The notes beneath the pieces are model-generated. The model ran no database searches. It was given only the letters and a program-made list of their open reading frames with translations, and was not told the DNA's origin. 64,000 nucleotides of DNA from contig NZ_LN849456.1 in the NCBI RefSeq assembly GCF_900070355.1, positions 1,736,001 through 1,800,000 on the forward strand. Direction: 5' to 3'. Origin of the DNA: Devriesea agamarum (lineage in GTDB: Bacteria; Actinomycetota; Actinomycetes; Actinomycetales; Dermabacteraceae). Below are positions 1 to 64,000 of this stretch, one piece after another; within the stretch, counting starts at the first letter, position 1, and every line of letters starts with the position of its first letter. The translations under genes were made by a program, and so were the position numbers.

Positions 1-398
1 GGATTCGCAACATCGCCATCGCGGTTCTGCTTGCCATCACCGTGTCGTTGAGCGGGGCGCTCCCCTTGGCTTCGTTGCTGCGTCCGGCCTCATACACACC
101 GTCCTGGCGGATCCCATTTGCCAATCAGGCAATAGCCGCTGTACCGGATGGTCAGACAGTGGCCTCTGATCTCACGCTCCTTTCGTATCTCGTTCCCGAT
201 CATGAAGTGCGCTGGCTGCACGGACCAGGGGACGCCTGGGCACAGGACGCACCCGACTGCGCCGTATTGGACCAGTACTCGGGTGCTTGGCCCGATGGCC
301 TGCCAGCTGACCCAGCCGCCTGGCTCGCAGAGCGCTTCGGCCACTCTTATCAGGTCAGGGAGGACGGCGGCGGTTTCGTCGTGCTGTGCCAACCCTGA
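1..398 (+). CDS. C-terminal end of a membrane protein, possibly DUF2079 family (partial)
   Basis: The reading frame is open from base 3 and ends at 398, so the gene begins upstream of the window. The visible 131 residues start with a hydrophobic stretch (IAIAVLLAITVSL, then ALPLASLL) that looks like the last membrane helix. A soluble tail of about 100 residues follows, with VASDLTLLSYLVPDHEVRWLHG and a tryptophan- and proline-rich end. An extracytoplasmic tail that starts with a phrase about an undated or 'no-see' day (here VASDLTLLSYLVP) is typical of the DUF2079 predicted membrane proteins of actinobacteria. The assignment rests on that short motif only. No downstream gene is coupled to it. 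Confidence 0.5.
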   Translation, partial: IRNIAIAVLLAITVSLSGALPLASLLRPASYTPSWRIPFANQAIAAVPDGQTVASDLTLLSYLVPDHEVRWLHGPGDAWAQDAPDCAVLDQYSGAWPDGLPADPAAWLAERFGHSYQVREDGGGFVVLCQP

Positions 399-1388
399 CG
401 GGACGGACGGCGGCCCCACGGATCTCGTTAGCCAAAGAGCGTACGCACGCTAATTATGGCCAGTAGGGCTAGTAATGGTTGAGAACGGTCCAACGCGACG
501 AGATACGTTATCGAACACCGTGACAAAATCATGAACTTCGCCGTGCAATCACTGAGTAAATCCAGTTAAAATGGATACGTAGGTCCGGAGCATTCCCAAG
601 GAATCATCGCCGCAAAAAGCTTCTCTACCGATGACCATTCTCATTGCTGAATATTAGTTAGGCCCTTAGTCTTGGGCAGATTCCCTCGACCGGCTCGTAT
701 TTATAGAGATTCGAGCTATCCCATAAATCTTCCGAGACTACTAACCTACGACTCGGAACACACGATCAGCACACTCAAACAATAGGCAGCCGCCATCAAA
801 GCCACCGTTGACGAGGCGAGAGAAGACATCAACATCGATGCACGCAACGCTGCCAATGCGCCCGTCCACCTCACTCTTGCCCGCACCCGGAATCAGTCCG
901 TCGAGTTATGCATATTAAGTACAACGTTAAGCATGAAGCCCCGACCCAGAGGGGCGCACTTGCCTCGATCTTCCCGATTCTATCCATGAGTTACCGATGT
1001 CGTCTTTCAATGTCCTAAATGCCGTCGATCCCCGGACGGACCACTGGCCTACATGGAAATGTTATGTATCGAAGCTCCGGCCAAGATCATCGCAAGTGCA
1101 GTAAGTCAACCCACCTGACAATGTCCCAATGCGAGCATTAAGCACCTGAACCAAGTCAGGCACCCAAAAGGAGACAAGCACCTTGAGCGGACGCACCACA
1201 TAGAACGCTATCTTGTCATTCGCAATTAATTTACAGGTTCAAGCCGTAAGCACATGTCATCGCGCAATACAACCGATCATAAGAATAGTCGAATAACATG
1301 TTCAAGGCTTACAGGACAAATGTTCACTATCGCATAAAAATATACACTATCGACCACCAGTAATACAGGCAATAGACCAGCTCGCCAA

Positions 1389-1418
1389 GCCGAGCCGAGC
1401 CGAGCCGAGCCGAGCCGA
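1389..1418. repeat. six perfect tandem copies of the pentamer GCCGA
   Basis: Six head-to-tail GCCGA units are readable without error, inside non-coding AT-richer DNA. The array ends where the next unit changes to T. A GC-rich microsatellite in this setting stands out by composition. No function can be read from the sequence. Confidence 0.9.
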
Positions 1419-1618
1419 TTAATAAAAACATGATTTTACATAAGATCCAAGTCAGAACTAACCGAAAGGGCATACAACAGCATTTACATCTTAAACCGAC
1501 AAGGATGCCCGAAGTGATGCCCTCGCACTCAGTATGCGATCAACCGAACAATGACCGACAAACCTTTAAAAGGATCGCCCACTCGAGAACGTCTCCACAT
1601 ACACCCAGCATATACGGA

Positions 1619-1647
1619 CTCTATTTCATATATATATAGAAATAGAG
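1619..1647. repeat. AT-rich inverted repeat
   Basis: Nine-base arms CTCTATTTC and GAAATAGAG flank an 11-base alternating AT centre. It could extrude as a cruciform or form an RNA hairpin. No T-run follows on either strand, so a classical terminator is unlikely. Confidence 0.7.
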
Positions 1648-2982
1648 GCTACACAAAATGCAAAGTCAGGCCGAGGGCACATCAACCTGACATGATGCAT
1701 GTTCGGCAGGAAAATACGTGTTAATGTATCAGCTTTACACAGAATAGTGCGCGACATTGTTGAGTTATTTCCCTAAAGTCAATCTGATACCTTCTTGGCA
1801 GAACGAAACATCCGAGGTGTCAACATCTCTACAGGCACGCCCAGGGGACGCAACCAAGACGCGCCAAAGCGTGAGAGAAAGACGCGCGAGGGCTAGTGAA
1901 ATTAGGAATCTCGAAATCCGGCCCCACCCCCAGATGCGGCCCATGCGCAGTAGACGCCTTGCCCATTGACAGCGTTAACTAAAGTTAATTAATAGTCTTT
2001 ATACGCCCTACTCGCAGCAAAATTTAGGGAAAAGCAGTACAAATATTCCATGCAGCTACTTCGTCAACAAAAAGCACCAACAACTTTCACCTTAAAACTT
2101 GTAGAACTAGCCGAGAAGTGCCTCCATGTGCGGTGCGGCAGGTAACCCGATGCGCGCGATCAGAGGGTATGGCTAGAAGGATTTACACGTATTTATTTTC
2201 TTTTTAGGGTTTAGGGTCGATTGAACTGATGTGCAGCGAAACGTTTGGACGCAAGCGGGGAAATGAACTCTACACCGATCTCCGATATCCATACCATCAA
2301 CTATTCACAAGTCCAAGCTTATGCCTATAATGGAGCTCTTTTGAAGCAAATTTCGAGCTTGCGCTATTCCAAAAAAATATGATGGCGAACAGAACCAAAC
2401 GGTTACCGGGCCACACATCCAAATCCAACCTCTACACCGGTTTTTCCAGGATACCCTTACATGATGCCTAAGTATTTGATATAGGCAGGTATGCCCACTT
2501 AAAAACGTGCCCAATGTTGACACCCATAACTCCCATGTTAGATATAAGCGTATTACCAGTGGCGACATCCATGAAAAAGCGATTAAATCTAAACCTATCT
2601 CAAATCGCTCATGCATCCTTATCAAGAACACTCACGAACCACACAGATTTATTGAGGTTCAATAGAAGGAAGAACTAAAGCGCCTCAATGCAAACCCTCG
2701 AGACGTAACACTTCGCGAAAAGCGGAGTATGTAACATTCGTTATTGACATGAATATGCAAGTTCCGAGCATAACGTAAAACCTCGCCAATACCTCCTCAA
2801 GGATAGCAAAGGGGCACCAGCTTTATTACGTCATCGATGCGTCTGACGGATCTATGGTCAGGCTGTCGCTACCAAACATATGACAACTTTAGTTAGACGT
2901 ACGCCGCCAACGCATGAGGTCCACGGCAACACAGCCCCGCCCCACCAACATCACCCCTACCCCACCTTCACGGCGTGTCATG

Positions 2983-3696
2983 TCACATCTTTTTCAGCCG
3001 CGTGGCGTACGTACGGGCACCGTCGCGCACACTTGCAAGGAAAAGCTCGTCATTCCGAACGGTCAGCCAGATCGCAGCAGTACCAAAAAGCAGAGCGAGA
3101 ATCTGTTCAGCCAGTACATCGATCGGTACATCCCACAATCCCCCTGAGCGGTCCGCAATGGCATGCAGCATTTTGACGGCTTCGCGACGATAATGCTCAG
3201 TTCCCGCTTGCACGTGCGGCGCCAAACCTGGGTCTCTCAAACCAAGCAAGTAGAGTTCCTGGACAACGGCTTCCGCGCTGGCGTCATCAATAACATCCCG
3301 GGTATGCCCGATCAAAGCCCGTTCCAAAATATCTGCTGGTTCTCCGCCCTCATCCAGAGCAGACCGAAAACGCCGAGTGGCTCGCTCATTATCTGCGTCG
3401 AAAACAGCCACGATCAGATCATTTTTAGAACCGAAGGCGTAATGAACACTTCCCAAAGATATTCCGGCCTCTTCCGCAACGGCCCGAGTCGTCAGTGACC
3501 ATGCGCCGTCGCGTCGCATCACTTCTATTGCAGCTCGAACTATTTCGCGACGCCGTTCAGCAACAGGCCTGTAAGCTCTCCGCGTCCGGCCCTCCCGAGC
3601 CTTCCCGACCTGTTCCGCCCCTCCCGATGGTTCGGACTGACTTGCCTGGTCATATGCATCCGCATCAGCGCGGTCACACTCATGATGTTGGTTCAT
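2983..3696 (-). CDS. TetR-family transcriptional regulator
   Basis: This 237-residue protein has a polar N-terminal extension of about 40 residues. A TetR_N helix-turn-helix follows at about residues 45-95 (RREIVRAAIEVM, then TTRAVAEEAGISLGSVHYAFGSKNDL). The rest is a helical ligand-binding domain. The start at 3696 is supported by a GGAGG site seven bases upstream. It lies 230 bp downstream of an MFS efflux gene on the same strand, the usual arrangement for a local repressor of a drug pump, although it probably has its own promoter in the 3697-3926 gap. Its effector is unknown. Confidence 0.88.
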   Translation of the reverse strand: MNQHHECDRADADAYDQASQSEPSGGAEQVGKAREGRTRRAYRPVAERRREIVRAAIEVMRRDGAWSLTTRAVAEEAGISLGSVHYAFGSKNDLIVAVFDADNERATRRFRSALDEGGEPADILERALIGHTRDVIDDASAEAVVQELYLLGLRDPGLAPHVQAGTEHYRREAVKMLHAIADRSGGLWDVPIDVLAEQILALLFGTAAIWLTVRNDELFLASVRDGARTYATRLKKM

Positions 3697-3926
3697 CTGC
3701 GGACCTCCCTGTCCTGATTTTATGAATATAGTTTTTATCTTTATGCGTCTTCTGCCGCATCATTGTGCAGGTCGAAACACACCAGCTTCTCGCTACCCAT
3801 GCCAGACACAGCTAAAGCCCAAACTCTCTAAGACGCCATACTCTAGCGGTTTATCCAGAACTCGGCAGAAGCCGAATCTTTCAAAACCGCGAATCCTCGC
3901 TCACGTTAAAGGGCAACGTCCGTTCC

Positions 3927-5465
3927 TCATCCCTGCTTAACCGCCTCCCTGTGGGCATCTCCTGCCCCGTCCCGCGCAGCCGGGGCGCTCTGCCGCATCA
4001 ACGTGTATGCCATAAGCGCTCCACCTGCGGAGAGGATCGCGCCACAGAGCATCACCACGTCAAGCCCTTGCACGAAGGCAGAGTTTGCGACCTGAGTCAG
4101 GTGCTCACCCGCCTGGCTCGATAATGAGGTGGCTACTCCGTGAGCCTCTCCGAGGCTTTCGCGGGCAGAGGTCAACGCGGAATCCGAAGCTCCGGGCACC
4201 GTCGTCAGGTGAGCGCCGTACACGGCCAAGCCGATGCTGCCCAGCACCGCTGTTCCCATAGCGCCGCCGAACTCATACCCAGTTTCGGAAATTGCCGACG
4301 CAGCTCCGGCGCGCTCGGGCGGAGCCACCTCCAAAATCACGTCGTTCGTGAGGGTTTCCCCGAGCCCAACCCCGAGTCCCATCAGCACCCCGGAGACAAC
4401 AAAAATAGGAAGATCGCTGGGTCCGCCGCTGAGCTGAGTGGCGAGCAGGAAACCTGCCGCGGTCAGGCCCAGTCCGAGCGCCACCACCGTGTGAATGGGC
4501 AGGTAGCGAGCCAAGCGGGGCGAAAGCAGCGCTCCGGCGAAGGTCACCGCCGCAAGCGGCACCATCCACAGCCCCGCCTCGAACGGGGTCTTCCCCAAAA
4601 CCAGCATGAGGTGCTGAGGGAGGAAGAACATCTCCCCCGCCATCGCGAAGACGGTAATGAGGTTAACCAGCACCGCGACGGTAAACGCCCGGTGAGTAAA
4701 GAGCCCCAAATCGATCATCGGAGAGGGCAACTGTCGCTGTCTGCGAATGAACAGCGCAAGAATCACGACCCCGATCACCAGTGCGATGAGTGCCGTGAGA
4801 TCCGGGTGCTTCGCCGCGGTTTTGATGGCATACACAATCGGGAGAATGCCTGCGATCGACATGAGCGCCGACAGCGGGTCGAACGGGCCGGGGTTCGGGT
4901 CTTTCGACTCGGGAATGAACAGCAATGCCCCGATCACCAGCAGGATCATCACCGGGGTGTTCATCAAGAACACCGACCCCCACCAGAAATGTTCCAGCAG
5001 GAATCCGCCGATCACCGGCCCAATGGCCGCTCCGCCGGAGAACGCAGCGGCCCACACTGCGATCGCTGTGCGCCGCTGCGTCGGGTCAGTGAAGATGGAT
5101 CGGATCAGAGCCAGCGTGGATGGCATTAACGTCGCCCCGCCGAGCCCGAGCAGGCCCCGAGCAAGGATCAGCATCTCCGAGCTGGTGGAGAAAGCAGCTA
5201 GGACCGAAGCGATGCCGAAGGCAATGGACCCGGTCACGAGAAGGCGACGGCGACCGATGCGGTCCCCGAGACTTCCCATCAGAACCAGCAACCCGGCCAG
5301 CACGAACGAGTACAGGTCGATGATCCACAGCAGCTCAGCGGAACTGGGACGAAGATGGTCGCTGAGGGCGGGTACAGCAATACCCAAAACGGTCATGTCG
5401 ATGCTGATGAGAAGCACCGGAAGCACGAGAACCGCGAGTGAAACCCAGCGGCGACGGGCAGACAT
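3927..5465 (-). CDS. MFS drug efflux transporter, DHA2 (14-helix) family, QacA/SmvA/LfrA-like
   Basis: This protein of about 512 residues is a proton-driven multidrug exporter in the inner membrane. Visible motifs are the D1-type DMTVLGIAVPAL in helix 1, motif A GSLGDRIGRRRLL after helix 2, and a motif C-like glycine-rich helix (FSGGAAIGPVIGGFLL). Its length and hydrophobic profile fit 14 helices. I place the start at ATG 5465, because a perfect AGGAGG lies five bases upstream. A longer frame back to 5525 would add 20 residues without support. The neighbour at 2983 is its likely TetR regulator, and a 16-bp dyad lies at 5563-5578 in the promoter region. The substrate cannot be told; quaternary cations or dyes are typical of the family. 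Confidence 0.88.
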   Translation of the reverse strand: MSARRRWVSLAVLVLPVLLISIDMTVLGIAVPALSDHLRPSSAELLWIIDLYSFVLAGLLVLMGSLGDRIGRRRLLVTGSIAFGIASVLAAFSTSSEMLILARGLLGLGGATLMPSTLALIRSIFTDPTQRRTAIAVWAAAFSGGAAIGPVIGGFLLEHFWWGSVFLMNTPVMILLVIGALLFIPESKDPNPGPFDPLSALMSIAGILPIVYAIKTAAKHPDLTALIALVIGVVILALFIRRQRQLPSPMIDLGLFTHRAFTVAVLVNLITVFAMAGEMFFLPQHLMLVLGKTPFEAGLWMVPLAAVTFAGALLSPRLARYLPIHTVVALGLGLTAAGFLLATQLSGGPSDLPIFVVSGVLMGLGVGLGETLTNDVILEVAPPERAGAASAISETGYEFGGAMGTAVLGSIGLAVYGAHLTTVPGASDSALTSARESLGEAHGVATSLSSQAGEHLTQVANSAFVQGLDVVMLCGAILSAGGALMAYTLMRQSAPAARDGAGDAHREAVKQG

Positions 5466-5562
5466 GGGGGCCTCCTGATCTGGCGCGGCCACCCTGAAAC
5501 GGTGGCGCGCATACAACAGCGGCACACCGTGTGGTCGCCGCTGAGCTCAGACTCCCACAGTT

Positions 5563-5578
5563 TTGGTCAAGCGTCCAA
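5563..5578. promoter_or_regulatory. candidate TetR-type operator upstream of the MFS efflux gene
   Basis: The 16-bp dyad TTGGTCAAGCGTCCAA has the symmetric form TTGGnC-N4-GnCCAA and lies about 100 bp upstream of the efflux start. Its size and place suit a TetR-family operator, presumably for the regulator at 2983-3696. The core GGTCAAGCGTCCA resembles the three repeats at 5777-5875, which complicates a simple operator reading. Confidence 0.45.
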
Positions 5579-5776
5579 TTCTTATGTGCGAGGTCTCAGG
5601 GCCCACATATAAACCGGTACCACCAGCATCGTCGGCCTGCACGAGACCGGCACACGCTCCGCCGACACGGCCCTCAAGGTATGACCGACACCGCCTTCAC
5701 GGCATGGCCAACACTGTTGTGACGACATGGCCGACCCACTAGCCCAACCCATCCGGCAGCGCTATCGGACACCAGC

Positions 5777-5875
5777 AGGTCAACCGTTCACATCCGCACC
5801 GGTGGGGCCATCCAACTCACATCCGCACCGACCTGGTCAAGCGTTCAGACCAGCATCGACCTGGTCAACCGTTCA
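5777..5875. repeat. degenerate repeats with core GGTCAA(C/G)CGTTCA
   Basis: Three near-identical 13-mers start at 5778, 5836 and 5863, with related spacer text (ACATCCGCACCG appears twice between them). The middle copy is part of a wider dyad, CTGGTC and GACCAG arms at 5833-5853. The last copy runs into the stop codon of the S9 peptidase gene. A fourth, slightly altered copy sits at 5565. The rest of the 5466-5872 spacer shows no gene. Confidence 0.7.
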
Positions 5876-8056
5876 GAGACCGGCACCGATCGTCTGCCAC
5901 AAGAAGGTGTGGATGAGAGCGTTCATGCGGGCGGCCTGCTCATTAGTGGCCGCACCGCCATGTCCACCTTCGATGTTCTCCCAAAAGCGCACGTCCTGGC
6001 CCATAGATTCCAGGGCAGCGACCAGCTTGCGCGCATGCCCCGGATGCACCCGGTCATCGCGCGTCGATGTGGTCACAAAGGTCGACGGATAAGTCACGTC
6101 CTCGCGCAGCAGATGGTACGGACTGAAAGTGCGGATGAAGTTCCAGTCCTCGGTATCGGGATCCCCATATTCGGCCATCCACGAGGCCCCGGCGAGCAAA
6201 TGGGAATACCTCTTCATATCCAACAGCGGCACCTGAATCACCACGGCACCAAAGAGCTCTGGATACTGCGCCAACATGTTGCCGGTGAGCAGACCACCGT
6301 TCGATCCCCCGCGGCACGCCAACCGCTCGGTTACGGTCACCCCGCGTTCAATCAGATCCCGAGCGACCGCGGCGAAATCCTCATACGCTTTATGCCGCTT
6401 CTCTTTCAATGCGGCTTGGTGCCAGGTCGGCCCATATTCACCGCCGCCGCGAATATTAGCCAGCACGTATGTGCCACCACGTTCGAGCCATGTCTTGCCC
6501 ACCGCCCCGGGATAGGCAGGGGTCAGCGATATCTCAAACCCGCCATACCCGTATAGCAGTGTCGGGTTCTTTTCCGCCGGCGAAGCATCGACATGGCCAA
6601 TCTGGAAGTACGGAATGCGAGTGCCGTCCTCGCTCACCGCAAAGTGCTGCGTCACCTCGAGCCCGCTCGCATCGAACGTTGCCGGAGCGGACTTCATCCT
6701 CACCAGATCACCCGGTTGCCCACCATCGCTGACCGGACCGATATCCCCCATCCACAGCGTGGTCGGTTCGAGGAAACCAGAGGCGCTCACCCATAGCTCA
6801 TCGGTCTCGTCGGCATCGACCGCACTGACCGACAGCGACCCAGGCAGATCGGGATACAGATCAGATCGCACCCATCCCCCATGATCATCTCGGACATGCA
6901 CTTCGAGCCGGTGTTTCACATCTTCCAAGATGGTCAGCACCACGCAATGCCTGGTAAGCGTCACATCCTCCAGAGACGCGGATTGGGATGGTTCAAACAG
7001 CAGCGTCAGGCGGCGCTCCCCCGCCAGGTAATCATCGAGGTTGCACACGACCAGCGACCCGGCGGGATATACGTCCTCGCCCACAGTCCAGTCCATGCGC
7101 GGCATAAAGCAGATGAGATCCCGGTGAGGCATGATCTCGACGTCGGAAGGAATATCTAGCGTCACGAGCCGTTCGGACTCGCCCGGCTGTAACAGCATCT
7201 GCTCGGTGTCGTAAAACGCACGCATCCGGACCACCCAGTCTCGTTCAAACCCGGGTGAGGATTCGTGAACGGCGTAGGCCATCATGTCGGTCTCATCGGC
7301 CTCGAAGATGAGGTCGGCGTGATTGAGCGGAGTCCCCCGCGTCCACCTGCGGACCTGGCGCGGATACCCCGAGAGCGACATGCTTCCCGGGCCGAAATCC
7401 GTTGAGACGAACACGGTGTCTTCGTCAATCCAATCCATCGACCCCTTGGCGTCGGGCCGGACAAAACCGCCGTTATCTTCCGCCACAAAACGCTTGTCGA
7501 CCAGGTCGAACTCGCGCGTCACGTCAGAATCTGAGCCGCCATGGGACAGCCGAATCAGGGCATGCCGGTACGGTGCGGCCATCCCCGGTTGCGAGGGCCG
7601 AGGACGCAGCACGGTCGCCCCGTGCCACACCCAGTCCTCACCTTCTTGTTCGTTGAGCGCATCGACGTCAATCAGCACCTCCCAGTCGGGCTGATCGGTG
7701 CGATAGGACTCCATCGTGGTGCGACGCCACACACCTTTGATGTGATCGGCATCGGTCCAGAAGTTGTAGAGGTAATCGCCCCGCTTAACCACGCCAGGAA
7801 TTTTGTCTTTGGAGTTCAAGATCGCCAGCGTCTCATCCGCGAGCACCGACGATAACCCGTCCGCATCCAGCTCACGTTCTGCTCGAGCGTTGCGTTCTTG
7901 CACCCAGCTGAGCGCCTGCTCACCGTCGACGTCTTCCAGGGCAATCCACGGGTCTGATGAGCCATCCGGGGCCGGCAAGATCGCTCCCACTCCCGCCTCC
8001 GATATCGCGCCGTGCTCCACCTCGTGGCTTCCCGCAGTGCTCGTCATCTCGTCCAT
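5873..8056 (-). CDS. S9 family peptidase (prolyl oligopeptidase-like)
   Basis: This 727-residue protein has the size and order of the prolyl oligopeptidase family. An N-terminal beta-propeller region is followed by an alpha/beta-hydrolase domain with the catalytic serine in GGSNGGLLTG (about residue 584). The aspartate lies in STRDDRVHPGHA (about 668) and the histidine in EGGHGGAA (about 700). No signal peptide is seen, so it is probably cytoplasmic and cleaves short peptides after proline or basic residues. The first ATG lies only two bases after AGGAG. The in-frame ATG three codons on (8047) has better spacing and may be the true start. The gene is monocistronic. Confidence 0.9.
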   Translation of the reverse strand: MDEMTSTAGSHEVEHGAISEAGVGAILPAPDGSSDPWIALEDVDGEQALSWVQERNARAERELDADGLSSVLADETLAILNSKDKIPGVVKRGDYLYNFWTDADHIKGVWRRTTMESYRTDQPDWEVLIDVDALNEQEGEDWVWHGATVLRPRPSQPGMAAPYRHALIRLSHGGSDSDVTREFDLVDKRFVAEDNGGFVRPDAKGSMDWIDEDTVFVSTDFGPGSMSLSGYPRQVRRWTRGTPLNHADLIFEADETDMMAYAVHESSPGFERDWVVRMRAFYDTEQMLLQPGESERLVTLDIPSDVEIMPHRDLICFMPRMDWTVGEDVYPAGSLVVCNLDDYLAGERRLTLLFEPSQSASLEDVTLTRHCVVLTILEDVKHRLEVHVRDDHGGWVRSDLYPDLPGSLSVSAVDADETDELWVSASGFLEPTTLWMGDIGPVSDGGQPGDLVRMKSAPATFDASGLEVTQHFAVSEDGTRIPYFQIGHVDASPAEKNPTLLYGYGGFEISLTPAYPGAVGKTWLERGGTYVLANIRGGGEYGPTWHQAALKEKRHKAYEDFAAVARDLIERGVTVTERLACRGGSNGGLLTGNMLAQYPELFGAVVIQVPLLDMKRYSHLLAGASWMAEYGDPDTEDWNFIRTFSPYHLLREDVTYPSTFVTTSTRDDRVHPGHARKLVAALESMGQDVRFWENIEGGHGGAATNEQAARMNALIHTFLWQTIGAGL

Positions 8057-8251
8057 AACTCCTTCGTCAACAATCGTTTACTACCGGGCGCCTGGTTCTA
8101 GCTCGCAGGCTGTCTACTGACAGGGCTCCCATATCCGGCTTCACAGGCGTCCACGTCAACACGCCCGCTTGGCCTGATGACCGGCCTCTATCTAGGTTCC
8201 TAGACAGCGCCCTATCTCCACAGGGTTCCACCAGAGAGAACACTCATGTAC

Positions 8252-9145
8252 TTACCGAACATCCGCGTCGTCGCCGCGCCGTGACACTGCGCCGCCGACG
8301 GTGATCAGATGATTCACCGGACCATGCCCGGTCTCAGGTGCCCGGGAAATCTCCCAGTCGACCGCGTTCTCAATCGCATCGGCCAAGAATTCACGAGCTG
8401 AGGCCACCACCATGCGGTCATCAGCACCTTGCGCGTCCTCTTGCCGAGCATACGCGGCCATGCGCGCATACTGCGCAGCAATAGCCGATGACAAGGTGCA
8501 GCCGGTGCCGTGCGTATTGCGAGTCTTCAGCATCCGTCCGCGCAGCAGTTCCACCTGCCCGGCCCCGTCGACGAAAACGTCAATGGAGTCATGACCTCGC
8601 AGATGACCGCCCTTGAGCAGCACACAGCGAGGCCCAAGCTCGCGCAGGCGCTGAGCTTGCTCTCGCATCTCTTCCGCGTCGCAGGCCATATCCGCCCCGA
8701 GCAAAAACGCGGCTTCGACAATATTCGGGGTCAGCACATCGGTGAGCGGCAGCAGCCGTTCAATGACGACCCTGCTCGCCTCCTCCGTGAGAAGAGGTGC
8801 GCCGCTGCTAGAGATCATGACCGGATCGAGGACGACCACACCCAGCTCGTCTCGTCGGGTGCTGAACAGATCACCGAGCCTGTTGACGATCTCCGCGTTA
8901 GCAAGCATGCCGATTTTGGTGGCATCCACCGGCATATCGTCGAGCACCGACGTCACCTGCGCTTCGACGAAATCGGCATGAATCGCGTGCACTCCGTGGA
9001 CGCCCTGCGTATTTTGCGCAGTCAATGCGGTCACTGCCGCCATGCCGTACACACCGAGCGCGGTGAATGTTTTCAGGTCAGCCTGGATTCCTGCGCCACC
9101 GCTCGGATCGGAGCCGGCGATGGATAGGGCGATAGGCGGGCGCAT
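8252..9145 (-). CDS. thiD: bifunctional hydroxymethylpyrimidine kinase / phosphomethylpyrimidine kinase
   Basis: ThiD phosphorylates HMP and HMP-phosphate to HMP-diphosphate, the pyrimidine half of thiamine. The 297-residue protein opens with the family signature [22 protein letters not shown]. It has the ribokinase-like [15 protein letters not shown] and the anion-hole and catalytic motif [15 protein letters not shown] near the C-terminus. I chose ATG 9145 because AGGAGG lies nine bases upstream and the family motif starts at once; an ATG ten codons earlier has no site. No other thiamine gene is next to it and I could not make a TPP riboswitch from the leader, so it may serve salvage. Confidence 0.93.
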
Positions 9146-9451
9146 AACAGGTTTCCTCCTGGCGGTGGGTCGCACTGCGCGACGCGTCGTTCTGACCCTA
9201 CACGGGCGTATCCCCGACTGTCAGGGCTCAGATCCCAAATGCCTCCGTAAGTAGCCCTAGAACTCGACTGTTAGCCAAAGAATCCCGCGCGTAACCCCGG
9301 AGAATCCAGTACCTGGCTCCAGACGTCTGGACGCATTATGAAGCCATGGGCGACATAGTCGATAGGTTGTAGGTTCAGACATTAGTCCGCTGGGCGACAT
9401 GACCCTCGCTATGGAAAACTGGAGGTCAAATAGTCCCGGAAAGGAGATCTG
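9146..9451. other. divergent intergenic region between thiD and a membrane protein gene
   Basis: This spacer of about 300 bp must hold promoters for both flanking genes. I found no clear riboswitch, dyad or small gene in it. The only firm site is the AAGGAG just before 9452. Confidence 0.5.
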
Positions 9452-10345
9452 ATGGGTGCATCTGGCCTACCTCCGGTTGATCCCGAAGACAGCGGCACGC
9501 CGGAACTGCCAGACCTCTTCGCTGAACGGTCTCCTCACGGCCCCGCACTGAGGGCGCTGGAAATCCGGCACACCAAACGCCACAATATGGTTAAATTATT
9601 CCTTTTTATGGCGTCCTTGTTTCTCGTTCTCGGGGTCCTCCTCAGTCAGTGCGCCCCGGGGTCGTCAACCAATAGCAACCATCCAAAGAATTGGGTTAGC
9701 GAACAGCCCATCGCCCATCAGCGTGAACCGGAATATATACCTAACCCTGAAGACCCTCTCCTCCAACCACCGCCGCTGGTTTTCACAGAGCAGCCAACGT
9801 CACCGTGCCCCTCGACATCATCGGTCCCGACAACGCCACAGACGCCGGACGAGACCCGCGGTGGCGCGCTGAGCTTTCACAACCCACCCGGGTTCAGCCA
9901 AGCCTGGGCCCATCGAGATATCCCCTACACCCAGGACCACAATGGGGTGGCTCGCCACGTCGAGAAAAACTGGTTTAGTGCCATCGGTGTGGCCGAAGTG
10001 TCGTGGCAGGGCGGTCCCTATCCCGGGAACGAAAAAGCGGCGGCCGCACTATTTCAGTGCTACGCGACTTCGGCAAGTGTCTATGAACAGTTCGGAGATG
10101 ACTCCTCAATCACCGATTACCGCAGCGAGCAGATGACCGTCGATGGCCACTCAGCCTGGATTGTGCAGGCCACCTATCATTTCCCGAAGCGAAATTTGTC
10201 CACAACCTCGTCCTCTATTGTGACCTCCATCGTGGTCGATACTCCGCACGGCCACGGTGTGTTGATCTCAGATGTCGCCGCGGACTACCCCGAGCACGTG
10301 CAGGCGCTTCATGAGGCTATTGCCAGCCTCCGGGTCGGGCCATAA
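9452..10345 (+). CDS. single-pass membrane protein with an extracytoplasmic domain, unknown function
   Basis: This 297-residue protein has a polar cytoplasmic N-terminus of about 45 residues and one membrane helix (MVKLFLFMASLFLVLGVLLS, about 46-66). A long Pro/Ser/Thr linker follows, then an extracytoplasmic domain from about residue 130 (LSFHNPPGFSQAW ... MTVDGHSAWIVQATYHF ... ALHEAIASLRV). That last domain resembles a family seen on many actinobacterial envelope proteins, where the phrase MTVDGHxAW is conserved; no function is known to me. The start has AAGGAG five bases upstream. It converges with the cardiolipin synthase gene. Confidence 0.75.
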   Translation: MGASGLPPVDPEDSGTPELPDLFAERSPHGPALRALEIRHTKRHNMVKLFLFMASLFLVLGVLLSQCAPGSSTNSNHPKNWVSEQPIAHQREPEYIPNPEDPLLQPPPLVFTEQPTSPCPSTSSVPTTPQTPDETRGGALSFHNPPGFSQAWAHRDIPYTQDHNGVARHVEKNWFSAIGVAEVSWQGGPYPGNEKAAAALFQCYATSASVYEQFGDDSSITDYRSEQMTVDGHSAWIVQATYHFPKRNLSTTSSSIVTSIVVDTPHGHGVLISDVAADYPEHVQALHEAIASLRVGP

Positions 10346-10410
10346 GGGCCACACGGATATAGGGGCCAGCGCATCGCAGCGGTGAGCAACCGCTTATGCG
10401 CTCAGCGCGT

Positions 10411-11952
10411 CTACACAATCGCAGAGGCCAGGCGACACAGATTATCCAGGTATTTCACCAAACGCGGGCGCGCCCGCCATTCTTCTAAGGTGAGTTCCCG
10501 GCTAGCCGCGCGGTACTGGCGTTCGACCTCATGCATTTTCTCCATGAAATCGCGCCCACCGATCATCAGTGAGGACTCCATATCGAGGAGGAACGAGCGC
10601 ATATCCATGTTCGACGACCCGAGCACGGCCACAGAATCATCCACGGTGAGGTGCTTGGCGTGCAGAATATATGGCTCCCGATACAGCTGGATTTTTACCC
10701 CGGCGGCTAACAAGCCCTCATAGTAGGAACGCTGGGCGTGGAACACCAAGAACTGGTCGCCAATTTCGGAGACGAACAGTTCCACTTCGACCCCTCGCCG
10801 AGCAGCCGTGACGAGTGCCGCCAGCATTGATTCGTCGGGAACAAAGTACGGGCTGACTGCGGTGATCTTGTGCTGGGCGCTGTAGAAAAGCTGATTAAAC
10901 AGCAGCAGGTTATTTTGCTCGACGTAGCCGGGGCCACTTGGAACTAGCTGGCATTCGTAGGCGCCATCGGTATCCTCCGCCTTGACCACTAGGGAGTCCA
11001 TCGGCAGGGTCTCCCCTGATTCAAAAAACCAGTCCGTGCCGAAAAGCAGGTTGAGCTCCGAAACAATCGGGCCGCGGAACCTCCCCATGGTTTCCTGCCA
11101 TTTCAGCCCCCGCTTTTTGTTGGCCCGCTTGTCGTAGTGACGAGCGATAAGGTTTTGGCTCCCGACCCAGCCCACCTGGCCGTCGATCACCAAAATCTTC
11201 CGATGATTACGCAGGTCAGGACGCTGGAAGGCGCCATCGCTAAACGGTTTAAACGGCATCATCGGGTAGTGCTCAGCACCGATACGATCCAGGAATTTAC
11301 GCATCCGCCGATACCCGGGTTTGCGGAACACCGAACCGAGGTGGTCATACAGAACCCGCACCGGGACTCCACGGGAGCGCACCTGTGCTAGCGCCTCAAA
11401 AAATGGTGCGGTGATGTCGTCATAGCTCGCGGTATAAAACTCGACGTGCACGAATTTTTCCGCGGTTACCACATCTTCGGCCATCCGCATGATGGTGTGG
11501 TCGTAATCGGTAAACAAATCGGCTGAATTATTTCCAGTCAGCGGGAATGCTCCCAGTTCGCGGTTGAGTCGAATCGCTGACTGCAACCAGCTGGGTGTGT
11601 CCAGGTCCAGCTCGGCATCGGAGATCTGATCAGAGCGTTCACGCATCAGCTCTGTGACGCTGCGCTGTTTGCGACGGCGTTTACGCGGCAGCTGCGCTTT
11701 GCCGAGCATGAGGTACAGCGGAAATCCGATGATCGGGAAGATGAAGATCGCAAACAACCAGGCAATCGCCGAACCCGGACGCCGATTGCGCGGCACCACG
11801 ATTAAGGCAACCAGACGCAAAGTGACGTCCAGTAGCAGAGCAGCCCAGGCCACCACCACAACAACTTCGCCCGGCAACCAGAAAAAGAGGCTGCGGATAA
11901 AACCCAACGGGTCATTGAGAATAGAAATGATCGACGGCACGCCCTCAATCAC
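10411..11952 (-). CDS. cls: cardiolipin synthase, phospholipase D type
   Basis: This 513-residue membrane enzyme joins phosphatidyl groups to make cardiolipin. Two N-terminal helices form a PLDc_N region (about residues 10-85). Two phospholipase D motifs follow: HRKILVIDG (about 250) and HAKHLTVDDS (about 430). Both have the catalytic His, Lys and Asp. The GTG start at 11952 has GGGAGG upstream and overlaps the stop of the gene before it (GTGA), so the two are probably translationally coupled. Length and motif spacing are normal for the family. Confidence 0.93.
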   Translation of the reverse strand: MIEGVPSIISILNDPLGFIRSLFFWLPGEVVVVVAWAALLLDVTLRLVALIVVPRNRRPGSAIAWLFAIFIFPIIGFPLYLMLGKAQLPRKRRRKQRSVTELMRERSDQISDAELDLDTPSWLQSAIRLNRELGAFPLTGNNSADLFTDYDHTIMRMAEDVVTAEKFVHVEFYTASYDDITAPFFEALAQVRSRGVPVRVLYDHLGSVFRKPGYRRMRKFLDRIGAEHYPMMPFKPFSDGAFQRPDLRNHRKILVIDGQVGWVGSQNLIARHYDKRANKKRGLKWQETMGRFRGPIVSELNLLFGTDWFFESGETLPMDSLVVKAEDTDGAYECQLVPSGPGYVEQNNLLLFNQLFYSAQHKITAVSPYFVPDESMLAALVTAARRGVEVELFVSEIGDQFLVFHAQRSYYEGLLAAGVKIQLYREPYILHAKHLTVDDSVAVLGSSNMDMRSFLLDMESSLMIGGRDFMEKMHEVERQYRAASRELTLEEWRARPRLVKYLDNLCRLASAIV

Positions 11953-12485
11953 GGTTGCCTCCCATGTGTCGTCGAGGCCGAGCTCATCTCGACACCCGAG
12001 GGTGTGACCACAGATCCATCACTGAAGACTGCGGAGGGTGCAGCCACAGATCCATCCTGGACGGCTGCGCTCACGGCATCCCTCATGCGATCTATCACCC
12101 CGAGTGCACTTTCCGCGAGCGCCCGTTGGTCTGGGTGAACCATCTGGTCAGAGCGCGCCTTACCCTCCAACATTGGGCCTTCTACTGCCTTAGCCAGGTC
12201 CCGGATAATAAGCGCACACAGGTCGAGAGCATGCTGCGCGGATACCGCGGGCAGGGGCCGTGCAGGCCGGCTAACTGCCTGGCGCTGCACATCGGCGAGG
12301 TCTTGTACCAGGGGGCGAAGCGCAGCCCATAACGCATCGGCTCGAGGAGGGGGCACTGCGCTCCAGGCTGTGAGCAGTTTGGTCGCTTCTGATTGGATGA
12401 GGTCACTGCGCAGCATGGGCACCGCACTATCTAAGGAGTCTGATGCCGGGGCGGCAAAAGGGGTGATGGGGAGGGTCATAATCAC
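11949..12485 (-). CDS. hypothetical protein coupled to cls
   Basis: This 178-residue protein is soluble, alanine-rich and helical, with no recognised domain. Readable features are a repeated leucine and arginine pattern (RADALWAALRPLVQDLADVQRQAV, described by position 50-73) and a Ser/Val-rich tail (about 145-178) with a duplicated phrase on DGSV. Its stop overlaps the GTG start of cls, so it is the first gene of a two-gene unit. A 6-bp-arm hairpin at 12555-12573 lies in its leader. Confidence 0.7.
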   Translation of the reverse strand: MIMTLPITPFAAPASDSLDSAVPMLRSDLIQSEATKLLTAWSAVPPPRADALWAALRPLVQDLADVQRQAVSRPARPLPAVSAQHALDLCALIIRDLAKAVEGPMLEGKARSDQMVHPDQRALAESALGVIDRMRDAVSAAVQDGSVAAPSAVFSDGSVVTPSGVEMSSASTTHGRQP

Positions 12486-12598
12486 CTCAGGATACGGTGC
12501 TGCACCGACATCTCGGGAACCCGCCCAATACTTAAGCGCTGATTCACCATGGAACAGACCCTTCTTAGGTCTGCCTCACCATGCATTCCCGGCAACGC

Positions 12599-12633
12599 AA
12601 CGGCCCGCCGCTACGAGTGAGCGACGGGCCGTT
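12599..12633. terminator. hairpin downstream of the Bax inhibitor-like gene
   Basis: Nine-base arms AACGGCCCG and CGGGCCGTT are separated by 17 bases just past the leftward gene that ends at 12682. The T-run is poor, so it is a likely but not classical terminator. Confidence 0.6.
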
Positions 12634-12681
12634 ACTTATGGTTCAGTGGGCAACCCGGAACCGAGCGACGCGATGGGCGCC

Positions 12682-13713
12682 TCAGTTATTGCCGCGGAGA
12701 ATTGCGAGAATCCGCAGAATCTCCATGTACATCCAGACCAAGGTCACGGCAAGACCGAAGGCGCAACGCCACGCGAAGACCTTCGGAATACCGTTGTTCA
12801 CGCCGTTCTTAATGTCCTCGAAGTCCATAACCAGCGAGTACGAAGCCAGCAGCACGGCAATAGCGCCGATCAGAAGACCCAGCGGGCCCGAGCGCAGACC
12901 GAAGTCGCCGCCGACCACGTTGAACATCATCAGGACGACGTTCGCGAGGCTGAACAGCAGATATCCGATCAGCGCAACGAAGAAAATCTTGTTCAGGCGG
13001 GGGCTCGTACGAACCACCCCGAACCTGAAGAGCACCAGAACAGAAACTGACACGGCCATGGTGGCCAGAACTGCCTGGACAGCGATACCCGGGTAGCGAG
13101 ACTCAAAGAACGCAGAGATTCCGCCGAGTGCCAAACCTTCAAACGCGGCGTAAGCCATGATTAACGCGGGGGACGGCGTCCGCCTGAAGGAGTTCACGAG
13201 ACCGAGGACGAGACCGCCGATCGCTCCCAGAATCATTAGACCCGTGGTGATGGCTGAGCCGGTGCCGCGGGCACCTTCACCGCCGACCAGACCAAATGCG
13301 ATCGGCAGCACGCCGCTGATCAGGGCAACCAGCGTGATGATGCCGAGCACAATGGCCGACTTGTTCATCACGTCTTCGTAGCGCATCCGACCGGTGTCGA
13401 ACGCGGTGGCCGACGGCTGGGCAAACATCTGCTCCATCTGCTCGGCGGTGGCGCCGTGCTCAGGAGAAGCTGACTGCTGCTGGTTGCCGTAGCCGTACTG
13501 GGTTGAAGCGGGCTGGCCGTACTGTTGTGACTGCGGCGCATAGCCGTATTCAGTCTGCACGTACTGGCCTTGGTAGCCGTACTGGCTCGGAGCGGTTTGT
13601 CCGTGCTGTGGCGCCTGGGCGTACCCGGCGCCTCGTTGAGCCTGGTCGAAGGACGCGTAACCGCCCGGCTGGAACAATTTGTCCCCGCCGAGAACTGGGT
13701 TATGCCTCGCCAT
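12682..13713 (-). CDS. Bax inhibitor-1 / YccA family membrane protein with Gln/Tyr-rich N-terminus
   Basis: This protein of about 343 residues has a cytoplasmic head of about 105 residues rich in Gln, Tyr, Gly and Pro, with repeats on the theme YGYxxQ/SQYG. Seven hydrophobic helices follow (from SAIVLGIITLVALISGVLP to WMYMEILRILAIL), matching the actinobacterial Bax inhibitor-1/YccA family. Members are proposed to be calcium-leak or stress-related membrane proteins; no activity is proven for this branch. ATG 13713 has AGGAGG four bases upstream and is preferred over the ATG ten codons earlier. Confidence 0.85.
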   Translation of the reverse strand: MARHNPVLGGDKLFQPGGYASFDQAQRGAGYAQAPQHGQTAPSQYGYQGQYVQTEYGYAPQSQQYGQPASTQYGYGNQQQSASPEHGATAEQMEQMFAQPSATAFDTGRMRYEDVMNKSAIVLGIITLVALISGVLPIAFGLVGGEGARGTGSAITTGLMILGAIGGLVLGLVNSFRRTPSPALIMAYAAFEGLALGGISAFFESRYPGIAVQAVLATMAVSVSVLVLFRFGVVRTSPRLNKIFFVALIGYLLFSLANVVLMMFNVVGGDFGLRSGPLGLLIGAIAVLLASYSLVMDFEDIKNGVNNGIPKVFAWRCAFGLAVTLVWMYMEILRILAILRGNN

Positions 13714-13814
13714 AGTGCCTCCTAGGCGTCGTAAAGGCGTCACCCGCCGGAGCCGACGGATGTAGTGACAACTACCTTAACCTCAGTCGCGCATTATCTA
13801 TTCCCGACGATGGT

Positions 13815-14609
13815 CTAACCTGGACGACTTTGTGAGCCCAAGTGCGAGCCCGCAACGTGGGGACGGGGTCCAAACGCCGCCGAACCGACCCGAACCAGCG
13901 TGGAGCCTTCAGCAATCGCAAGGTCCAGGTCGCCACTCATCCCCATCGACAATTCACAGCGCCCAGTGCTCCACGGCACTGCGCCAGCCAAATCCTCACC
14001 CAGGCTCCGAAGCCGAGCGAAGGAGTCTCGCACCCGGATGGCATCGTCGCTGTGTGCGCCGATGGTCATGAGACCACGCACTCGCAGCCGGCCTCCATCC
14101 GTCAGACGAGAGGCAACCTCGGCGATGAGGTCTAACTCCGGCGCGAATCCGGCTTTGCTGCGTTCGCCCGATGTGTTGACCTGGATAAACACATCTCTGC
14201 AAAGATCATCCAGCTCTGCGCGGCGGTGAAGAGCAGCAATGACGTCATCACGGTCCACGGACTCAATCACGTCGCAGGCACGCATCACATCGCGCACTTT
14301 ATTGGTCTGTAAGCGTCCGATGAAATGGAGTTCTGGCGGGTTTGCCTCGTCTCGAGCAACCTCATGTTTGCCCAGTTCTTGCGCTCGATTTTCTCCAAAC
14401 AGCGCGGGCCGATTGTGCGCACGCAGCGCCTCGCCGGCGCACCGCACCTCGTCGGCGGTGCGGGTTTTGGTTGCCAGCAAAATAGAGACATCCTCCGGAC
14501 GCCGGCCCGCCTGGTGCGCTGCTCTATGAACCCGTTCCACGACCTCGGCAATTCGCTGTGCGATGCCATGTGCTACCCAAGCGTGCTGTTCACCCTCAAC
14601 CACCGTCAT
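13815..14609 (-). CDS. YggS/PROSC family pyridoxal phosphate homeostasis protein
   Basis: This 264-residue PLP-binding TIM-barrel protein buffers free pyridoxal phosphate. The lysine that holds PLP sits in ILLATKTRTADEV (about 45). The family phrases FGENRAQEL, HFIGRLQTNKVRDV, IESVDR, GLMTIG and LSMGMSGDLDLAIAEGSTLVRVGSAAFG are all present. In many actinobacteria this gene sits in the division cluster by ftsZ, but here it stands apart from it. The start at 14609 has GGGGAG three bases upstream. Repeats fill the leader (14610-14800). Confidence 0.92.
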   Translation of the reverse strand: MTVVEGEQHAWVAHGIAQRIAEVVERVHRAAHQAGRRPEDVSILLATKTRTADEVRCAGEALRAHNRPALFGENRAQELGKHEVARDEANPPELHFIGRLQTNKVRDVMRACDVIESVDRDDVIAALHRRAELDDLCRDVFIQVNTSGERSKAGFAPELDLIAEVASRLTDGGRLRVRGLMTIGAHSDDAIRVRDSFARLRSLGEDLAGAVPWSTGRCELSMGMSGDLDLAIAEGSTLVRVGSAAFGPRPHVAGSHLGSQSRPG

Positions 14610-14698
14610 TCACTCCCCTTAGATGCCCTGTCATTTTTCACTCCCCCTAGCCGCCTTGTCATTTCATGCCATCTGTCATGTCGTGCCACCTGCTATTT

Positions 14699-14801
14699 CA
14701 TGTGGTTTTTCAATGCCATACCGGTCGTCATGCCATGCGGTTTTTCGTGTCACGCAGCCTGCCAATCCATGCGGTTTGTCATTGTGCCCACCGCATCAGC
14801 G
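14699..14801. repeat. three degenerate 34-35 bp tandem repeats (CATGCGGTTTTTC core)
   Basis: Copies begin at 14699, 14734 and 14768, each opening CATG(T/C)GGTTT(T/G)TC. Just to the left, more TGTCAT-type text and two copies of CACTCCCC(C)TTA/TAG reach back to about 14608. The array fills the spacer between yggS and the sulfatase and enters the last codons of the latter. Confidence 0.65.
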
Positions 14802-16329
14802 AGGATGACTCCATCACCTCGCGCACTCGCGACGATTCCGTGATCACCGGCCTGCCGGGTATGAGCCGCCCGTTCTGAACGAATCCCTCCTCACGCCCCT
14901 CCAAAGCGACGATCAGGCGGCAGCGAAGATCGTCCCGCACCGTGTGATCGGTGTCGTCCCGGGGCGCCGTGACGAGATCATTCAGTTCCTGCGGGTCGGA
15001 ATCGAGGTCGAAGAGCTGTTCCCGGCCACTGCCGCTAAACCAACAGAACTTGTGTCGACGGGTACGGATCCAGTGCATGGATTCTCGGCATCCAAAATGG
15101 TCAATGACATGTTCGCCGTGCAGATCTTCCCTCCAGGGCGGCGCATCGCCACCGGTCACAAGCGGAAGCAGACTGCGCCCATCGACGCTCTCGGGGATCT
15201 CGGCCCGGGCAAGGTCCAGCACGGTCGGCATAATGTCGCGCAGCTCAACCACCTCCCGGCAGCGCAGGCCCGGTTGGACATGGTTCCCCTGCGCAAGCCG
15301 GGGCTGCCATCGAGGCGGGACCGACATGATCAACGGCACCCGCGCACTGCCTTCGTACCCGACCGACTTCCGGTACATGTAATGATCACCCATCATGTCG
15401 CCGTGGTCGCTGACAAAAAGTATGACCGTGTCCTCGGCCAGCTGATGGTCGCCGAGGGCTTCGAGGAAGCGACCGATCTGGTGGTCAATATGGGTGATGT
15501 TGCCGTAGTAGCCCGCCACGGCCCGCCGATGAACATCCTCGTGCTGGCGACCAAATTGCGCCTCAGCGTCGTGGTCCGTGCGAAAACCAGCTAGATCGTG
15601 CACCCACTGTCCGATCGGCGGCTTCGGTAATGGCGAACCGAGGTACTGGTCTAGCGCCCAGCCTGGCGGGTCAAAGGGTGCGTGAGGGCGGTGAAACGAC
15701 AGGTAGAGGAAGAACGGACAGCTCACATCCCGACGGTCGAGCCAGTTGATCGCTTCGGTCACCGCCCATGTCGTCGGATGATAGGCCTCCGGTTTATCGA
15801 AGGGGCGGGCAACCAGCGAGTTACAGCCGACCCCATCATCATTGATGTCGACACCTGCCATGCCCGGTTGCGCTCTGAGCCAGGTGAGGTAGTCGTCGTG
15901 AGCGGTTAGATGGCGGTGCCCGTAGCGGCGTCCCACGTGGAGGAAACCGTCGTGCAGGCGCACATCGTCAAACCCGCATCGGCTCCGTTCGGGGAAAACA
16001 TGCATTTTCCCGATGGCCTGCGTTTGGTATCCGTGCTCGCGCAATACCCCCGGCATGGTGACCGGATGTGCGTCGGGAAACGGCACCTGTTCGCGATATC
16101 CGTAGCGCCCATGGCGTTCTTGGGACTGTCCCGTGAGCAGACCAACGCGCGCTGGCACACAGGTAGGGGTGGCTGAATAGGCGTGCTCGAACACCACCCC
16201 GCTCTGGGCGAGGGCATCTAGCCAGGGCGTTCGCACCACTGGATGCCCCAGAGCGGATATCGCATCTGCTCGCATCTGATCCACGCAGATCAGAACGATG
16301 TTCGGGCGTTCTTTAGATGTGTGGTGCAC
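14779..16329 (-). CDS. type I sulfatase (alkaline phosphatase superfamily)
   Basis: This 516-residue protein has the sulfatase signature CVPARVGLLTGQ (about residues 56-67). In such sites the cysteine is turned into formylglycine, the catalytic residue. The metal-binding start PNIVLICVDQMRAD and the later motifs SDHGDMMGDH and YRKSVGYEGSARVPLI are also present. No signal peptide is seen, so it looks cytoplasmic. Substrate is unknown; choline-sulfatase- or iduronate-sulfatase-like enzymes share this layout. A formylglycine-generating enzyme is not in the window. The GTG start at 16329 lacks a clear ribosome site. The last residues lie in the repeat array. Confidence 0.87.
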   Translation of the reverse strand: MHHTSKERPNIVLICVDQMRADAISALGHPVVRTPWLDALAQSGVVFEHAYSATPTCVPARVGLLTGQSQERHGRYGYREQVPFPDAHPVTMPGVLREHGYQTQAIGKMHVFPERSRCGFDDVRLHDGFLHVGRRYGHRHLTAHDDYLTWLRAQPGMAGVDINDDGVGCNSLVARPFDKPEAYHPTTWAVTEAINWLDRRDVSCPFFLYLSFHRPHAPFDPPGWALDQYLGSPLPKPPIGQWVHDLAGFRTDHDAEAQFGRQHEDVHRRAVAGYYGNITHIDHQIGRFLEALGDHQLAEDTVILFVSDHGDMMGDHYMYRKSVGYEGSARVPLIMSVPPRWQPRLAQGNHVQPGLRCREVVELRDIMPTVLDLARAEIPESVDGRSLLPLVTGGDAPPWREDLHGEHVIDHFGCRESMHWIRTRRHKFCWFSGSGREQLFDLDSDPQELNDLVTAPRDDTDHTVRDDLRCRLIVALEGREEGFVQNGRLIPGRPVITESSRVREVMESSSLMRWAQ

Positions 16330-16422
16330 GAAACCAGGGTATGCCGGTTGGTGCTCATGAGCTACTTACCCTGATCGATACTTCTGTGGACTCAGAGCAG
16401 GCGTGGAGCCATAGAGTTTGCG

Positions 16423-17593
16423 CTACACAGTTCTTGTGGCGTACATGGAATCGATTTGGCGAAGGATCACGTCAAAGAACCGCCCCGCTGGAAGCACATG
16501 CAATTCGACGGTGCCTTCTTCCGGCATGATCGCCTCGAATAAACCTTTATCAGGAACGTACACTGCTCTCCACCATCCATCCGGGTGCCGGATGAGGAGC
16601 TCGGTCCACGGTTCGCCACCCATACTCCCGTCAACCCGCCCTTTGTATTCCTCATGTGGGATGCGCCATGGAAAACCGAAGCGAATCGCGGGAACTACTC
16701 CCAGCCATGCAGCTACATCCGCGGGTAAACGCTCTGGGCCAAGTCCGTATGCTTCCACATTGGCCGTATCTAACGCGTACGCGGACTGTCCGCTAGTGCG
16801 TATGACGAGCACTCCGTCCCTACCTGAGTAGGCCACATAGAAGCCTTCTTCCGAACCACGAGTGATACCCGCGTGAAACACCTTAGGACCGTCAACTCGC
16901 ACGCCCCAGGCGTTGGCCAGCATCCCAATCATGGATTTCGACACGGGGCGCGCGGATTCCGGCACGGCTGCTGGGATCACGGCAAGATCTTCGAAAGGAA
17001 AGCCCGCTCGAGTGCTCGCGTACTCGTCAAGCTGGACACCTACTTCGCTGGTCCCGGCTGAGGCCGTGAGAATCGCCTTGGCATCTGCCGCAAACCCTAG
17101 GTGCGCCGCAATCCAGTCGAATGCTCCCTCGATGTTGAGCGCTTGGGATGGGAGAAACGATGCCGAGACATGCAGGTGGTGCTCGCCGGTGGCGAAAACC
17201 CACTTCTTCACCATGACGTCGAGATGTTTCTCTGTGGGGTAGGTAAAGACGATCACGCGGCCGAGCGGGGGATCTTCGAAGAAATCAGGAGGCTGGTGGA
17301 ACCCGTCAACACTTACTAGTTTGGCGCCCGGATGCTGCTGGAAAGCTGCATTGATCGCAGCCATGGAAGCGTCGACTAGCGGGGCTGTGTTCTTCGTTGA
17401 AGTGAATACCACATTGGGGGCGAAAACGGAGATTATTGCCGTCCGCGACAAGCACGAGTTCGACATCGTCGATGTTCCCTACATCCTCAACCCGGAACAG
17501 GGTCGGATACTGAACGACGAAATGCTCGGTCTCCACCTCGTGAAAAGGGATCTCGGGGGGCGCCTCGGGGGTGGCGTGGTGTTGATCAGTCAT
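16423..17593 (-). pseudogene. large protein with LpqN-like N-terminus, split by a frameshift near 17432
   Basis: Two overlapping frames belong to one gene. The first runs from ATG 17593 (MTDQHHATPEAPPEIPF, then EHFVVQYPTLF) to about VELVLVADGN. The second takes up at ISVFAPNVVFTSTKN and continues to 16423. Removing one base around 17430-17436 joins them into a protein of about 389 residues. The first part resembles the actinobacterial LpqN/LpqT fold (a 'PNVVxT' strand). The rest has tryptophan-rich segments (TELLIRHPDGWWRAVYVPD) and is not recognised; a type VII secretion accessory (EspG-like) role is only a guess. The start overlaps the stop of the gene before it (ATGA), so it was translated in an operon. 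A real inactivation, a phase change and a sequencing error are all possible. Confidence 0.7.
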
Positions 17594-17781
17594 CGCCTCC
17601 GATTTGCCTTCCTTAATTCCCGAGCGGTTTTCCTTTGATCCCTAGCCGCACGTTCAGCCTGCCGACGCATTTCACGGCCTTCAACAAACCACCTCGGGAG
17701 CATAAAATTCGGCCACATCCCAAAGAACCCGAGAGTTCCAACTATCCCAAATACAGCAATGGAGATACTAAAAATCTTCAC
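17590..17781 (-). CDS. small membrane protein, unknown
   Basis: Starting at GTG 17781 this gives 63 residues: one helix (IFSISIAVFGIVGTLGFFGMW) and a strongly basic tail (MRRQAERAARDQRKTARELRKANRRR, positions about 38-63) likely to be cytoplasmic. The GTG follows a purine-rich GGGGTAGGT and lies nine bases past the preceding gene. A TTG six codons earlier (17799) is the alternative start. The stop overlaps the next ATG. The basic tail could contact nucleic acid, acidic lipid or a partner. Confidence 0.65.
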   Translation of the reverse strand: MKIFSISIAVFGIVGTLGFFGMWPNFMLPRWFVEGREMRRQAERAARDQRKTARELRKANRRR

Positions 17782-17789
17782 ACCTACCC

Positions 17790-17990
17790 CTACCCCCAAC
17801 CCGGAGCGAAAAATCCGGGTACACCCAGCACGATCAGCATAATTCCGAGAAATAGCAGAGAAAAACCGCCACAGGATTCATAACCGCTCGCATAAGCCCA
17901 TCTCTTCCATCTGCCTGTGTAGGCCAAAATCCCGCCGACACAGCAACACAGACCGATCAAGATCAAAACAACACCCATGTTATGCACCAT
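17790..17990 (-). CDS. small two-helix membrane protein, unknown
   Basis: This 66-residue protein has two hydrophobic helices (MGVVLILIGLCCCVGGILAY and FSLLFLGIMLIVLGVPGFF) joined by a basic/aromatic loop (TGRWKRWAYASGY). It has three consecutive cysteines in helix one. It is the first gene of a three-gene unit that runs into the small basic membrane protein and the frameshifted gene. ATG 17978, four codons in, is an alternative start. No family recognised. Confidence 0.6.
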   Translation of the reverse strand: MVHNMGVVLILIGLCCCVGGILAYTGRWKRWAYASGYESCGGFSLLFLGIMLIVLGVPGFFAPGWG

Positions 17991-18120
17991 CCGCTCGAAC
18001 TGATGGGGTAAATCGGCGCAATAGCACCGTTATCGCAATGATAGTCGCAACCTGGGATGATTGCGGCCAGCACCATTCGTGGGGTCGCGACGCCGCAAAG
18101 CCCACACTTCGACACTTCAG

Positions 18121-18194
18121 TGCCCCCGCCGGGACTCGAACCCGGACTGTGAGGATTTTAAGTCCCCTGCCTCTGCCAATTGGGCTACGGGGGC
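18121..18194 (-). tRNA. tRNA-Leu (anticodon TAA)
   Basis: The minus strand folds into a 74-base tRNA. The acceptor stem is GCCCCCG with CGGGGGC and discriminator A. The anticodon loop is CTTAAAA and the T-arm is CCGGG-TTCGAGT-CCCGG. The variable region is only about five bases, not the long class II arm expected for leucine tRNAs. CCA is not encoded. It reads the UUA codon. Confidence 0.9.
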
Positions 18195-18263
18195 CGGTGC
18201 ACGGCCGCAGCACTAAGGATACTGGTTTTTGGGGAGTCCTCGCGCACGTATCCTGGAAGGACC

Positions 18264-20486
18264 ATGGCGGCGCGTCCTCGTTCGCTCGCAGATTCACTGC
18301 GCAGCTTCTCCGATGACCGGCTCACCGAGTTGTTCTCGGCCCGGCCTGATCTTGCAACGCCCGTTCCCAAGGGGATTTCTCAGCTCGCGGCCCGAGCCGC
18401 CGGAACCGGCAGTGTGCATCGCGCCCTGTCCAGCCTCACCCTGCCAGAGTTTCGACTCGCGGAAGTGTTATGTGCTCTGCCCGACGGCACCTCCCTGCAA
18501 GCTGTCGCCTCTGCCTGCGGGTGCACCCCCACCGCTGTGCGCGGCCCGTTATACCGTTTGGCTACCCTCGCGCTCGTGTGGGGGGATAAGAATCTGACCC
18601 CGGTGAGGTCGCTGCGCTCCATCCTCACCACTCCGGCGGGCTTGGCCCCGGTCCATGAGAACGATCCCGACCCCTCAACCACAGCCGCCCTCATCGCACG
18701 ACTCGATGATCGGGATCGCGCTCGCGTAGACCAACTGGCATGGGAAAGCAGCCGGTTGCGCGGGGACCCGTCATCGCCGACAGCCTCTCTCCTTCTACGC
18801 TCAGGCATAGCCCGACAAGACGGCGATGACCTGGTCATTCCCCGGCCCGTGCAGCTGGCGTTGCGGGACGGGCTGGTCTATCCCAGTCTCCCGGTCGATC
18901 CCCCGGCGATTCCCTCCGGAGAGGGCCGCAACGAGGTGCCCGAGAGCACAATTCAGGCGCTGACAGCCCAGGCCATTGATGCCGCGTTTGAAACCATCCG
19001 CGTGGTGCGTCAGCTCACCCTGTTCGACGATGATCCTCCATCCGTTTTGAAGCGTGGCGGTTTAGCGAGTCGTGACCTCAAACGGTTAGCGACCCGCGCC
19101 GAGACCACCTCGTTTGCTTTCGCAACACTGCTCCACACCGCATGGTCGGCCGGGCTACTCGGCCACAACGGACAGGTATGGCAGCTGACCAGAGACTATG
19201 ACGAGTTCGCCGGACACGATTCGGCTGAACGCTGGTCAGAGCTCGCGACCGCCTGGGCCGGAAGTCACCTCGTGACCGGCCTGGTGGGAACTGCGGAACC
19301 AGCTGGACGCCTGATGGGACAGGCGCCCTCAAAGTCTGCCCCTCAGCCTCGGCCCGCGCTGTCCGACTCCCTTGCACCACCCGGGGCCCGCACCCGTCGC
19401 CGGATTCTTCTGCGGTTTCTGGCGCGTGGTGGATGTGCCGTGCGCGTTGAACCATCCGTTCTCACCGACGTTCTATCATGGTCATTCCCACTGGTCAGAC
19501 GCAGTTTATTGGAGGTTGAAACCGACTCCTTTTGCCGGGAGGCCAGCGTTTTAGGCTTGCTCGCCGGTGGGGTGCTCTCACCCCTTGGCCTCGCCCTCGC
19601 TTCTCACCTCGGCGGGACCGATGTTGAAGCTCAACGCGCCGCTGCCCGCACGTTTACCGATCTCGCTCCTGCCCCCGTCGAGGACATTTTGTTGCAGGCG
19701 GATCTCACCGGGGTTATTCCTGGGCGCCCGGGTCGCCGCGTCGCCACCGTGTTGAACTGGTCCGACACGGTATCGCGCGGAGGCGCTGTCACCGTCCGTT
19801 TCAGCTCATCCTCGATTCGCCGGGCTCTTGAGGCTGGACGGGATGTCGATGACCTGCTGGATGTTCTTGGCAGCTGCGCCCCCACGGGTATTCCGCAAGC
19901 ATTGGAGTATCTGATCGCGGATGAGTGTCGCCGGGTTGGCCAGGTCAAAGTGGGGCGGGCAAGCACGTTTATTACCGGTGATACCCAAATACTTGACCTT
20001 TTGCTGGCCCGTTCCGAAGCTGCGGTGTTGGCTCTGGCACGGATTGCCCCCACCGTCGCGGTCACCAGTTCCGACCCGGGATTTGTGATGCAGGTGGTGC
20101 GCTCATGCGATCTGGCACCGCTCGCGGTGGGAACAGCGGGACGGACCGTGCGTCTGCCCTCTGAACACGGTCTGCGTGGCGGCCCCGTGGAGACGCCGCG
20201 CATTGAGCGCAATAACCAGCCCGAATTACAGCTTCCCGCCGACGAGGTCGTGCGCAGACTGCGCACCGCCGATGCCCATCCAGATCAGACTTTCACGGTC
20301 ACTGACCGGCTCCTTGAGGCCATCGCGGAAGGCCAACCACTACACATCGGGATCGTCGATGGGAAAGGCGGAATTATCACTAGGCAGGCCGTTCCGCTAT
20401 CCCTGGACGGGGGTCGACTGCGCGCCCGCGATGTGCGCGGTGACGACGAGTTCACGGTGTTGGTGCATAGAGTGACGCTCGGATAA
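18264..20486 (+). CDS. helicase-associated protein (Helicase_C_3 / XPB-Ssl2 type)
   Basis: This protein of about 740 residues starts at an ATG with GGAAGG three bases upstream. It has an N-terminal region with repeated winged-helix-like segments (LTLPEFRLAEVLCALPDG...AVASACGCTPTAVRGPLYRL) and a C-terminal region from about 520. That region holds DLTGVIPGRPG, RFSSSSIRRALEAG, ITGDTQILDLLL and a final ILE/QPLHIGIVD strand set. These match the actinobacterial 'helicase conserved C-terminal domain 3' proteins. No Walker A or DEAD box is present, so it is not a helicase alone. It lies 2.6 kb from XPB, and the two commonly occur together, suggesting a partner role in repair or transcription. Confidence 0.82.
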   Translation: MAARPRSLADSLRSFSDDRLTELFSARPDLATPVPKGISQLAARAAGTGSVHRALSSLTLPEFRLAEVLCALPDGTSLQAVASACGCTPTAVRGPLYRLATLALVWGDKNLTPVRSLRSILTTPAGLAPVHENDPDPSTTAALIARLDDRDRARVDQLAWESSRLRGDPSSPTASLLLRSGIARQDGDDLVIPRPVQLALRDGLVYPSLPVDPPAIPSGEGRNEVPESTIQALTAQAIDAAFETIRVVRQLTLFDDDPPSVLKRGGLASRDLKRLATRAETTSFAFATLLHTAWSAGLLGHNGQVWQLTRDYDEFAGHDSAERWSELATAWAGSHLVTGLVGTAEPAGRLMGQAPSKSAPQPRPALSDSLAPPGARTRRRILLRFLARGGCAVRVEPSVLTDVLSWSFPLVRRSLLEVETDSFCREASVLGLLAGGVLSPLGLALASHLGGTDVEAQRAAARTFTDLAPAPVEDILLQADLTGVIPGRPGRRVATVLNWSDTVSRGGAVTVRFSSSSIRRALEAGRDVDDLLDVLGSCAPTGIPQALEYLIADECRRVGQVKVGRASTFITGDTQILDLLLARSEAAVLALARIAPTVAVTSSDPGFVMQVVRSCDLAPLAVGTAGRTVRLPSEHGLRGGPVETPRIERNNQPELQLPADEVVRRLRTADAHPDQTFTVTDRLLEAIAEGQPLHIGIVDGKGGIITRQAVPLSLDGGRLRARDVRGDDEFTVLVHRVTLG

Positions 20487-20606
20487 TGTGAGGCTTTGTC
20501 ACGCAGTCACGCCGTCACGAAAGTCACCTGGACGGCAGAATCCGCGTCATGGACAATATTCGCGATAGTTTGCCCTTTTCCGCAGTTCACTCTCCCCGAG
20601 GATGTC

Positions 20607-20993
20607 ATGAGCGATAACAACCCCTACACCCAGCAGTCGCCCTACAACCCGGGCGAGCCCAGCAACCCAGGCGAGCCCTACAATGCAGGCCAGCCCTACA
20701 CCCAGGCAGCCCCCTACGCCCCGGCGGTCCCCAATGCTGGCGATGTCGAGTCGGCGCGCACTCGGGCTCTGGTCGCCATGATCATCGGGTTTGTGTGTGG
20801 CGGCACAATCCCCGGCATCCTCGGCCTCGTCGCCTTCCTCAAAGCCAATGATGACCCGCAACAGTCCCGCACCCTCACCAAGTGGGCATGGATCGTCTTC
20901 GGGATCTTCTGGGCAATCGGAATTATCTTTTTTATTCTCTATGTTGTGCTCATCATCTTCGTGACAGCCGGCACCGCACCCTCAGGAGTCTGA
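20607..20993 (+). CDS. small two-helix membrane protein with Pro/Tyr-rich repeats
   Basis: The ATG at 20607 has GAGG upstream and gives 128 residues. The first 50 are a low-complexity head with repeats of P(Y/S)N(P/A)G(E/Q)P. Two helices follow (ALVAMIIGFVCGGTIPGILGLVAFL and WAWIVFGIFWAIGIIFFILYVVLIIF) with a short polar loop. This is the common actinobacterial DUF4190/CD225-like architecture; function is unknown. It follows the helicase-associated gene and ends before a strong terminator. Confidence 0.75.
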   Translation: MSDNNPYTQQSPYNPGEPSNPGEPYNAGQPYTQAAPYAPAVPNAGDVESARTRALVAMIIGFVCGGTIPGILGLVAFLKANDDPQQSRTLTKWAWIVFGIFWAIGIIFFILYVVLIIFVTAGTAPSGV

Positions 20994-21143
20994 CCAGGCG
21001 GTTTAGCGACGGGCTCCGCGGCACCCGGATCGCCCGTATGAGCACGGTGAATGCCTCCACGGCACCTCACCCAAGAACGGCAACTTCACAGCTAACACCT
21101 GACCCAATCCGGTGTCGGCATCGCCATCAACCCTCAGTAGCGC

Positions 21144-21182
21144 ACGTGGGCCGGCATCCTCAATGAGGATGCCGGCCCACGT
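21144..21182. terminator. strong bidirectional terminator between convergent genes
   Basis: A near-perfect 19-base inverted repeat (arms 21144-21162 and 21164-21182) lies between the rightward small membrane protein and leftward gnd. The T-run is short. The position between two convergent gene ends supports a shared terminator. Confidence 0.8.
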
Positions 21183-21209
21183 CAGTAACCAGCCCGCGTC
21201 AGCTAAGAG

Positions 21210-22682
21210 TCAGTGCGAGGATCCCTCCGACTCAACTTCCTGACGGTCCTCCGACCACAAAGTGTGAAAGGTGCCGGGAGCGTCAACGCGCTTATAGGTA
21301 TGCGCACCGAAGAAGTCGCGCTGCGCCTGCACCAAAGCGGCTGGGAGTCGTTCGGCACGGATAGCGTCGTAGTACGAAAGCGTCGAGGAGAACACCGGGG
21401 CCGGGTACCCCGAGGTTGCCGCGAAGGCCACGATGCGCCGCCACGCCGGCACCACCTTGCGCATTTCCTCAGTGAAGTATTCGTCCGACAGCAGCAACGG
21501 AAGATCGCTGCGCCGCTGGTACGCCTCGGTGATCCGATTGAGGAACCGAGCCCGGATAATGCAGCCACCGCGCCAGATTCGAGCCATCGCACCGCGGTCG
21601 ATGTTCCACCCATACTGCGCGGCCGCAGCATTGATCTCGTCGAAGCCCTGCGAGTAGGCCACTAACTTGGATGCGTAGAGCGCCTGACGCAGATCTTCAA
21701 TGAACGCGTCGCGGTCAGCGATCTCGACCGTCTCGGCGAGCGCGGGCAGGCTAGCGCGGGCAGCCTCACGCTGAGGCACAGAACCGGAGACAGAACGGGC
21801 AAAGGTTGCCTCGGCAATACCGGTCACCGGAACCCCAAGGTCCAGCGCGGTCTGCACGGTCCAGGTTCCCGTGCCCTTTTGTCCAGCCTGGTCGAGGATG
21901 ATATCCACAAACGCCTCGCCCGTCTTTGCATCGACGTGGCGCAACACCTCGGCGGTGATCTCCACCAGGTAAGACTCCAGTGGTCCCCGATTCCATTCAG
22001 CGAACACGTCGCCAATCTCCTGGGCGCTCATGCCGAGCGCGCGGTGCATGAGGTCATATGCCTCGGAGATCACCTGCATGTCGGCATATTCGATGCCGTT
22101 GTGGACCATTTTGACGAAGTGTCCAGCGCCATCGGCCCCCACATACGTGCAGCAGGGTTCCCCGTCCACATGGGCCGAAATCTTCTCAAACATGGGCCCG
22201 AGCCGGTCATACGATTCGGGGGTGCCACCCGGCATGATCGACGGCCCGTTCAACGCGCCTTCTTCACCGCCGGAAACTCCAGCCCCCACAAAGTGCAGCC
22301 CCTTCTCGCGCAGGGCCGCCTCACGCCTGAGAGTATCGGTAAACAGCGCATTCCCGCAGTCCACGATGATGTCACCCGGTTCCATCCGGGAGGCGAGCTC
22401 ATCAATCACTGCGTCGGTTGCACGTCCGGCTTTGACCATAATGATCGCCACCCGAGGTTTTTGCAGGGACGCGACGAAGTCATCCATGGACTCCGAGGGG
22501 TAAAACGAACCTTCATCCCCATGCTCATCCATCACTTTCTCGGTTTTGGCCACGCTGCGGTTGTGGATCGCGACGTTAAAACCTTTGTGAGCGAGGTTGC
22601 GCGCGAGGTTGGATCCCATCACCGCCATTCCGGTCACGCCGATATCGGCGACGTTCGCGGGCGAGGGTTCAAAGCTAGCCAT
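21210..22682 (-). CDS. gnd: 6-phosphogluconate dehydrogenase, decarboxylating
   Basis: This 490-residue enzyme of the oxidative pentose phosphate pathway turns 6-phosphogluconate into ribulose 5-phosphate, CO2 and NAD(P)H. The N-terminal Rossmann motif is IGVTGMAVMGSNLARNLA, followed by HNRSVAKTE. The substrate-binding segment VGAGVSGGEEGALNGPSIMPGG and the catalytic lysine region AGHFVKMVHNGIEYADMQ are intact, as is the C-terminal IWRGGCIIRARFL. Length equals that of dimeric long-form enzymes. Coenzyme preference is probably NADP, from the Asn-Arg-Ser after the second strand. It is monocistronic. Confidence 0.96.
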   Translation of the reverse strand: MASFEPSPANVADIGVTGMAVMGSNLARNLAHKGFNVAIHNRSVAKTEKVMDEHGDEGSFYPSESMDDFVASLQKPRVAIIMVKAGRATDAVIDELASRMEPGDIIVDCGNALFTDTLRREAALREKGLHFVGAGVSGGEEGALNGPSIMPGGTPESYDRLGPMFEKISAHVDGEPCCTYVGADGAGHFVKMVHNGIEYADMQVISEAYDLMHRALGMSAQEIGDVFAEWNRGPLESYLVEITAEVLRHVDAKTGEAFVDIILDQAGQKGTGTWTVQTALDLGVPVTGIAEATFARSVSGSVPQREAARASLPALAETVEIADRDAFIEDLRQALYASKLVAYSQGFDEINAAAAQYGWNIDRGAMARIWRGGCIIRARFLNRITEAYQRRSDLPLLLSDEYFTEEMRKVVPAWRRIVAFAATSGYPAPVFSSTLSYYDAIRAERLPAALVQAQRDFFGAHTYKRVDAPGTFHTLWSEDRQEVESEGSSH

Positions 22683-22867
22683 ATAGATGCTCCTTGTGCT
22701 GGTGCGGGAACGGCGCGCGGTCGTGTATACCCTGCAAGGCCCGTATCGCGGCGAGTTACCACCGGGCTACGGGATCGACCGGGCTCAATGGGCAAGAGTT
22801 TAGTCATGCGAAACGAACGGAACCTGATTCCTGGTCGAATGCGGGACCGCAGTTCGCATGCACGGCA

Positions 22868-22968
22868 CTGTTGCACAGCGGATGTGAGGCACCGTCACCG
22901 CACATAGGACAGGTGAAGCACTAACCGGTGGTATACCCAGGGCACGTGAATCACTGCTGTTGCACAGC
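22868..22968. repeat. two copies of CTGTTGCACAG in the gnd/XPB spacer
   Basis: The 11-mer occurs at 22868-22878 and 22957-22967. The second copy extends to a perfect 13-base palindrome GCTGT-TGC-ACAGC (22956-22968). They lie between two divergent genes and may be a paired regulator site. No regulator is next to them. The rest of 22683-23066 shows no gene. Confidence 0.45.
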
Positions 22969-23066
22969 ATGGCGTGCGCAACGGCGGTGATACCGGCGCT
23001 GAGCAGTGTCTGCGGGCTCCGGCATGCGCGCAGATAGAATCGGCGGGGGCGAGATCGGATACAGCA

Positions 23067-24755
23067 ATGGATGGCAATGGCGTGAATAACGGCGGTATAG
23101 GCGGTAGCAGCGTGAGCGGCGGAGCACTCATTGTTCAAAGCGATAAATCTTTACTCCTGGAAGTTGCCCATCCAGATTCGGAAGCCGCCCGTTTCGCCAT
23201 CGCCCCTTTCGCTGAGTTAGAGCGCGCACCCGAACATGTGCACACCTATCGGGTGACAGATCTTGGACTGTGGAACGCCCGCGCTGCTGGGTACGACGCG
23301 GAAACCGTGGTGTCTGCCCTGGTGGAACACTCCCGCTACCCGGTTCCACATTCGCTGCTCGTGGATGTGGCGGCGATTATGGACCGTTTCGGGCGTCTCC
23401 AATTGCAGGCCGATCCTGCACACGGCCTAGTGCTGCACGCTTTAGACCGGGCTGTGTTGGAGGAGGTGCTGCGCGCTAAACGAGTACAGGGCATGCTCGG
23501 TGCTCGGCTGGATGAGGCCACCGTACTGGTGCATCCCTCGGAGCGAGGGAACCTTAAACAAGCGTTGTTAAAGCTGGGGTGGCCCGCTGAAGATCTCGCC
23601 GGATACGTGGACGGCGAGGCACATCCGATGGCGCTGGTGGAGGACGGATGGTCGTTGCGTTCATATCAGCGCGAAGCAATTGACGCTTTCGCCCATGGCG
23701 GCTCCGGTGTGGTGGTTTTACCCTGCGGGGCCGGCAAAACAGTGGTCGGTGCCGGAGCCATGACCCGGATTGAACGCACCACACTGATTTTGGTGACGGG
23801 GACGGTGGCAGCGCGGCAGTGGAAGTCTGAGCTGGTGCGGCGCACCTCGCTCACCGAGGACGAGATCGGTGAGTACTCCGGTACCACCAAACAGATCCGC
23901 CCGGTCACCATTGCTACCTATCAGGTCCTCACCTCGAAACGGGGTGGAGTGCATCCCCATTTGGAGCTGATGAGCGCTCGCGATTGGGGCCTGATCGTAT
24001 ACGACGAAGTTCATCTGCTTCCGGCGCCTGTGTTCCGCATGACCGCTGATTTACAGGCTCGACGCCGTCTGGGGCTGACGGCGACTTTGGTGCGCGAGGA
24101 TGGCCGCGAGGGTGAGGTGTTTTCACTGATCGGGCCGAAGCGGTACGACGCCCCGTGGAAGGATCTGGAGACCCAGGGATACATTGCGCCTGCGGATTGC
24201 ACCGAGGTGAGGATCACCCTCCCGGATGCGGACCGGCTGGCGTATGCGATGGCGGAGGCTGAGGATCGCTACCGCCTGGGGGCCACGCATGCGGCAAAGG
24301 TTCCCGTGGTCAAGGCCCTGGTTGCTCGTCATGCGAAGGATCGAGTGCTGGTGATCGGGCAGTACTTGGATCAGCTGGAAGAAATCGCCGCGGCGCTCGG
24401 GGCTGACCTCGTGACAGGTCGAACCAGGGTGTCCGAACGCGAGCGACTATTCGAGGCGTTCCGCAGCGGGGAGATCACTCGTTTAGTGGTCTCGAAGGTG
24501 GCGAACTTTTCCATCGATCTTCCGGAAGCGGGCGTGGCGATTCAGGTTTCTGGGACCTTTGGGTCGCGTCAGGAGGAGGCTCAGCGTCTCGGTCGTATTT
24601 TGCGGCCCAAGGGGGATGGTCGGGCAGCTCATTTCTACACTTTGGTCACGCAGGATACGCAGGATCAGGATTTTGCCGCGCACCGTCAGCGTTTCTTAGC
24701 GGAGCAGGGGTATGCGTATCGGATTGTGGATGCCGATGACATCCCCAATGCATAG
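23067..24755 (+). CDS. XPB-type DNA repair/transcription helicase (superfamily 2)
   Basis: This protein of about 562 residues is a 3'-5' ATP-dependent helicase of the bacterial XPB family. Domains in order are an N-terminal DUF-like region (SLLLEVAHPDSEAARFAIAPFAELERAPEHVHTYRVTDLGLWNARAAG, about 28-75), a damage-recognition-like segment, the helicase core with Walker A PCGAGKTVVGA, and the DEVH box IVYDEVHLLP. Motif III is GLTATLVRED and motif VI is QRLGRILRPKGDG. The family text starts at about ALIVQSDKSLLLEV, so the long frame from 22974 is over-extended. I use ATG 23067; GTG 23112 is also possible. Role in nucleotide excision repair is inferred from the eukaryotic counterpart. Confidence 0.9.
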   Translation: MDGNGVNNGGIGGSSVSGGALIVQSDKSLLLEVAHPDSEAARFAIAPFAELERAPEHVHTYRVTDLGLWNARAAGYDAETVVSALVEHSRYPVPHSLLVDVAAIMDRFGRLQLQADPAHGLVLHALDRAVLEEVLRAKRVQGMLGARLDEATVLVHPSERGNLKQALLKLGWPAEDLAGYVDGEAHPMALVEDGWSLRSYQREAIDAFAHGGSGVVVLPCGAGKTVVGAGAMTRIERTTLILVTGTVAARQWKSELVRRTSLTEDEIGEYSGTTKQIRPVTIATYQVLTSKRGGVHPHLELMSARDWGLIVYDEVHLLPAPVFRMTADLQARRRLGLTATLVREDGREGEVFSLIGPKRYDAPWKDLETQGYIAPADCTEVRITLPDADRLAYAMAEAEDRYRLGATHAAKVPVVKALVARHAKDRVLVIGQYLDQLEEIAAALGADLVTGRTRVSERERLFEAFRSGEITRLVVSKVANFSIDLPEAGVAIQVSGTFGSRQEEAQRLGRILRPKGDGRAAHFYTLVTQDTQDQDFAAHRQRFLAEQGYAYRIVDADDIPNA

Positions 24756-24939
24756 GGCTCCGCTTTTCGGCTCCCTTTTGAATTTCCCCTATCTAGGCTC
24801 TCCCCAGCTGGGCCTGGACCAGCGACAATGAGGCCCTGGGGCGACTAAAGTGAGGGGTATCCCGCTCGAGGTGATCCAATGCGGCCCGTCTCGGTGGCCG
24901 CTGCCGCGATGAGATATCCGAGATGTGAAAGGCCTTGCC

Positions 24940-25371
24940 ATGACCACCCCTGATCCCGTTCCTCCCGCTGACATTCCGGCAACCTCGAACCCTCAGCCCA
25001 CCGCTGAGCCGAGCCCTACCTCTGCTCGCCGTTCCACAGCGGCCCCGGCCCCGGCCCCGAAGGTTAAGGCCTCGCCGGAATCGGCTGATCATCAGGGCGG
25101 AGGTAAAACAGCTGCCGTCTGGATTTCACTGATTATCGGCGCGGTCATCTTGGTTTTGCTGCTGGTCTTCATCATCCAAAACAGTGCGTCGACTCAGTTC
25201 ACGTACTTCTCGGCGCAGTTCTCGCTGCCGCTCGGGGTCGCGATGCTGCTCGCGGCGATTGCGGGCGCTCTGGTGATGGCGCTGGTGGGGTCGGTGCGTA
25301 TGTTGCAGATGGCGATGCGCATCCGGCGACTGGAGAAACAGCAAGCTAAAGCGAAACGCGCTTTCGAGTGA
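24940..25371 (+). CDS. LapA-domain (DUF1049) membrane protein
   Basis: ATG 24940, preceded by GAAAGG, gives 143 residues. A Pro/Ala/Thr-rich head of about 55 residues leads into two helices (AVWISLIIGAVILVLLLVFIIQN and LPLGVAMLLAAIAGALVMALVGSVRML). Between them is the family phrase QNSASTQFTYFSAQFSLPLG. A basic coiled tail (RIRRLEKQQAKAKRAF) ends it. LapA-domain proteins act in envelope assembly in proteobacteria; in actinobacteria the role is unknown. Confidence 0.85.
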   Translation: MTTPDPVPPADIPATSNPQPTAEPSPTSARRSTAAPAPAPKVKASPESADHQGGGKTAAVWISLIIGAVILVLLLVFIIQNSASTQFTYFSAQFSLPLGVAMLLAAIAGALVMALVGSVRMLQMAMRIRRLEKQQAKAKRAFE

Positions 25372-25501
25372 GCGTGATGCGGGGTGCGTGTCTGTGCGGG
25401 GGTGTCCTCGCGCAGCCTCGGATCCAGCCAGCCGAGATGCTATCAAAGTATGCTCACCCGACACTCAGGAAAATCACAAGATTGTCCCGGAAAATCGTTG
25501 C

Positions 25502-26215
25502 ATGAGCACCGATCAGGAATACGAGGCACGGCTTCTCGTCGTCGACGACGAGCCCAACATCCGTGACCTACTGGCGACGTCTCTGCGCTTCGCCGGATTC
25601 GAGGTCTTTACCGCATCCAATGGCAACGAAGCGATCCGTCAGGCCACCGAAAACACCCCTGACCTGATCGTCCTCGACGTCATGCTGCCAGACATGGACG
25701 GATTCACCGTCACCCGTCGACTGCGCGACCGAGGCGAACACTTCCCGATCCTATTCCTGACCGCCCGGGACGACACAAAAGACAAGGTGGCAGGCCTAAC
25801 CGTCGGTGGAGACGACTACGTCACCAAACCATTTAGCCTCGAAGAAGTCGTCGCACGCATCCGCGCCGTGCTGCGCCGCACCAGCATCCAAGGACAGGAC
25901 GCCTCAGACAGCGCACTGATCGTCGGCGACCTTCGCCTCGACGAAGATTCCCACGAAGTCACCAGAGCCGACTCCCCCATCGAACTGTCCCCCACCGAGT
26001 TCAAACTGCTGCGCTACCTGATGCTGAACTCCGGACGGGTTGTATCCAAGAACCAAATCCTCGACCATGTATGGGATTACGACTGGTCAGGAGAGGTCGG
26101 CATCGTGGAGTCCTACATTTCTTATCTGCGTCGAAAGATCGACATCGTCGGCCCGCCTATGATCCACACCAAGCGGGGCATCGGCTACGTGCTGCGCCCT
26201 GCTGAGAGCCGCTAA
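25502..26215 (+). CDS. OmpR/PhoB-family response regulator, PhoP-like
   Basis: ATG 25502 gives 237 residues. The receiver domain (about 8-125) has the acidic pocket VVDDE, the phospho-acceptor aspartate in LIVLDVMLPDMDGF and the lysine in GGDDYVTKPFSLEEV. A C-terminal winged helix (about 140-235) has LSPTEFKLLRYLMLNSGRVVSKNQILDHVW and ends IHTKRGIGYVLRP. It is strikingly close to mycobacterial PhoP over its whole length, by recall of that sequence. It pairs with the kinase 30 bp downstream. Confidence 0.93.
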   Translation: MSTDQEYEARLLVVDDEPNIRDLLATSLRFAGFEVFTASNGNEAIRQATENTPDLIVLDVMLPDMDGFTVTRRLRDRGEHFPILFLTARDDTKDKVAGLTVGGDDYVTKPFSLEEVVARIRAVLRRTSIQGQDASDSALIVGDLRLDEDSHEVTRADSPIELSPTEFKLLRYLMLNSGRVVSKNQILDHVWDYDWSGEVGIVESYISYLRRKIDIVGPPMIHTKRGIGYVLRPAESR

Positions 26216-26245
26216 CGCAGACGCCCACCCGCGTCCCCATCCGCC

Positions 26246-27814
26246 GTGCGTCCTAGGTTCTTCGATTCGTCCCGTCCCGTTTCACTGTGGACACGCTTTG
26301 TCGCGCTCGTTGCCTTTGTGCTCATCGCAGGCACGCTGATCACGGGGATCGCGTCTCTGTTTCTGCTGCAGCGCACCCTCATCCAAAGTGTCGACCGGGA
26401 CCTAGAACGCGCAATCACCCCGATGGTGGCGCGGGCCAACGATGAACGGCAACCGTCCGAACTGATCTCGTTCTCCCCTATCGATTTCGTCGTGGAGTAT
26501 CAAAATACGGCGGGCGAATCCGAGGGGAGGTACACCCACGCCCCTCAGGAAAACGTTCCGGTCAAGTTCCCACCACTCACCCGGGCTCAGGTGCTCGCCC
26601 TTAACGGCAGGCAATTCACCATCGTTGACTCCAACGACACCCGGTGGCGAGTGATGGCCGTTGCCAGTAATGTCCCCGACGGGGACTCCGTGCTCGTCGC
26701 CCTGCCGCTGCGCAGCGTGGACCGGACCATGCACGAAATGGGCATCGTAGTGATGATCGTGGGCAGCCTCGTCGTACTGGTGGGCATGTGCACCGGCGGG
26801 TTCCTTGCCCACCGGGCACTAGCTCCGCTGCGCGACGTCGAACTCACCGCCAGCCAGATCGCCGCCGGAGAACTATCTAAACGCGTCCCCGTCACCGATT
26901 CGTCCTATGAAGTGCACCAGCTCGGAATCTCTCTCAACGAGATGCTGATGCACATTGAACGCTCATTTGAAGCGCAGGCAATTTCCGAGAACAAAGCCAC
27001 CGCCTCCGAAGCGCGCATGCGCCGCTTTGTCGCCGATGCCTCCCATGAGCTGCGCACACCCCTAGCCGCTATCCGCGGATTCGGCGAACTGTATCGTATG
27101 GGTGCGCTCACGAAAGACGACGACGTCGCCTCCGCGATGCGGCGCATCGAAGACGAAGCCCAGCGCATGGGCTCACTGGTCGAAAATCTTTTGCGTCTAG
27201 CCCGGCTCGATGAAAACCCGCACGTCGATCTCAAACCAGTTGACCTCACCGGTGCACTCTTCGACGCCGCCCAGGATCTAAGAGCTCTGGACCCAGCCCG
27301 CACAGTCATGGTGTGCTCACTGGCGGGCACACCACTCACCGTCTCCCCGCATGTTCCAGTCACGGTGCTCGGCGACGAACCGGCACTGCGCCAGGTCATC
27401 CTAAACCTGGTGGGCAACGCCAACCGACACACCCCGAAGGGTTCCCCCGTGGAACTGGCAATCGGCACTCTCCGGCCCGGCGTTATCGCCTTTGAAGTGC
27501 GCGATCACGGTTCCGGAATCAGCCCGGAACAGCGGGAGCGGGTTTTCGAGCGGTTTTACCGCATGGACTCATCGCGTCAGCGCAAGCCCACCCAGGGAGG
27601 TGGAGCGGGCCTCGGTTTATCCATCGTGGCAACCATCGTCGAACAGCATGGCGGTCGGGTATCCATTCACGAAACCACGGGCGGGGGCGCCACCTTCCGT
27701 GTCGAACTGCGCGCCGCACCCGATGAGCATGCGGATGAGCCCGTGCCCGATGTTACCGCTCCGAGCGAGCCCACATGCTCACAACGCAGCGGTACAGCTC
27801 CCACCGAATCCTAG
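26246..27814 (+). CDS. sensor histidine kinase, cognate of the PhoP-like regulator
   Basis: This 522-residue kinase has a first helix at about 13-38 (WTRFVALVAFVLIAGTLITGIASLFLL), a sensor domain outside the membrane to about 160 and a second helix (VVMIVGSLVVLVGMCTGGFLA). HAMP follows, then HisKA with the phospho-histidine in DASHELRTPLAAIRGFGELYRMG (about 268). The ATP-binding region has N-box LVGNANRHTPKGS, G1 VRDHGSGISPEQ and G2 GGGAGLGLSIVATIV. The first codon is GTG. The order regulator-kinase and lack of other genes suggest one signalling unit. The signal is not deducible. Confidence 0.92.
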   Translation: MRPRFFDSSRPVSLWTRFVALVAFVLIAGTLITGIASLFLLQRTLIQSVDRDLERAITPMVARANDERQPSELISFSPIDFVVEYQNTAGESEGRYTHAPQENVPVKFPPLTRAQVLALNGRQFTIVDSNDTRWRVMAVASNVPDGDSVLVALPLRSVDRTMHEMGIVVMIVGSLVVLVGMCTGGFLAHRALAPLRDVELTASQIAAGELSKRVPVTDSSYEVHQLGISLNEMLMHIERSFEAQAISENKATASEARMRRFVADASHELRTPLAAIRGFGELYRMGALTKDDDVASAMRRIEDEAQRMGSLVENLLRLARLDENPHVDLKPVDLTGALFDAAQDLRALDPARTVMVCSLAGTPLTVSPHVPVTVLGDEPALRQVILNLVGNANRHTPKGSPVELAIGTLRPGVIAFEVRDHGSGISPEQRERVFERFYRMDSSRQRKPTQGGGAGLGLSIVATIVEQHGGRVSIHETTGGGATFRVELRAAPDEHADEPVPDVTAPSEPTCSQRSGTAPTES

Positions 27815-27846
27815 TTTCTCGCCGACACGGTAAGCACCGTCTAGTT

Positions 27847-28578
27847 TCAGTCAGTGACCTGCCCAATCCACTGCCGACGCAGCCCCTGTGCAGGATCTGT
27901 ATCCCAGCGCCCGACAGCCACAGCCCCGTCCACGAGCGCGAGGGCAAACGCCCCAGTCTGATCAATGCACCCCGTGTCCACAGCCTGATTACCACGGCCC
28001 GACATCACAGCTCGACCCCTGCGCGCAGAGGCCACAACCCGATCAACACGAGCGAGAAACGATGCGGCCCGCTCACGACCGAGCTCGTCATGAGCCTCGA
28101 TTCGAGTATGAACCCGAAGGTCGTATCCATCCCGCGGCACAGTTCGCGCCGCTACAAGCCCCATCCCGTACCGACCGAGATTGCGGGTGATCCGGAATGC
28201 ACCGGGGCGGGCAGGAAGATCGACGGTGTGTCCACGCATCCCGCAGATGAGATCGTCCGGGGCGCTAATTCCCAGATCAGCGGCAGCTTCTCGGGTGCGG
28301 CGACACCGAGCCGCCTCCCGCATGCGCGCAGGAATCCGAAGGCCGCTGCCGATCAGTGCTCGCACCAAAATATGCGAGTCCACCGGCTGCGCTCCGGCCT
28401 GGAGCAGCGCCCGCGTTGCACAGCGCGGATAGTCATAATGGTCGAGGTCAAAGCTTCGCGGGTGCAGCCCCGCACGGGAGGCAACCTCGTGCAACTCCGC
28501 GAGCGAGGTGTCCGAGACGACATGACCCCATTCGGTGCCATACCGAGGCCAGGTCGCCGGGTCGAACACAACACTCAC
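27847..28578 (-). CDS. DUF4031 domain-containing protein
   Basis: The first 90 residues match DUF4031: DPATWPRYGTEWGHVVSDTSLAELHEVA, then HPRSFDLDHYDYP and SGLRIPARMRE. This is a small actinobacterial domain of unknown function. The remaining 150 residues (from about RRTREAAADLGI) are charged and contain an Asp-rich end; I do not recognise them. In many relatives the protein is only about 90-110 residues, so this 243-residue form carries a long extra C-terminus. It converges with the kinase gene, whose stop lies 32 bp away. Confidence 0.8.
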   Translation of the reverse strand: MSVVFDPATWPRYGTEWGHVVSDTSLAELHEVASRAGLHPRSFDLDHYDYPRCATRALLQAGAQPVDSHILVRALIGSGLRIPARMREAARCRRTREAAADLGISAPDDLICGMRGHTVDLPARPGAFRITRNLGRYGMGLVAARTVPRDGYDLRVHTRIEAHDELGRERAASFLARVDRVVASARRGRAVMSGRGNQAVDTGCIDQTGAFALALVDGAVAVGRWDTDPAQGLRRQWIGQVTD

Positions 28579-28630
28579 GCACAGTATTGTCGCCCCGCCC
28601 CAAGCTGTATCGGGTGGGGCACTGCACGTT

Positions 28631-29989
28631 TCAGCTCGCAGCTAACCCAGGACGGCGCCGCCCGTACATCAAACGGCGCTGAAGAACCTCAAAGGGTCCG
28701 CGGCGTCCACGCTTATACAGGAACCACGCCACGCACATCGTGCCAACCCAGGTAGCGACCCCGATCAACGCCGCTTCGCATGAGCCGACCTGACTTCCCA
28801 GCCCGACGGTGAATTGGGGAAAGACAATGAAGGACACAATCGTCTGAGCCAGATATCCGCTCAGAGACATCGACCCCAGCGCAATCGCCGGAGTCAACAC
28901 GGTGCGCACAACCGGCCAGGTCGTCGCCCGATAGGCAATCAGCGCACAAGCCGCCGCAAAACCGATCCCCCCGGCGAGTCCGGTGAGCTGGTGAACCGAG
29001 GTAGTCGCCACCAGCACAACCCAGTGCCCAGTAAGGTGTCCGGGACTTTCCTGGGCCAGGATCATCGCCGCCGGAATAGCACCGAGCACCGAAAACCCCG
29101 TACCCGCGTAGAGGAAAACACGGAGCAGACGCAGATGCTTGTGCGGCTCTTCCAAAAGCTTCGACCGTGCCATCAACAGACCGATCAGCATCGGCACAAG
29201 TAGGCCCGTCGATAGTGGAATCGTGGTCACAGTAACCAGACCCCATTCGATGAGGCGGGCGAGAGTGGCCGTGAAATAGTCCGGGGCCGTCGCTGAACTA
29301 AACGGGGTGCCAGCAGCTCCGGTGAAATAGGTACCCGCGGCGTCGAGCGCGCCAAAAAGAATCAACCCGGGAATATGCAGCGCCATCACCAAAACCACAA
29401 GCGATCTAGACAGTGGGGCCAATAGCGTGACGACAAACCCGATAATCGCGTACGCGGTGAGGATGTCCCCAGCGAACATGAAAATACCGTGCGCCGCACC
29501 TATCGCAAAGAGGACGGCATAGCGCCGAAACATGGTGTAGACCCATTCGCGGGTGGTTTCCCCTCGCGCAAGCGAACGGCGATATAACACCCCGATCCCG
29601 TACCCGAAAAGGCATGCAAACAGCATGATTCCTCGGTTGTCGATAAAGAGCGCCGTGAGCACGTTCGTGACGCGATCGGCAAGCGACGCGTCAATCGGCT
29701 TCATCAAGATCGACGTCGGTGACCCGCTGAGGTACACCACGCTGTTAGCGACCACAATTCCAAGCAGCGCGATCCCGCGGGCGAGGTCTGGGGCCATCGC
29801 ACGCTTGGGTGCCGCTCCGCGTTGCACATCCGCCGCGCACTCCGAGCCCCTAGCGTGTTGTAGATCCCCCTTGTGCATAGCTACGGCGCTTTGTGGTTGA
29901 CCGGCGGGTAGAGAGCCGGACGCTTTTAGCCCTAAGGGTTGTTGGCGTGCATCTTGGTCGTCTGAAGTTACTGGAGGGGAAGTCGTCAT
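28631..29989 (-). CDS. DUF418 / YeiB-family membrane protein
   Basis: This 452-residue protein has an unusual polar N-terminus of about 65 residues. A DUF418 membrane domain follows, with the opening PDLARGIALLGIVVANS and IDNRGIMLFACLFGYGIGVLYRRS. About nine to ten helices can be counted. The C-terminal signature is GSMSLSGYLAQTIVSFIVFPQF. The family is related to acyltransferase-3 and heparan-N-acetyltransferase-type proteins, but its substrate is not known. No tight operon partner. Confidence 0.87.
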   Translation of the reverse strand: MTTSPPVTSDDQDARQQPLGLKASGSLPAGQPQSAVAMHKGDLQHARGSECAADVQRGAAPKRAMAPDLARGIALLGIVVANSVVYLSGSPTSILMKPIDASLADRVTNVLTALFIDNRGIMLFACLFGYGIGVLYRRSLARGETTREWVYTMFRRYAVLFAIGAAHGIFMFAGDILTAYAIIGFVVTLLAPLSRSLVVLVMALHIPGLILFGALDAAGTYFTGAAGTPFSSATAPDYFTATLARLIEWGLVTVTTIPLSTGLLVPMLIGLLMARSKLLEEPHKHLRLLRVFLYAGTGFSVLGAIPAAMILAQESPGHLTGHWVVLVATTSVHQLTGLAGGIGFAAACALIAYRATTWPVVRTVLTPAIALGSMSLSGYLAQTIVSFIVFPQFTVGLGSQVGSCEAALIGVATWVGTMCVAWFLYKRGRRGPFEVLQRRLMYGRRRPGLAAS

Positions 29990-30108
29990 GAAGGCGTCTC
30001 CTCAATAATGGCCTGAATAATGGCGAGGTTATAAGACAATACCCGCGACTCAAGGGCGCTGCGCTCAGAGCTCGATGACGCCGCGACAACAAGTCAACGA
30101 TGCTTCAC

Positions 30109-31098
30109 TCACGACACAATGGTTCCCTGGCGGAATCTCAGCAGCCAAGGACCTTCGCCGTCGTGGCTAAGTTCGCGAATCCACAGGGATGAGCGCATCA
30201 CGATTCCATGCTCAGACTCAGTTTGGTACGTCACCAAAATGGCACGCGGTGCAACTAACACCGCACGAAAATCAGTAGCTGACAGTTCAGGATCCCATCC
30301 TTCAATGTGATTGGGCATCTTGCCGTCGGCACCGGCCAGGATGGCCACCCGATCTGTGCGTTGCCCCAAGGACCCGATACTCTCGAATTCCGGGTGCAGC
30401 AGTTCTTCCATGCGGGTGCGATCTGTATGAACAGTCTCGGTCAAAAGCGAGCGTTCCAACCGCAAAACGTCCTGCTCATCGGTATCGAGCGCGGAGGACT
30501 CGAAATCAGCAAACGCCGAAAACAGGTCCAGTTGCAGTTCGTCCATGTCAGCATCGCCATTGGCGTCCGTATTCGCGGTGACACCTGAGGGAACCGGCGA
30601 CGTCTCGACCGGGCGTTCCTCTAACGCGGCATCTCTGGTGAAACCGGGACCCGTCGGAGCCGAAACCCCTTTACTGAAGGCCGTCGCAACCGCCCGCGCA
30701 CGCTGATCGGCAGCCTCGTTGAGGTCATGCCCGGCGTGCCCCTTTACCCATTCAAACTCGACGCTGCGCCCCTCTAACGCCGTATCAATGCTCTTGAGGA
30801 GATCAACGTTGAGAACTGGTTTACCGTCTTTCTTTTTCCACCCCTTCCGTTTCCATCCTGGCATCCACTTGGTCACGGAATTAATCACGTATTGGCTGTC
30901 ACACAAGATCAGCAGGTGTTCGTCGGCGCGAGAGGCCGTAGATTCAAGCAGATCTAGAACAGCCTTTAACTCCCCCATATTGTTGGTGCCGTGTGCCCAC
31001 CCTCCGGCATGCCAGGTGTTCTCGTCGATGTACCAGGCCCACCCGGCAGGCCCCGGATTGCCGAGTGCGGATCCGTCGGCGGCAGCAGTAATCGTCAT
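30109..31098 (-). CDS. rnhA: RNase HI fused to an NTF2-like (DUF4440/SnoaL) domain
   Basis: Residues 1-150 (start at ATG 31098) are RNase HI. It has the acidic quartet D in TAAADGSALGNPGPAGW, E in NNMGELKAVLDLL, D in ILCDSQYVINSV and D in NEAADQRARA, and also the WKRKGWKKKDGKPVLN handle. A linker of about 60 residues precedes an NTF2-like fold (about 210-329: VLRLERSLLTETVHTDRTRMEELLHPEFESIGSLGQRTDR ... VLVAPRAILVTYQTE ... SSLWIREL...WLLRFRQGT). The first domain degrades RNA in RNA:DNA hybrids; the second has no known role here. An ATG 17 codons upstream (31149) lacks support. Confidence 0.9.
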   Translation of the reverse strand: MTITAAADGSALGNPGPAGWAWYIDENTWHAGGWAHGTNNMGELKAVLDLLESTASRADEHLLILCDSQYVINSVTKWMPGWKRKGWKKKDGKPVLNVDLLKSIDTALEGRSVEFEWVKGHAGHDLNEAADQRARAVATAFSKGVSAPTGPGFTRDAALEERPVETSPVPSGVTANTDANGDADMDELQLDLFSAFADFESSALDTDEQDVLRLERSLLTETVHTDRTRMEELLHPEFESIGSLGQRTDRVAILAGADGKMPNHIEGWDPELSATDFRAVLVAPRAILVTYQTESEHGIVMRSSLWIRELSHDGEGPWLLRFRQGTIVS

Positions 31099-31191
31099 GG
31101 CCACCATCGTGACACACGGGGATGACATCGCCGGGCTCGGGAACCTCACCCGTCTCCCGCGCGGGCGGAAAAGCTGGGTCGGTTCCCGTCT

Positions 31192-32463
31192 CTACGCGCG
31201 CGTTATCCGCGCTGTGGACGTCGGCCTGAACACGAGAACCAACGCCAACACACCCAAAGCGATGGTTGCGGAGACCACGGGAAGCCACACGAACGAAGCT
31301 CCGACGATGACAGCGCCGAGCGCTGAACCGCTAGCGATACCGATTTGCACGCTGGTGACGTACACGGCAGACGCGCGGTCGGCATCGCCCTCAGCTATGT
31401 GCATGACCCCGGTCTGAAAAACTGGACCGCTCGCGGCAAATGCCAACCCCCAAAACGACACGGCAACAACCATGCTGATGCTTCTCACAAGGTGCGACGC
31501 AGGCAGCGCAGTGAAAGCGAGCAGACTAAGTCCGCTAACAAAAGTCACCATGGTGACTATTTCAGCGCGGCGCGCCCCGAGGTCGATGATGCGGCCAATG
31601 AAGAACGTTCCGATAGCTCCAGTGATACCGAACAGTGTCAGGATACCGATGACGGCACTCGCACTGCCGATGGTCTCGGTGATGAGAACGGCCACGTATG
31701 TGTAGGTGATGAAGTGTGCCGTGACCAGCAGAACCGAGATTCCGCACAGGGTGAGTATCGCCCGCCAGGCCATTGATTTCAGCTGCCGGGTTACCGATGC
31801 AGGCCCCTGTTTTGCCACCCCCTGCCGACTTCGTGACGCGCCGAGCCGGCTTGCGGCCTCGGATGCGAGATGAGTTGTATCGCCCTCCGCGCGGGGAGTG
31901 CGCACCGCCCATAACACCGCGAACGTCACGAGTACCGTCGCGATCATCAACACACCCGCGGTTGCCCGCCAGCCCATCAATTCGCCGATGAAGGTAGTGC
32001 CAGGGCTGCCGAGAATGAGCGCAAGAGAAGATCCACCGAACACGACCGCAGTCGCCGTACCCACCCGCTCACGCGGCACCAGATCTGCCGCAGCAGGGTC
32101 GACCAGCGACCAAAGCACTCCATGGCTGATCGCGGCGCTGAAACGGCTAATAGCCAGCATGACGAACGTCGTTGAGACAATCGTGATGATTTCCGCGATA
32201 ACCAGGCACACCAGAGATGCCACGAGCGCGGTTCTGCGGGAAACCCGCGAGGCCAAGGCCACGGTCGGAATGGTGCCCAAAGCAGCGACGACGGCATAAC
32301 CGCTCACAAGTAGCCCAGCCTGCCCCGTCGAAACATTCACGCTCCGTGCAATGTCTTGAATCAGACCGACCGGGAATACCTCGAAGGTGACATAGACAAA
32401 AGTTGCCCCGGCGAGCGCAGCCAAGCGAGCACCAGGTGCGGCATCAATCTTGGCTTGATCCAT
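31192..32463 (-). CDS. MFS transporter, DHA1 family
   Basis: This 423-residue protein has 12 predicted helices, starting with ATFVYVTFEVFPVGLIQDIARSVNVSTGQAGLLVSGYAVVAALG. That is the start of AraJ/YdhP/PbuE-type exporters. Motif A-like VALASRVSRRTAL and a C-like PGTTFIGELMGW follow. Between halves is a charged loop (about 190-220). Proposed job is export of sugars, nucleosides or drugs, undetermined. The same-strand RNase HI gene lies 93 bp downstream. Confidence 0.85.
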   Translation of the reverse strand: MDQAKIDAAPGARLAALAGATFVYVTFEVFPVGLIQDIARSVNVSTGQAGLLVSGYAVVAALGTIPTVALASRVSRRTALVASLVCLVIAEIITIVSTTFVMLAISRFSAAISHGVLWSLVDPAAADLVPRERVGTATAVVFGGSSLALILGSPGTTFIGELMGWRATAGVLMIATVLVTFAVLWAVRTPRAEGDTTHLASEAASRLGASRSRQGVAKQGPASVTRQLKSMAWRAILTLCGISVLLVTAHFITYTYVAVLITETIGSASAVIGILTLFGITGAIGTFFIGRIIDLGARRAEIVTMVTFVSGLSLLAFTALPASHLVRSISMVVAVSFWGLAFAASGPVFQTGVMHIAEGDADRASAVYVTSVQIGIASGSALGAVIVGASFVWLPVVSATIALGVLALVLVFRPTSTARITRA

Positions 32464-32544
32464 CAGCGGGCACCGTTACCCCGGAGGCGCCCTGACAGAT
32501 GAAAATCGGCCCCCGTTAGCTGACGATGCGCCGTCGCCACGCGC

Positions 32545-33189
32545 TCACCACGTGATCGCGTCGCGCACAGAGGGCAGCTTCGTGATGCCATCGGCGGCGA
32601 GAAAGTGTCCAGCCCCCGGGACGATTCGGGCCGACGTGCCGAACTGGCGAGCCACATGATCAGTCAATGCCGGAGGGACCAGCGGATCATCGTCGGAGCG
32701 GATCACCGCGAGATGCCCAATATGCTTGGCGAGACCCGATACATCGCACCCGTCACCGATGAAGGCGTCCAATTCTGGCAGGGCAGGAAGCCGGTCGGTG
32801 AACCCGGCGACCAGCACCAACGTGCCGAGCCGCCACACTCCGGGAAGCGCACTCAGGTAGCGCATGACGGCTAAGCAGCCGAGGCTGTGCGCAACCACGA
32901 TCGTGCGGTCATCCGGTTCGCCGAGCACCTCTCGCACACTGTCGGCCCACTGAGTGGGGTCGGGATCGGATGGATTCGGCAAAGCCGGGACCAGAGTGTG
33001 AATACCGTCAGCTTCAAGCTGGCCGGCCAGCCATCCGAACCAGTGATCATCGGGCGTCGCGCTATAGCCATGGAAGATCACGGCACCGAGCTTGAGATGT
33101 GCCCTCAGCTCCGAGCCGAGCTGGACTCCATCGCCAGCTATCTGAGCGCGAAGCAAGCCGAACTGCGCGATACGCAACAGCGACTGCAC
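32545..33189 (-). CDS. RBBP9/YdeN-family serine hydrolase
   Basis: The alpha/beta-hydrolase core begins at LGAVIFHGYSATPDDHWFGWLAGQLE, the typical RBBP9 start. It has the nucleophile in VVAHSLGCLAVMRYL, the aspartate in AVIRSDDDPLVPP and the histidine in PGAGHFLAADG. The 32 residues before the core are not typical, so the start may be downstream of 33189, but no better ATG exists. It is a small cytosolic esterase-like enzyme with unknown substrate. It lies just upstream of an MFS gene on the same strand. Confidence 0.82.
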   Translation of the reverse strand: MQSLLRIAQFGLLRAQIAGDGVQLGSELRAHLKLGAVIFHGYSATPDDHWFGWLAGQLEADGIHTLVPALPNPSDPDPTQWADSVREVLGEPDDRTIVVAHSLGCLAVMRYLSALPGVWRLGTLVLVAGFTDRLPALPELDAFIGDGCDVSGLAKHIGHLAVIRSDDDPLVPPALTDHVARQFGTSARIVPGAGHFLAADGITKLPSVRDAITW

Positions 33190-33386
33190 CGGCTATCTTC
33201 CGCAGCGAGCTAACCGACCGCGGTCGCCAGAGCCCAGAAGCATTCCGGCAGCGCGGAATTCTCATCACCTCCCGTTCATTGTCGAGAGCATGGCCGACGC
33301 CGGGCAGTTTTCTAGCTCAACGATCAGCCCCCAGTTATTACTTCAGATAGACGCGCTGCCCTGATCACAGAGGGCATGGTTATGGC

Positions 33387-33500
33387 ATGGAAGCGTTACT
33401 GAAGGCACAAAGCCCATCCAAGGCGTGCCGAAACCGCCAGGTCGTCGACGATGTCTTCCGGACACTGGTGGCTGGCCGAAGCCGATGGATAACGGTATGA
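33387..33500 (+). CDS. possible 37-residue peptide coupled to a histidine kinase
   Basis: An ATG 33387 after AGAGGG opens a short frame (MEALLKAQSPSKACRNRQVV...) that ends with TGA overlapping the ATG of the kinase (ATGA at 33497-33500). The overlap suggests a leader peptide for coupling. It has no known relatives to me and may equally be chance; the rest of 33190-33386 shows no gene. Confidence 0.3.
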   Translation: MEALLKAQSPSKACRNRQVVDDVFRTLVAGRSRWITV

Positions 33501-34801
33501 CGACCAGAGGAAATCACGATGCAGATCGACGTAAGATAGGCAACCCGCAGCGCCACTCCTGGATCTCTCGACCCGCGGTGCGCGAGACGTTACTTATCGG
33601 AATCTCCGCGATACTCAGCATTACGTCCTACCTCATCAATCTCGCGATCGCACGTCTCACCGAACAACCGTGGGCCGCAAGCGGAAACTGGGTGACCATT
33701 GCGCTGCTGTTGATCATCGCTCAAGCAGCAATGCTCCATTGGCGGCAGCGACGGCCATTTCTGACTTTTTGCATCATCTACCTCCTATCTATCGCCCTCA
33801 CGGTAGTGCTTGGGAACAGGAGTCTCGCAGCCGGACCTACCCTGTGGATCGCCATTTTCTTCCTCGCCGCCAACACGGGCGCGAGAATCTCGGTCAGCAC
33901 CCTGCTCTTCGCCGCAATGATCGATGTGGCCCTCCAGGCTGCGGTGATGGATATGGCAACCCAAATTCCAGCCCTCGCCGGAACGGATGAGCTGACGAGA
34001 ACACTCTGGCTCGGCTCCGCCATTGTCATCAACGTGGCCGTGAAGTATACGATCTGCTCATTCCTGGGAGCATGGGTGGCGTTGCAACGCAGAAGAACCG
34101 AACTCGCCGTAGAGCGCACAGCACTGATCCGGAGAGAAAGCGAGGCCCGGGTTCGTGAAGCGGTTGCCCGTGAACGCGCCACTATGGCACGCGAGCTCCA
34201 TGATGTCGCTGCGCACCATCTTTCAGGAATAGCGGTCCAGAGCAGAGCCGCGCTTCACGTTCATCCGTCTGAGCCTGACACAGTCGGTGAGTTGTTGCGC
34301 GGCATCCGAGACCAGAGCCAAGACACCCTCACCAGCCTCCGCCAGATCGTCGGAATTCTTAGAAAAGACGAGGACCAAGAGCTGTCGCCCCAACCGATGA
34401 TCGAGGACATCGGCGAGCTCGTCGAATCGATCCGTCGTCTCAACACCATTGTCAAATTCAGCGTGGACGGCAACCTGAGCAAACTCTCTCCAGCCGTTTC
34501 ACTTGCCTGTTACCGGGTTGTGCAAGAGTCACTCTCAAATGTGCAAAAACACGCATCCGGAGCCAGCGTATCGATCTATATCCAGAATCACGAAGACCGG
34601 GTAGAGGTTGAGATCGAAAACAGCCGGCCAGCCCACGAGCCGGACCGCGAAACCGGCGTTGTCGATGGAGGTTTCGGACTCACCGGAATGCGGGAACGCG
34701 TCCAGATTCTTGGCGGGCGATTTGACGCGGGCCCAACCGAGGGCGGCGGATGGAGCACCAAAGCGGTCATTCCTACGAGAGAAAGAACAGAAGTCCGATG
34801 A
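33497..34801 (+). CDS. NarL-type sensor histidine kinase (HisKA_3)
   Basis: From ATG 33497 the protein has about 434 residues. Its N-terminal region has four to five helices (about 30-180), with little extracytoplasmic sequence, so it senses within the membrane. A coiled linker follows. HisKA_3 has the phospho-histidine in RERATMARELHDVAAHHLSGIAVQSRAAL, and HATPase has RVVQESLSNVQKHASGA and GFGLTGMRERVQILGG. Earlier ATGs (33485, 33425) are possible. Its stop overlaps the response-regulator start. It lies upstream of two unknown membrane proteins that may be under its control. Similar to LiaS/DesK-type cell-envelope sensors. Confidence 0.88.
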   Translation: MTTRGNHDADRRKIGNPQRHSWISRPAVRETLLIGISAILSITSYLINLAIARLTEQPWAASGNWVTIALLLIIAQAAMLHWRQRRPFLTFCIIYLLSIALTVVLGNRSLAAGPTLWIAIFFLAANTGARISVSTLLFAAMIDVALQAAVMDMATQIPALAGTDELTRTLWLGSAIVINVAVKYTICSFLGAWVALQRRRTELAVERTALIRRESEARVREAVARERATMARELHDVAAHHLSGIAVQSRAALHVHPSEPDTVGELLRGIRDQSQDTLTSLRQIVGILRKDEDQELSPQPMIEDIGELVESIRRLNTIVKFSVDGNLSKLSPAVSLACYRVVQESLSNVQKHASGASVSIYIQNHEDRVEVEIENSRPAHEPDRETGVVDGGFGLTGMRERVQILGGRFDAGPTEGGGWSTKAVIPTRERTEVR

Positions 34802-35493
34802 TTCGCGTTCTCATTGCCGATGACCAGCTCGTCATTCGCAGCGGCTTCAAACTCTTCCTCCGAGACGAGCCGGACATCGAAGTCGTGGGAGAAGCCTCCT
34901 CTGGATTGGAAGCCGTGCGCAAGGCGCGAGACCTCAACGCGGATGTAGTCCTTATGGACATCCGCATGCCCGGAGGAGATGGCATTACCGCGACCCGCGA
35001 GCTAACCGGCCCCGGGGTGGCTGATCCAATCGCCGTCATCATCGTCACCACTTTCGACCTTGACGAGTACATTTTCGGCGCGCTTGAAAGCGGAGCAGCA
35101 GGATTTCTCCTCAAAGACGCTGATCCTGATGCGCTCGCATGGGCGGTGCGTGCCGCTGCCCGCGGCGACGGGCTCGTCTCACCTTCAGTCACTCGCCGAG
35201 TAATTACCGAGTTCGCACGCCGACAGCGGCCCAAAGCACTCGATGTGCTGCGCTCACCTGACCTACTGACGTCGCGAGAACTGGACATCGTGCGGGCACT
35301 CGCCAGAGGCATGAGCAATCAAGAGATAGCCGACCAGCTGCACCTCGAAGTCGGCACGGTCAAGACTCATTTGAACCGGATCACGACGAAGTTAGATCTC
35401 CGAGGCCGAGTGCAGATCGTCGTATGGGCCTTCCAGCAAAACCTTCCGGGAATCTGGGAGGTACCCGTCGCTTCCGACTGGTACACGCAATAA
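34798..35493 (+). CDS. NarL/LuxR-family response regulator
   Basis: The 231-residue regulator starts at an ATG that overlaps the kinase stop (ATGA). The receiver has VLIADDQ, the aspartate in DVVLMDIRMPGGDG and the lysine in GFLLKDADPDAL. A LuxR helix-turn-helix (about 165-225) reads LTSRELDIVRALARGMSNQEIADQLHLEVGTVKTHLNRI. It forms one unit with the upstream kinase. Confidence 0.93.
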   Translation: MIRVLIADDQLVIRSGFKLFLRDEPDIEVVGEASSGLEAVRKARDLNADVVLMDIRMPGGDGITATRELTGPGVADPIAVIIVTTFDLDEYIFGALESGAAGFLLKDADPDALAWAVRAAARGDGLVSPSVTRRVITEFARRQRPKALDVLRSPDLLTSRELDIVRALARGMSNQEIADQLHLEVGTVKTHLNRITTKLDLRGRVQIVVWAFQQNLPGIWEVPVASDWYTQ

Positions 35494-35588
35494 GCCGAGA
35501 GGTCCTCTATTGCACATTCCGATAGTTACAGCAAAACATCTATCGGAAGATGGACGCGCTCTGCTGACGTCTTCGCAAGGATTTAATT

Positions 35589-36170
35589 ATGGACCTTTCG
35601 CATCGACCACCGCGGCCGCACGGTGCCGACAGCACTCCGGGTATCGCCACCAAATACATCGTGACACTCATCATCGGTGCCTTCCTCACCGTATGCGGAC
35701 CTGGTCTCGGAGTGCTCATCGGAACCATCTCGCTGGTTCCCTCTGCATTCGGAAGCGCCAAACACAGTCAGCTGTCCCCGTCGACATCTATCGATCTCGA
35801 TGCTGGTGAGTCGGTCTTCCTCCTGGTGCCAGTTGCAGAACTCGAATTTGCCAATTACCGAGAATGCACAGCAAAAGCAAGTGACGGGGTCGAGGCGGCG
35901 GTCTCATATCAGCCGGCCAGCGCCTTAAATACCATCGCGAACGGAACCCGCTATGAGTCCTTCGGGAGTATTACAGCTGAGAAAGCTGGTACTTACACGG
36001 TCTCCTGCGGAACTCAAAAGAATGTGATTATGGCGCCGCCCTTCGATATCGGATTTATTTTTGGCCCATTCGGGTGGTGGACTGCGGGAGGCTTCCTCGT
36101 GTCTCTCGGCGGGATTGTCATGGTGATCATCTCAATCGTTCGGCTCGCCACTTCGACCAAAGCGACCTGA
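35589..36170 (+). CDS. two-helix membrane protein, unknown
   Basis: AAGG lies eight bases before ATG 35589. The 193-residue product has a helix at about 22-53 and another near 150-185 (GFIFGPFGWWTAGGFLVSLGGIVMVIISIVRLA). Between them is an extracytoplasmic beta-rich domain with two cysteines (YRECTAK and TVSCGTQ) that could form a disulfide. It follows the NarL-type pair by 95 bp and is probably controlled or co-expressed with it. Confidence 0.7.
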   Translation: MDLSHRPPRPHGADSTPGIATKYIVTLIIGAFLTVCGPGLGVLIGTISLVPSAFGSAKHSQLSPSTSIDLDAGESVFLLVPVAELEFANYRECTAKASDGVEAAVSYQPASALNTIANGTRYESFGSITAEKAGTYTVSCGTQKNVIMAPPFDIGFIFGPFGWWTAGGFLVSLGGIVMVIISIVRLATSTKAT

Positions 36171-36194
36171 GCCCCTACGCCTTTAGGTATCACC

Positions 36195-36902
36195 ATGGGA
36201 GCGACAATGTTACAAGACTCCGCCGCTAACCGGCTTCCGGGCTTCGCCTATGCAATCGCTGGTCTCACTGTCACCAGCATGATCGTCTGGTCGTTCGTTC
36301 AGTGGCCGGAAATGGCGCCGAGTATCATCACCCGCGAAGCCGCAGGTAACCATGGCACGAGCAGTGTTCCGCGCTTGATATCAGCAGGAGCAATGCCGAT
36401 GGCCCTAATTCTGCTGACGATCTTCATGGGGTTTGCCCCACGGATCGACGCGCGTTACCTAAAGCTTCTAGGAGACCCTGGCACTGCTGGGCCGAGCAGT
36501 CAAAAGGCCACCCCGCGGGTGCTCGGACTCATTTTAATCGGGATGAGTGTTCTTCTCGGCACGCTGCACGTCGTCATCGTCGGCCTTTATACACCAGGAG
36601 AGCTCCCGACCACCTCGCTGATCGCTTCTGCGGTCGGTGTGTTTATCCTCGTGCTCAGTTTCGCGTTTCCTATGATCACACCACGACCCGTGACTGGGTA
36701 CGAATTCGAGCACCGCCTCCGCGCTACGCAGCGCCGCGCATACCGCACCGTAGCTCCACTCGTCATGATGGTCACGGCAGTAGCGATGATCGTCGCCGCC
36801 TGGATCGCACCGAACCTCGCACTCCCCATCGGGATCAGTGGGGTAACGATCATGTTCGCCGGTATCGCCATTGCCGCAGTTTTCCGAGCCCGACGACCAT
36901 GA
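36195..36902 (+). CDS. multi-helix membrane protein, possibly DUF1648/SdpI-like
   Basis: This 235-residue protein has about six helices. The first loop has WPEMAPSIITREAAGNHGT, which recalls the 'LPxxIPxHxxxxG' loop of DUF1648 proteins such as SdpI, with an imperfect match. It follows the two-helix protein by 24 bp, so the two are likely one operon, perhaps part of a membrane-stress or immunity function linked to the NarL pair. The N-terminal ATG at 36207 is an alternative start. Confidence 0.6.
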   Translation: MGATMLQDSAANRLPGFAYAIAGLTVTSMIVWSFVQWPEMAPSIITREAAGNHGTSSVPRLISAGAMPMALILLTIFMGFAPRIDARYLKLLGDPGTAGPSSQKATPRVLGLILIGMSVLLGTLHVVIVGLYTPGELPTTSLIASAVGVFILVLSFAFPMITPRPVTGYEFEHRLRATQRRAYRTVAPLVMMVTAVAMIVAAWIAPNLALPIGISGVTIMFAGIAIAAVFRARRP

Positions 36903-37179
36903 TAGATAGCTAACGGCCATTCCCTGAGGCTAGGCCACCGGTCGTCTCGTCACTGGCGTACCTCGTCGGTATGTCCACCCACAGGATGGTACGAGGTGCA
37001 CAAGGGTAGCCCGCAGTATGTTGTCATGCCAGGTCACGGCGGGGTGATATGGAGGCTATGGACCTTAACCACCCGCACGCTCTCTCGCGTCTTCAGCCTA
37101 CCCGGCGTGGTGACAGTGCACACCGTAACGTCGGGGCAGCCCCCTGGCAGAGCGGGAACGTAACCGGGAGGATAATGGT

Positions 37180-38061
37180 ATGACCGGTCACCAGACGGCA
37201 TCCGTTCCTGTCCACGAGATGCCTGCACATATGTCAGACCTGTCTGGGTCGCTGCCATCGGGGCGGCTACTTCCATCCAACGTGGCACCCCAATCAAGCG
37301 CTATCCAAAACTTCATCCAGCGTGTCCTCCCCCGCCGATATCGGCCCGGCAGGCTTCTATCCTGGCGCACCCCTCAGGCCCGTTTTGGCGCAGCCCCCAG
37401 CGGTGGCGGCAGCACCGCCGTGTGGCATGGTCCCTGGCTGTATGAAGGGCTGGAGGTTGATCCGAATACTCCGACGCCAATCGGTTTGAAGATCGCTCGC
37501 TGGTCCACACCGGTTGTGATGGCGGCGTCGGTCGCACTGTTGATTTACGGGTACATCAGCGGTGCCTTTTCTTCGGTTCCGGAACTGCAGCAGACCATGG
37601 CTGAGCTCGGTTGGTGGGCGCCGATCCTGTTCATCCTGCTGCAAGCGGTGCAAATCGTGTTCCCGGTGTTACCCGGTGGCATCGGCATCGTGGCTGGTCC
37701 CATCCTGTTTGGGCCGGCGCTCGGTTCGCTCTACAACTATCTCGGAATCTGTATCGGGTCCCTCTACGTCTTCCATTTAGCGCGTATGCACGGGGTTCCG
37801 CTGATCTTAAAAGTCTTCCCTAAAAAGCTCTTTATTCGCTATCGACGCTGGACCGAGCACCCCCATTTCACCCGCTGGTTCGCCGTGGCGATTGTGTTGC
37901 CCGTGGCCCCGGATGACTTCCTGTGCTATCTCGCCGGGACAACCAAAATGTCGGCCCGAACATACTGGCTCATTATTTTGCTTGGGAAACCGTGGTCAAT
38001 CCTCGCGTACAGCTTCGGATTGATTTACCTGATGAATATGATCCCGGGAGTGCACGTATGA
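37180..38061 (+). CDS. TVP38/TMEM64 (VTT/DedA-like) membrane protein
   Basis: This 293-residue protein has a long cytoplasmic head (about 105 residues) and a VTT domain: LQAVQIVFPVLPGGIGIVAGPILFGPALGSLYNYLGICIGS, then PKKLFIRYRRW and VLPVAPDDFLCYLAGTTKMS. GGGAGG lies nine bases before ATG. The stop overlaps the start of the glycosyltransferase (ATGA). The family is linked to lipid movement across membranes, which fits the coupled glycolipid-type glycosyltransferases. Confidence 0.88.
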   Translation: MTGHQTASVPVHEMPAHMSDLSGSLPSGRLLPSNVAPQSSAIQNFIQRVLPRRYRPGRLLSWRTPQARFGAAPSGGGSTAVWHGPWLYEGLEVDPNTPTPIGLKIARWSTPVVMAASVALLIYGYISGAFSSVPELQQTMAELGWWAPILFILLQAVQIVFPVLPGGIGIVAGPILFGPALGSLYNYLGICIGSLYVFHLARMHGVPLILKVFPKKLFIRYRRWTEHPHFTRWFAVAIVLPVAPDDFLCYLAGTTKMSARTYWLIILLGKPWSILAYSFGLIYLMNMIPGVHV

Positions 38062-39524
38062 GCCTCCTGCGCCGACACCTAGCGCGGCACCTACGAAAGC
38101 GCAGGCGCGCATCCTTAACCGGTGCATCCAGCTTCTCGCGTCGGCTGATAACTCGGCGCTCCGCGGCAACCTCCCGTCGAGCCTCGTCAGGGTCCAGCCA
38201 GTCTCCTTTAACGTCACACGAGTCTCGGACAGCACCGGCCGGTCACTGCCCTGCACAGACCCACCAGAACCTGTCTGATCCAGTCACGATCTGTCAGTAC
38301 ACGGGTCTGTTGCGGCTGCTAGATGCAAGCGGCCTTGGGGTGGCGGTCAAACACCAGCGCGAAACCTACCGCCGTCTGGGGGTTCGCCTCACCGAGTCAC
38401 CTCTGCGCTGCGATGCAGTCCACCTGAACTCTGTGTTTCCGGATTCGGTGCTGGTCGGGTGGCTTGCGCGACGGCTAGGTCGTCCGGTGGTGGTTCACGC
38501 CCACTCGACCGAGGAAGATTTCCGTGGTTCGTTTCGCGGCTCTGACCTTCTCGCCCCGTTGTTTCGCCACTGGATTCGCTTCGTGTATTCCCAGGCCGAC
38601 CTTCTGCTCACCCCAACCGAGTATTCAAAGCGCCTGGTGACGGCGTACGGGGTGCGCAGACCCGTGGCCGCGATCTCCAACGGCATTGATACCGACACTT
38701 TCGCACCCGATCCCGCCGCCGGGCAGCGTTTCCGCGAACGCTACGGCTTGAGGGGTGATGATCGGGTCGTCGTCAGCGTTGGTCACTATTTTGCGCGCAA
38801 AGGCATTATCGAGTTCGTCGAGGTTGCCCGCCAACTGCCCGATGTTCACTTTGTGTGGTTCGGTTCGACACCCCGGTCCGTTCTCACCCCGGATGTCGCC
38901 CACGCAATAGATACCGCGCCGACGAATGTTCTATTCCCCGGCTTTGTGCCCGCCGACCAGATTCGCGATGCTTTTTGTGGGGCCGACGCATTTTGTTTTC
39001 TCACCCGGGAAGAGACCGAAGGCATTGTGGTGCTGGAGGCGCTGGCGTGTGAAACTCCGGTGATCGTACGAGACATCCCGGTCTATGAGGGCTGGCTGAG
39101 CCCGGACGCCACGGACAAAATCGATGCCAGCGATTACCCGGCTATTGCGGCGCAGGCTGCGCAGTCCCTCCGTTCGATCTTTGCTCTTACCCCTGATCAG
39201 CGTGCGGCACGGGTGGCCCGCGGTCGCGGTATTGCCGCTGACCGGAGCCTCGACGCGGTGGCGCAGCGACTCGCGTCACTTCTGGAGTCCGTTGGGGTGC
39301 CGACGCTGAGCCATATCCCGGAGCGCGCTCAACCGCCGATGCCCACCCGGCGGTCAGAGCACACCGGCAAAACCAGGCTCAGCCGTATCAAGGGACTTCA
39401 CCGAGGGCCACACCGTGGCCACACTGCAGGTGATAAAAAACGCGGCCCTTTATCTCACGTCATGCGGACACCGCAGGGAGATAGCGACAATACTGGGGGT
39501 AGCGACCGTGACAATGAATGGTGA
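38058..39524 (+). CDS. family 4 glycosyltransferase, diacylglycerol-glucosyltransferase-like
   Basis: The ATG overlaps the previous stop, giving 488 residues. An Arg/Ser-rich head of about 70 residues is not part of the fold. The GT-B core starts near VTICQYTGLLRLLDASGLGVAVKHQRETY and includes VVVHAHSTEEDFRGSFRGSDLL. The C-terminal nucleotide-sugar region has VSVGHYFARKGIIEFVEVA and the E-x7-E motif EETEGIVVLEAL. By recall it is closest to LafA-type lipid glucosyltransferases. A charged tail of about 65 residues follows the core. The product is inferred to be a membrane glycolipid. Confidence 0.85.
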   Translation: MSLLRRHLARHLRKRRRASLTGASSFSRRLITRRSAATSRRASSGSSQSPLTSHESRTAPAGHCPAQTHQNLSDPVTICQYTGLLRLLDASGLGVAVKHQRETYRRLGVRLTESPLRCDAVHLNSVFPDSVLVGWLARRLGRPVVVHAHSTEEDFRGSFRGSDLLAPLFRHWIRFVYSQADLLLTPTEYSKRLVTAYGVRRPVAAISNGIDTDTFAPDPAAGQRFRERYGLRGDDRVVVSVGHYFARKGIIEFVEVARQLPDVHFVWFGSTPRSVLTPDVAHAIDTAPTNVLFPGFVPADQIRDAFCGADAFCFLTREETEGIVVLEALACETPVIVRDIPVYEGWLSPDATDKIDASDYPAIAAQAAQSLRSIFALTPDQRAARVARGRGIAADRSLDAVAQRLASLLESVGVPTLSHIPERAQPPMPTRRSEHTGKTRLSRIKGLHRGPHRGHTAGDKKRGPLSHVMRTPQGDSDNTGGSDRDNEW

Positions 39525-40737
39525 TTTGATGAGTGAACAGACCGCGCCGGGTTCTCAGCCTCCGTTGCGCATCGCCATCTTCACAGAGGTTTTCTTGCCC
39601 AAAGTCGACGGCGTTGTGACAACTCTGTTGCACACTATTGATGAACTGACAGCTGCCGGCCACGAAGTTCTCGTGTTTGCCCCGGGTAAAGGTCCGGATC
39701 ATTACGGCTCATGTCGAGTGGTGCGCGTGCGTGCGCTACCATTCCGACCCTGGTACCCAGAAATCTCGGTCGGGATGCCGGGGCCGACAATCTCTCGGGA
39801 GTTCATGCGTTTCCAGCCGGACGTCGTGCACGCATGCAGCCCGGTATGGCTCGCTGCCTACGGAGTTTTGTATGCCCGACGCCGTCACACCCCGATCGTA
39901 GCCTCGTACCACACCGATATTCCCCGGTACATGGATGCCCTGGGGCTTAAGTACCTGCGCCCGGCGGCAACCGCTTGGCTTCGACGTCTACACAACAGCG
40001 CAGACGTCAACCTGTGCCCGTCCCGGCCCCTCATTGACGAAGCCCGCGCCGGGGGACTTAACCGGGTCAGTCTGTGGCCCGGTGCTGTGGACACCGCCCT
40101 ATTTCACCCGACGCGCCGCTGCCAGGAGATGCGGGCCCGGCTCACCAATGGCGACGTTGATCGGCCTGTGGTGTTGTCTGTTGGCCGTCTATCTAAAGAA
40201 AAAGGGCTGGATCAGCTGATCACCACGATGGAGATGCTGCCGCACGCCCGGATCGCGTTCGTGGGCAGCGGCCCGCACGAAACGCAGCTGAAGCATCGGT
40301 TTGCTCACCTTCCGGCCACGTTCCTCGGTCACATGAGCGGCATCGAACTCGCTACGGCATTCGCCAGCGCAGATGTGTTCGCGTTCCCGTCGTGCACCGA
40401 CACACTCGGACTGGTGTCGTTGGAGTCGATGGCTTCGGGTGTGCCTGTTGTCGGGTGCCGGGCCGGAGGTATTCCCGACACGATTCGTGACGGCGAAACA
40501 GGTTTTCTAGTTGATCCACATGACCCTCACCAGATGGCTGCCCGCCTCGGAGTGATCCTCGATAATCCGGGAATTCGCGACCGGATGGGGGCTGCTGCCC
40601 GCCTGGATGCAGAGAAGCGGTCGTGGTCACTGGCAACTGCCACCCTGCTGTCGGCCTATCGCACCGCCATTGCGCGGCAACGGGTCGGAACCGTTACTGA
40701 CCTGATGCGCACCTTCGACACGGTCGAAGCCGCCTAA
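39514..40737 (+). CDS. family 4 glycosyltransferase, MgtA/PimB/SqdX-like
   Basis: This 407-residue GT-B enzyme begins IAIFTEVFLPKVDGVVTTLLHTIDEL, the classic start of lipid mannosyl-/glucuronosyl-type transferases. It has SYHTDIPRYM, VLSVGRLSKEKGLDQLI, and the E-x7-E motif SCTDTLGLVSLESMASGVPVVG. ATG 39514 overlaps the upstream gene by 11 bases; ATG 39529 is also possible. It is the third gene of the TVP38 operon and is followed by a terminator. Joint action on one glycolipid with the preceding enzyme is inferred. Confidence 0.88.
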   Translation: MNGDLMSEQTAPGSQPPLRIAIFTEVFLPKVDGVVTTLLHTIDELTAAGHEVLVFAPGKGPDHYGSCRVVRVRALPFRPWYPEISVGMPGPTISREFMRFQPDVVHACSPVWLAAYGVLYARRRHTPIVASYHTDIPRYMDALGLKYLRPAATAWLRRLHNSADVNLCPSRPLIDEARAGGLNRVSLWPGAVDTALFHPTRRCQEMRARLTNGDVDRPVVLSVGRLSKEKGLDQLITTMEMLPHARIAFVGSGPHETQLKHRFAHLPATFLGHMSGIELATAFASADVFAFPSCTDTLGLVSLESMASGVPVVGCRAGGIPDTIRDGETGFLVDPHDPHQMAARLGVILDNPGIRDRMGAAARLDAEKRSWSLATATLLSAYRTAIARQRVGTVTDLMRTFDTVEAA

Positions 40738-40751
40738 CGCATACCCATAGC

Positions 40752-40787
40752 AAGGCGCCCCGCCTCCCATAGGAGACGGGGCGCCTT
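40752..40787. terminator. terminator between the glycosyltransferase operon and groEL
   Basis: Eleven-base arms AAGGCGCCCCG and CGGGGCGCCTT flank a 14-base loop that itself pairs (CCTCC with GGAG). It lies between convergent genes. Confidence 0.85.
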
Positions 40788-40945
40788 ATTCGCTTCTGTG
40801 CACCATCGCGGGTTACTCCCCCGGATGACTGGGCACCGCGGTCCGCACCCGCGTTGACCGCAGCCGACGGGTGCGATCACACGGATGCTAGACCGCGTGG
40901 CGAATGGGAACAGCTATGTGGAATGGAACCAGCCCTGAGGCTGGA

Positions 40946-42613
<1,668 letters not shown>

Positions 42614-42792
42614 TCACCTGTGCCCGCGACGGACGGGACAGGTGCGGGCGTTCACGTCACGGCCACACCAGGCCCTCACAGGTTCGGACAGTTCGTGGTC
42701 GACCTCGGGTATACCGGGCCGAACTGCACTCCTGGTTCTTAACTTGTGATCCCTCGACTGAGCTGCGCAGCTGGGCGCAGATCAGCCAAGTT

Positions 42793-42819
42793 TTGTCACT
42801 CTCAACCAGAGAGTGCTAA
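42793..42819. promoter_or_regulatory. CIRCE element 1 (HrcA operator) upstream of groEL
   Basis: Arms TTGTCACTC and GAGTGCTAA are separated by nine bases. The left arm departs from the TTAGCACTC consensus at two bases. It lies seven bases from a second, better copy. Confidence 0.88.
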
Positions 42820-42826
42820 CCCATCA

Positions 42827-42853
42827 TAAGCACTCACCGGGTGCGAGTGCTAA
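42827..42853. promoter_or_regulatory. CIRCE element 2 (HrcA operator) upstream of groEL
   Basis: Arms TAAGCACTC and GAGTGCTAA are separated by exactly nine bases, one change from the consensus. It points to heat-shock repression of groEL by HrcA; the hrcA gene is not in the window. The box starts 23 bases after the end of the deacetylase gene. Confidence 0.93.
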
Positions 42854-42875
42854 TAGTTCGCCGAGGGAATATTGA

Positions 42876-43811
42876 CTACTGCCCGGGGAGCGAGTGCAGC
42901 TCGCTGACCGTGACGAAACGCCATCCATCCGCTGTCATCTCAGCGACGAGGCGGTCGAGCTCACGCATCAACGCATCGGTGGGATCACCCCGCCCATCAT
43001 GAGCCAGCACAATGGACCCAGGGGTTGCCAGCCGTTGCACCTGCTCGCGACACCACCCGGGTTCAGCCCCGGTGACATGATGGGACCACAGCACCAGATC
43101 AAGACCGGCCCGGGCGGCAGTAAACAGGACCGGGGCGCTCAACCCTCCGTACGGGGGCCGCCACAAAACAGGACCTGCTCCGGCAGCGCGCAACGCATCC
43201 AGACCACGACGAACCTGGTCGGTCACCACCTCAAGCGGTTCCGGGCCCAGATTGGTGTGGTCATACCCGTGCAACGCCACCTCGTGGCCGTGGGCGATCA
43301 CCTCCCGAGTCAGGTCGGGATGTTTCGCAGCAAACTCACCGAGCTCAAAAAATGTGGCCCTCGCCCCGTGACGACCCAGGAAGTCCAGCACCTGGGGAGT
43401 CCAGCGAGGATCCGGTCCATCGTCGAAGGTCAAAGCGATCACGCGTTCAGCCACCTGTCGCCGAAACAAGACCGCGGGGGCAATTTCATCAGCGGTTCGT
43501 TCATCGCGCGGAGGGGCCGCATTGCGCCGCAGTTCACGCCGCATCCACTGCTCACCCGCCACGGCTGTTGAACCGGCCCCTAAGGCGCATGCCCCGACCC
43601 CAATCCCCGCCGTCACCAGGGAACGGCGACCTGGACGGGTGCGTGCACCCCCTCTGCCCGACGCAGGCCCATTGGACACGCCGGCGACTAGACGGTCAGA
43701 AGGCATGCGGTCAGTGGCGGATACCCGGGCACCTCTGGGCGCGCGGCTCGTCGTCGATGCCCGGTCAGATGAGTTGAGCGGACCCTCACGTGGACCCTGG
43801 GGAGCAACCAT
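42876..43811 (-). CDS. polysaccharide deacetylase (NodB family), exported
   Basis: The 311-residue protein has a basic/disordered head of about 65 residues with RRSLVTAGIGVGACALGAGSTAVAG, a Tat-like or anchor segment. The catalytic domain follows: TFDDGPD (motif 1), HGHEVALHGYDHTNLG (motif 2), WRPPYGG (motif 3), LVLWSHHVTG and GSIVLAHDG (motif 5). It is a metal-dependent de-N-acetylase that probably acts on peptidoglycan or a wall glycan. It starts 6 bp after the LytR_C gene, so they are co-transcribed. Confidence 0.87.
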   Translation of the reverse strand: MVAPQGPREGPLNSSDRASTTSRAPRGARVSATDRMPSDRLVAGVSNGPASGRGGARTRPGRRSLVTAGIGVGACALGAGSTAVAGEQWMRRELRRNAAPPRDERTADEIAPAVLFRRQVAERVIALTFDDGPDPRWTPQVLDFLGRHGARATFFELGEFAAKHPDLTREVIAHGHEVALHGYDHTNLGPEPLEVVTDQVRRGLDALRAAGAGPVLWRPPYGGLSAPVLFTAARAGLDLVLWSHHVTGAEPGWCREQVQRLATPGSIVLAHDGRGDPTDALMRELDRLVAEMTADGWRFVTVSELHSLPGQ

Positions 43812-43817
43812 ATGCGG

Positions 43818-44372
43818 TCAGTTCCCCGGTTCACGCGTGGCAATGAACGTGATCGGAGATTCGTAGTCGGAGGATTGCTGCGGCTGTCCCGCCCCAACTT
43901 CCTGAGCCAGGGCTTCAGCTGCTCCTCGGTTCGCCTCATTTTTGTAGAACACGATCGGATCCTGCTGCCGATTAGCGGAGTTGCCCGTCCCGACATTGGT
44001 CCAACCGCTGCGTTGCAAAGACCGCTTCCAGTCGCCCGCCAAACCGCTGATACCACTGCCGTTGAGCACCCGGACCTTCAGCGTCTTATCCACGGCAGCG
44101 GGTGGCTGCGGATTGTGTGTCGGCGATCCACTTGGACCGGCTGCCGTGGGTTCCGCCGATGGCTGCGATCCTTTGTCTCCGACACCCCCGCCCGTGACGA
44201 TCAGAGAAATCACGAGGGCAAGGACAGCGATTAGCGCGACCGCACCGACGATGAGGTAGACCAGGTTCCGGCGCCAAAATGGCTCCTCAGCGCGGTGTGC
44301 GCCTTGGTGTCGTGTCTGCTGCGCCTCAAAGTCAAACTCGTCGGGCGGGTGCGGGTAGTCGGAATCAGCCAC
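43818..44372 (-). CDS. LytR_C-domain membrane protein
   Basis: From GTG 44372 it has 184 residues. An acidic head is followed by one helix (LVYLIVGAVALIAVLALVISLIV), a Pro/Ser linker and a LytR_C domain (VRVLNGSGISGLAGDWKRSLQRSGW, then FYKNEANRGAAEALAQEVG). The LytR_C domain is found at the end of LytR-CpsA-Psr ligases and in free form by DUF3263, as here. The longer frame to 44447 adds 25 unlikely residues. Cell-wall role inferred. Confidence 0.87.
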   Translation of the reverse strand: MADSDYPHPPDEFDFEAQQTRHQGAHRAEEPFWRRNLVYLIVGAVALIAVLALVISLIVTGGGVGDKGSQPSAEPTAAGPSGSPTHNPQPPAAVDKTLKVRVLNGSGISGLAGDWKRSLQRSGWTNVGTGNSANRQQDPIVFYKNEANRGAAEALAQEVGAGQPQQSSDYESPITFIATREPGN

Positions 44373-44515
44373 GCTTCCATTAAAGCGGGTCAGCAGAGGA
44401 AAGCAGAGCAGACGCCCCGAATCTGAGCTATCTAGCCTCCTATGCACACCTTAGTTCGACCATAAATCTGGTTTTAGACGGCTATTCAGTCCCCTCACCG
44501 TGGGGATGATGGTCG

Positions 44516-44794
44516 CTATTGCGCAGAGGATGCCGTGCGACTGCTGATCCGGCGAGCACGCAGACGGTTGATCAGAGCCGGTGCAGCGGCGAGCGCAGCC
44601 GGGTTATCCAGCAGACGATTGAGCCGGATCAGGTAGACAGTCGGGCTCAATCCCAAGTCCTCACGGATGCGTCGTTCCTTCGCTCCGGCGTATCGGAATG
44701 TCTGCGCTTCGAGTTCGAGGATGCGGCGTTCCAGATCAGTCAGAGCATGGTCTGCTTGGCTGTTGGGACCGCCCGAGTCGATGGCAGGGGACAT
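44516..44794 (-). CDS. DUF3263 protein (small helix-turn-helix-like)
   Basis: The conserved text LTDLERRILELEAQTFRYAGAKERRIREDLGLSPTVYLIRLNRLLDNPAAL is DUF3263. The fold looks like a small DNA-binding helix-turn-helix. I use ATG 44794, which has a -10-like TACCCT seven bases upstream and may be leaderless. A longer frame opens at GTG 44881. Upstream of LytR_C, as usual in actinobacteria, it may regulate it. Confidence 0.8.
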   Translation of the reverse strand: MSPAIDSGGPNSQADHALTDLERRILELEAQTFRYAGAKERRIREDLGLSPTVYLIRLNRLLDNPAALAAAPALINRLRARRISSRTASSAQ

Positions 44795-44904
44795 GAGAAA
44801 AAGGGTAGTCCACTGCGGGTTTACTGCAGGACCGTTCAGCCAGACAAGCCGCCCATCATCTTTGACAAGCCGAATACTCACCGAGGATCTGAAACACTAA
44901 GGGC

Positions 44905-45582
44905 ATGTCGCGTCCTTTGGCAGAGATCATCGCCCCCGACTGGGCTCACGCCCTCGCCCCGGTGGAGAACCTGATTCATGAGCTCGGAGAGTTCTTGCGC
45001 GTCGAAAGCCGTGCAGGCCGGCGATATCTTCCCGCCGGCGATCGCGTTTTGAGGGCTTTTACCCGCCCGATGTCCGAGGTAAAGGTGCTGATCGTGGGGC
45101 AAGATCCGTACCCCACGCCCGGACACGCCGTGGGGTTGTCGTTTTCAGTCGAGCGCGATGTTCGGCCTTTGCCGCGCTCGCTGACCAATATTTACGCGGA
45201 ACTGTCTTCCGACCTGGACATCACTCCCGCCCCTCATGGGGATTTATCAGCCTGGGCGGACCAGGGGGTGTTGCTGCTCAACAGGGTGCTGTCGGTGCAA
45301 GCGGGCACTCCGGGCTCCCACCGCGGTAAAGGCTGGGAAACAGTGACCGAATGTGCCATTAAGGCGCTGGTAGCTCGGGGCGGTCAGCTAGTTGCAGTGC
45401 TCTGGGGCCGCGATGCGCAGTCGCTCACCCCGTGGCTCGGGAATGTCCCCTGTGTGGCTTCGGCCCATCCGAGTCCGCTGTCGGCGTCCCGCGGTTTCTT
45501 CGGGTCGCGTCCGTTTTCCCGGGTCAACGAATTGCTCGGACAGCAGGGCGCTTCGCCGGTCGATTGGCGTCTTCACGATTAA
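44905..45582 (+). CDS. ung: uracil-DNA glycosylase, family 1
   Basis: This 225-residue base-excision repair enzyme removes uracil from DNA. The catalytic loop is [21 protein letters not shown], with the aspartate at GQDPYP. The Leu-intercalation and histidine loop is [23 protein letters not shown]. It is divergent from DUF3263. Full length for the family. Confidence 0.95.
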
Positions 45583-45661
45583 GGGTCGGCGCCCGGTGTG
45601 CGCTGGCCTGTGCTCGGGCCAGGCGCCACATCGGCTCGAAGCTCGCAGTAGCCGAGTGCGC

Positions 45662-45831
45662 GGGTCAGATGACCTGCTGGGTCAGATGACCTCCCGAGTC
45701 AGGCGGACGTCCGTTGCTATTAGGCGGACGCCCGAGTCAGGCGGTCACCCATTGCTAACTGAATGCCTGGGTCGGGTAAAAGGCTGTGACAGGTGGACGG
45801 CTGACTTAGGCGGACGCTGGCGTCAGCTGAG
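45662..45831. repeat. degenerate tandem repeats past ung
   Basis: Two 17-mers, GGGTCAGATGACCT plus three variable bases, are head to tail at 45662-45695. Two 37-38 base copies opening GAGTCAGGCGG start at 45696 and 45734, with another related AGGCGGACG near 45815. The array reaches the stop of the siderophore-interacting gene. Confidence 0.7.
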
Positions 45832-46944
45832 CGCCCGGCCGCGACACCAGTACCCCATAAACGCCACTTGGCGACGATCTATCCCGAGGTCGCGGACGAG
45901 ATACCGGCGTATCCCTTTAACCACACCTGACTCTCCCGCAATCCAGGCGTACAGATCTGACGTCGCGCAGGCATCACCGACAGCTGAACCCCGCGGCACG
46001 ACGGAGTCTGCATTGCGGGGCACATCCCACAGCAGCGGGTCATCGGTATCGACCTCGTCATGACCAGCGCGGTCACCGTCATGACCAGCGCGGCCACCGT
46101 TATGACGACAGTCACTGCGCTCACAGCGGTCACCGTCATGACGACGGTCACTGCGGCGTGTGCGATCTCCGTCAAACACCGCGTCGTCGATGCGGTGAGA
46201 ACTTACGGACGCAGAGGCAAGGTCACGTACCGCCTGGTCTAGTCGCTCCCCCAGTCGCGCGCCATCGCGCGGAAGCCACACGATATCCATATGCGGGCTG
46301 GCACAGCGCACATCGTCGAGGATGTCCTGGGAAGTCGGCACTTCCAGTAAAGCGGCGCCGCGAGCTGTCTCCGGTAAAGAACTGAGGATCGAGCCCATGG
46401 CCGGGACCGCGGTTTCGTCTCCTGCCAGCAAGATCTGCTCAGCTGAACCGGGCCTGAATTCAATGGCGGAACACTCTCCCTCGGCGGTGTAGTCGGGACC
46501 CAGAATGAAAATGGTGTCGCCGGGGCGCGCCTCAGCCGCCCACGCCGCAGCTGGGCCTCCTCGCCCGTCAGCGTCAGTGTGCATGACCACGTCGACGTCA
46601 ATTTCGCCTCCGACGCCTCCTGGCCCGGGCCGCCACGTACGGACGGTGTAGGTGCGCATGACGCCACGGTCGGTTTCGGGGAGGCGCAACCAGGGCTGAT
46701 ACCAAGAAAAGTCCTCGCCGTCGAATGAATCGATGAAGGCAGGCAGGTCAAAGCGTTGGGTCTGCGGCGCGGCCTGAAGAGTGGGAACCACCAGCTTGAT
46801 CCGCAGGTCAAGGACATCTTCGGTAAGACCGAATCGGTCAAGGCCCGGCCCGCCGAACGTGATGCGACGAAAGGCAGGCGATAAGTCCCGGGTCGCGAGC
46901 ACTTCGGCATCTAAGCAGGCGATGGCACGACGAGTCCGAGTCAT
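45823..46944 (-). CDS. siderophore-interacting protein (ferric-siderophore reductase), with internal repeat expansion
   Basis: The 373-residue protein has the SIP FAD-binding domain (LSPAFRRITFGGPGLDRFG; MRTYTVR; DVDVVMHTDADGRGGPAAAWAAEARPGDTIFILGP) and an NAD(P)H domain (QILLAGDETAVPAMGSILSSL). A C-terminal DLYAWIAGESGVVKGIRRYLV completes the fold. It reduces ferric siderophores to free iron in the cytosol. Between residues about 235 and 310 is a His/Asp/Arg-rich insert made by 21- and 36-base repeats that keep the frame. Usual family members are about 250-290 residues. It starts after GGAG and is divergent from a TetR gene. Confidence 0.88.
   Translation of the reverse strand: MTRTRRAIACLDAEVLATRDLSPAFRRITFGGPGLDRFGLTEDVLDLRIKLVVPTLQAAPQTQRFDLPAFIDSFDGEDFSWYQPWLRLPETDRGVMRTYTVRTWRPGPGGVGGEIDVDVVMHTDADGRGGPAAAWAAEARPGDTIFILGPDYTAEGECSAIEFRPGSAEQILLAGDETAVPAMGSILSSLPETARGAALLEVPTSQDILDDVRCASPHMDIVWLPRDGARLGERLDQAVRDLASASVSSHRIDDAVFDGDRTRRSDRRHDGDRCERSDCRHNGGRAGHDGDRAGHDEVDTDDPLLWDVPRNADSVVPRGSAVGDACATSDLYAWIAGESGVVKGIRRYLVRDLGIDRRQVAFMGYWCRGRALS
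46056..46155. repeat. in-frame tandem repeats inside the siderophore-interacting gene
   Basis: Units begin CGT(C/T)ATGAC at 46056, 46077, 46098 and 46134. The first two are 21 bases and differ at one base; the third is 36; the fourth repeats the start of the third. They encode HDGDRAG-like heptads on the minus strand. Confidence 0.85.
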
Positions 46945-46986
46945 AGTGGCTCCGGGGAGAGGTGATGGCGGCAGAAACTCAGCTTA

Positions 46987-47006
46987 TCGCAACACGATTA
47001 TTGCGA
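46987..47006. promoter_or_regulatory. candidate TetR operator between divergent genes
   Basis: Perfect arms TCGCAA and TTGCGA are separated by eight bases, within the 141-bp spacer between the siderophore-interacting gene and the TetR regulator. Confidence 0.5.
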
Positions 47007-47073
47007 ATTGATGTCTCACGGTGGGGCTGCACGATACCCCAGCCATCCTTCTCGCCCGATGAGGCCTCCCGTC

Positions 47074-47079
47074 TATAAT
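47074..47079 (+). promoter_or_regulatory. -10 box TATAAT of a probably leaderless TetR gene
   Basis: A perfect TATAAT ends six bases before ATG 47086, so transcription likely begins at or next to the start codon. No good -35 or ribosome site is visible. Confidence 0.65.
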
Positions 47080-47085
47080 CCGGCC

Positions 47086-47787
47086 ATGCCAAAATCCCGT
47101 TCACATGATGAGGCTCTGCGCGGGGATCTCGTGCTTCAAGCCGCACAGATGCTCGCTGAGAACGGAGCCGACGGGTTATCTCTGCGAGATCTCGCCAGCG
47201 CCGCCAACACCTCCACCACCGCGATTTACACGCTCTTTGGCGGCAAGCAGGAACTGATCGACGCAGTCCTCGCCGAAGGGTTCGCAAGCTTCAGTATTTC
47301 CCAGGCATCGGTTGAGCTTGGCGACGATCCGCGCCGCACCCTGGTGGCGCTCAGCCACGCCTACCGCGCATGGGCGCTGGAGAATCCTGCCCTGTACGGG
47401 GTCATGTTCAGCCGGCCAGCGATCGAGGTCGACCCGTCCTCGGTGCTCGCCTCCACCATGATTGCCTCCATCGGCCCCCTGCGCGAAGCCTGCGAGCTGC
47501 TAGCCCGCGCTGCTGACGAAAACACCGACGAAGACCCCAACCAAAACACCCCGCGCCGCATCCAGACGAATACTCACCGCTTCCAGCACACCCCCCATGC
47601 GGATTCGCTGGCTCGCACCCTGTGGGCCGCCCTCCATGGCTGGGTGGAATTAGAGCGACAAGGCTTACTCGGGGGCCCGCTCGATCCCTTTACCTGCGGC
47701 ACCACGCGGGCAACCAGCGAGAATTATCCCGACACCGACACAACGTTTGAACACTTCGTGGCGGGGGTCGTCGCTGGTCTGCACTAA
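47086..47787 (+). CDS. TetR-family regulator (WHG-domain type)
   Basis: ATG 47086 gives 233 residues. The helix-turn-helix (about 15-65) reads GADGLSLRDLASAANTSTTAIYTLFGGKQELIDAVL. The C-terminal region has the WHG-type phrase LWAALHGWVELERQGLLGG. A polar insert of about 30 residues (NTDEDPNQNTPRRIQTNTH...) lies before it. The placement divergent to the siderophore-interacting gene suggests that it controls iron release; the signal is unknown. Confidence 0.87.
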   Translation: MPKSRSHDEALRGDLVLQAAQMLAENGADGLSLRDLASAANTSTTAIYTLFGGKQELIDAVLAEGFASFSISQASVELGDDPRRTLVALSHAYRAWALENPALYGVMFSRPAIEVDPSSVLASTMIASIGPLREACELLARAADENTDEDPNQNTPRRIQTNTHRFQHTPHADSLARTLWAALHGWVELERQGLLGGPLDPFTCGTTRATSENYPDTDTTFEHFVAGVVAGLH

Positions 47788-47986
47788 AAGATCACTCCGG
47801 CTGAGTTCCTGACCAATAGGTTCCACAGCAGAGACATCCCCATCAAAGAGTCCGTCACTAAAGACGTGCTCGTTCAAAGCTCCCGCCGCCAAAGAGCTCC
47901 CGACCCACGAGATCATCGCAGGTTATCGCCAACAAGCGACGGCCTACACAAACACAAAAACGATTGCCGCCGAAACTGAGCACGAA

Positions 47987-48031
47987 AAAGCCGGGTGGGT
48001 AAGAATCTCAGACTCTTACCCACCCGGCTTT
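47987..48031 (-). terminator. rho-independent terminator after tRNA-Thr
   Basis: Perfect 18-base arms (47987-48004 and 48014-48031) around a nine-base loop. On the minus strand a run of T follows, so it ends tRNA-Thr transcription; it may also stop the TetR transcript. The spacer 47788-47986 shows repeated CAAAGAG/CTCCCG text but no gene. Confidence 0.88.
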
Positions 48032-48080
48032 ACACGGTCACACCGCTTTCCGGGTCTAGATCACCAGACACCGGCACTGA

Positions 48081-48153
48081 GCTGGAGACGGGACTTGAAC
48101 CCGCAACCGCCCGATTACAAGTCGGGTGCGCTACCAATTGCGCCACTCCAGCA
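48081..48153 (-). tRNA. tRNA-Thr (anticodon TGT)
   Basis: The minus strand folds into a 73-base tRNA with acceptor GCTGGAG/CTCCAGC, anticodon loop CTTGTAA and T-arm GCGGG-TTCAAGT-CCCGT. The discriminator is T. CCA is not encoded. Confidence 0.95.
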
Positions 48154-48243
48154 CGGCGACTGCTGCGATGAACAGCCCCCGCTAGTGTAACCGGCTCAGT
48201 AACCTATAGCAGTCGTGACCGAGGTGGAATCGCTCTCACGCGG

Positions 48244-49032
48244 TTAGGCACCCGCGCGAGCAGCCTCGATTGCCTTGCCCAATTCTCCGGGCGACGTAAA
48301 GTCACCCTTCCACTGCTTACCGTTAATCAAGATGGTGGGAGTGCCCTGGGTATCTTTTTGAGCTTCCACCTCAACAACCTTCTCAACCCACGGAATGTAG
48401 GTGCCATCAGCAATGCACTCTGCCACCTTGGGGCCGGCACCCGCCTGGGTGGCAAGGTCGGTAATCTGCTTATTCGGCAGGCCCGCTGAACCTTCCGGCG
48501 GCTGGTTAGCAAACATCAGCTCGTCGAACTTCATGTAATTGGCTTTGTTGTCCGCGTACACACACACCGCGGCGTTCGCGGCCCGGCTGGAGAAATCACC
48601 GGTGGTTGACATGCGGTTCAGGAACGTCCGGGGGTGGAAACGCACGGTGGCTTCGTTGTTAGCGACAACCTTTTGCAAGTCGGGGCCAGATGCGTGAGTG
48701 AATGCACCACAGGCTGGGCACATAAAGTCGACGTACACGTCAACGACCGGCTTGCCCGATCCCTCTCCCGGACCGAGCTCCAGGTAGCTCGCACCCTGGG
48801 CAATCCCGGGAGGTGGCGTCACCGGCTTGTCCGGCTCCACGCTGCGATAAATCGCATATCCAATGCCGGACACGATAGCGAGCGCAATAATCACGCCCGC
48901 GGTAATGATGATGGTCCTCAGACGGCGCTGCCTACGCAGTTCCGCTTCTCGCTGCTGGCGCAATGCTTCGCGTTGGGCCGCGCGCTTGTCCTTCGCGGAC
49001 TCTGACGCGGAACCCTTGCTGGGCGGGGTCAT
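48244..49032 (-). CDS. membrane-anchored DsbA-like thioredoxin-fold protein
   Basis: ATG 49032 follows AGGAGG by four bases and gives 262 residues. A basic coiled head (SAKDKRAAQREALRQQREAELRRQRRLR) precedes one helix (TIIITAGVIIALAIVSGIGYAIY). The thioredoxin domain follows with VYVDFMCPACGAFTHASG (active-site CPAC), later FDELMFANQPP and cis-proline QGTPTILINGKQW. It probably makes or shuffles disulfides outside the membrane. The long frame to 49182 comes from the repeats upstream. Confidence 0.9.
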   Translation of the reverse strand: MTPPSKGSASESAKDKRAAQREALRQQREAELRRQRRLRTIIITAGVIIALAIVSGIGYAIYRSVEPDKPVTPPPGIAQGASYLELGPGEGSGKPVVDVYVDFMCPACGAFTHASGPDLQKVVANNEATVRFHPRTFLNRMSTTGDFSSRAANAAVCVYADNKANYMKFDELMFANQPPEGSAGLPNKQITDLATQAGAGPKVAECIADGTYIPWVEKVVEVEAQKDTQGTPTILINGKQWKGDFTSPGELGKAIEAARAGA

Positions 49033-49044
49033 GGGGCCTCCTGC

Positions 49045-49107
49045 TAGTTCGTGTCCGTATACGGTTAGTCCGTGTCCACGTGCGATTAGTTCATGTCTAT
49101 ATGCGGT
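49045..49107. repeat. three 21-bp degenerate tandem repeats upstream of the DsbA-like gene
   Basis: Copies at 49045, 49066 and 49087 each open TAGT(T/C)C(G/A)TGTC and end in GG/GAT. They sit directly before the AGGAGG, so they form the untranslated leader. Confidence 0.75.
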
Positions 49108-49280
49108 GGTATCCGGCTTGAGCGTGAGTCTATGGCGGACTAGAGCCCACATTCTATGGCCGAGACCACCATCGCAGGTCATGGCATTGGACCTGCTCCC
49201 TGCTCGGCGACCATGCTATTGGCCTCACCTGAGGCAGCAGCTGCGTATCGAAACGCTCCGGGCCACACCCGGGCACCCCG

Positions 49281-51518
49281 TTATGAACGCCAAAATGCCA
49301 GCCACTGCATGAGCTGTGCCTGCGGAAACGGCACATAGTCAACGTGTCCGTGGCGGGTCATGGCGGCGGCGATGATGCAACCCGCCACCACAATAAGCAG
49401 GGCGAGGATACCTGCGGTCCAGCCAAAGGTGGGTGCGGCTGCATCAACCAGCCGATGCGCACCATCCCGGGTCATCCGCGATGCCGGCCCCACCCAGGTC
49501 AGCAGCAGAACAATGGCCATCATGCCGGCGGTCACGAAAGCGTCAGACGGGGCCACCGCGCCGACGAAGTGGAGCAGTCCGACCGCCGAGAAGGCGAGCA
49601 GCACCGCGAGTAGAACGGGCAGCATGCTCATGAGGATGGATTCCGCAAAGGACCAAAGCAGTCGCCACGGGCTCACCAGTCCGACCGCCCAGGCGTCACC
49701 CGCGCGCGGGCCGCGTTCGCTGCGGCGTCGTTCGAGTTGGCGAGCGCCGCGCAACCAGGTTCGAGCCACCGCGTTAAGCAGCAGGAAGAGCCCGAAGGCG
49801 AGGTAGGGCACCACGGTGGCTAGCAGCACGAGCAGGAGGTGCCCGCACCATATGATGCCCGGTCTGCGTCGAACAGATTGCTGGGACTGGACGGGGTCAG
49901 GGGGCCATGGTGCGGGTGGCGCACCGTAGGCCGGCTGGGCGGCCAGGTCATAACCAGGTTGGGCGGGCATGTGGTAGCCCGGCTGAGTGGGCATGCCATA
50001 TCCCGGCTGAGGCGGTACCGCATAACCCTGCCCATAAACCTGGGTGGGAGCGGAGTTCGTTCCCAGGTTCGGCAGCACCTCGGTTCGATCACTGGCGACG
50101 TGTCCATGAAGGACTTCGGTGCTGTCTGCGTTGTCTCGGGGGCCGCTTTCAGCCCCTAACCCTGCGGCGCCTACGCCTAGTGCGCCCGCCATACGCGAAC
50201 CTGCTACACCCGCGCCTGCCATACCCGCATTTGCTACGCCCGCACCTAGGGACCCCATGCCCGCCGTTCCCGCACCCGCCGCACCCGCCGCACCTGCGGA
50301 AGGTAGGGCACCATGTAGGTCCAGTGGGCTCAGTACCGTCGTCGGGGCATCAGACGCATCGTAACGACCGGATATAACCTCGGTTTTCAGATCGTCCTCT
50401 CGCGACCTGCCGGTCAGACCAGGAGCCCCGGCTGGAACAGGCACCGTCGGCGGGAGGGGAGTCACTGGTGAAGCGGGAGGCATCCCTCCCACGGGGGTGG
50501 GCAGCGGCTCAGAGACCGTGGAGAGCGGCGATGTCACTGCTTCTGACGATGCTTCAGACGCCGCGGCACCTGCACTCTCGCCGCCACCGGAGTGAAGATC
50601 CGATACGGAGAGCACTTCTGTGGCACCGGGGTCGTCGTAGACGGTGAGGTCGAGCTGAGCGAGCCGTTGGATTAATTGGCCGGGATCAACGCGGTCGGCA
50701 GGGTCGGGCTGAAGGGCGTCGCGCAACCACCTTCGCAGTTCAGCTGGGGCTCCGGCGCTATCAATTTCGCCTTTTTCTGCCCGCATGAGAACGAGGTCTA
50801 CCCGCCCGGATCCGAAGGGGTCGCGGCCGGTGGCTGCGAACGCGACCAGGGCAGCCCATGCCCACCAGTCTGCGGCGGGCCCGGTGATGTTTGTGCGGGC
50901 CAGTTCCGGGTCCAGGTAGGCGGCTGTTCCCATGACCAGGCCTGTGGAGGTGAGGCGGGATTCTTCGGCTGCTTGGGCGATCCCGAAGTCGATGATGACC
51001 GGGTCGAGACGTTCGCCGTCCGGGTCGAAGGAGATGAGATCGGTTTCGGTGGCGCCGCGCAGCAGGATGTTGGAGGGTTTGAGGTCGCGGTGGACCAGGC
51101 CTGCGCGGTGGATGGTTTGGAGAGTTTCGCCGAGCATGACCCCGATTTCGCGCACTGCTTCGGGGTGTAGGCCGCCGTGACGGCGGGCTGCCTCGTCGAG
51201 CGTGGGTCCCTGGATGAACTCGGTGACGATAAAGGCTTCGTCGGATTCAAGTTCGGCATCAAGTACTTGGGCGATGTTGTCGCTGCGTACGCGTTGGAGG
51301 GCTTTGACTTCGCGGGCGAGTCGCTGGCGGGCCTGTTGATCGCCGCCGATTTCTGGGCGAAGCATTTTGATCGCCACGTCGCGGCCTTCGGCGTCTCGGG
51401 CGCGGTAGACGATGCCCATGCCTCCGGAGCCGATGCGTTCTGCGACGTCGTAGCCCGATTCATCGGCCAGAGCCCGGCGTCGGAGGTCGCCGCCGCTTGC
51501 TCGGTAGAAGTCGGTCAT
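49281..51518 (-). CDS. membrane serine/threonine protein kinase
   Basis: This protein of about 745 residues has an N-terminal Hanks kinase (about 15-275): GSGGMGIVYRARDAEGRDVAIKML, the loop LVHRDLKPSNILL, DFGIAQ and the lobe text GTAAYLDPELARTNITGPAADWWAWA. A long low-complexity Pro/Ala/Gly/Met region (about 295-560) has repeats of MAGAG and QPGY. Four to five helices end the protein; the PASTA repeats of PknB are absent. The start at ATG 51518 lies nine bases after TATAGA. Substrate and signal unknown. Confidence 0.88.
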   Translation of the reverse strand: MTDFYRASGGDLRRRALADESGYDVAERIGSGGMGIVYRARDAEGRDVAIKMLRPEIGGDQQARQRLAREVKALQRVRSDNIAQVLDAELESDEAFIVTEFIQGPTLDEAARRHGGLHPEAVREIGVMLGETLQTIHRAGLVHRDLKPSNILLRGATETDLISFDPDGERLDPVIIDFGIAQAAEESRLTSTGLVMGTAAYLDPELARTNITGPAADWWAWAALVAFAATGRDPFGSGRVDLVLMRAEKGEIDSAGAPAELRRWLRDALQPDPADRVDPGQLIQRLAQLDLTVYDDPGATEVLSVSDLHSGGGESAGAAASEASSEAVTSPLSTVSEPLPTPVGGMPPASPVTPLPPTVPVPAGAPGLTGRSREDDLKTEVISGRYDASDAPTTVLSPLDLHGALPSAGAAGAAGAGTAGMGSLGAGVANAGMAGAGVAGSRMAGALGVGAAGLGAESGPRDNADSTEVLHGHVASDRTEVLPNLGTNSAPTQVYGQGYAVPPQPGYGMPTQPGYHMPAQPGYDLAAQPAYGAPPAPWPPDPVQSQQSVRRRPGIIWCGHLLLVLLATVVPYLAFGLFLLLNAVARTWLRGARQLERRRSERGPRAGDAWAVGLVSPWRLLWSFAESILMSMLPVLLAVLLAFSAVGLLHFVGAVAPSDAFVTAGMMAIVLLLTWVGPASRMTRDGAHRLVDAAAPTFGWTAGILALLIVVAGCIIAAAMTRHGHVDYVPFPQAQLMQWLAFWRS

Positions 51519-51667
51519 GCCCGCCACTCTATAGAGATAAGCGGTGCGGTGGCGTTGCGGCCACCTAGACGGTCTTGCTCCTCACATTTACTGCGCCATG
51601 ACATCTAAGGGGCCACGTCAGCCCCTTTTCTGAAAGACTGCTGAATATAATCTGAATATTGGCAGGC

Positions 51668-51695
51668 TAGACAAGATACCCCTGGGGGGTATTAT
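51668..51695 (+). promoter_or_regulatory. promoter of the copper operon with a CsoR-type box in the spacer
   Basis: A 17-bp dyad (51676-51692) reads ATACCCC-TGG-GGGGTAT, the form bound by the copper-sensing repressor CsoR. It fills the space between a -35-like TAGACA (51668-51673) and a -10 TATTAT (51690-51695), 16 bases apart. Copper would release CsoR and allow copZ-copA transcription. csoR is not in the window. Confidence 0.85.
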
Positions 51696-51780
51696 TAACT
51701 GTGTTCCCACGGAGAACCCGACGGAACACCCCCGGTGCGCACCACATGCCCACCGAAACGCTAACCACAAGGAGCATCAC

Positions 51781-52005
51781 ATGACCACCACGACCTACCA
51801 GGTAACCGGGCTGACCTGCGGACACTGCGTCAAAGCCGTCACCGAAGAAGTTGGGGAACTGCACGGCGTCAGCTCCGTCAATGTCGACCTCGTCAAAGGC
51901 GGCGCGTCAACCCTGACCATCACCTCCGAAAGCCCGCTCGAACGCGACGCCGTCCAAGCCGCACTCCACGAAGCAGGCGACACCTACGATCTCCAAGGAG
52001 AGTAA
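51781..52005 (+). CDS. copZ: copper chaperone, heavy-metal-associated domain
   Basis: A 74-residue HMA protein with the metal site GLTCGHCVKAV. AAGGAG precedes ATG 51781. It lies 4 bases before copA, so it delivers Cu(I) to that ATPase. Confidence 0.93.
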   Translation: MTTTTYQVTGLTCGHCVKAVTEEVGELHGVSSVNVDLVKGGASTLTITSESPLERDAVQAALHEAGDTYDLQGE

Positions 52006-52009
52006 AACC

Positions 52010-54373
52010 ATGACCCAGGTCATGCCTGAGCGCACGACGCCCCCATCCGAGACAGGCGATCTGCGCCGAGTCGATCTCGACATCACCGGGATGACGTGTG
52101 CTTCCTGCGTCTCCCGGGTCGAAAAGAAACTGAAAAAACTCGACGGTGTGCAGGCGAGCGTCAACCTAGCCCTCGAACGCGCCAGCGTCCTGGTGCCGCT
52201 TGGCCCCCGCGCCGACGGCACCACCATCACCGATGACGAGCTCGTCGCCGCCATCGAAAAAGGCGGCTACGGAGCCCACGTCCGGCACGCCGACGGGCCC
52301 GACTCCAATGCAGCCGGACCCTCGGCCGCCGAGATGGACGAGCGCGACGCCGCCGCAGTCCGCCAACACCGCGACGCCCGGCAGCGAACCATCGTCGCCG
52401 CCTCCCTCGCCATTCCAGTTCTGCTGCTATCTATGATTCCCGCCATCCAATTCCCCGGATGGCAATGGGTGGTATTCATCCTCGCCACCCCGGTTGTGTT
52501 CTACTGCGCCTACCCCTTCCACCGCGCAGCCATCACCAACCTCCGCCACGGCAGCGCCACCATGGACACCCTGGTCTCACTCGGGGTCACTGCCGCATAC
52601 CTCTGGTCAGTCTGGGCCCTATTCTTCGGAGGGGCTGGACACCTGGGCATGACCATGAGCTTCAGCCTCACCCCAGCCATCCAGGCCTCCGGACACCACG
52701 AGATCTACTTTGAATCCGCAGCCGTGGTCACAACCCTGGTTCTGCTCGGACGCTGGGCCCAGGCCCGCGCTGTGCGCCGCTCTTCCGAAGCCCTGCGCAC
52801 CCTACTCGACCTCGGAGCTAAAGAAGCAACCCTGCTCGAGCTCACCCCCGACGGCCAAACCCGCGAAGTTACCGTCCCGATTGACCGCCTCACCCCCGGC
52901 GATGTCTTCGTCGTCCGGCCCGGCGAGAAAATCGCGACCGACGGCGTCGTCATCGACGGACACAGCGCCGTCGACCGTTCCATGCTGACCGGCGAATCCG
53001 TTCCCGAAGATGTCGAGACCGGCAGCGAGGTCGCAGGGGCCACCGTCAACGCCTCCGGACGCCTCCTAGTGCGCGCCACCCACGTCGGAGCCGACACCCA
53101 GCTCTCACACATCGCCCGTCTGGTCGAACAAGCGCAGTCATCCAAGGCCCCTGTTCAGCACCTGGTCGATCGCATCAGCGGCGTTTTCGTCCCGGTTGTG
53201 ATCATCCTTGCGCTCATCACCCTGTTCGGATGGGCCCTGACCGGACACACCTGGGAACAGGCCCTCACCGCAGCGGTGGCAGTCCTAGTGATTGCATGCC
53301 CGTGCGCGCTCGGCCTGGCCACCCCCACCGCGATCATGGTGGGAACCGGACGCGGAGCCGAACTGGGCATCCTGATCCGTTCCGCTCAAGCTCTCGAAGC
53401 CACCCGGCGCATCAGCACCGTCGTGCTCGATAAAACCGGCACGCTGACAACCGGAACCATGCAGGTCGCAGAGGTTACGCTGATCCCGAACACCACCGGT
53501 AACCAGCTCGATGCAGACACCATCGTGCGCCTAACCGGGGCCGTCGAAAACGGCAGCGAACACCCCATTGCACGGGCCATCGTGGAATCAGTCATTGACC
53601 GGCTCGGCCCCAACGCACTCGATGACCTCGACCTCTCCGAGGCCGGAGCTGTCGCAGGTACCGGTATGCGCGCGACAGTCAACGGACACCAGGTTGATGT
53701 GCGACGGCCAGCTGCCGACGATAACCTGCCCGCTCAGCTCACAGACGCCATCACCGCAGCGGGTTCCCAGGGCCGCTCCGTCGCCCTGACCGTGATCGAC
53801 GGCGAACCCGTTGCCCTCTGGCAAATTTCCGACACCATCCGCGAGGAAACCCCGGCGGCACTCGCCGAACTGCGCCGCCTCGGTATCACCCCGGTGCTCG
53901 CCACAGGTGATTCACCGGAGGCTGCCCAGGCCCTCGCCACCCAACTCGGCATCGACGAAGTGCATGCGCGACAAAGTCCCGAGGACAAACTCGCCCTGGT
54001 CACCTCCCTGCAAGAGCGGGAACACGCGCATGGCGGTCAGGTAGCCATGGCCGGTGACGGGATCAACGACACCGCGGCGCTAGCCCAAGCCGATCTCGGA
54101 ATTGCCATGGGATCAGGAACCGACGCGGCGATGGCTAGCGGCGACATCGTGGCATCCAGCGGCTCCATCGCCGCGGTGCCGACCGCTGTCCGGCTAGCTC
54201 GCTCCACGCTATCGACGATTCGCTGGAACCTGTTCTGGGCGTTCATCTACAACGTGATTGCGATTCCGCTAGCGATGCTGGGCATCCTTGGACCGCTGAT
54301 TGCGGGCGCCGCCATGGCGTTCTCCAGTGTCTTCGTGGTCTCCAACTCGTTGCGTCTGCGCCGATTCCGCTGA
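52010..54373 (+). CDS. copA: Cu(I)-translocating P-type ATPase
   Basis: This 787-residue pump exports Cu(I). It has one N-terminal HMA domain (MTCASCVSRVEKK, about 25-90) and a transmembrane CPC motif (VIACPCALGLATPTA). The phosphorylated aspartate lies in LDKTGTLTTG, with the HP motif NGSEHPIARAI and hinge AGDGINDTAALAQADLGIAMGSGTD. Eight helices can be placed. It is coupled to copZ and controlled by the CsoR-type box. Ends before a strong terminator. Confidence 0.97.
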   Translation: MTQVMPERTTPPSETGDLRRVDLDITGMTCASCVSRVEKKLKKLDGVQASVNLALERASVLVPLGPRADGTTITDDELVAAIEKGGYGAHVRHADGPDSNAAGPSAAEMDERDAAAVRQHRDARQRTIVAASLAIPVLLLSMIPAIQFPGWQWVVFILATPVVFYCAYPFHRAAITNLRHGSATMDTLVSLGVTAAYLWSVWALFFGGAGHLGMTMSFSLTPAIQASGHHEIYFESAAVVTTLVLLGRWAQARAVRRSSEALRTLLDLGAKEATLLELTPDGQTREVTVPIDRLTPGDVFVVRPGEKIATDGVVIDGHSAVDRSMLTGESVPEDVETGSEVAGATVNASGRLLVRATHVGADTQLSHIARLVEQAQSSKAPVQHLVDRISGVFVPVVIILALITLFGWALTGHTWEQALTAAVAVLVIACPCALGLATPTAIMVGTGRGAELGILIRSAQALEATRRISTVVLDKTGTLTTGTMQVAEVTLIPNTTGNQLDADTIVRLTGAVENGSEHPIARAIVESVIDRLGPNALDDLDLSEAGAVAGTGMRATVNGHQVDVRRPAADDNLPAQLTDAITAAGSQGRSVALTVIDGEPVALWQISDTIREETPAALAELRRLGITPVLATGDSPEAAQALATQLGIDEVHARQSPEDKLALVTSLQEREHAHGGQVAMAGDGINDTAALAQADLGIAMGSGTDAAMASGDIVASSGSIAAVPTAVRLARSTLSTIRWNLFWAFIYNVIAIPLAMLGILGPLIAGAAMAFSSVFVVSNSLRLRRFR

Positions 54374-54481
54374 GGGATCTCACGACAGCCAACACGATAT
54401 CGCAACGTCCGCTACCGCATGATTCCGCTATCCGGATTCATTCCCGGAATATCGCGTCAGATCCTGCTTCGTCGCTAAGAT

Positions 54482-54522
54482 AAAAGGGCTTGTGACTCAT
54501 GCTATGAGTCACAAGCCCTTTT
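54482..54522. terminator. terminator after copA
   Basis: Perfect 19-base arms around a three-base loop, with A and T tracts on both sides, so it can work on both strands. Confidence 0.93.
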
Positions 54523-54925
54523 ACGAAGGCGTCTGGACATCAACGTCCTTCGACCGAAGGAGCTGACACTCGCGAGAGAGGGATCATGCGGTGCGCACTC
54601 CAGACTCCCCCCCCGACGCGATCACCATCACGATGTCCCATTGCCTGACATTTGATGCATCGATCAACTGAAAGCTCAACGGCTTTAAATGCCTCGACCT
54701 TGAAGGGGATGGCACCGTCGCCATCGCGACCCATAGACCAGGATTCGTCCTTGTCCATCCCAGCGAAGAATTTCCCGCGGTCCCCACCTAAAAAGCTTCT
54801 TCACCCAACGGCTTCGCCAGACCGCTTAGCAACCTCTGGTGCAAAAATGCCAGGACCAATCCCGACTTCACGCTCGACAAAGCGGTACATTGTGGTCTGC
54901 ACAACACGACCACGATTGAGGAGCC
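54523..54925. other. spacer between the copper operon and the formate/nitrite channel
   Basis: About 400 bp without a convincing gene. A minus-strand frame at 54540-54758 (MDKDESWSMGRDGDGAIPF...) and another at 54584-54787 overlap around a run of Cs near 54608; this could be a broken small gene, but I cannot assign it. Confidence 0.45.
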
Positions 54926-55828
54926 ATGGACGATCTCGCCGGCAAAATGACTATTGCTGCCCCGCCACAGATGGCAAAGCTGCTCGACGAAGGCATGGTT
55001 GCCAAGGCAACTAAAGACAAACTGACCATGTTCCTGCTGGCCTTGTCAGGCGGCGCCTTCATCGGCCTGGGTTTCATCTTCTATGTGACCTCCCAGCAGA
55101 GCCTGCAGGGGTTCCCGCTCGGGATCGCGAAAGTCATCGGCGGTTTTGTGTTCTCCGTCGGCCTGATCGCGGTGGTGCTGTCCGGTTCAGACCTGTTCAC
55201 CGGCACCACCATGACTATGGTCTCGCGCCTGACTCACAAGATTTCCACCGCCCAGATGCTCGCCCACTGGGGCATTAGCTACGTCGGAAACCTGGTGGGC
55301 TCGCTAGTCGTTGCCGTGCTGATTATCTTGGCGGGCACTCCCACCACCAACGGCGGGGCCTGGGGCGTTGTCGTCATGAACGTGGCGAACTCGAAGGTTC
55401 ACCACACCTGGGTCCAGTCTCTCGTGCTCGGCTTGCTCGCGAACTTCGCCGTCTGCCTCGGGGTGTGGTTGTCCTATTCCGGACGATCCACGGTGGACAA
55501 AATGCTCGGCATCGCCGGGCCCATCGCACTGTTCGTCGCATCCGGTTTTGAGCACTCAGTTGCCAACATGTTCATGCTGCCCACCGGTCTGCTCATTAAG
55601 TACACGGGAGGAGAGGCTTTCTGGTCCTCCCCTGCCGTCACCGCAGCCCACCTCACGCCCGACAGCTTCTCGGGGCTGACCGTCGGCACCGCCATCTGGA
55701 ACAACCTGATCCCGGTGACTATCGGCAACGTTATTGGCGGCGCACTGTTTATCGGCGCGTACTTCTGGCTGTGCTACCTCCGCCCGCACCGGGCTGCCGA
55801 GGCTAAGCAAGCCCTGCACAAGGCCTGA
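54926..55828 (+). CDS. formate/nitrite channel, FocA/NirC family
   Basis: The 300-residue channel has six helices and the family motifs LSGGAFIGLGFIFYVTS, LSGSDLFTGTTM, SYVGNLVGSL, and the gating histidine in VASGFEHSVANMFMLP. A final half-helix pair reads IPVTIGNVIGGALFIGAYFWL. GAGGAG precedes ATG. It moves formate or nitrite across the inner membrane; which is not clear, since no formate or nitrite enzyme is next to it. Confidence 0.93.
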   Translation: MDDLAGKMTIAAPPQMAKLLDEGMVAKATKDKLTMFLLALSGGAFIGLGFIFYVTSQQSLQGFPLGIAKVIGGFVFSVGLIAVVLSGSDLFTGTTMTMVSRLTHKISTAQMLAHWGISYVGNLVGSLVVAVLIILAGTPTTNGGAWGVVVMNVANSKVHHTWVQSLVLGLLANFAVCLGVWLSYSGRSTVDKMLGIAGPIALFVASGFEHSVANMFMLPTGLLIKYTGGEAFWSSPAVTAAHLTPDSFSGLTVGTAIWNNLIPVTIGNVIGGALFIGAYFWLCYLRPHRAAEAKQALHKA

Positions 55829-56026
55829 GCACCCGAAGGCGCCAAGTCCCCGCCGGCGCCTGACGAGGCCGACTGAATCATCCTCGACCCTCCACGTGAT
55901 GCACAACGCCTGATTCAGTGCTCGATGCCCCTCTCACCCGGGGGCTTCCCGCATATACAGTGGAGGCCGTTATTCACCCGCCTTCATTCGGTGTGCCCGG
56001 TGAAGGCCCGACTCCCACGAGGGCCC

Positions 56027-57502
56027 ATGTTCTCCACTTCTCCGTTGCGCCTCGCTGTCATCGGCGCAGGTCCGGCCGGCATTTATGCTGCCGAGACACT
56101 CACGAAGACCGACGCCGTCAAGTCCGGCGAACTGCCCGTCGCCATTGACCTTTTCGATCAGCTCCCTACACCGTTCGGGCTGATTCGCTACGGCGTGGCG
56201 CCCGACCATCCTCGGATCAAAGGGATTATCACCGCGCTGCACCGTATCCTCGGCCGTGGCGATATCCGTTTCTTTGGCAACGTGGCGTTCGGAACCGATC
56301 TGACCCTCGCTGAACTGCGCGAACACTATGACGCAATCATTTTCGCCACCGGTGCGTTAAAGGATGCCGCACTTGATATTCCGGGAATCGACCTCGACGG
56401 CTCCTACGGCGGTGCCGACTTTGTAGCCTGGTACGACGGTAACCCCGACTATCCGCGCACCTGGCCGTTGACTGCTGAGCAGGTGGCTGTGATCGGCAAC
56501 GGAAATGTGGCCTTGGACATCGCCCGGGTGCTCGCGAAATCTGCCGACGAGCTGCTGACCACTGAAATTCCAGCCAATGTGTATGAAGGTCTCGCGGCAT
56601 CGCCGGTGACCGATGTGCACGTGTTCGGGCGCCGTGGACCCTGCCAGGTCAAGTTCACTCCTTTGGAGACCCGGGAACTCGCCCATCCACGCGGAGTGCA
56701 GATGGTGCTCGATCCCCGGGACTTCGACCAGGTGTCCGACGAGGAATGGGAAATCGTCTCGCGCGATAACCGTCAAAAGCAGGTAGTTGACACCTTCACC
56801 CGCTGGTTGGAGGAGCAAAAGGAGCGCGAAGCGTCGGGGGCTGAACCCGTGGATGCCCACGGCAACCCGGTCCAGCGTCGCCTGCACCTGCACTTTTGGC
56901 ATCGTCCGGTCGAGGTGCTCGGCACGGACGGCAAGGTGACCGGGATGCGGTTTGAACGCACGCGGCTCGATGAATCGGGAGCGATCGTCGGCACTGGCGA
57001 GATGGTGGACTACGAGCTCGGCGCTGTGTACCGGGCTGTTGGCTATTTCGGAACCGAGCTGCCGGAGATCCCCTTCAATACGCAGCGCGGGGTGATCCGT
57101 AATGCCGCCGGGCGGGTGTTGGACGAGAACGATTCGCCGATCCCGGGTTTGTACACCAACGGGTGGATTAAGCGTGGACCGGTGGGGCTGATCGGCGCGA
57201 CGAAGTCCGATGCGCTGGAGACCATCACCTGTCTGCTGGAGGATCTACCGAATCTAGTTCCGGCTCCGGATCGAGACCCTGAATCTACCTTCCGTCTGCT
57301 GGATTCCAAGGGCGTGGATTACACCACCTGGGAAGGCTGGCTGCGTTTGGAAGAGCATGAGAAGGCGCTCGGCGCCGAGACGTTGGATGCCGACGGCAAT
57401 CCGCGGGCCCGGGTCAAGGTGGTTGAGCGCGACGAGATGGTCGCCATTGCCGGTCATCGTGCTGAACTTGATGAGGACAACGCGCCGTCCGCATCTGCGT
57501 GA
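56027..57502 (+). CDS. ferredoxin--NADP+ reductase, FprA/adrenodoxin-reductase type
   Basis: Starting at ATG 56027 (CGAGGG upstream) this is 491 residues. The FAD site is LAVIGAGPAGIYAAETL, then PFGLIRYGVAPDHP and IFATGALKD. The NADP site is VAVIGNGNVALDIARVL with VHVFGRRGPCQVKFT. The C-terminal FAD site is YTNGWIKRGPVGLIGATKSDA. It moves electrons between NADPH and ferredoxin for P450 or iron-sulfur enzymes. The protein ends with a polar tail of about 20 residues. Confidence 0.92.
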   Translation: MFSTSPLRLAVIGAGPAGIYAAETLTKTDAVKSGELPVAIDLFDQLPTPFGLIRYGVAPDHPRIKGIITALHRILGRGDIRFFGNVAFGTDLTLAELREHYDAIIFATGALKDAALDIPGIDLDGSYGGADFVAWYDGNPDYPRTWPLTAEQVAVIGNGNVALDIARVLAKSADELLTTEIPANVYEGLAASPVTDVHVFGRRGPCQVKFTPLETRELAHPRGVQMVLDPRDFDQVSDEEWEIVSRDNRQKQVVDTFTRWLEEQKEREASGAEPVDAHGNPVQRRLHLHFWHRPVEVLGTDGKVTGMRFERTRLDESGAIVGTGEMVDYELGAVYRAVGYFGTELPEIPFNTQRGVIRNAAGRVLDENDSPIPGLYTNGWIKRGPVGLIGATKSDALETITCLLEDLPNLVPAPDRDPESTFRLLDSKGVDYTTWEGWLRLEEHEKALGAETLDADGNPRARVKVVERDEMVAIAGHRAELDEDNAPSASA

Positions 57503-57540
57503 TGTCGATGGGCGCGGCACTGTCGCCGAATTCCGCGTGG

Positions 57541-57578
57541 ATCGGATGCCCTGGATGCCCTCACTCAGGGCATCCGAT
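57541..57578. terminator. hairpin after the ferredoxin reductase gene
   Basis: Twelve-base arms ATCGGATGCCCT and AGGGCATCCGAT with a second, alternative nine-base pairing inside. The T-run is weak. Confidence 0.75.
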
Positions 57579-57658
57579 ACCCAGGATGGGCCGTGCCCCT
57601 GGGCCGATACCGACCGCGGCTGACGCGCACCTGGGCTGATGGCCGCTCAGAGGCCCGA

Positions 57659-58006
57659 TCAGGACCAGCCGATGACCGCGTCCTGCAATGCAGCTGTGTC
57701 GACTTTGCCGAAGCTATCGCGCGGTAGGGCACCGGCGGGAAGCCCTTCAACGATCAACCCGACCTGGTCCCCGTTCTGGGCATCGTCCGCACGTTTATGG
57801 TCTCGGTCAATACGCGCGATCTTTACGGTGTGCCTCTGCTCATTGAGGGTGTAGACGGCAGTCTGGCCTGCGTTGACTTTGCCAAACGTGATCACGCTCA
57901 GCAACACGACGTCTCGCGCCCCAAACGCAATCGCGTCATGAATGTCAGCGCTAAACGAGGAGGTCGGTACGGGCCTGGAATCTGAACGACGTGAGAATAT
58001 CCCCAT
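57659..58006 (-). CDS. small protein with an EF-Tu domain 2-like barrel
   Basis: This 115-residue protein has no GTPase core. Its middle part (about 19-95) reads FSADIHDAIAFGARDVV, then GKVNAGQTAVYTL and KIARIDRDHKRADDAQNGDQVGLIVEGL. This follows the pattern of domain 2 of EF-Tu (F-x-x-x-V-x-D, G-x-V-x-x-G, A-x-x-G-D-x-V-x-L-x-x-x-G). A role in translation, tRNA or stress is inferred only. It lies 29 bp after the AlaA-like gene on the same strand, so they may share a transcript. Confidence 0.7.
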   Translation of the reverse strand: MGIFSRRSDSRPVPTSSFSADIHDAIAFGARDVVLLSVITFGKVNAGQTAVYTLNEQRHTVKIARIDRDHKRADDAQNGDQVGLIVEGLPAGALPRDSFGKVDTAALQDAVIGWS

Positions 58007-58035
58007 GTCCGGATCCTATCGTTCACGGTAGATCG

Positions 58036-59247
58036 TTAACGGCGAATTGTGCCGAGGAAGTCTGCAAGACGCCCCATAGCATCGGTCAAGATATTCACAT
58101 CAGGCAAAGTCACCACCCGGAAGTGATCGGGTTCAGACCAGTTAAATCCGGTGCCCTGCACGATCAGCAGTTTCTTTTCCCGCAGAAGTTCCAGCGCAAA
58201 TTGCACATCGTCGTCAACCCGATACATCTCACGGTCAATACGCGGAAACAGATAGAGCGCTCCCTGCGCTTTTTCGCAGGTGATACCCGGGATTTGCGTG
58301 AGCAGACGGTGCGCCACCGACATCTGTTCGTACAGCCGACCGTTGGGCAAAATCAGGTCGTTGATTGACTGGTAGCCGCCCAGGGCAGTGGCGACCACAT
58401 GCTGAGCGGGCACATTGGGGCACAGTCGCATATTCGCTAAAACATCGAGACCTTCAATGAAGTTACTGGCGTGTTCTTTGGGTCCATAAAGCGTCATCCA
58501 ACCGGACCGGAAACCCGCCACCCGGTACGCTTTCGACAGCCCATTAAAGGTGATGGATAGAAGGTCGGGGGCGAGCTGAGCCACTGAAGTGTGGGTGGCA
58601 TCGTCATACAAAATTTTGTCGTAGATTTCGTCGGCGAGCAGGAGCAGGCCGTGCTCACGGGCAATGGCGATCATGCCTTCCAGCACCGACGGCGGATAGA
58701 CCGCACCGGTGGGGTTATTTGGGTTGATAATGACCAGTGCTTTGGTGCGGGGCGTGACCTTGGCTGCGAGGTCTTCAAGGTCGGGCCACCAGTGGTTGGA
58801 TTCATCGCAGCGATAGTGCACCGGGGTTCCCCCGGCAAGTGCCACACAGGCCGTCCACAGCGGATAATCCGGGGCAGGGATCAACACTTCATCGCCGTTG
58901 TCCACGAGCGCCTGCAGCGACATTTGGATCAGCTCGCTGACCCCGTTGCCGAGATACACATCGTCGAGTTCAATACCGGGCATGCCCTTGGTCTGGTAAT
59001 ACTGCGCCACCGCACGCCGCGCGGCAGGGATACCCTTCGAGTCGGAGTATCCCTGCGCCGTCGGAAGCATGCGGATCATGTCGACCAGGATTTCGTCCGG
59101 GGCTTCAAACCCGAACGGGGCTGGGTTGCCGATGTTCAGCTTGATGATTTTCTGTCCCTCAGCCTCCATCCTGGCGGCCTCAGCGGGCACCGGTCCTCTG
59201 ATTTCGTAGCAGACGTGGCGCAGCTTTGAGGACTGGGTGAAGATCAT
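58036..59247 (-). CDS. alaA: alanine-synthesising aminotransferase (AlaA-like, class I/II)
   Basis: ATG 59247 follows GGAGGGG and gives 403 residues. The protein is a PLP enzyme that uses glutamate to turn pyruvate into alanine. It has IKLNIGNPAPFGFEAPDEI, the NPNNPTGAVY motif, DEIYDKILYD and the PLP lysine in FNGLSKAYRVAGFRSGWM. The arginine for the carboxylate lies near HFRVVTLPD. An upstream frame to 59340 lacks a site. Confidence 0.92.
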   Translation of the reverse strand: MIFTQSSKLRHVCYEIRGPVPAEAARMEAEGQKIIKLNIGNPAPFGFEAPDEILVDMIRMLPTAQGYSDSKGIPAARRAVAQYYQTKGMPGIELDDVYLGNGVSELIQMSLQALVDNGDEVLIPAPDYPLWTACVALAGGTPVHYRCDESNHWWPDLEDLAAKVTPRTKALVIINPNNPTGAVYPPSVLEGMIAIAREHGLLLLADEIYDKILYDDATHTSVAQLAPDLLSITFNGLSKAYRVAGFRSGWMTLYGPKEHASNFIEGLDVLANMRLCPNVPAQHVVATALGGYQSINDLILPNGRLYEQMSVAHRLLTQIPGITCEKAQGALYLFPRIDREMYRVDDDVQFALELLREKKLLIVQGTGFNWSEPDHFRVVTLPDVNILTDAMGRLADFLGTIRR

Positions 59248-59315
59248 GATGCCCCTCCGATGTGGTCGAAGGCCCAGCCTATAAAACGCCTCGCGGTAGC
59301 GGGGGCCGATTGCGT

Positions 59316-60632
59316 TTATGAGGCACTCTGCAGCGTCCACTCGTGGGCGTGACCCGCAGGTTCTTGCTGGTCGAGGTGGTCGCCGCTGGGGGCCATCGCC
59401 AGGCCACTGAACGCCGAGCGGATGCTGAATGCTTCCCCTCCGCCTGCCAGAAGGTGCCAGCGGCGGCGGGTTCCCGCGGAGTCGTAGGTGGTTTCTGCGT
59501 TGGGAACGGTCACCACCGGCACTCCGACCTGGCCTTTACCTCCGTCAAGACCCAGCATGACGGTGCGGGAGTCGTCGGTGATGCTGTAGGTGAAGTCCTC
59601 AGCCTGGGTCACGCTCCACAGCTGCCCCTGGCCGCCGACGTCCTGGACGGTGAGTGCGGAGGCACCTTCCCGTCGGGTCAAAGCTTTCCCGGTGGCTGCG
59701 TGCACGATCCGGTAGGTGCCGGGTTGAGCGCGGCGGCCTGCGGTGTAGTAGTAGGCGCGGACGTCGTCGATCGCATAATGCGCCGGAAGGTGCTGGTCCA
59801 CGGGTTTGCCGAGGTGTCCTTCGAGGCTGAGCACAATGTGCCTGGACATGCGGGCCAATGATGCATGCGGGGCTTTGAGGTCCCAGGCGAGGTGGCGGTC
59901 GAAATAGAAGCGGAGGTGGTCATCGCGCCGTTCGACCCCGAACAGGTGATAGTCGGTGCTGATGTCCGCGAGCCCAGTTTGATAGTTGTGTCCGCCAAAT
60001 GCCATGTGTTTGTCACCCCAGGTGTGGGTGGCCATGTCCATGCTGGTGAAGTGGAAGGTTTCTTCGATATCGATCTCGGGGTGAGGGTCTGCGCCGTTGA
60101 GAAGTTCGGGGCCACCGTTGAGGTTGGAGGATTGCAGCCACACAGCGGAAAGCACGTTAGCTGCGGATGGCAGAACTTTCGCTTTGACCTCGATATATGT
60201 GCACACGCCGGGCACGTCGAGGGTGGATTCAACAGCACCGAATGTGTAGGCGGGGCCTCCCGCGCTGCCATCGAGGTGTCCTTTGGCGGCGGCTAGGCGC
60301 AGCTGTCCATCGGTAACCGCAACGTTTTTGTCGGAGAATGTGCCCTCGCCTGAGACGGGGTACCACAGGCCGCGGTGCCAGATCGAGTTGCTGCGGGCGG
60401 GGTTAGAGAAGTCGTCGCCGAGAGCGGGAATAACGCTCCAGCCTGCGTTGGGGTCCCAGGTGGCGCCGGGCGCTGCGAAGGCCGTTTGCCAGGCCGGGCC
60501 GAGACCGAATCCCAAACCGGTGGCTGCAAGAACCGCTCCTTTGAACAGGGTGCGGCGTCGGCACGAGGTGCCGTCGGCTGTAACAGAACCGTCGTCCGAG
60601 GCGGAGTACGGGGTTCCATGAAGTGTGGGCAT
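59316..60632 (-). CDS. Tat-exported GH16 glycosidase with a C-terminal ricin-type domain
   Basis: ATG 60632 gives about 438 residues. The twin-arginine leader has SCRRRTLFKGAVLAATGLGFG and a cut near AFAAPGA. The catalytic domain (about 60-300) has the GH16 motif PEIDIEETF, in which the two glutamates act as nucleophile and acid/base. The rest (about 305-438: GTYRIVHAATGKALTRREGASALTVQDVGGQGQLWSV) is ricin-B-like, for sugar binding. Substrate may be a beta-glucan, agar-type galactan or host galactoglycan. It is divergent from alpha-galactosidase, so galactose-containing glycans are a fair guess. Confidence 0.85.
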   Translation of the reverse strand: MPTLHGTPYSASDDGSVTADGTSCRRRTLFKGAVLAATGLGFGLGPAWQTAFAAPGATWDPNAGWSVIPALGDDFSNPARSNSIWHRGLWYPVSGEGTFSDKNVAVTDGQLRLAAAKGHLDGSAGGPAYTFGAVESTLDVPGVCTYIEVKAKVLPSAANVLSAVWLQSSNLNGGPELLNGADPHPEIDIEETFHFTSMDMATHTWGDKHMAFGGHNYQTGLADISTDYHLFGVERRDDHLRFYFDRHLAWDLKAPHASLARMSRHIVLSLEGHLGKPVDQHLPAHYAIDDVRAYYYTAGRRAQPGTYRIVHAATGKALTRREGASALTVQDVGGQGQLWSVTQAEDFTYSITDDSRTVMLGLDGGKGQVGVPVVTVPNAETTYDSAGTRRRWHLLAGGGEAFSIRSAFSGLAMAPSGDHLDQQEPAGHAHEWTLQSAS

Positions 60633-60752
60633 CGTTGCTTCCTTCGTGTGACATGGCGGCAAGGCGTAAGCACGACACACGATGAGCGCGCTAGTGCTTG
60701 AGCGGAGACTACCCCGCTGATATTGCGACCGCTAGCGATCACAGCCCCTGCC

Positions 60753-60768
60753 TGAAAGTACGTTTTCA
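60753..60768. promoter_or_regulatory. candidate LacI-type operator in the GH16/GH36 divergent spacer
   Basis: TGAAAGTACGTTTTCA has arms TGAAA and TTTCA around six bases, the usual LacI-family shape. It lies 8 bp before a good -35 of the GH36 promoter. Confidence 0.5.
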
Positions 60769-60775
60769 CAAGCCA

Positions 60776-60805
60776 TTGACCACCGATTACTCATCGGTTT
60801 ATATC
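60776..60805 (+). promoter_or_regulatory. promoter of the alpha-galactosidase operon with a dyad in the spacer
   Basis: -35 TTGACC (60776-60781) and -10 TATATC (60800-60805) are 18 bases apart. The spacer carries ACCGAT and ATCGGT arms (60782-60798), another possible repressor site. Confidence 0.6.
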
Positions 60806-60957
60806 TAAAACAGGCGTCTGACGTGGAGCCTTGGGGGCACGATCTGCTGCCAGCTATTGGCCCGGCACATACCCCACCCCGTGCCACAGCATCACCGTTC
60901 ACCGCCGCGCCGTACCCCTGATATTCCTGCCCGCTCAGCCAGCACCGGAGCCAATTC

Positions 60958-63276
60958 ATGAGCCGTCCGACTCACCGCATTCACCTCGCGACCGACCAGG
61001 TAAGCCTCCTGCTCGACGTCACCGAGGCGCACGTTCCGACGATTGTGCACTGGGGCGCCTCCCTAGGTGACCTGAGTGCGGCCGATGCCGACGCCATTGC
61101 GGTCGATGCCGTCGAGTTCTCCCCGGAAAGCGCTCCGGACCTCACCCTGAAGCCGTCGATCCTTCCCCAACAGGCCGATGGCTGGGACGGAAACCCGGGC
61201 ATCATGGGGTACCGGGATGGCGGCGGCGACTTTTCCCCTCAGTTCACCGTGACCGGCGTCTACCTGGTTGAGCACGAACACGACGCTGCGCGAGCAGCCG
61301 GAGCCACCGCGCCCGTACCCTCGGATGCGTCCGATGGCGGGCGCGAGCTGGACGCATTTACTCAAACCGGCCCCGCGCTGGTGCGTTTTGACCTGGCCGA
61401 TGACACCGCTCAGCTCAAGGCCGTGCTAGAGGTTGAAATGCTGCCGAGCGGGCTGGTCCGGATGCGGATGCGTCTGGCAAACACCGGAACCAGCCTGTAC
61501 AACCTGCACGCCCTCACGCTGACCTATCCGCTTCCCATGGAGGCGACGCAGATCCTTGATTTCGCAGGTCGCTGGGGCAAGGAGAGGTCTCCTCAGACCC
61601 GGGACATCACGGTGGGCACTCATCTGCGTGAGAACCGGAAGGGACGCACGGGCGCCGATTCCACGTATGTTCTGCACGCAGGCACCGAAGATTTCGGGTT
61701 CCAGCGCGGAGAGATCTGGGCGTTGCACGTGGCCTGGTCTGGTAACCATCGGGCGTATGTGGAAAAGCTCTCCAGTGGCCACCAGGTCCTGGGCGGTGGC
61801 GAGTTGCTTATGCCCGGGGAAGGCAGACTCCAAGAAGGCGAGGAGTACACCACGCCATGGCTGTACGGGGCCTACGGTATGGGCCTTGACACCATCGCGC
61901 ACCAGTTCCACCGGTACCTGAGGTCTCGTCCGCAGCATGTCGATACCGCGCGTCCGGTCACGTTGAACGTGTGGGAAGCCGTCTATTTCGACCACAACTT
62001 TGAGCGTCTGCGCAATCTCGCTGACCGTGCAGCAGCCCTGGGCGTGGAACGGTATGTGCTGGATGACGGCTGGTTCGGTTCGCGCCGCGATGACCGGTCC
62101 GGCCTCGGCGACTGGTATGTATCCAAGGACATGTGGCCCGACGGCTTGGGCCCGCTTGTCGATCATGTCACCGGCTTGGGAATGCAGTTCGGCCTGTGGT
62201 TCGAGCCTGAGATGATCAACGAGGATTCCGACCTGGCACGCCTGCACCCCGAGTGGATTATGGCCACCGGTGATCGTCTGCCGATTCAGCGGCGCCACCA
62301 GCAGGTGCTGAACCTGTCGATCCCGGCAGCGTATGAGCACATTCGTGACCGCATGGTGGATCTGCTCACCGAGTACAACATTTCCTACATCAAATGGGAC
62401 CACAATCGCGATCTGATCGACGCGGGCACGCAGCCCGTCGGTCAGGCAGCCATTCACGAGCAGACCCTTGCCACCTACCGATTGTTCGACGAGTTGCAGG
62501 CCCGGTTCCCCCACTTAGAAATCGAGTCATGCAGTTCCGGTGGCGCCCGCATCGACCTGGGGATCATGGAACGCTCCGACCGCGTGTGGGTGTCGGATTG
62601 CATCGATCCGCTCGAACGCCAGCACATGAACCGGTGGACAGCTCAGCTGCTCCCCTTGGAGCTGATGGGCAGCCATATTGCGTCCGGTGAGTCCCACACC
62701 ACGGGGCGTCTGCATCCGATCGCGTTTCGGTGCGCCACCGCCCTGTTCGGACATCTGGGAATCGAATGGGATCTCGCTCAGGCCACCGAGGATGAAATGG
62801 CGGCGCTGCGCGAATGGATCGCATACTACAAGCGCCATCGCGACCTGATTTGCTCGGGTGAGCTGGTGCGTGCTGACCGCGGGGAAGACTCGATGTGGGT
62901 TAGCGGGGTCGTTGATCGCGACGCCTCCCGGGCACTGTTTTCCATCGCATCCGTTGCCCGTTCCTCGGTGACTCCACGCGGCCGTATCCGTCTTCCCGGT
63001 CTGGATGCCTCCCGCCGGTATCGGGTGCGTCCGCGCGTCATCGGCAGCATGCCGGTCGGGTTCGCTCTGCCGCGATGGGCACGTCCGACTGCCGACGGCT
63101 GCGGATATGACGGCATCACCCTGCCCGGACAGGTTCTTGCGACCTGCGGATTGCAGGCCCCGCTGATGAGCCCTGATTCCGTGCTGCTGTTGGAAGTAGA
63201 CACTGATCCCGCTGAGTCCGATGCCGCAGGCGCCCGCCGCCGCGGCGCGCCCACTCATCGCGCTGAGCTCACCTGA
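60958..63276 (+). CDS. alpha-galactosidase, family GH36
   Basis: This 772-residue cytosolic enzyme removes terminal alpha-galactose. It has an N-terminal beta-sandwich, then the TIM barrel: YVLDDGWFGSRRDD, GLWFEPEMIN, the nucleophile aspartate in YIKWDHNRDL, LEIESCSSGGARIDLG, and the acid/base aspartate in WVSDCIDPLERQ. GGAG precedes ATG. No signal peptide; it acts on imported sugars. The next gene is an ABC sugar permease. Confidence 0.95.
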   Translation: MSRPTHRIHLATDQVSLLLDVTEAHVPTIVHWGASLGDLSAADADAIAVDAVEFSPESAPDLTLKPSILPQQADGWDGNPGIMGYRDGGGDFSPQFTVTGVYLVEHEHDAARAAGATAPVPSDASDGGRELDAFTQTGPALVRFDLADDTAQLKAVLEVEMLPSGLVRMRMRLANTGTSLYNLHALTLTYPLPMEATQILDFAGRWGKERSPQTRDITVGTHLRENRKGRTGADSTYVLHAGTEDFGFQRGEIWALHVAWSGNHRAYVEKLSSGHQVLGGGELLMPGEGRLQEGEEYTTPWLYGAYGMGLDTIAHQFHRYLRSRPQHVDTARPVTLNVWEAVYFDHNFERLRNLADRAAALGVERYVLDDGWFGSRRDDRSGLGDWYVSKDMWPDGLGPLVDHVTGLGMQFGLWFEPEMINEDSDLARLHPEWIMATGDRLPIQRRHQQVLNLSIPAAYEHIRDRMVDLLTEYNISYIKWDHNRDLIDAGTQPVGQAAIHEQTLATYRLFDELQARFPHLEIESCSSGGARIDLGIMERSDRVWVSDCIDPLERQHMNRWTAQLLPLELMGSHIASGESHTTGRLHPIAFRCATALFGHLGIEWDLAQATEDEMAALREWIAYYKRHRDLICSGELVRADRGEDSMWVSGVVDRDASRALFSIASVARSSVTPRGRIRLPGLDASRRYRVRPRVIGSMPVGFALPRWARPTADGCGYDGITLPGQVLATCGLQAPLMSPDSVLLLEVDTDPAESDAAGARRRGAPTHRAELT

Positions 63277-63382
63277 GTTTGTCACAGACGTCCCCGGGCA
63301 TCCTCCACGCCCGGGGATCCCTCCTCCTTCACCCATCACCGCCTTCGAGCCGAAACAACTACATCGCCCGGAAAGGAACGAC

Positions 63383-64000
63383 GATGTCTCCTCCAGCAGC
63401 TGTGTCGCAGTCACCGGCGACTCCGCGTCGCCGCAAACATCGTGACGACACGAAGATTGCCCTGCTGTTCATCTTGCCGGCAACCATTGGCCTGCTTGTC
63501 TTCTTGATCTGGCCTCTGATTACCGGGATCTACTACTCCTTCACCGAGTACGACGTCCTCACTCCGCCGAAGTGGACGGGTCTGAGTAACTACTCCCAGA
63601 TGCTGGGCGACCCGGTGTTCTGGAACGCCATCTGGGTGACCGTCGAATACGTGCTGATCAATATCGGCGTGCAGACTGTGCTCGCCCTGGTCATCGCGGT
63701 GTTGATGCACCGGCTCACCCAGTCGACCTGGCTGCGCTCGATCATTCTGGCGCCCTACCTGGTCTCCAACGTCGTGGTCGCGCTCATATTCCTGTGGATG
63801 CTGGATGCTCAGCTGGGCATCGTAAACATGGCGATCGAAGCGCTCGGGTTCAATGCCGTGCAGTTTTGGAGCGACTCAAACCTTGCGATTCCCACCATCG
63901 CACTGGTGAATGTGTGGCGCCACATGGGATACACGGCTCTGCTGCTGTTCGCCGGTCTGCAAGCCATCCCTGACAACCTCTACGAAGCAGCCCGCACGGA
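63383..64000 (+). CDS. ABC sugar transporter permease, MalF/UgpA type (partial)
   Basis: AAAGGA precedes ATG 63383 and the frame stays open to the end of the window (206 residues seen). The start reads MSPPAAVSQSPATPRRRKHR, then a first helix (IALLFILPATIGLLVFLIWPLITGIYYSF). Further helices and the EAA loop start IPDNLYEAAR follow, the place where the ATPase docks. It probably imports galactosides for the upstream enzyme; the binding protein, second permease and regulator would lie beyond the window. Confidence 0.92.

Follow-up and report, generated by a model that had tools for sequence, protein, structure and literature searches.

A tandem-repeat insert in the linker of a siderophore-interacting protein from Devriesea agamarum, very probably grown by in-frame duplication

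A gene for a siderophore-interacting protein (SIP) of Devriesea agamarum carries, in the 64,000-nucleotide stretch of chromosome analyzed here (the window), four adjoining in-frame repeat units that encode residues 259-296 and occupy 114 bp of the coding strand, from position 46170 down to 46057. Very probably, this array arose by slippage-type in-frame tandem duplication within a tolerant, disordered linker, the resulting insert being a neutral or slightly modulating spacer. The gene, its repeat units and the predicted linker are located as follows.

45823..46944, minus strand: siderophore-interacting protein gene, 373 aa, FAD-binding 9 and SIP domains (Pfam and Foldseek)
46135..46170, minus strand: 36-bp unit 1, GDRTRRSDRRHD, 26 of 36 bases the same as in unit 2
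46099..46134, minus strand: 36-bp unit 2, GDRCERSDCRHN, also picked up as a repeat in another register
46078..46098, minus strand: 21-bp unit 3, GGRAGHD, also picked up as a repeat, 20 of 21 bases the same as in unit 4
46057..46077, minus strand: 21-bp unit 4, GDRAGHD
45967..46170, minus strand: predicted disordered linker, residues 259-326, pLDDT below 50

Both halves of a SIP are recognized in the gene product by Pfam, namely FAD-binding 9 (PF08021; E 3.8e-27, 95.3 bits, cut-off 23) and the SIP NAD(P)H-binding domain (PF04954; E 9.6e-31, 107.2 bits, cut-off 26.3). The protein shares the fold of solved SIPs, with 4yhb_A ranking first in Foldseek (E 1.7e-18, TM-score 0.73 by target length), and the solved SIPs 4yhb, 6geh, 7xlz and 2gpj are its best Foldseek matches. 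Like the window protein, the solved SIPs 4yhb (T. fusca), 6geh (SfSIP), 8c4l (SbSIP) and 6k2l (SipS of Aeromonas hydrophila) contain both domains. SIPs use a bound flavin with NADH and/or NADPH, and the passages on these enzymes in the same source state no need for a metal-binding loop (PMC11965169). By analogy with other SIPs, the gene product, presumably a cytoplasmic enzyme, should act as a ferric-siderophore reductase.

Tandem Repeats Finder (TRF) assigns a score of 88 to 46056-46106 and, when run on the gene alone, also a score of 86 for a 36-bp period. Across 1.92 Mb of sequence from 30 dinucleotide shuffles of the window, the best array scores 64; as no shuffled array exceeds this value, the array in the SIP gene is not a product of chance. 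A repeat expansion at this place had been reported in a preliminary description of the DNA, and the four in-frame units, the TRF scores and the Pfam assignment bear this out, as does the peptide HDGDRAGHD, found in the translation as described. The span given there, 46056-46155, covers ~87% of the units and misses the 5' part of unit 1, the full extent being 46057-46170. The 36-bp copies differ at 10 of 36 bases, corresponding to four non-synonymous and two synonymous codon differences, and the 21-bp copies at a single base of 21, which is non-synonymous. With five non-synonymous against two synonymous differences between copies, the peptide shows no evidence of being strongly constrained, although the numbers are small. 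As single-stranded RNA, the repeat stretch folds more stably than 200 of 200 shuffles (z -3.1), a strong fold that fits palindromic repeats, and Rfam finds two tRNAs only in the window and no known RNA element at the repeat. A genome-wide repeat element was ruled out, since the insert DNA matches only itself in the genome at better than E 0.02.

The linker was compared across 110 genes, comprising that of the window and 109 homologous loci (80 related-locus matches and 29 loci from genomes of the same family, L084-L112); L002 and L003, partial matches to the second SIP-like gene of the genome, were left out of the counts. The 110 include at least the duplicates identified by a test on the central 600 bases, L089 matching L007 and L097 matching L066 and L071. 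In that test two same-family loci match loci of Brachybacterium, a genus of Dermabacteraceae, which places the host in this family by inference. Linker length was measured from the WLxR to the E[DE]VD motif, with a minimum of 25 aa required. At 70 aa, the window linker is the longest; the next reaches 62 aa and the 109 other loci range from 30 to 62 aa, with a median of 42. Within the SIP, or NAD(P)H-binding, half of the protein, the window linker connects the helix that follows the WLPR strand with the conserved segment EVDxD..LLWD. When the window protein is aligned with 37 of the 80 related-locus matches, conserved flanks are seen, with WLxR and a helix before the insert and E[DE]VDxD..ILWE and YAWIAGE after it, in agreement with the earlier placement of the insert between two conserved segments.

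Lengthening of this loop is not restricted to the window. Five loci of the Arthrobacter group (L055, L070, L077, L081 and L082) carry separate Ala-rich extensions at the matching place, and TRF arrays with a score of at least 50 lie in the linker in 8 of the 110 genes, compared with 1 of 110 for the core, despite a linker of ~125 nt against a core of ~860 nt. All eight linker arrays belong to the set of 30 genes that comprises the window gene and L084-L112; the 80 related-locus matches contain none. The seven arrays other than that of the window encode different peptides, Ala/Gly- or Pro/Gln/Glu-rich, such as PQEPQEPQE in L098 and an Ala/Gly/Asp-rich stretch in L088; some appear closely related to each other, and the seven would thus represent fewer than seven independent events. 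Among the homologous loci, L014 (3001-3996), filed under the title Vibrio cholerae strain 35D, contains a SIP gene like those of Arthrobacter; this assembly is probably mislabelled or contaminated.

The preliminary description noted that all unit lengths are multiples of three; a special meaning of this property is not supported by the genome at large. In a sample consisting of the window and 20 stretches of 20 kb, with genes approximated as a greedy set of ORFs of at least 120 aa and arrays across ORF edges left out, periods divisible by three were found in 34 of 35 coding arrays compared with 7 of 26 intergenic ones. Such periods in coding arrays are the expected filter against frameshifts. 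A repeat-rich genome as a special cause is likewise unsupported: arrays scoring at least 80 number 17 in 400 kb of the D. agamarum genome (GC 0.60), and the two relatives compared carry 31 (G002, GC 0.72) and 2 (G042, GC 0.62), each in 200 kb. Other in-frame arrays are present within the window, including a 21-bp array of 2.9 copies (49045-49105) close to the beginning of a DsbA/thioredoxin-like gene, an array that may lie ahead of the true start codon, and 30-bp and 9-bp arrays (50182-50294) in a gene encoding a protein kinase domain.

AlphaFold2, supplied with the window protein and 37 homologues, predicts a core in which 168 of 373 residues reach a pLDDT of at least 90, and residues 259-326 stay below 50 and form a loop that connects confidently predicted parts of the core; low values are to be expected at the repeat region whether or not it folds around a ligand, since the other rows of the alignment lack the insert. 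The model suggests that the linker loop is probably disordered. A disordered loop of fixed length with no metal affinity had been named beforehand as the refuting case; disorder is supported by the prediction, whereas linker length varies between species.

We propose that the insert is a minisatellite-type array in a surface linker of the SIP half of a flavin-dependent siderophore reductase. Replication slippage or unequal recombination would have duplicated two units, of 12 aa and 7 aa, once each, possibly aided by the half-palindromic stretches GTCATGAC and GGTGACC. The copies would persist because the frame is kept and the loop tolerates changes in length. The His/Asp/Arg text would then be a consequence of which DNA happened to be duplicated, and the insert a neutral or slightly modulating spacer in an enzyme that reduces ferric siderophores. 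Its His+Asp and His+Asp+Arg fractions are the highest of the 110 linkers, confirming the composition noted earlier, and some selection on composition is therefore conceivable.

Among the other explanations, a length-variable tract whose copy number shifts between strains and thereby tunes the enzyme is improbable. The 21-bp copies are nearly identical, so that this duplication looks recent; however, units that are all multiples of three provide no on/off switch, and with only two copies per unit and the divergence within the 36-bp pair, frequent slippage is unlikely.

Slightly less probable again is an insert acting as a metal-binding arm, in which His, Asp and Cys residues (HD, HN, C-x4-C-x-H) would capture Fe2+ or Zn2+ in the vicinity of the reductase and pass it on. 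The window linker does contain five His, the most of the 110 genes, together with two Cys, its His+Asp fraction is 27% compared with a median of 5%, and C-x4-C-x-H is present in the translation. The ligand residues are nevertheless not conserved among homologues, with at most three His in each of the 109 other linkers, both Cys are confined to the second 36-bp copy, and the matching loop of other family members is filled with Ala/Gly- or Pro/Gln/Glu-rich repeats, which shows that the His/Asp content is not conserved. Moreover, the solved SIP 6k2l has only ~20 residues from the corresponding strand to the next conserved strand, compared with ~100 residues between the WLxR and YAWIAGE strands of the window protein. 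In the literature collection searched, no paper combines siderophore-interacting protein with "histidine-rich", and those that combine it with "tandem repeat" are off-topic by title. Metal binding by the insert is thus unsupported, because the composition is not conserved, other repeats occupy the loop and the region is predicted to be disordered; from sequence and model, it appears unlikely. A combined scenario is more doubtful still: in the family, repeats would have grown in the SIP linker several times independently, and in this species they would have been co-opted as a His/Asp/Cys arm binding released ferrous iron beside the reductase. A sequencing or assembly artefact, for which no supporting point was found, is hardly credible given diverged, short copies that keep the frame in a genome assembled as one contig (2.96 Mb, 99.99% complete, 0.03% contaminated).

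In-frame duplication in a tolerant linker has a parallel in archaeal Borg elements, where in-frame tandem repeats of amino acids are described as giving rise to disordered regions (PMC9879509). As in the D. agamarum genome, units within genes of these elements are in frame and intergenic units are mostly not divisible by three, and the repeats lie in disordered stretches, a property that is predicted for the SIP repeat. Borg repeats are described as mostly perfect and as overrepresented among extracellular proteins (PMC9879509), whereas the SIP repeat has few, diverged copies and resides on a bacterial chromosome, in a presumably cytoplasmic enzyme. The long linker is common to the window protein and its actinobacterial homologues, whereas the repeat itself is the window protein's own. 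In-frame lengthening of an already variable SIP loop is an ordinary kind of change, and the array, one among many short tandem duplications in the genome, matters little alone; most simply, it has been kept because the reading frame is preserved in a flexible loop. Different tandem repeats have gathered in the SIP linker in several members of a single actinobacterial family, in 8 of 30 genes, a small natural case of repeat growth where a protein tolerates it. A metal-binding arm, if true, would be a novel means by which a siderophore reductase retains freed iron.

Repeats are also found in the DNA on either side of the gene. Downstream, the intergenic region 45662-45826 contains degenerate tandem repeats, including two copies of the palindrome GGTCAGATGACC (0.12 expected, for a pattern picked after sighting); this DNA was ruled out as a genome-wide element, as it matches only itself in the genome at better than E 0.02. 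Upstream, the inverted repeat TCGCAA-N8-TTGCGA lies at 46987-47006, between the SIP gene and a divergent TetR-family gene (Pfam), and occurs once in the window against 0.04 expected, again for a pattern picked after sighting. This inverted repeat is a possible operator.
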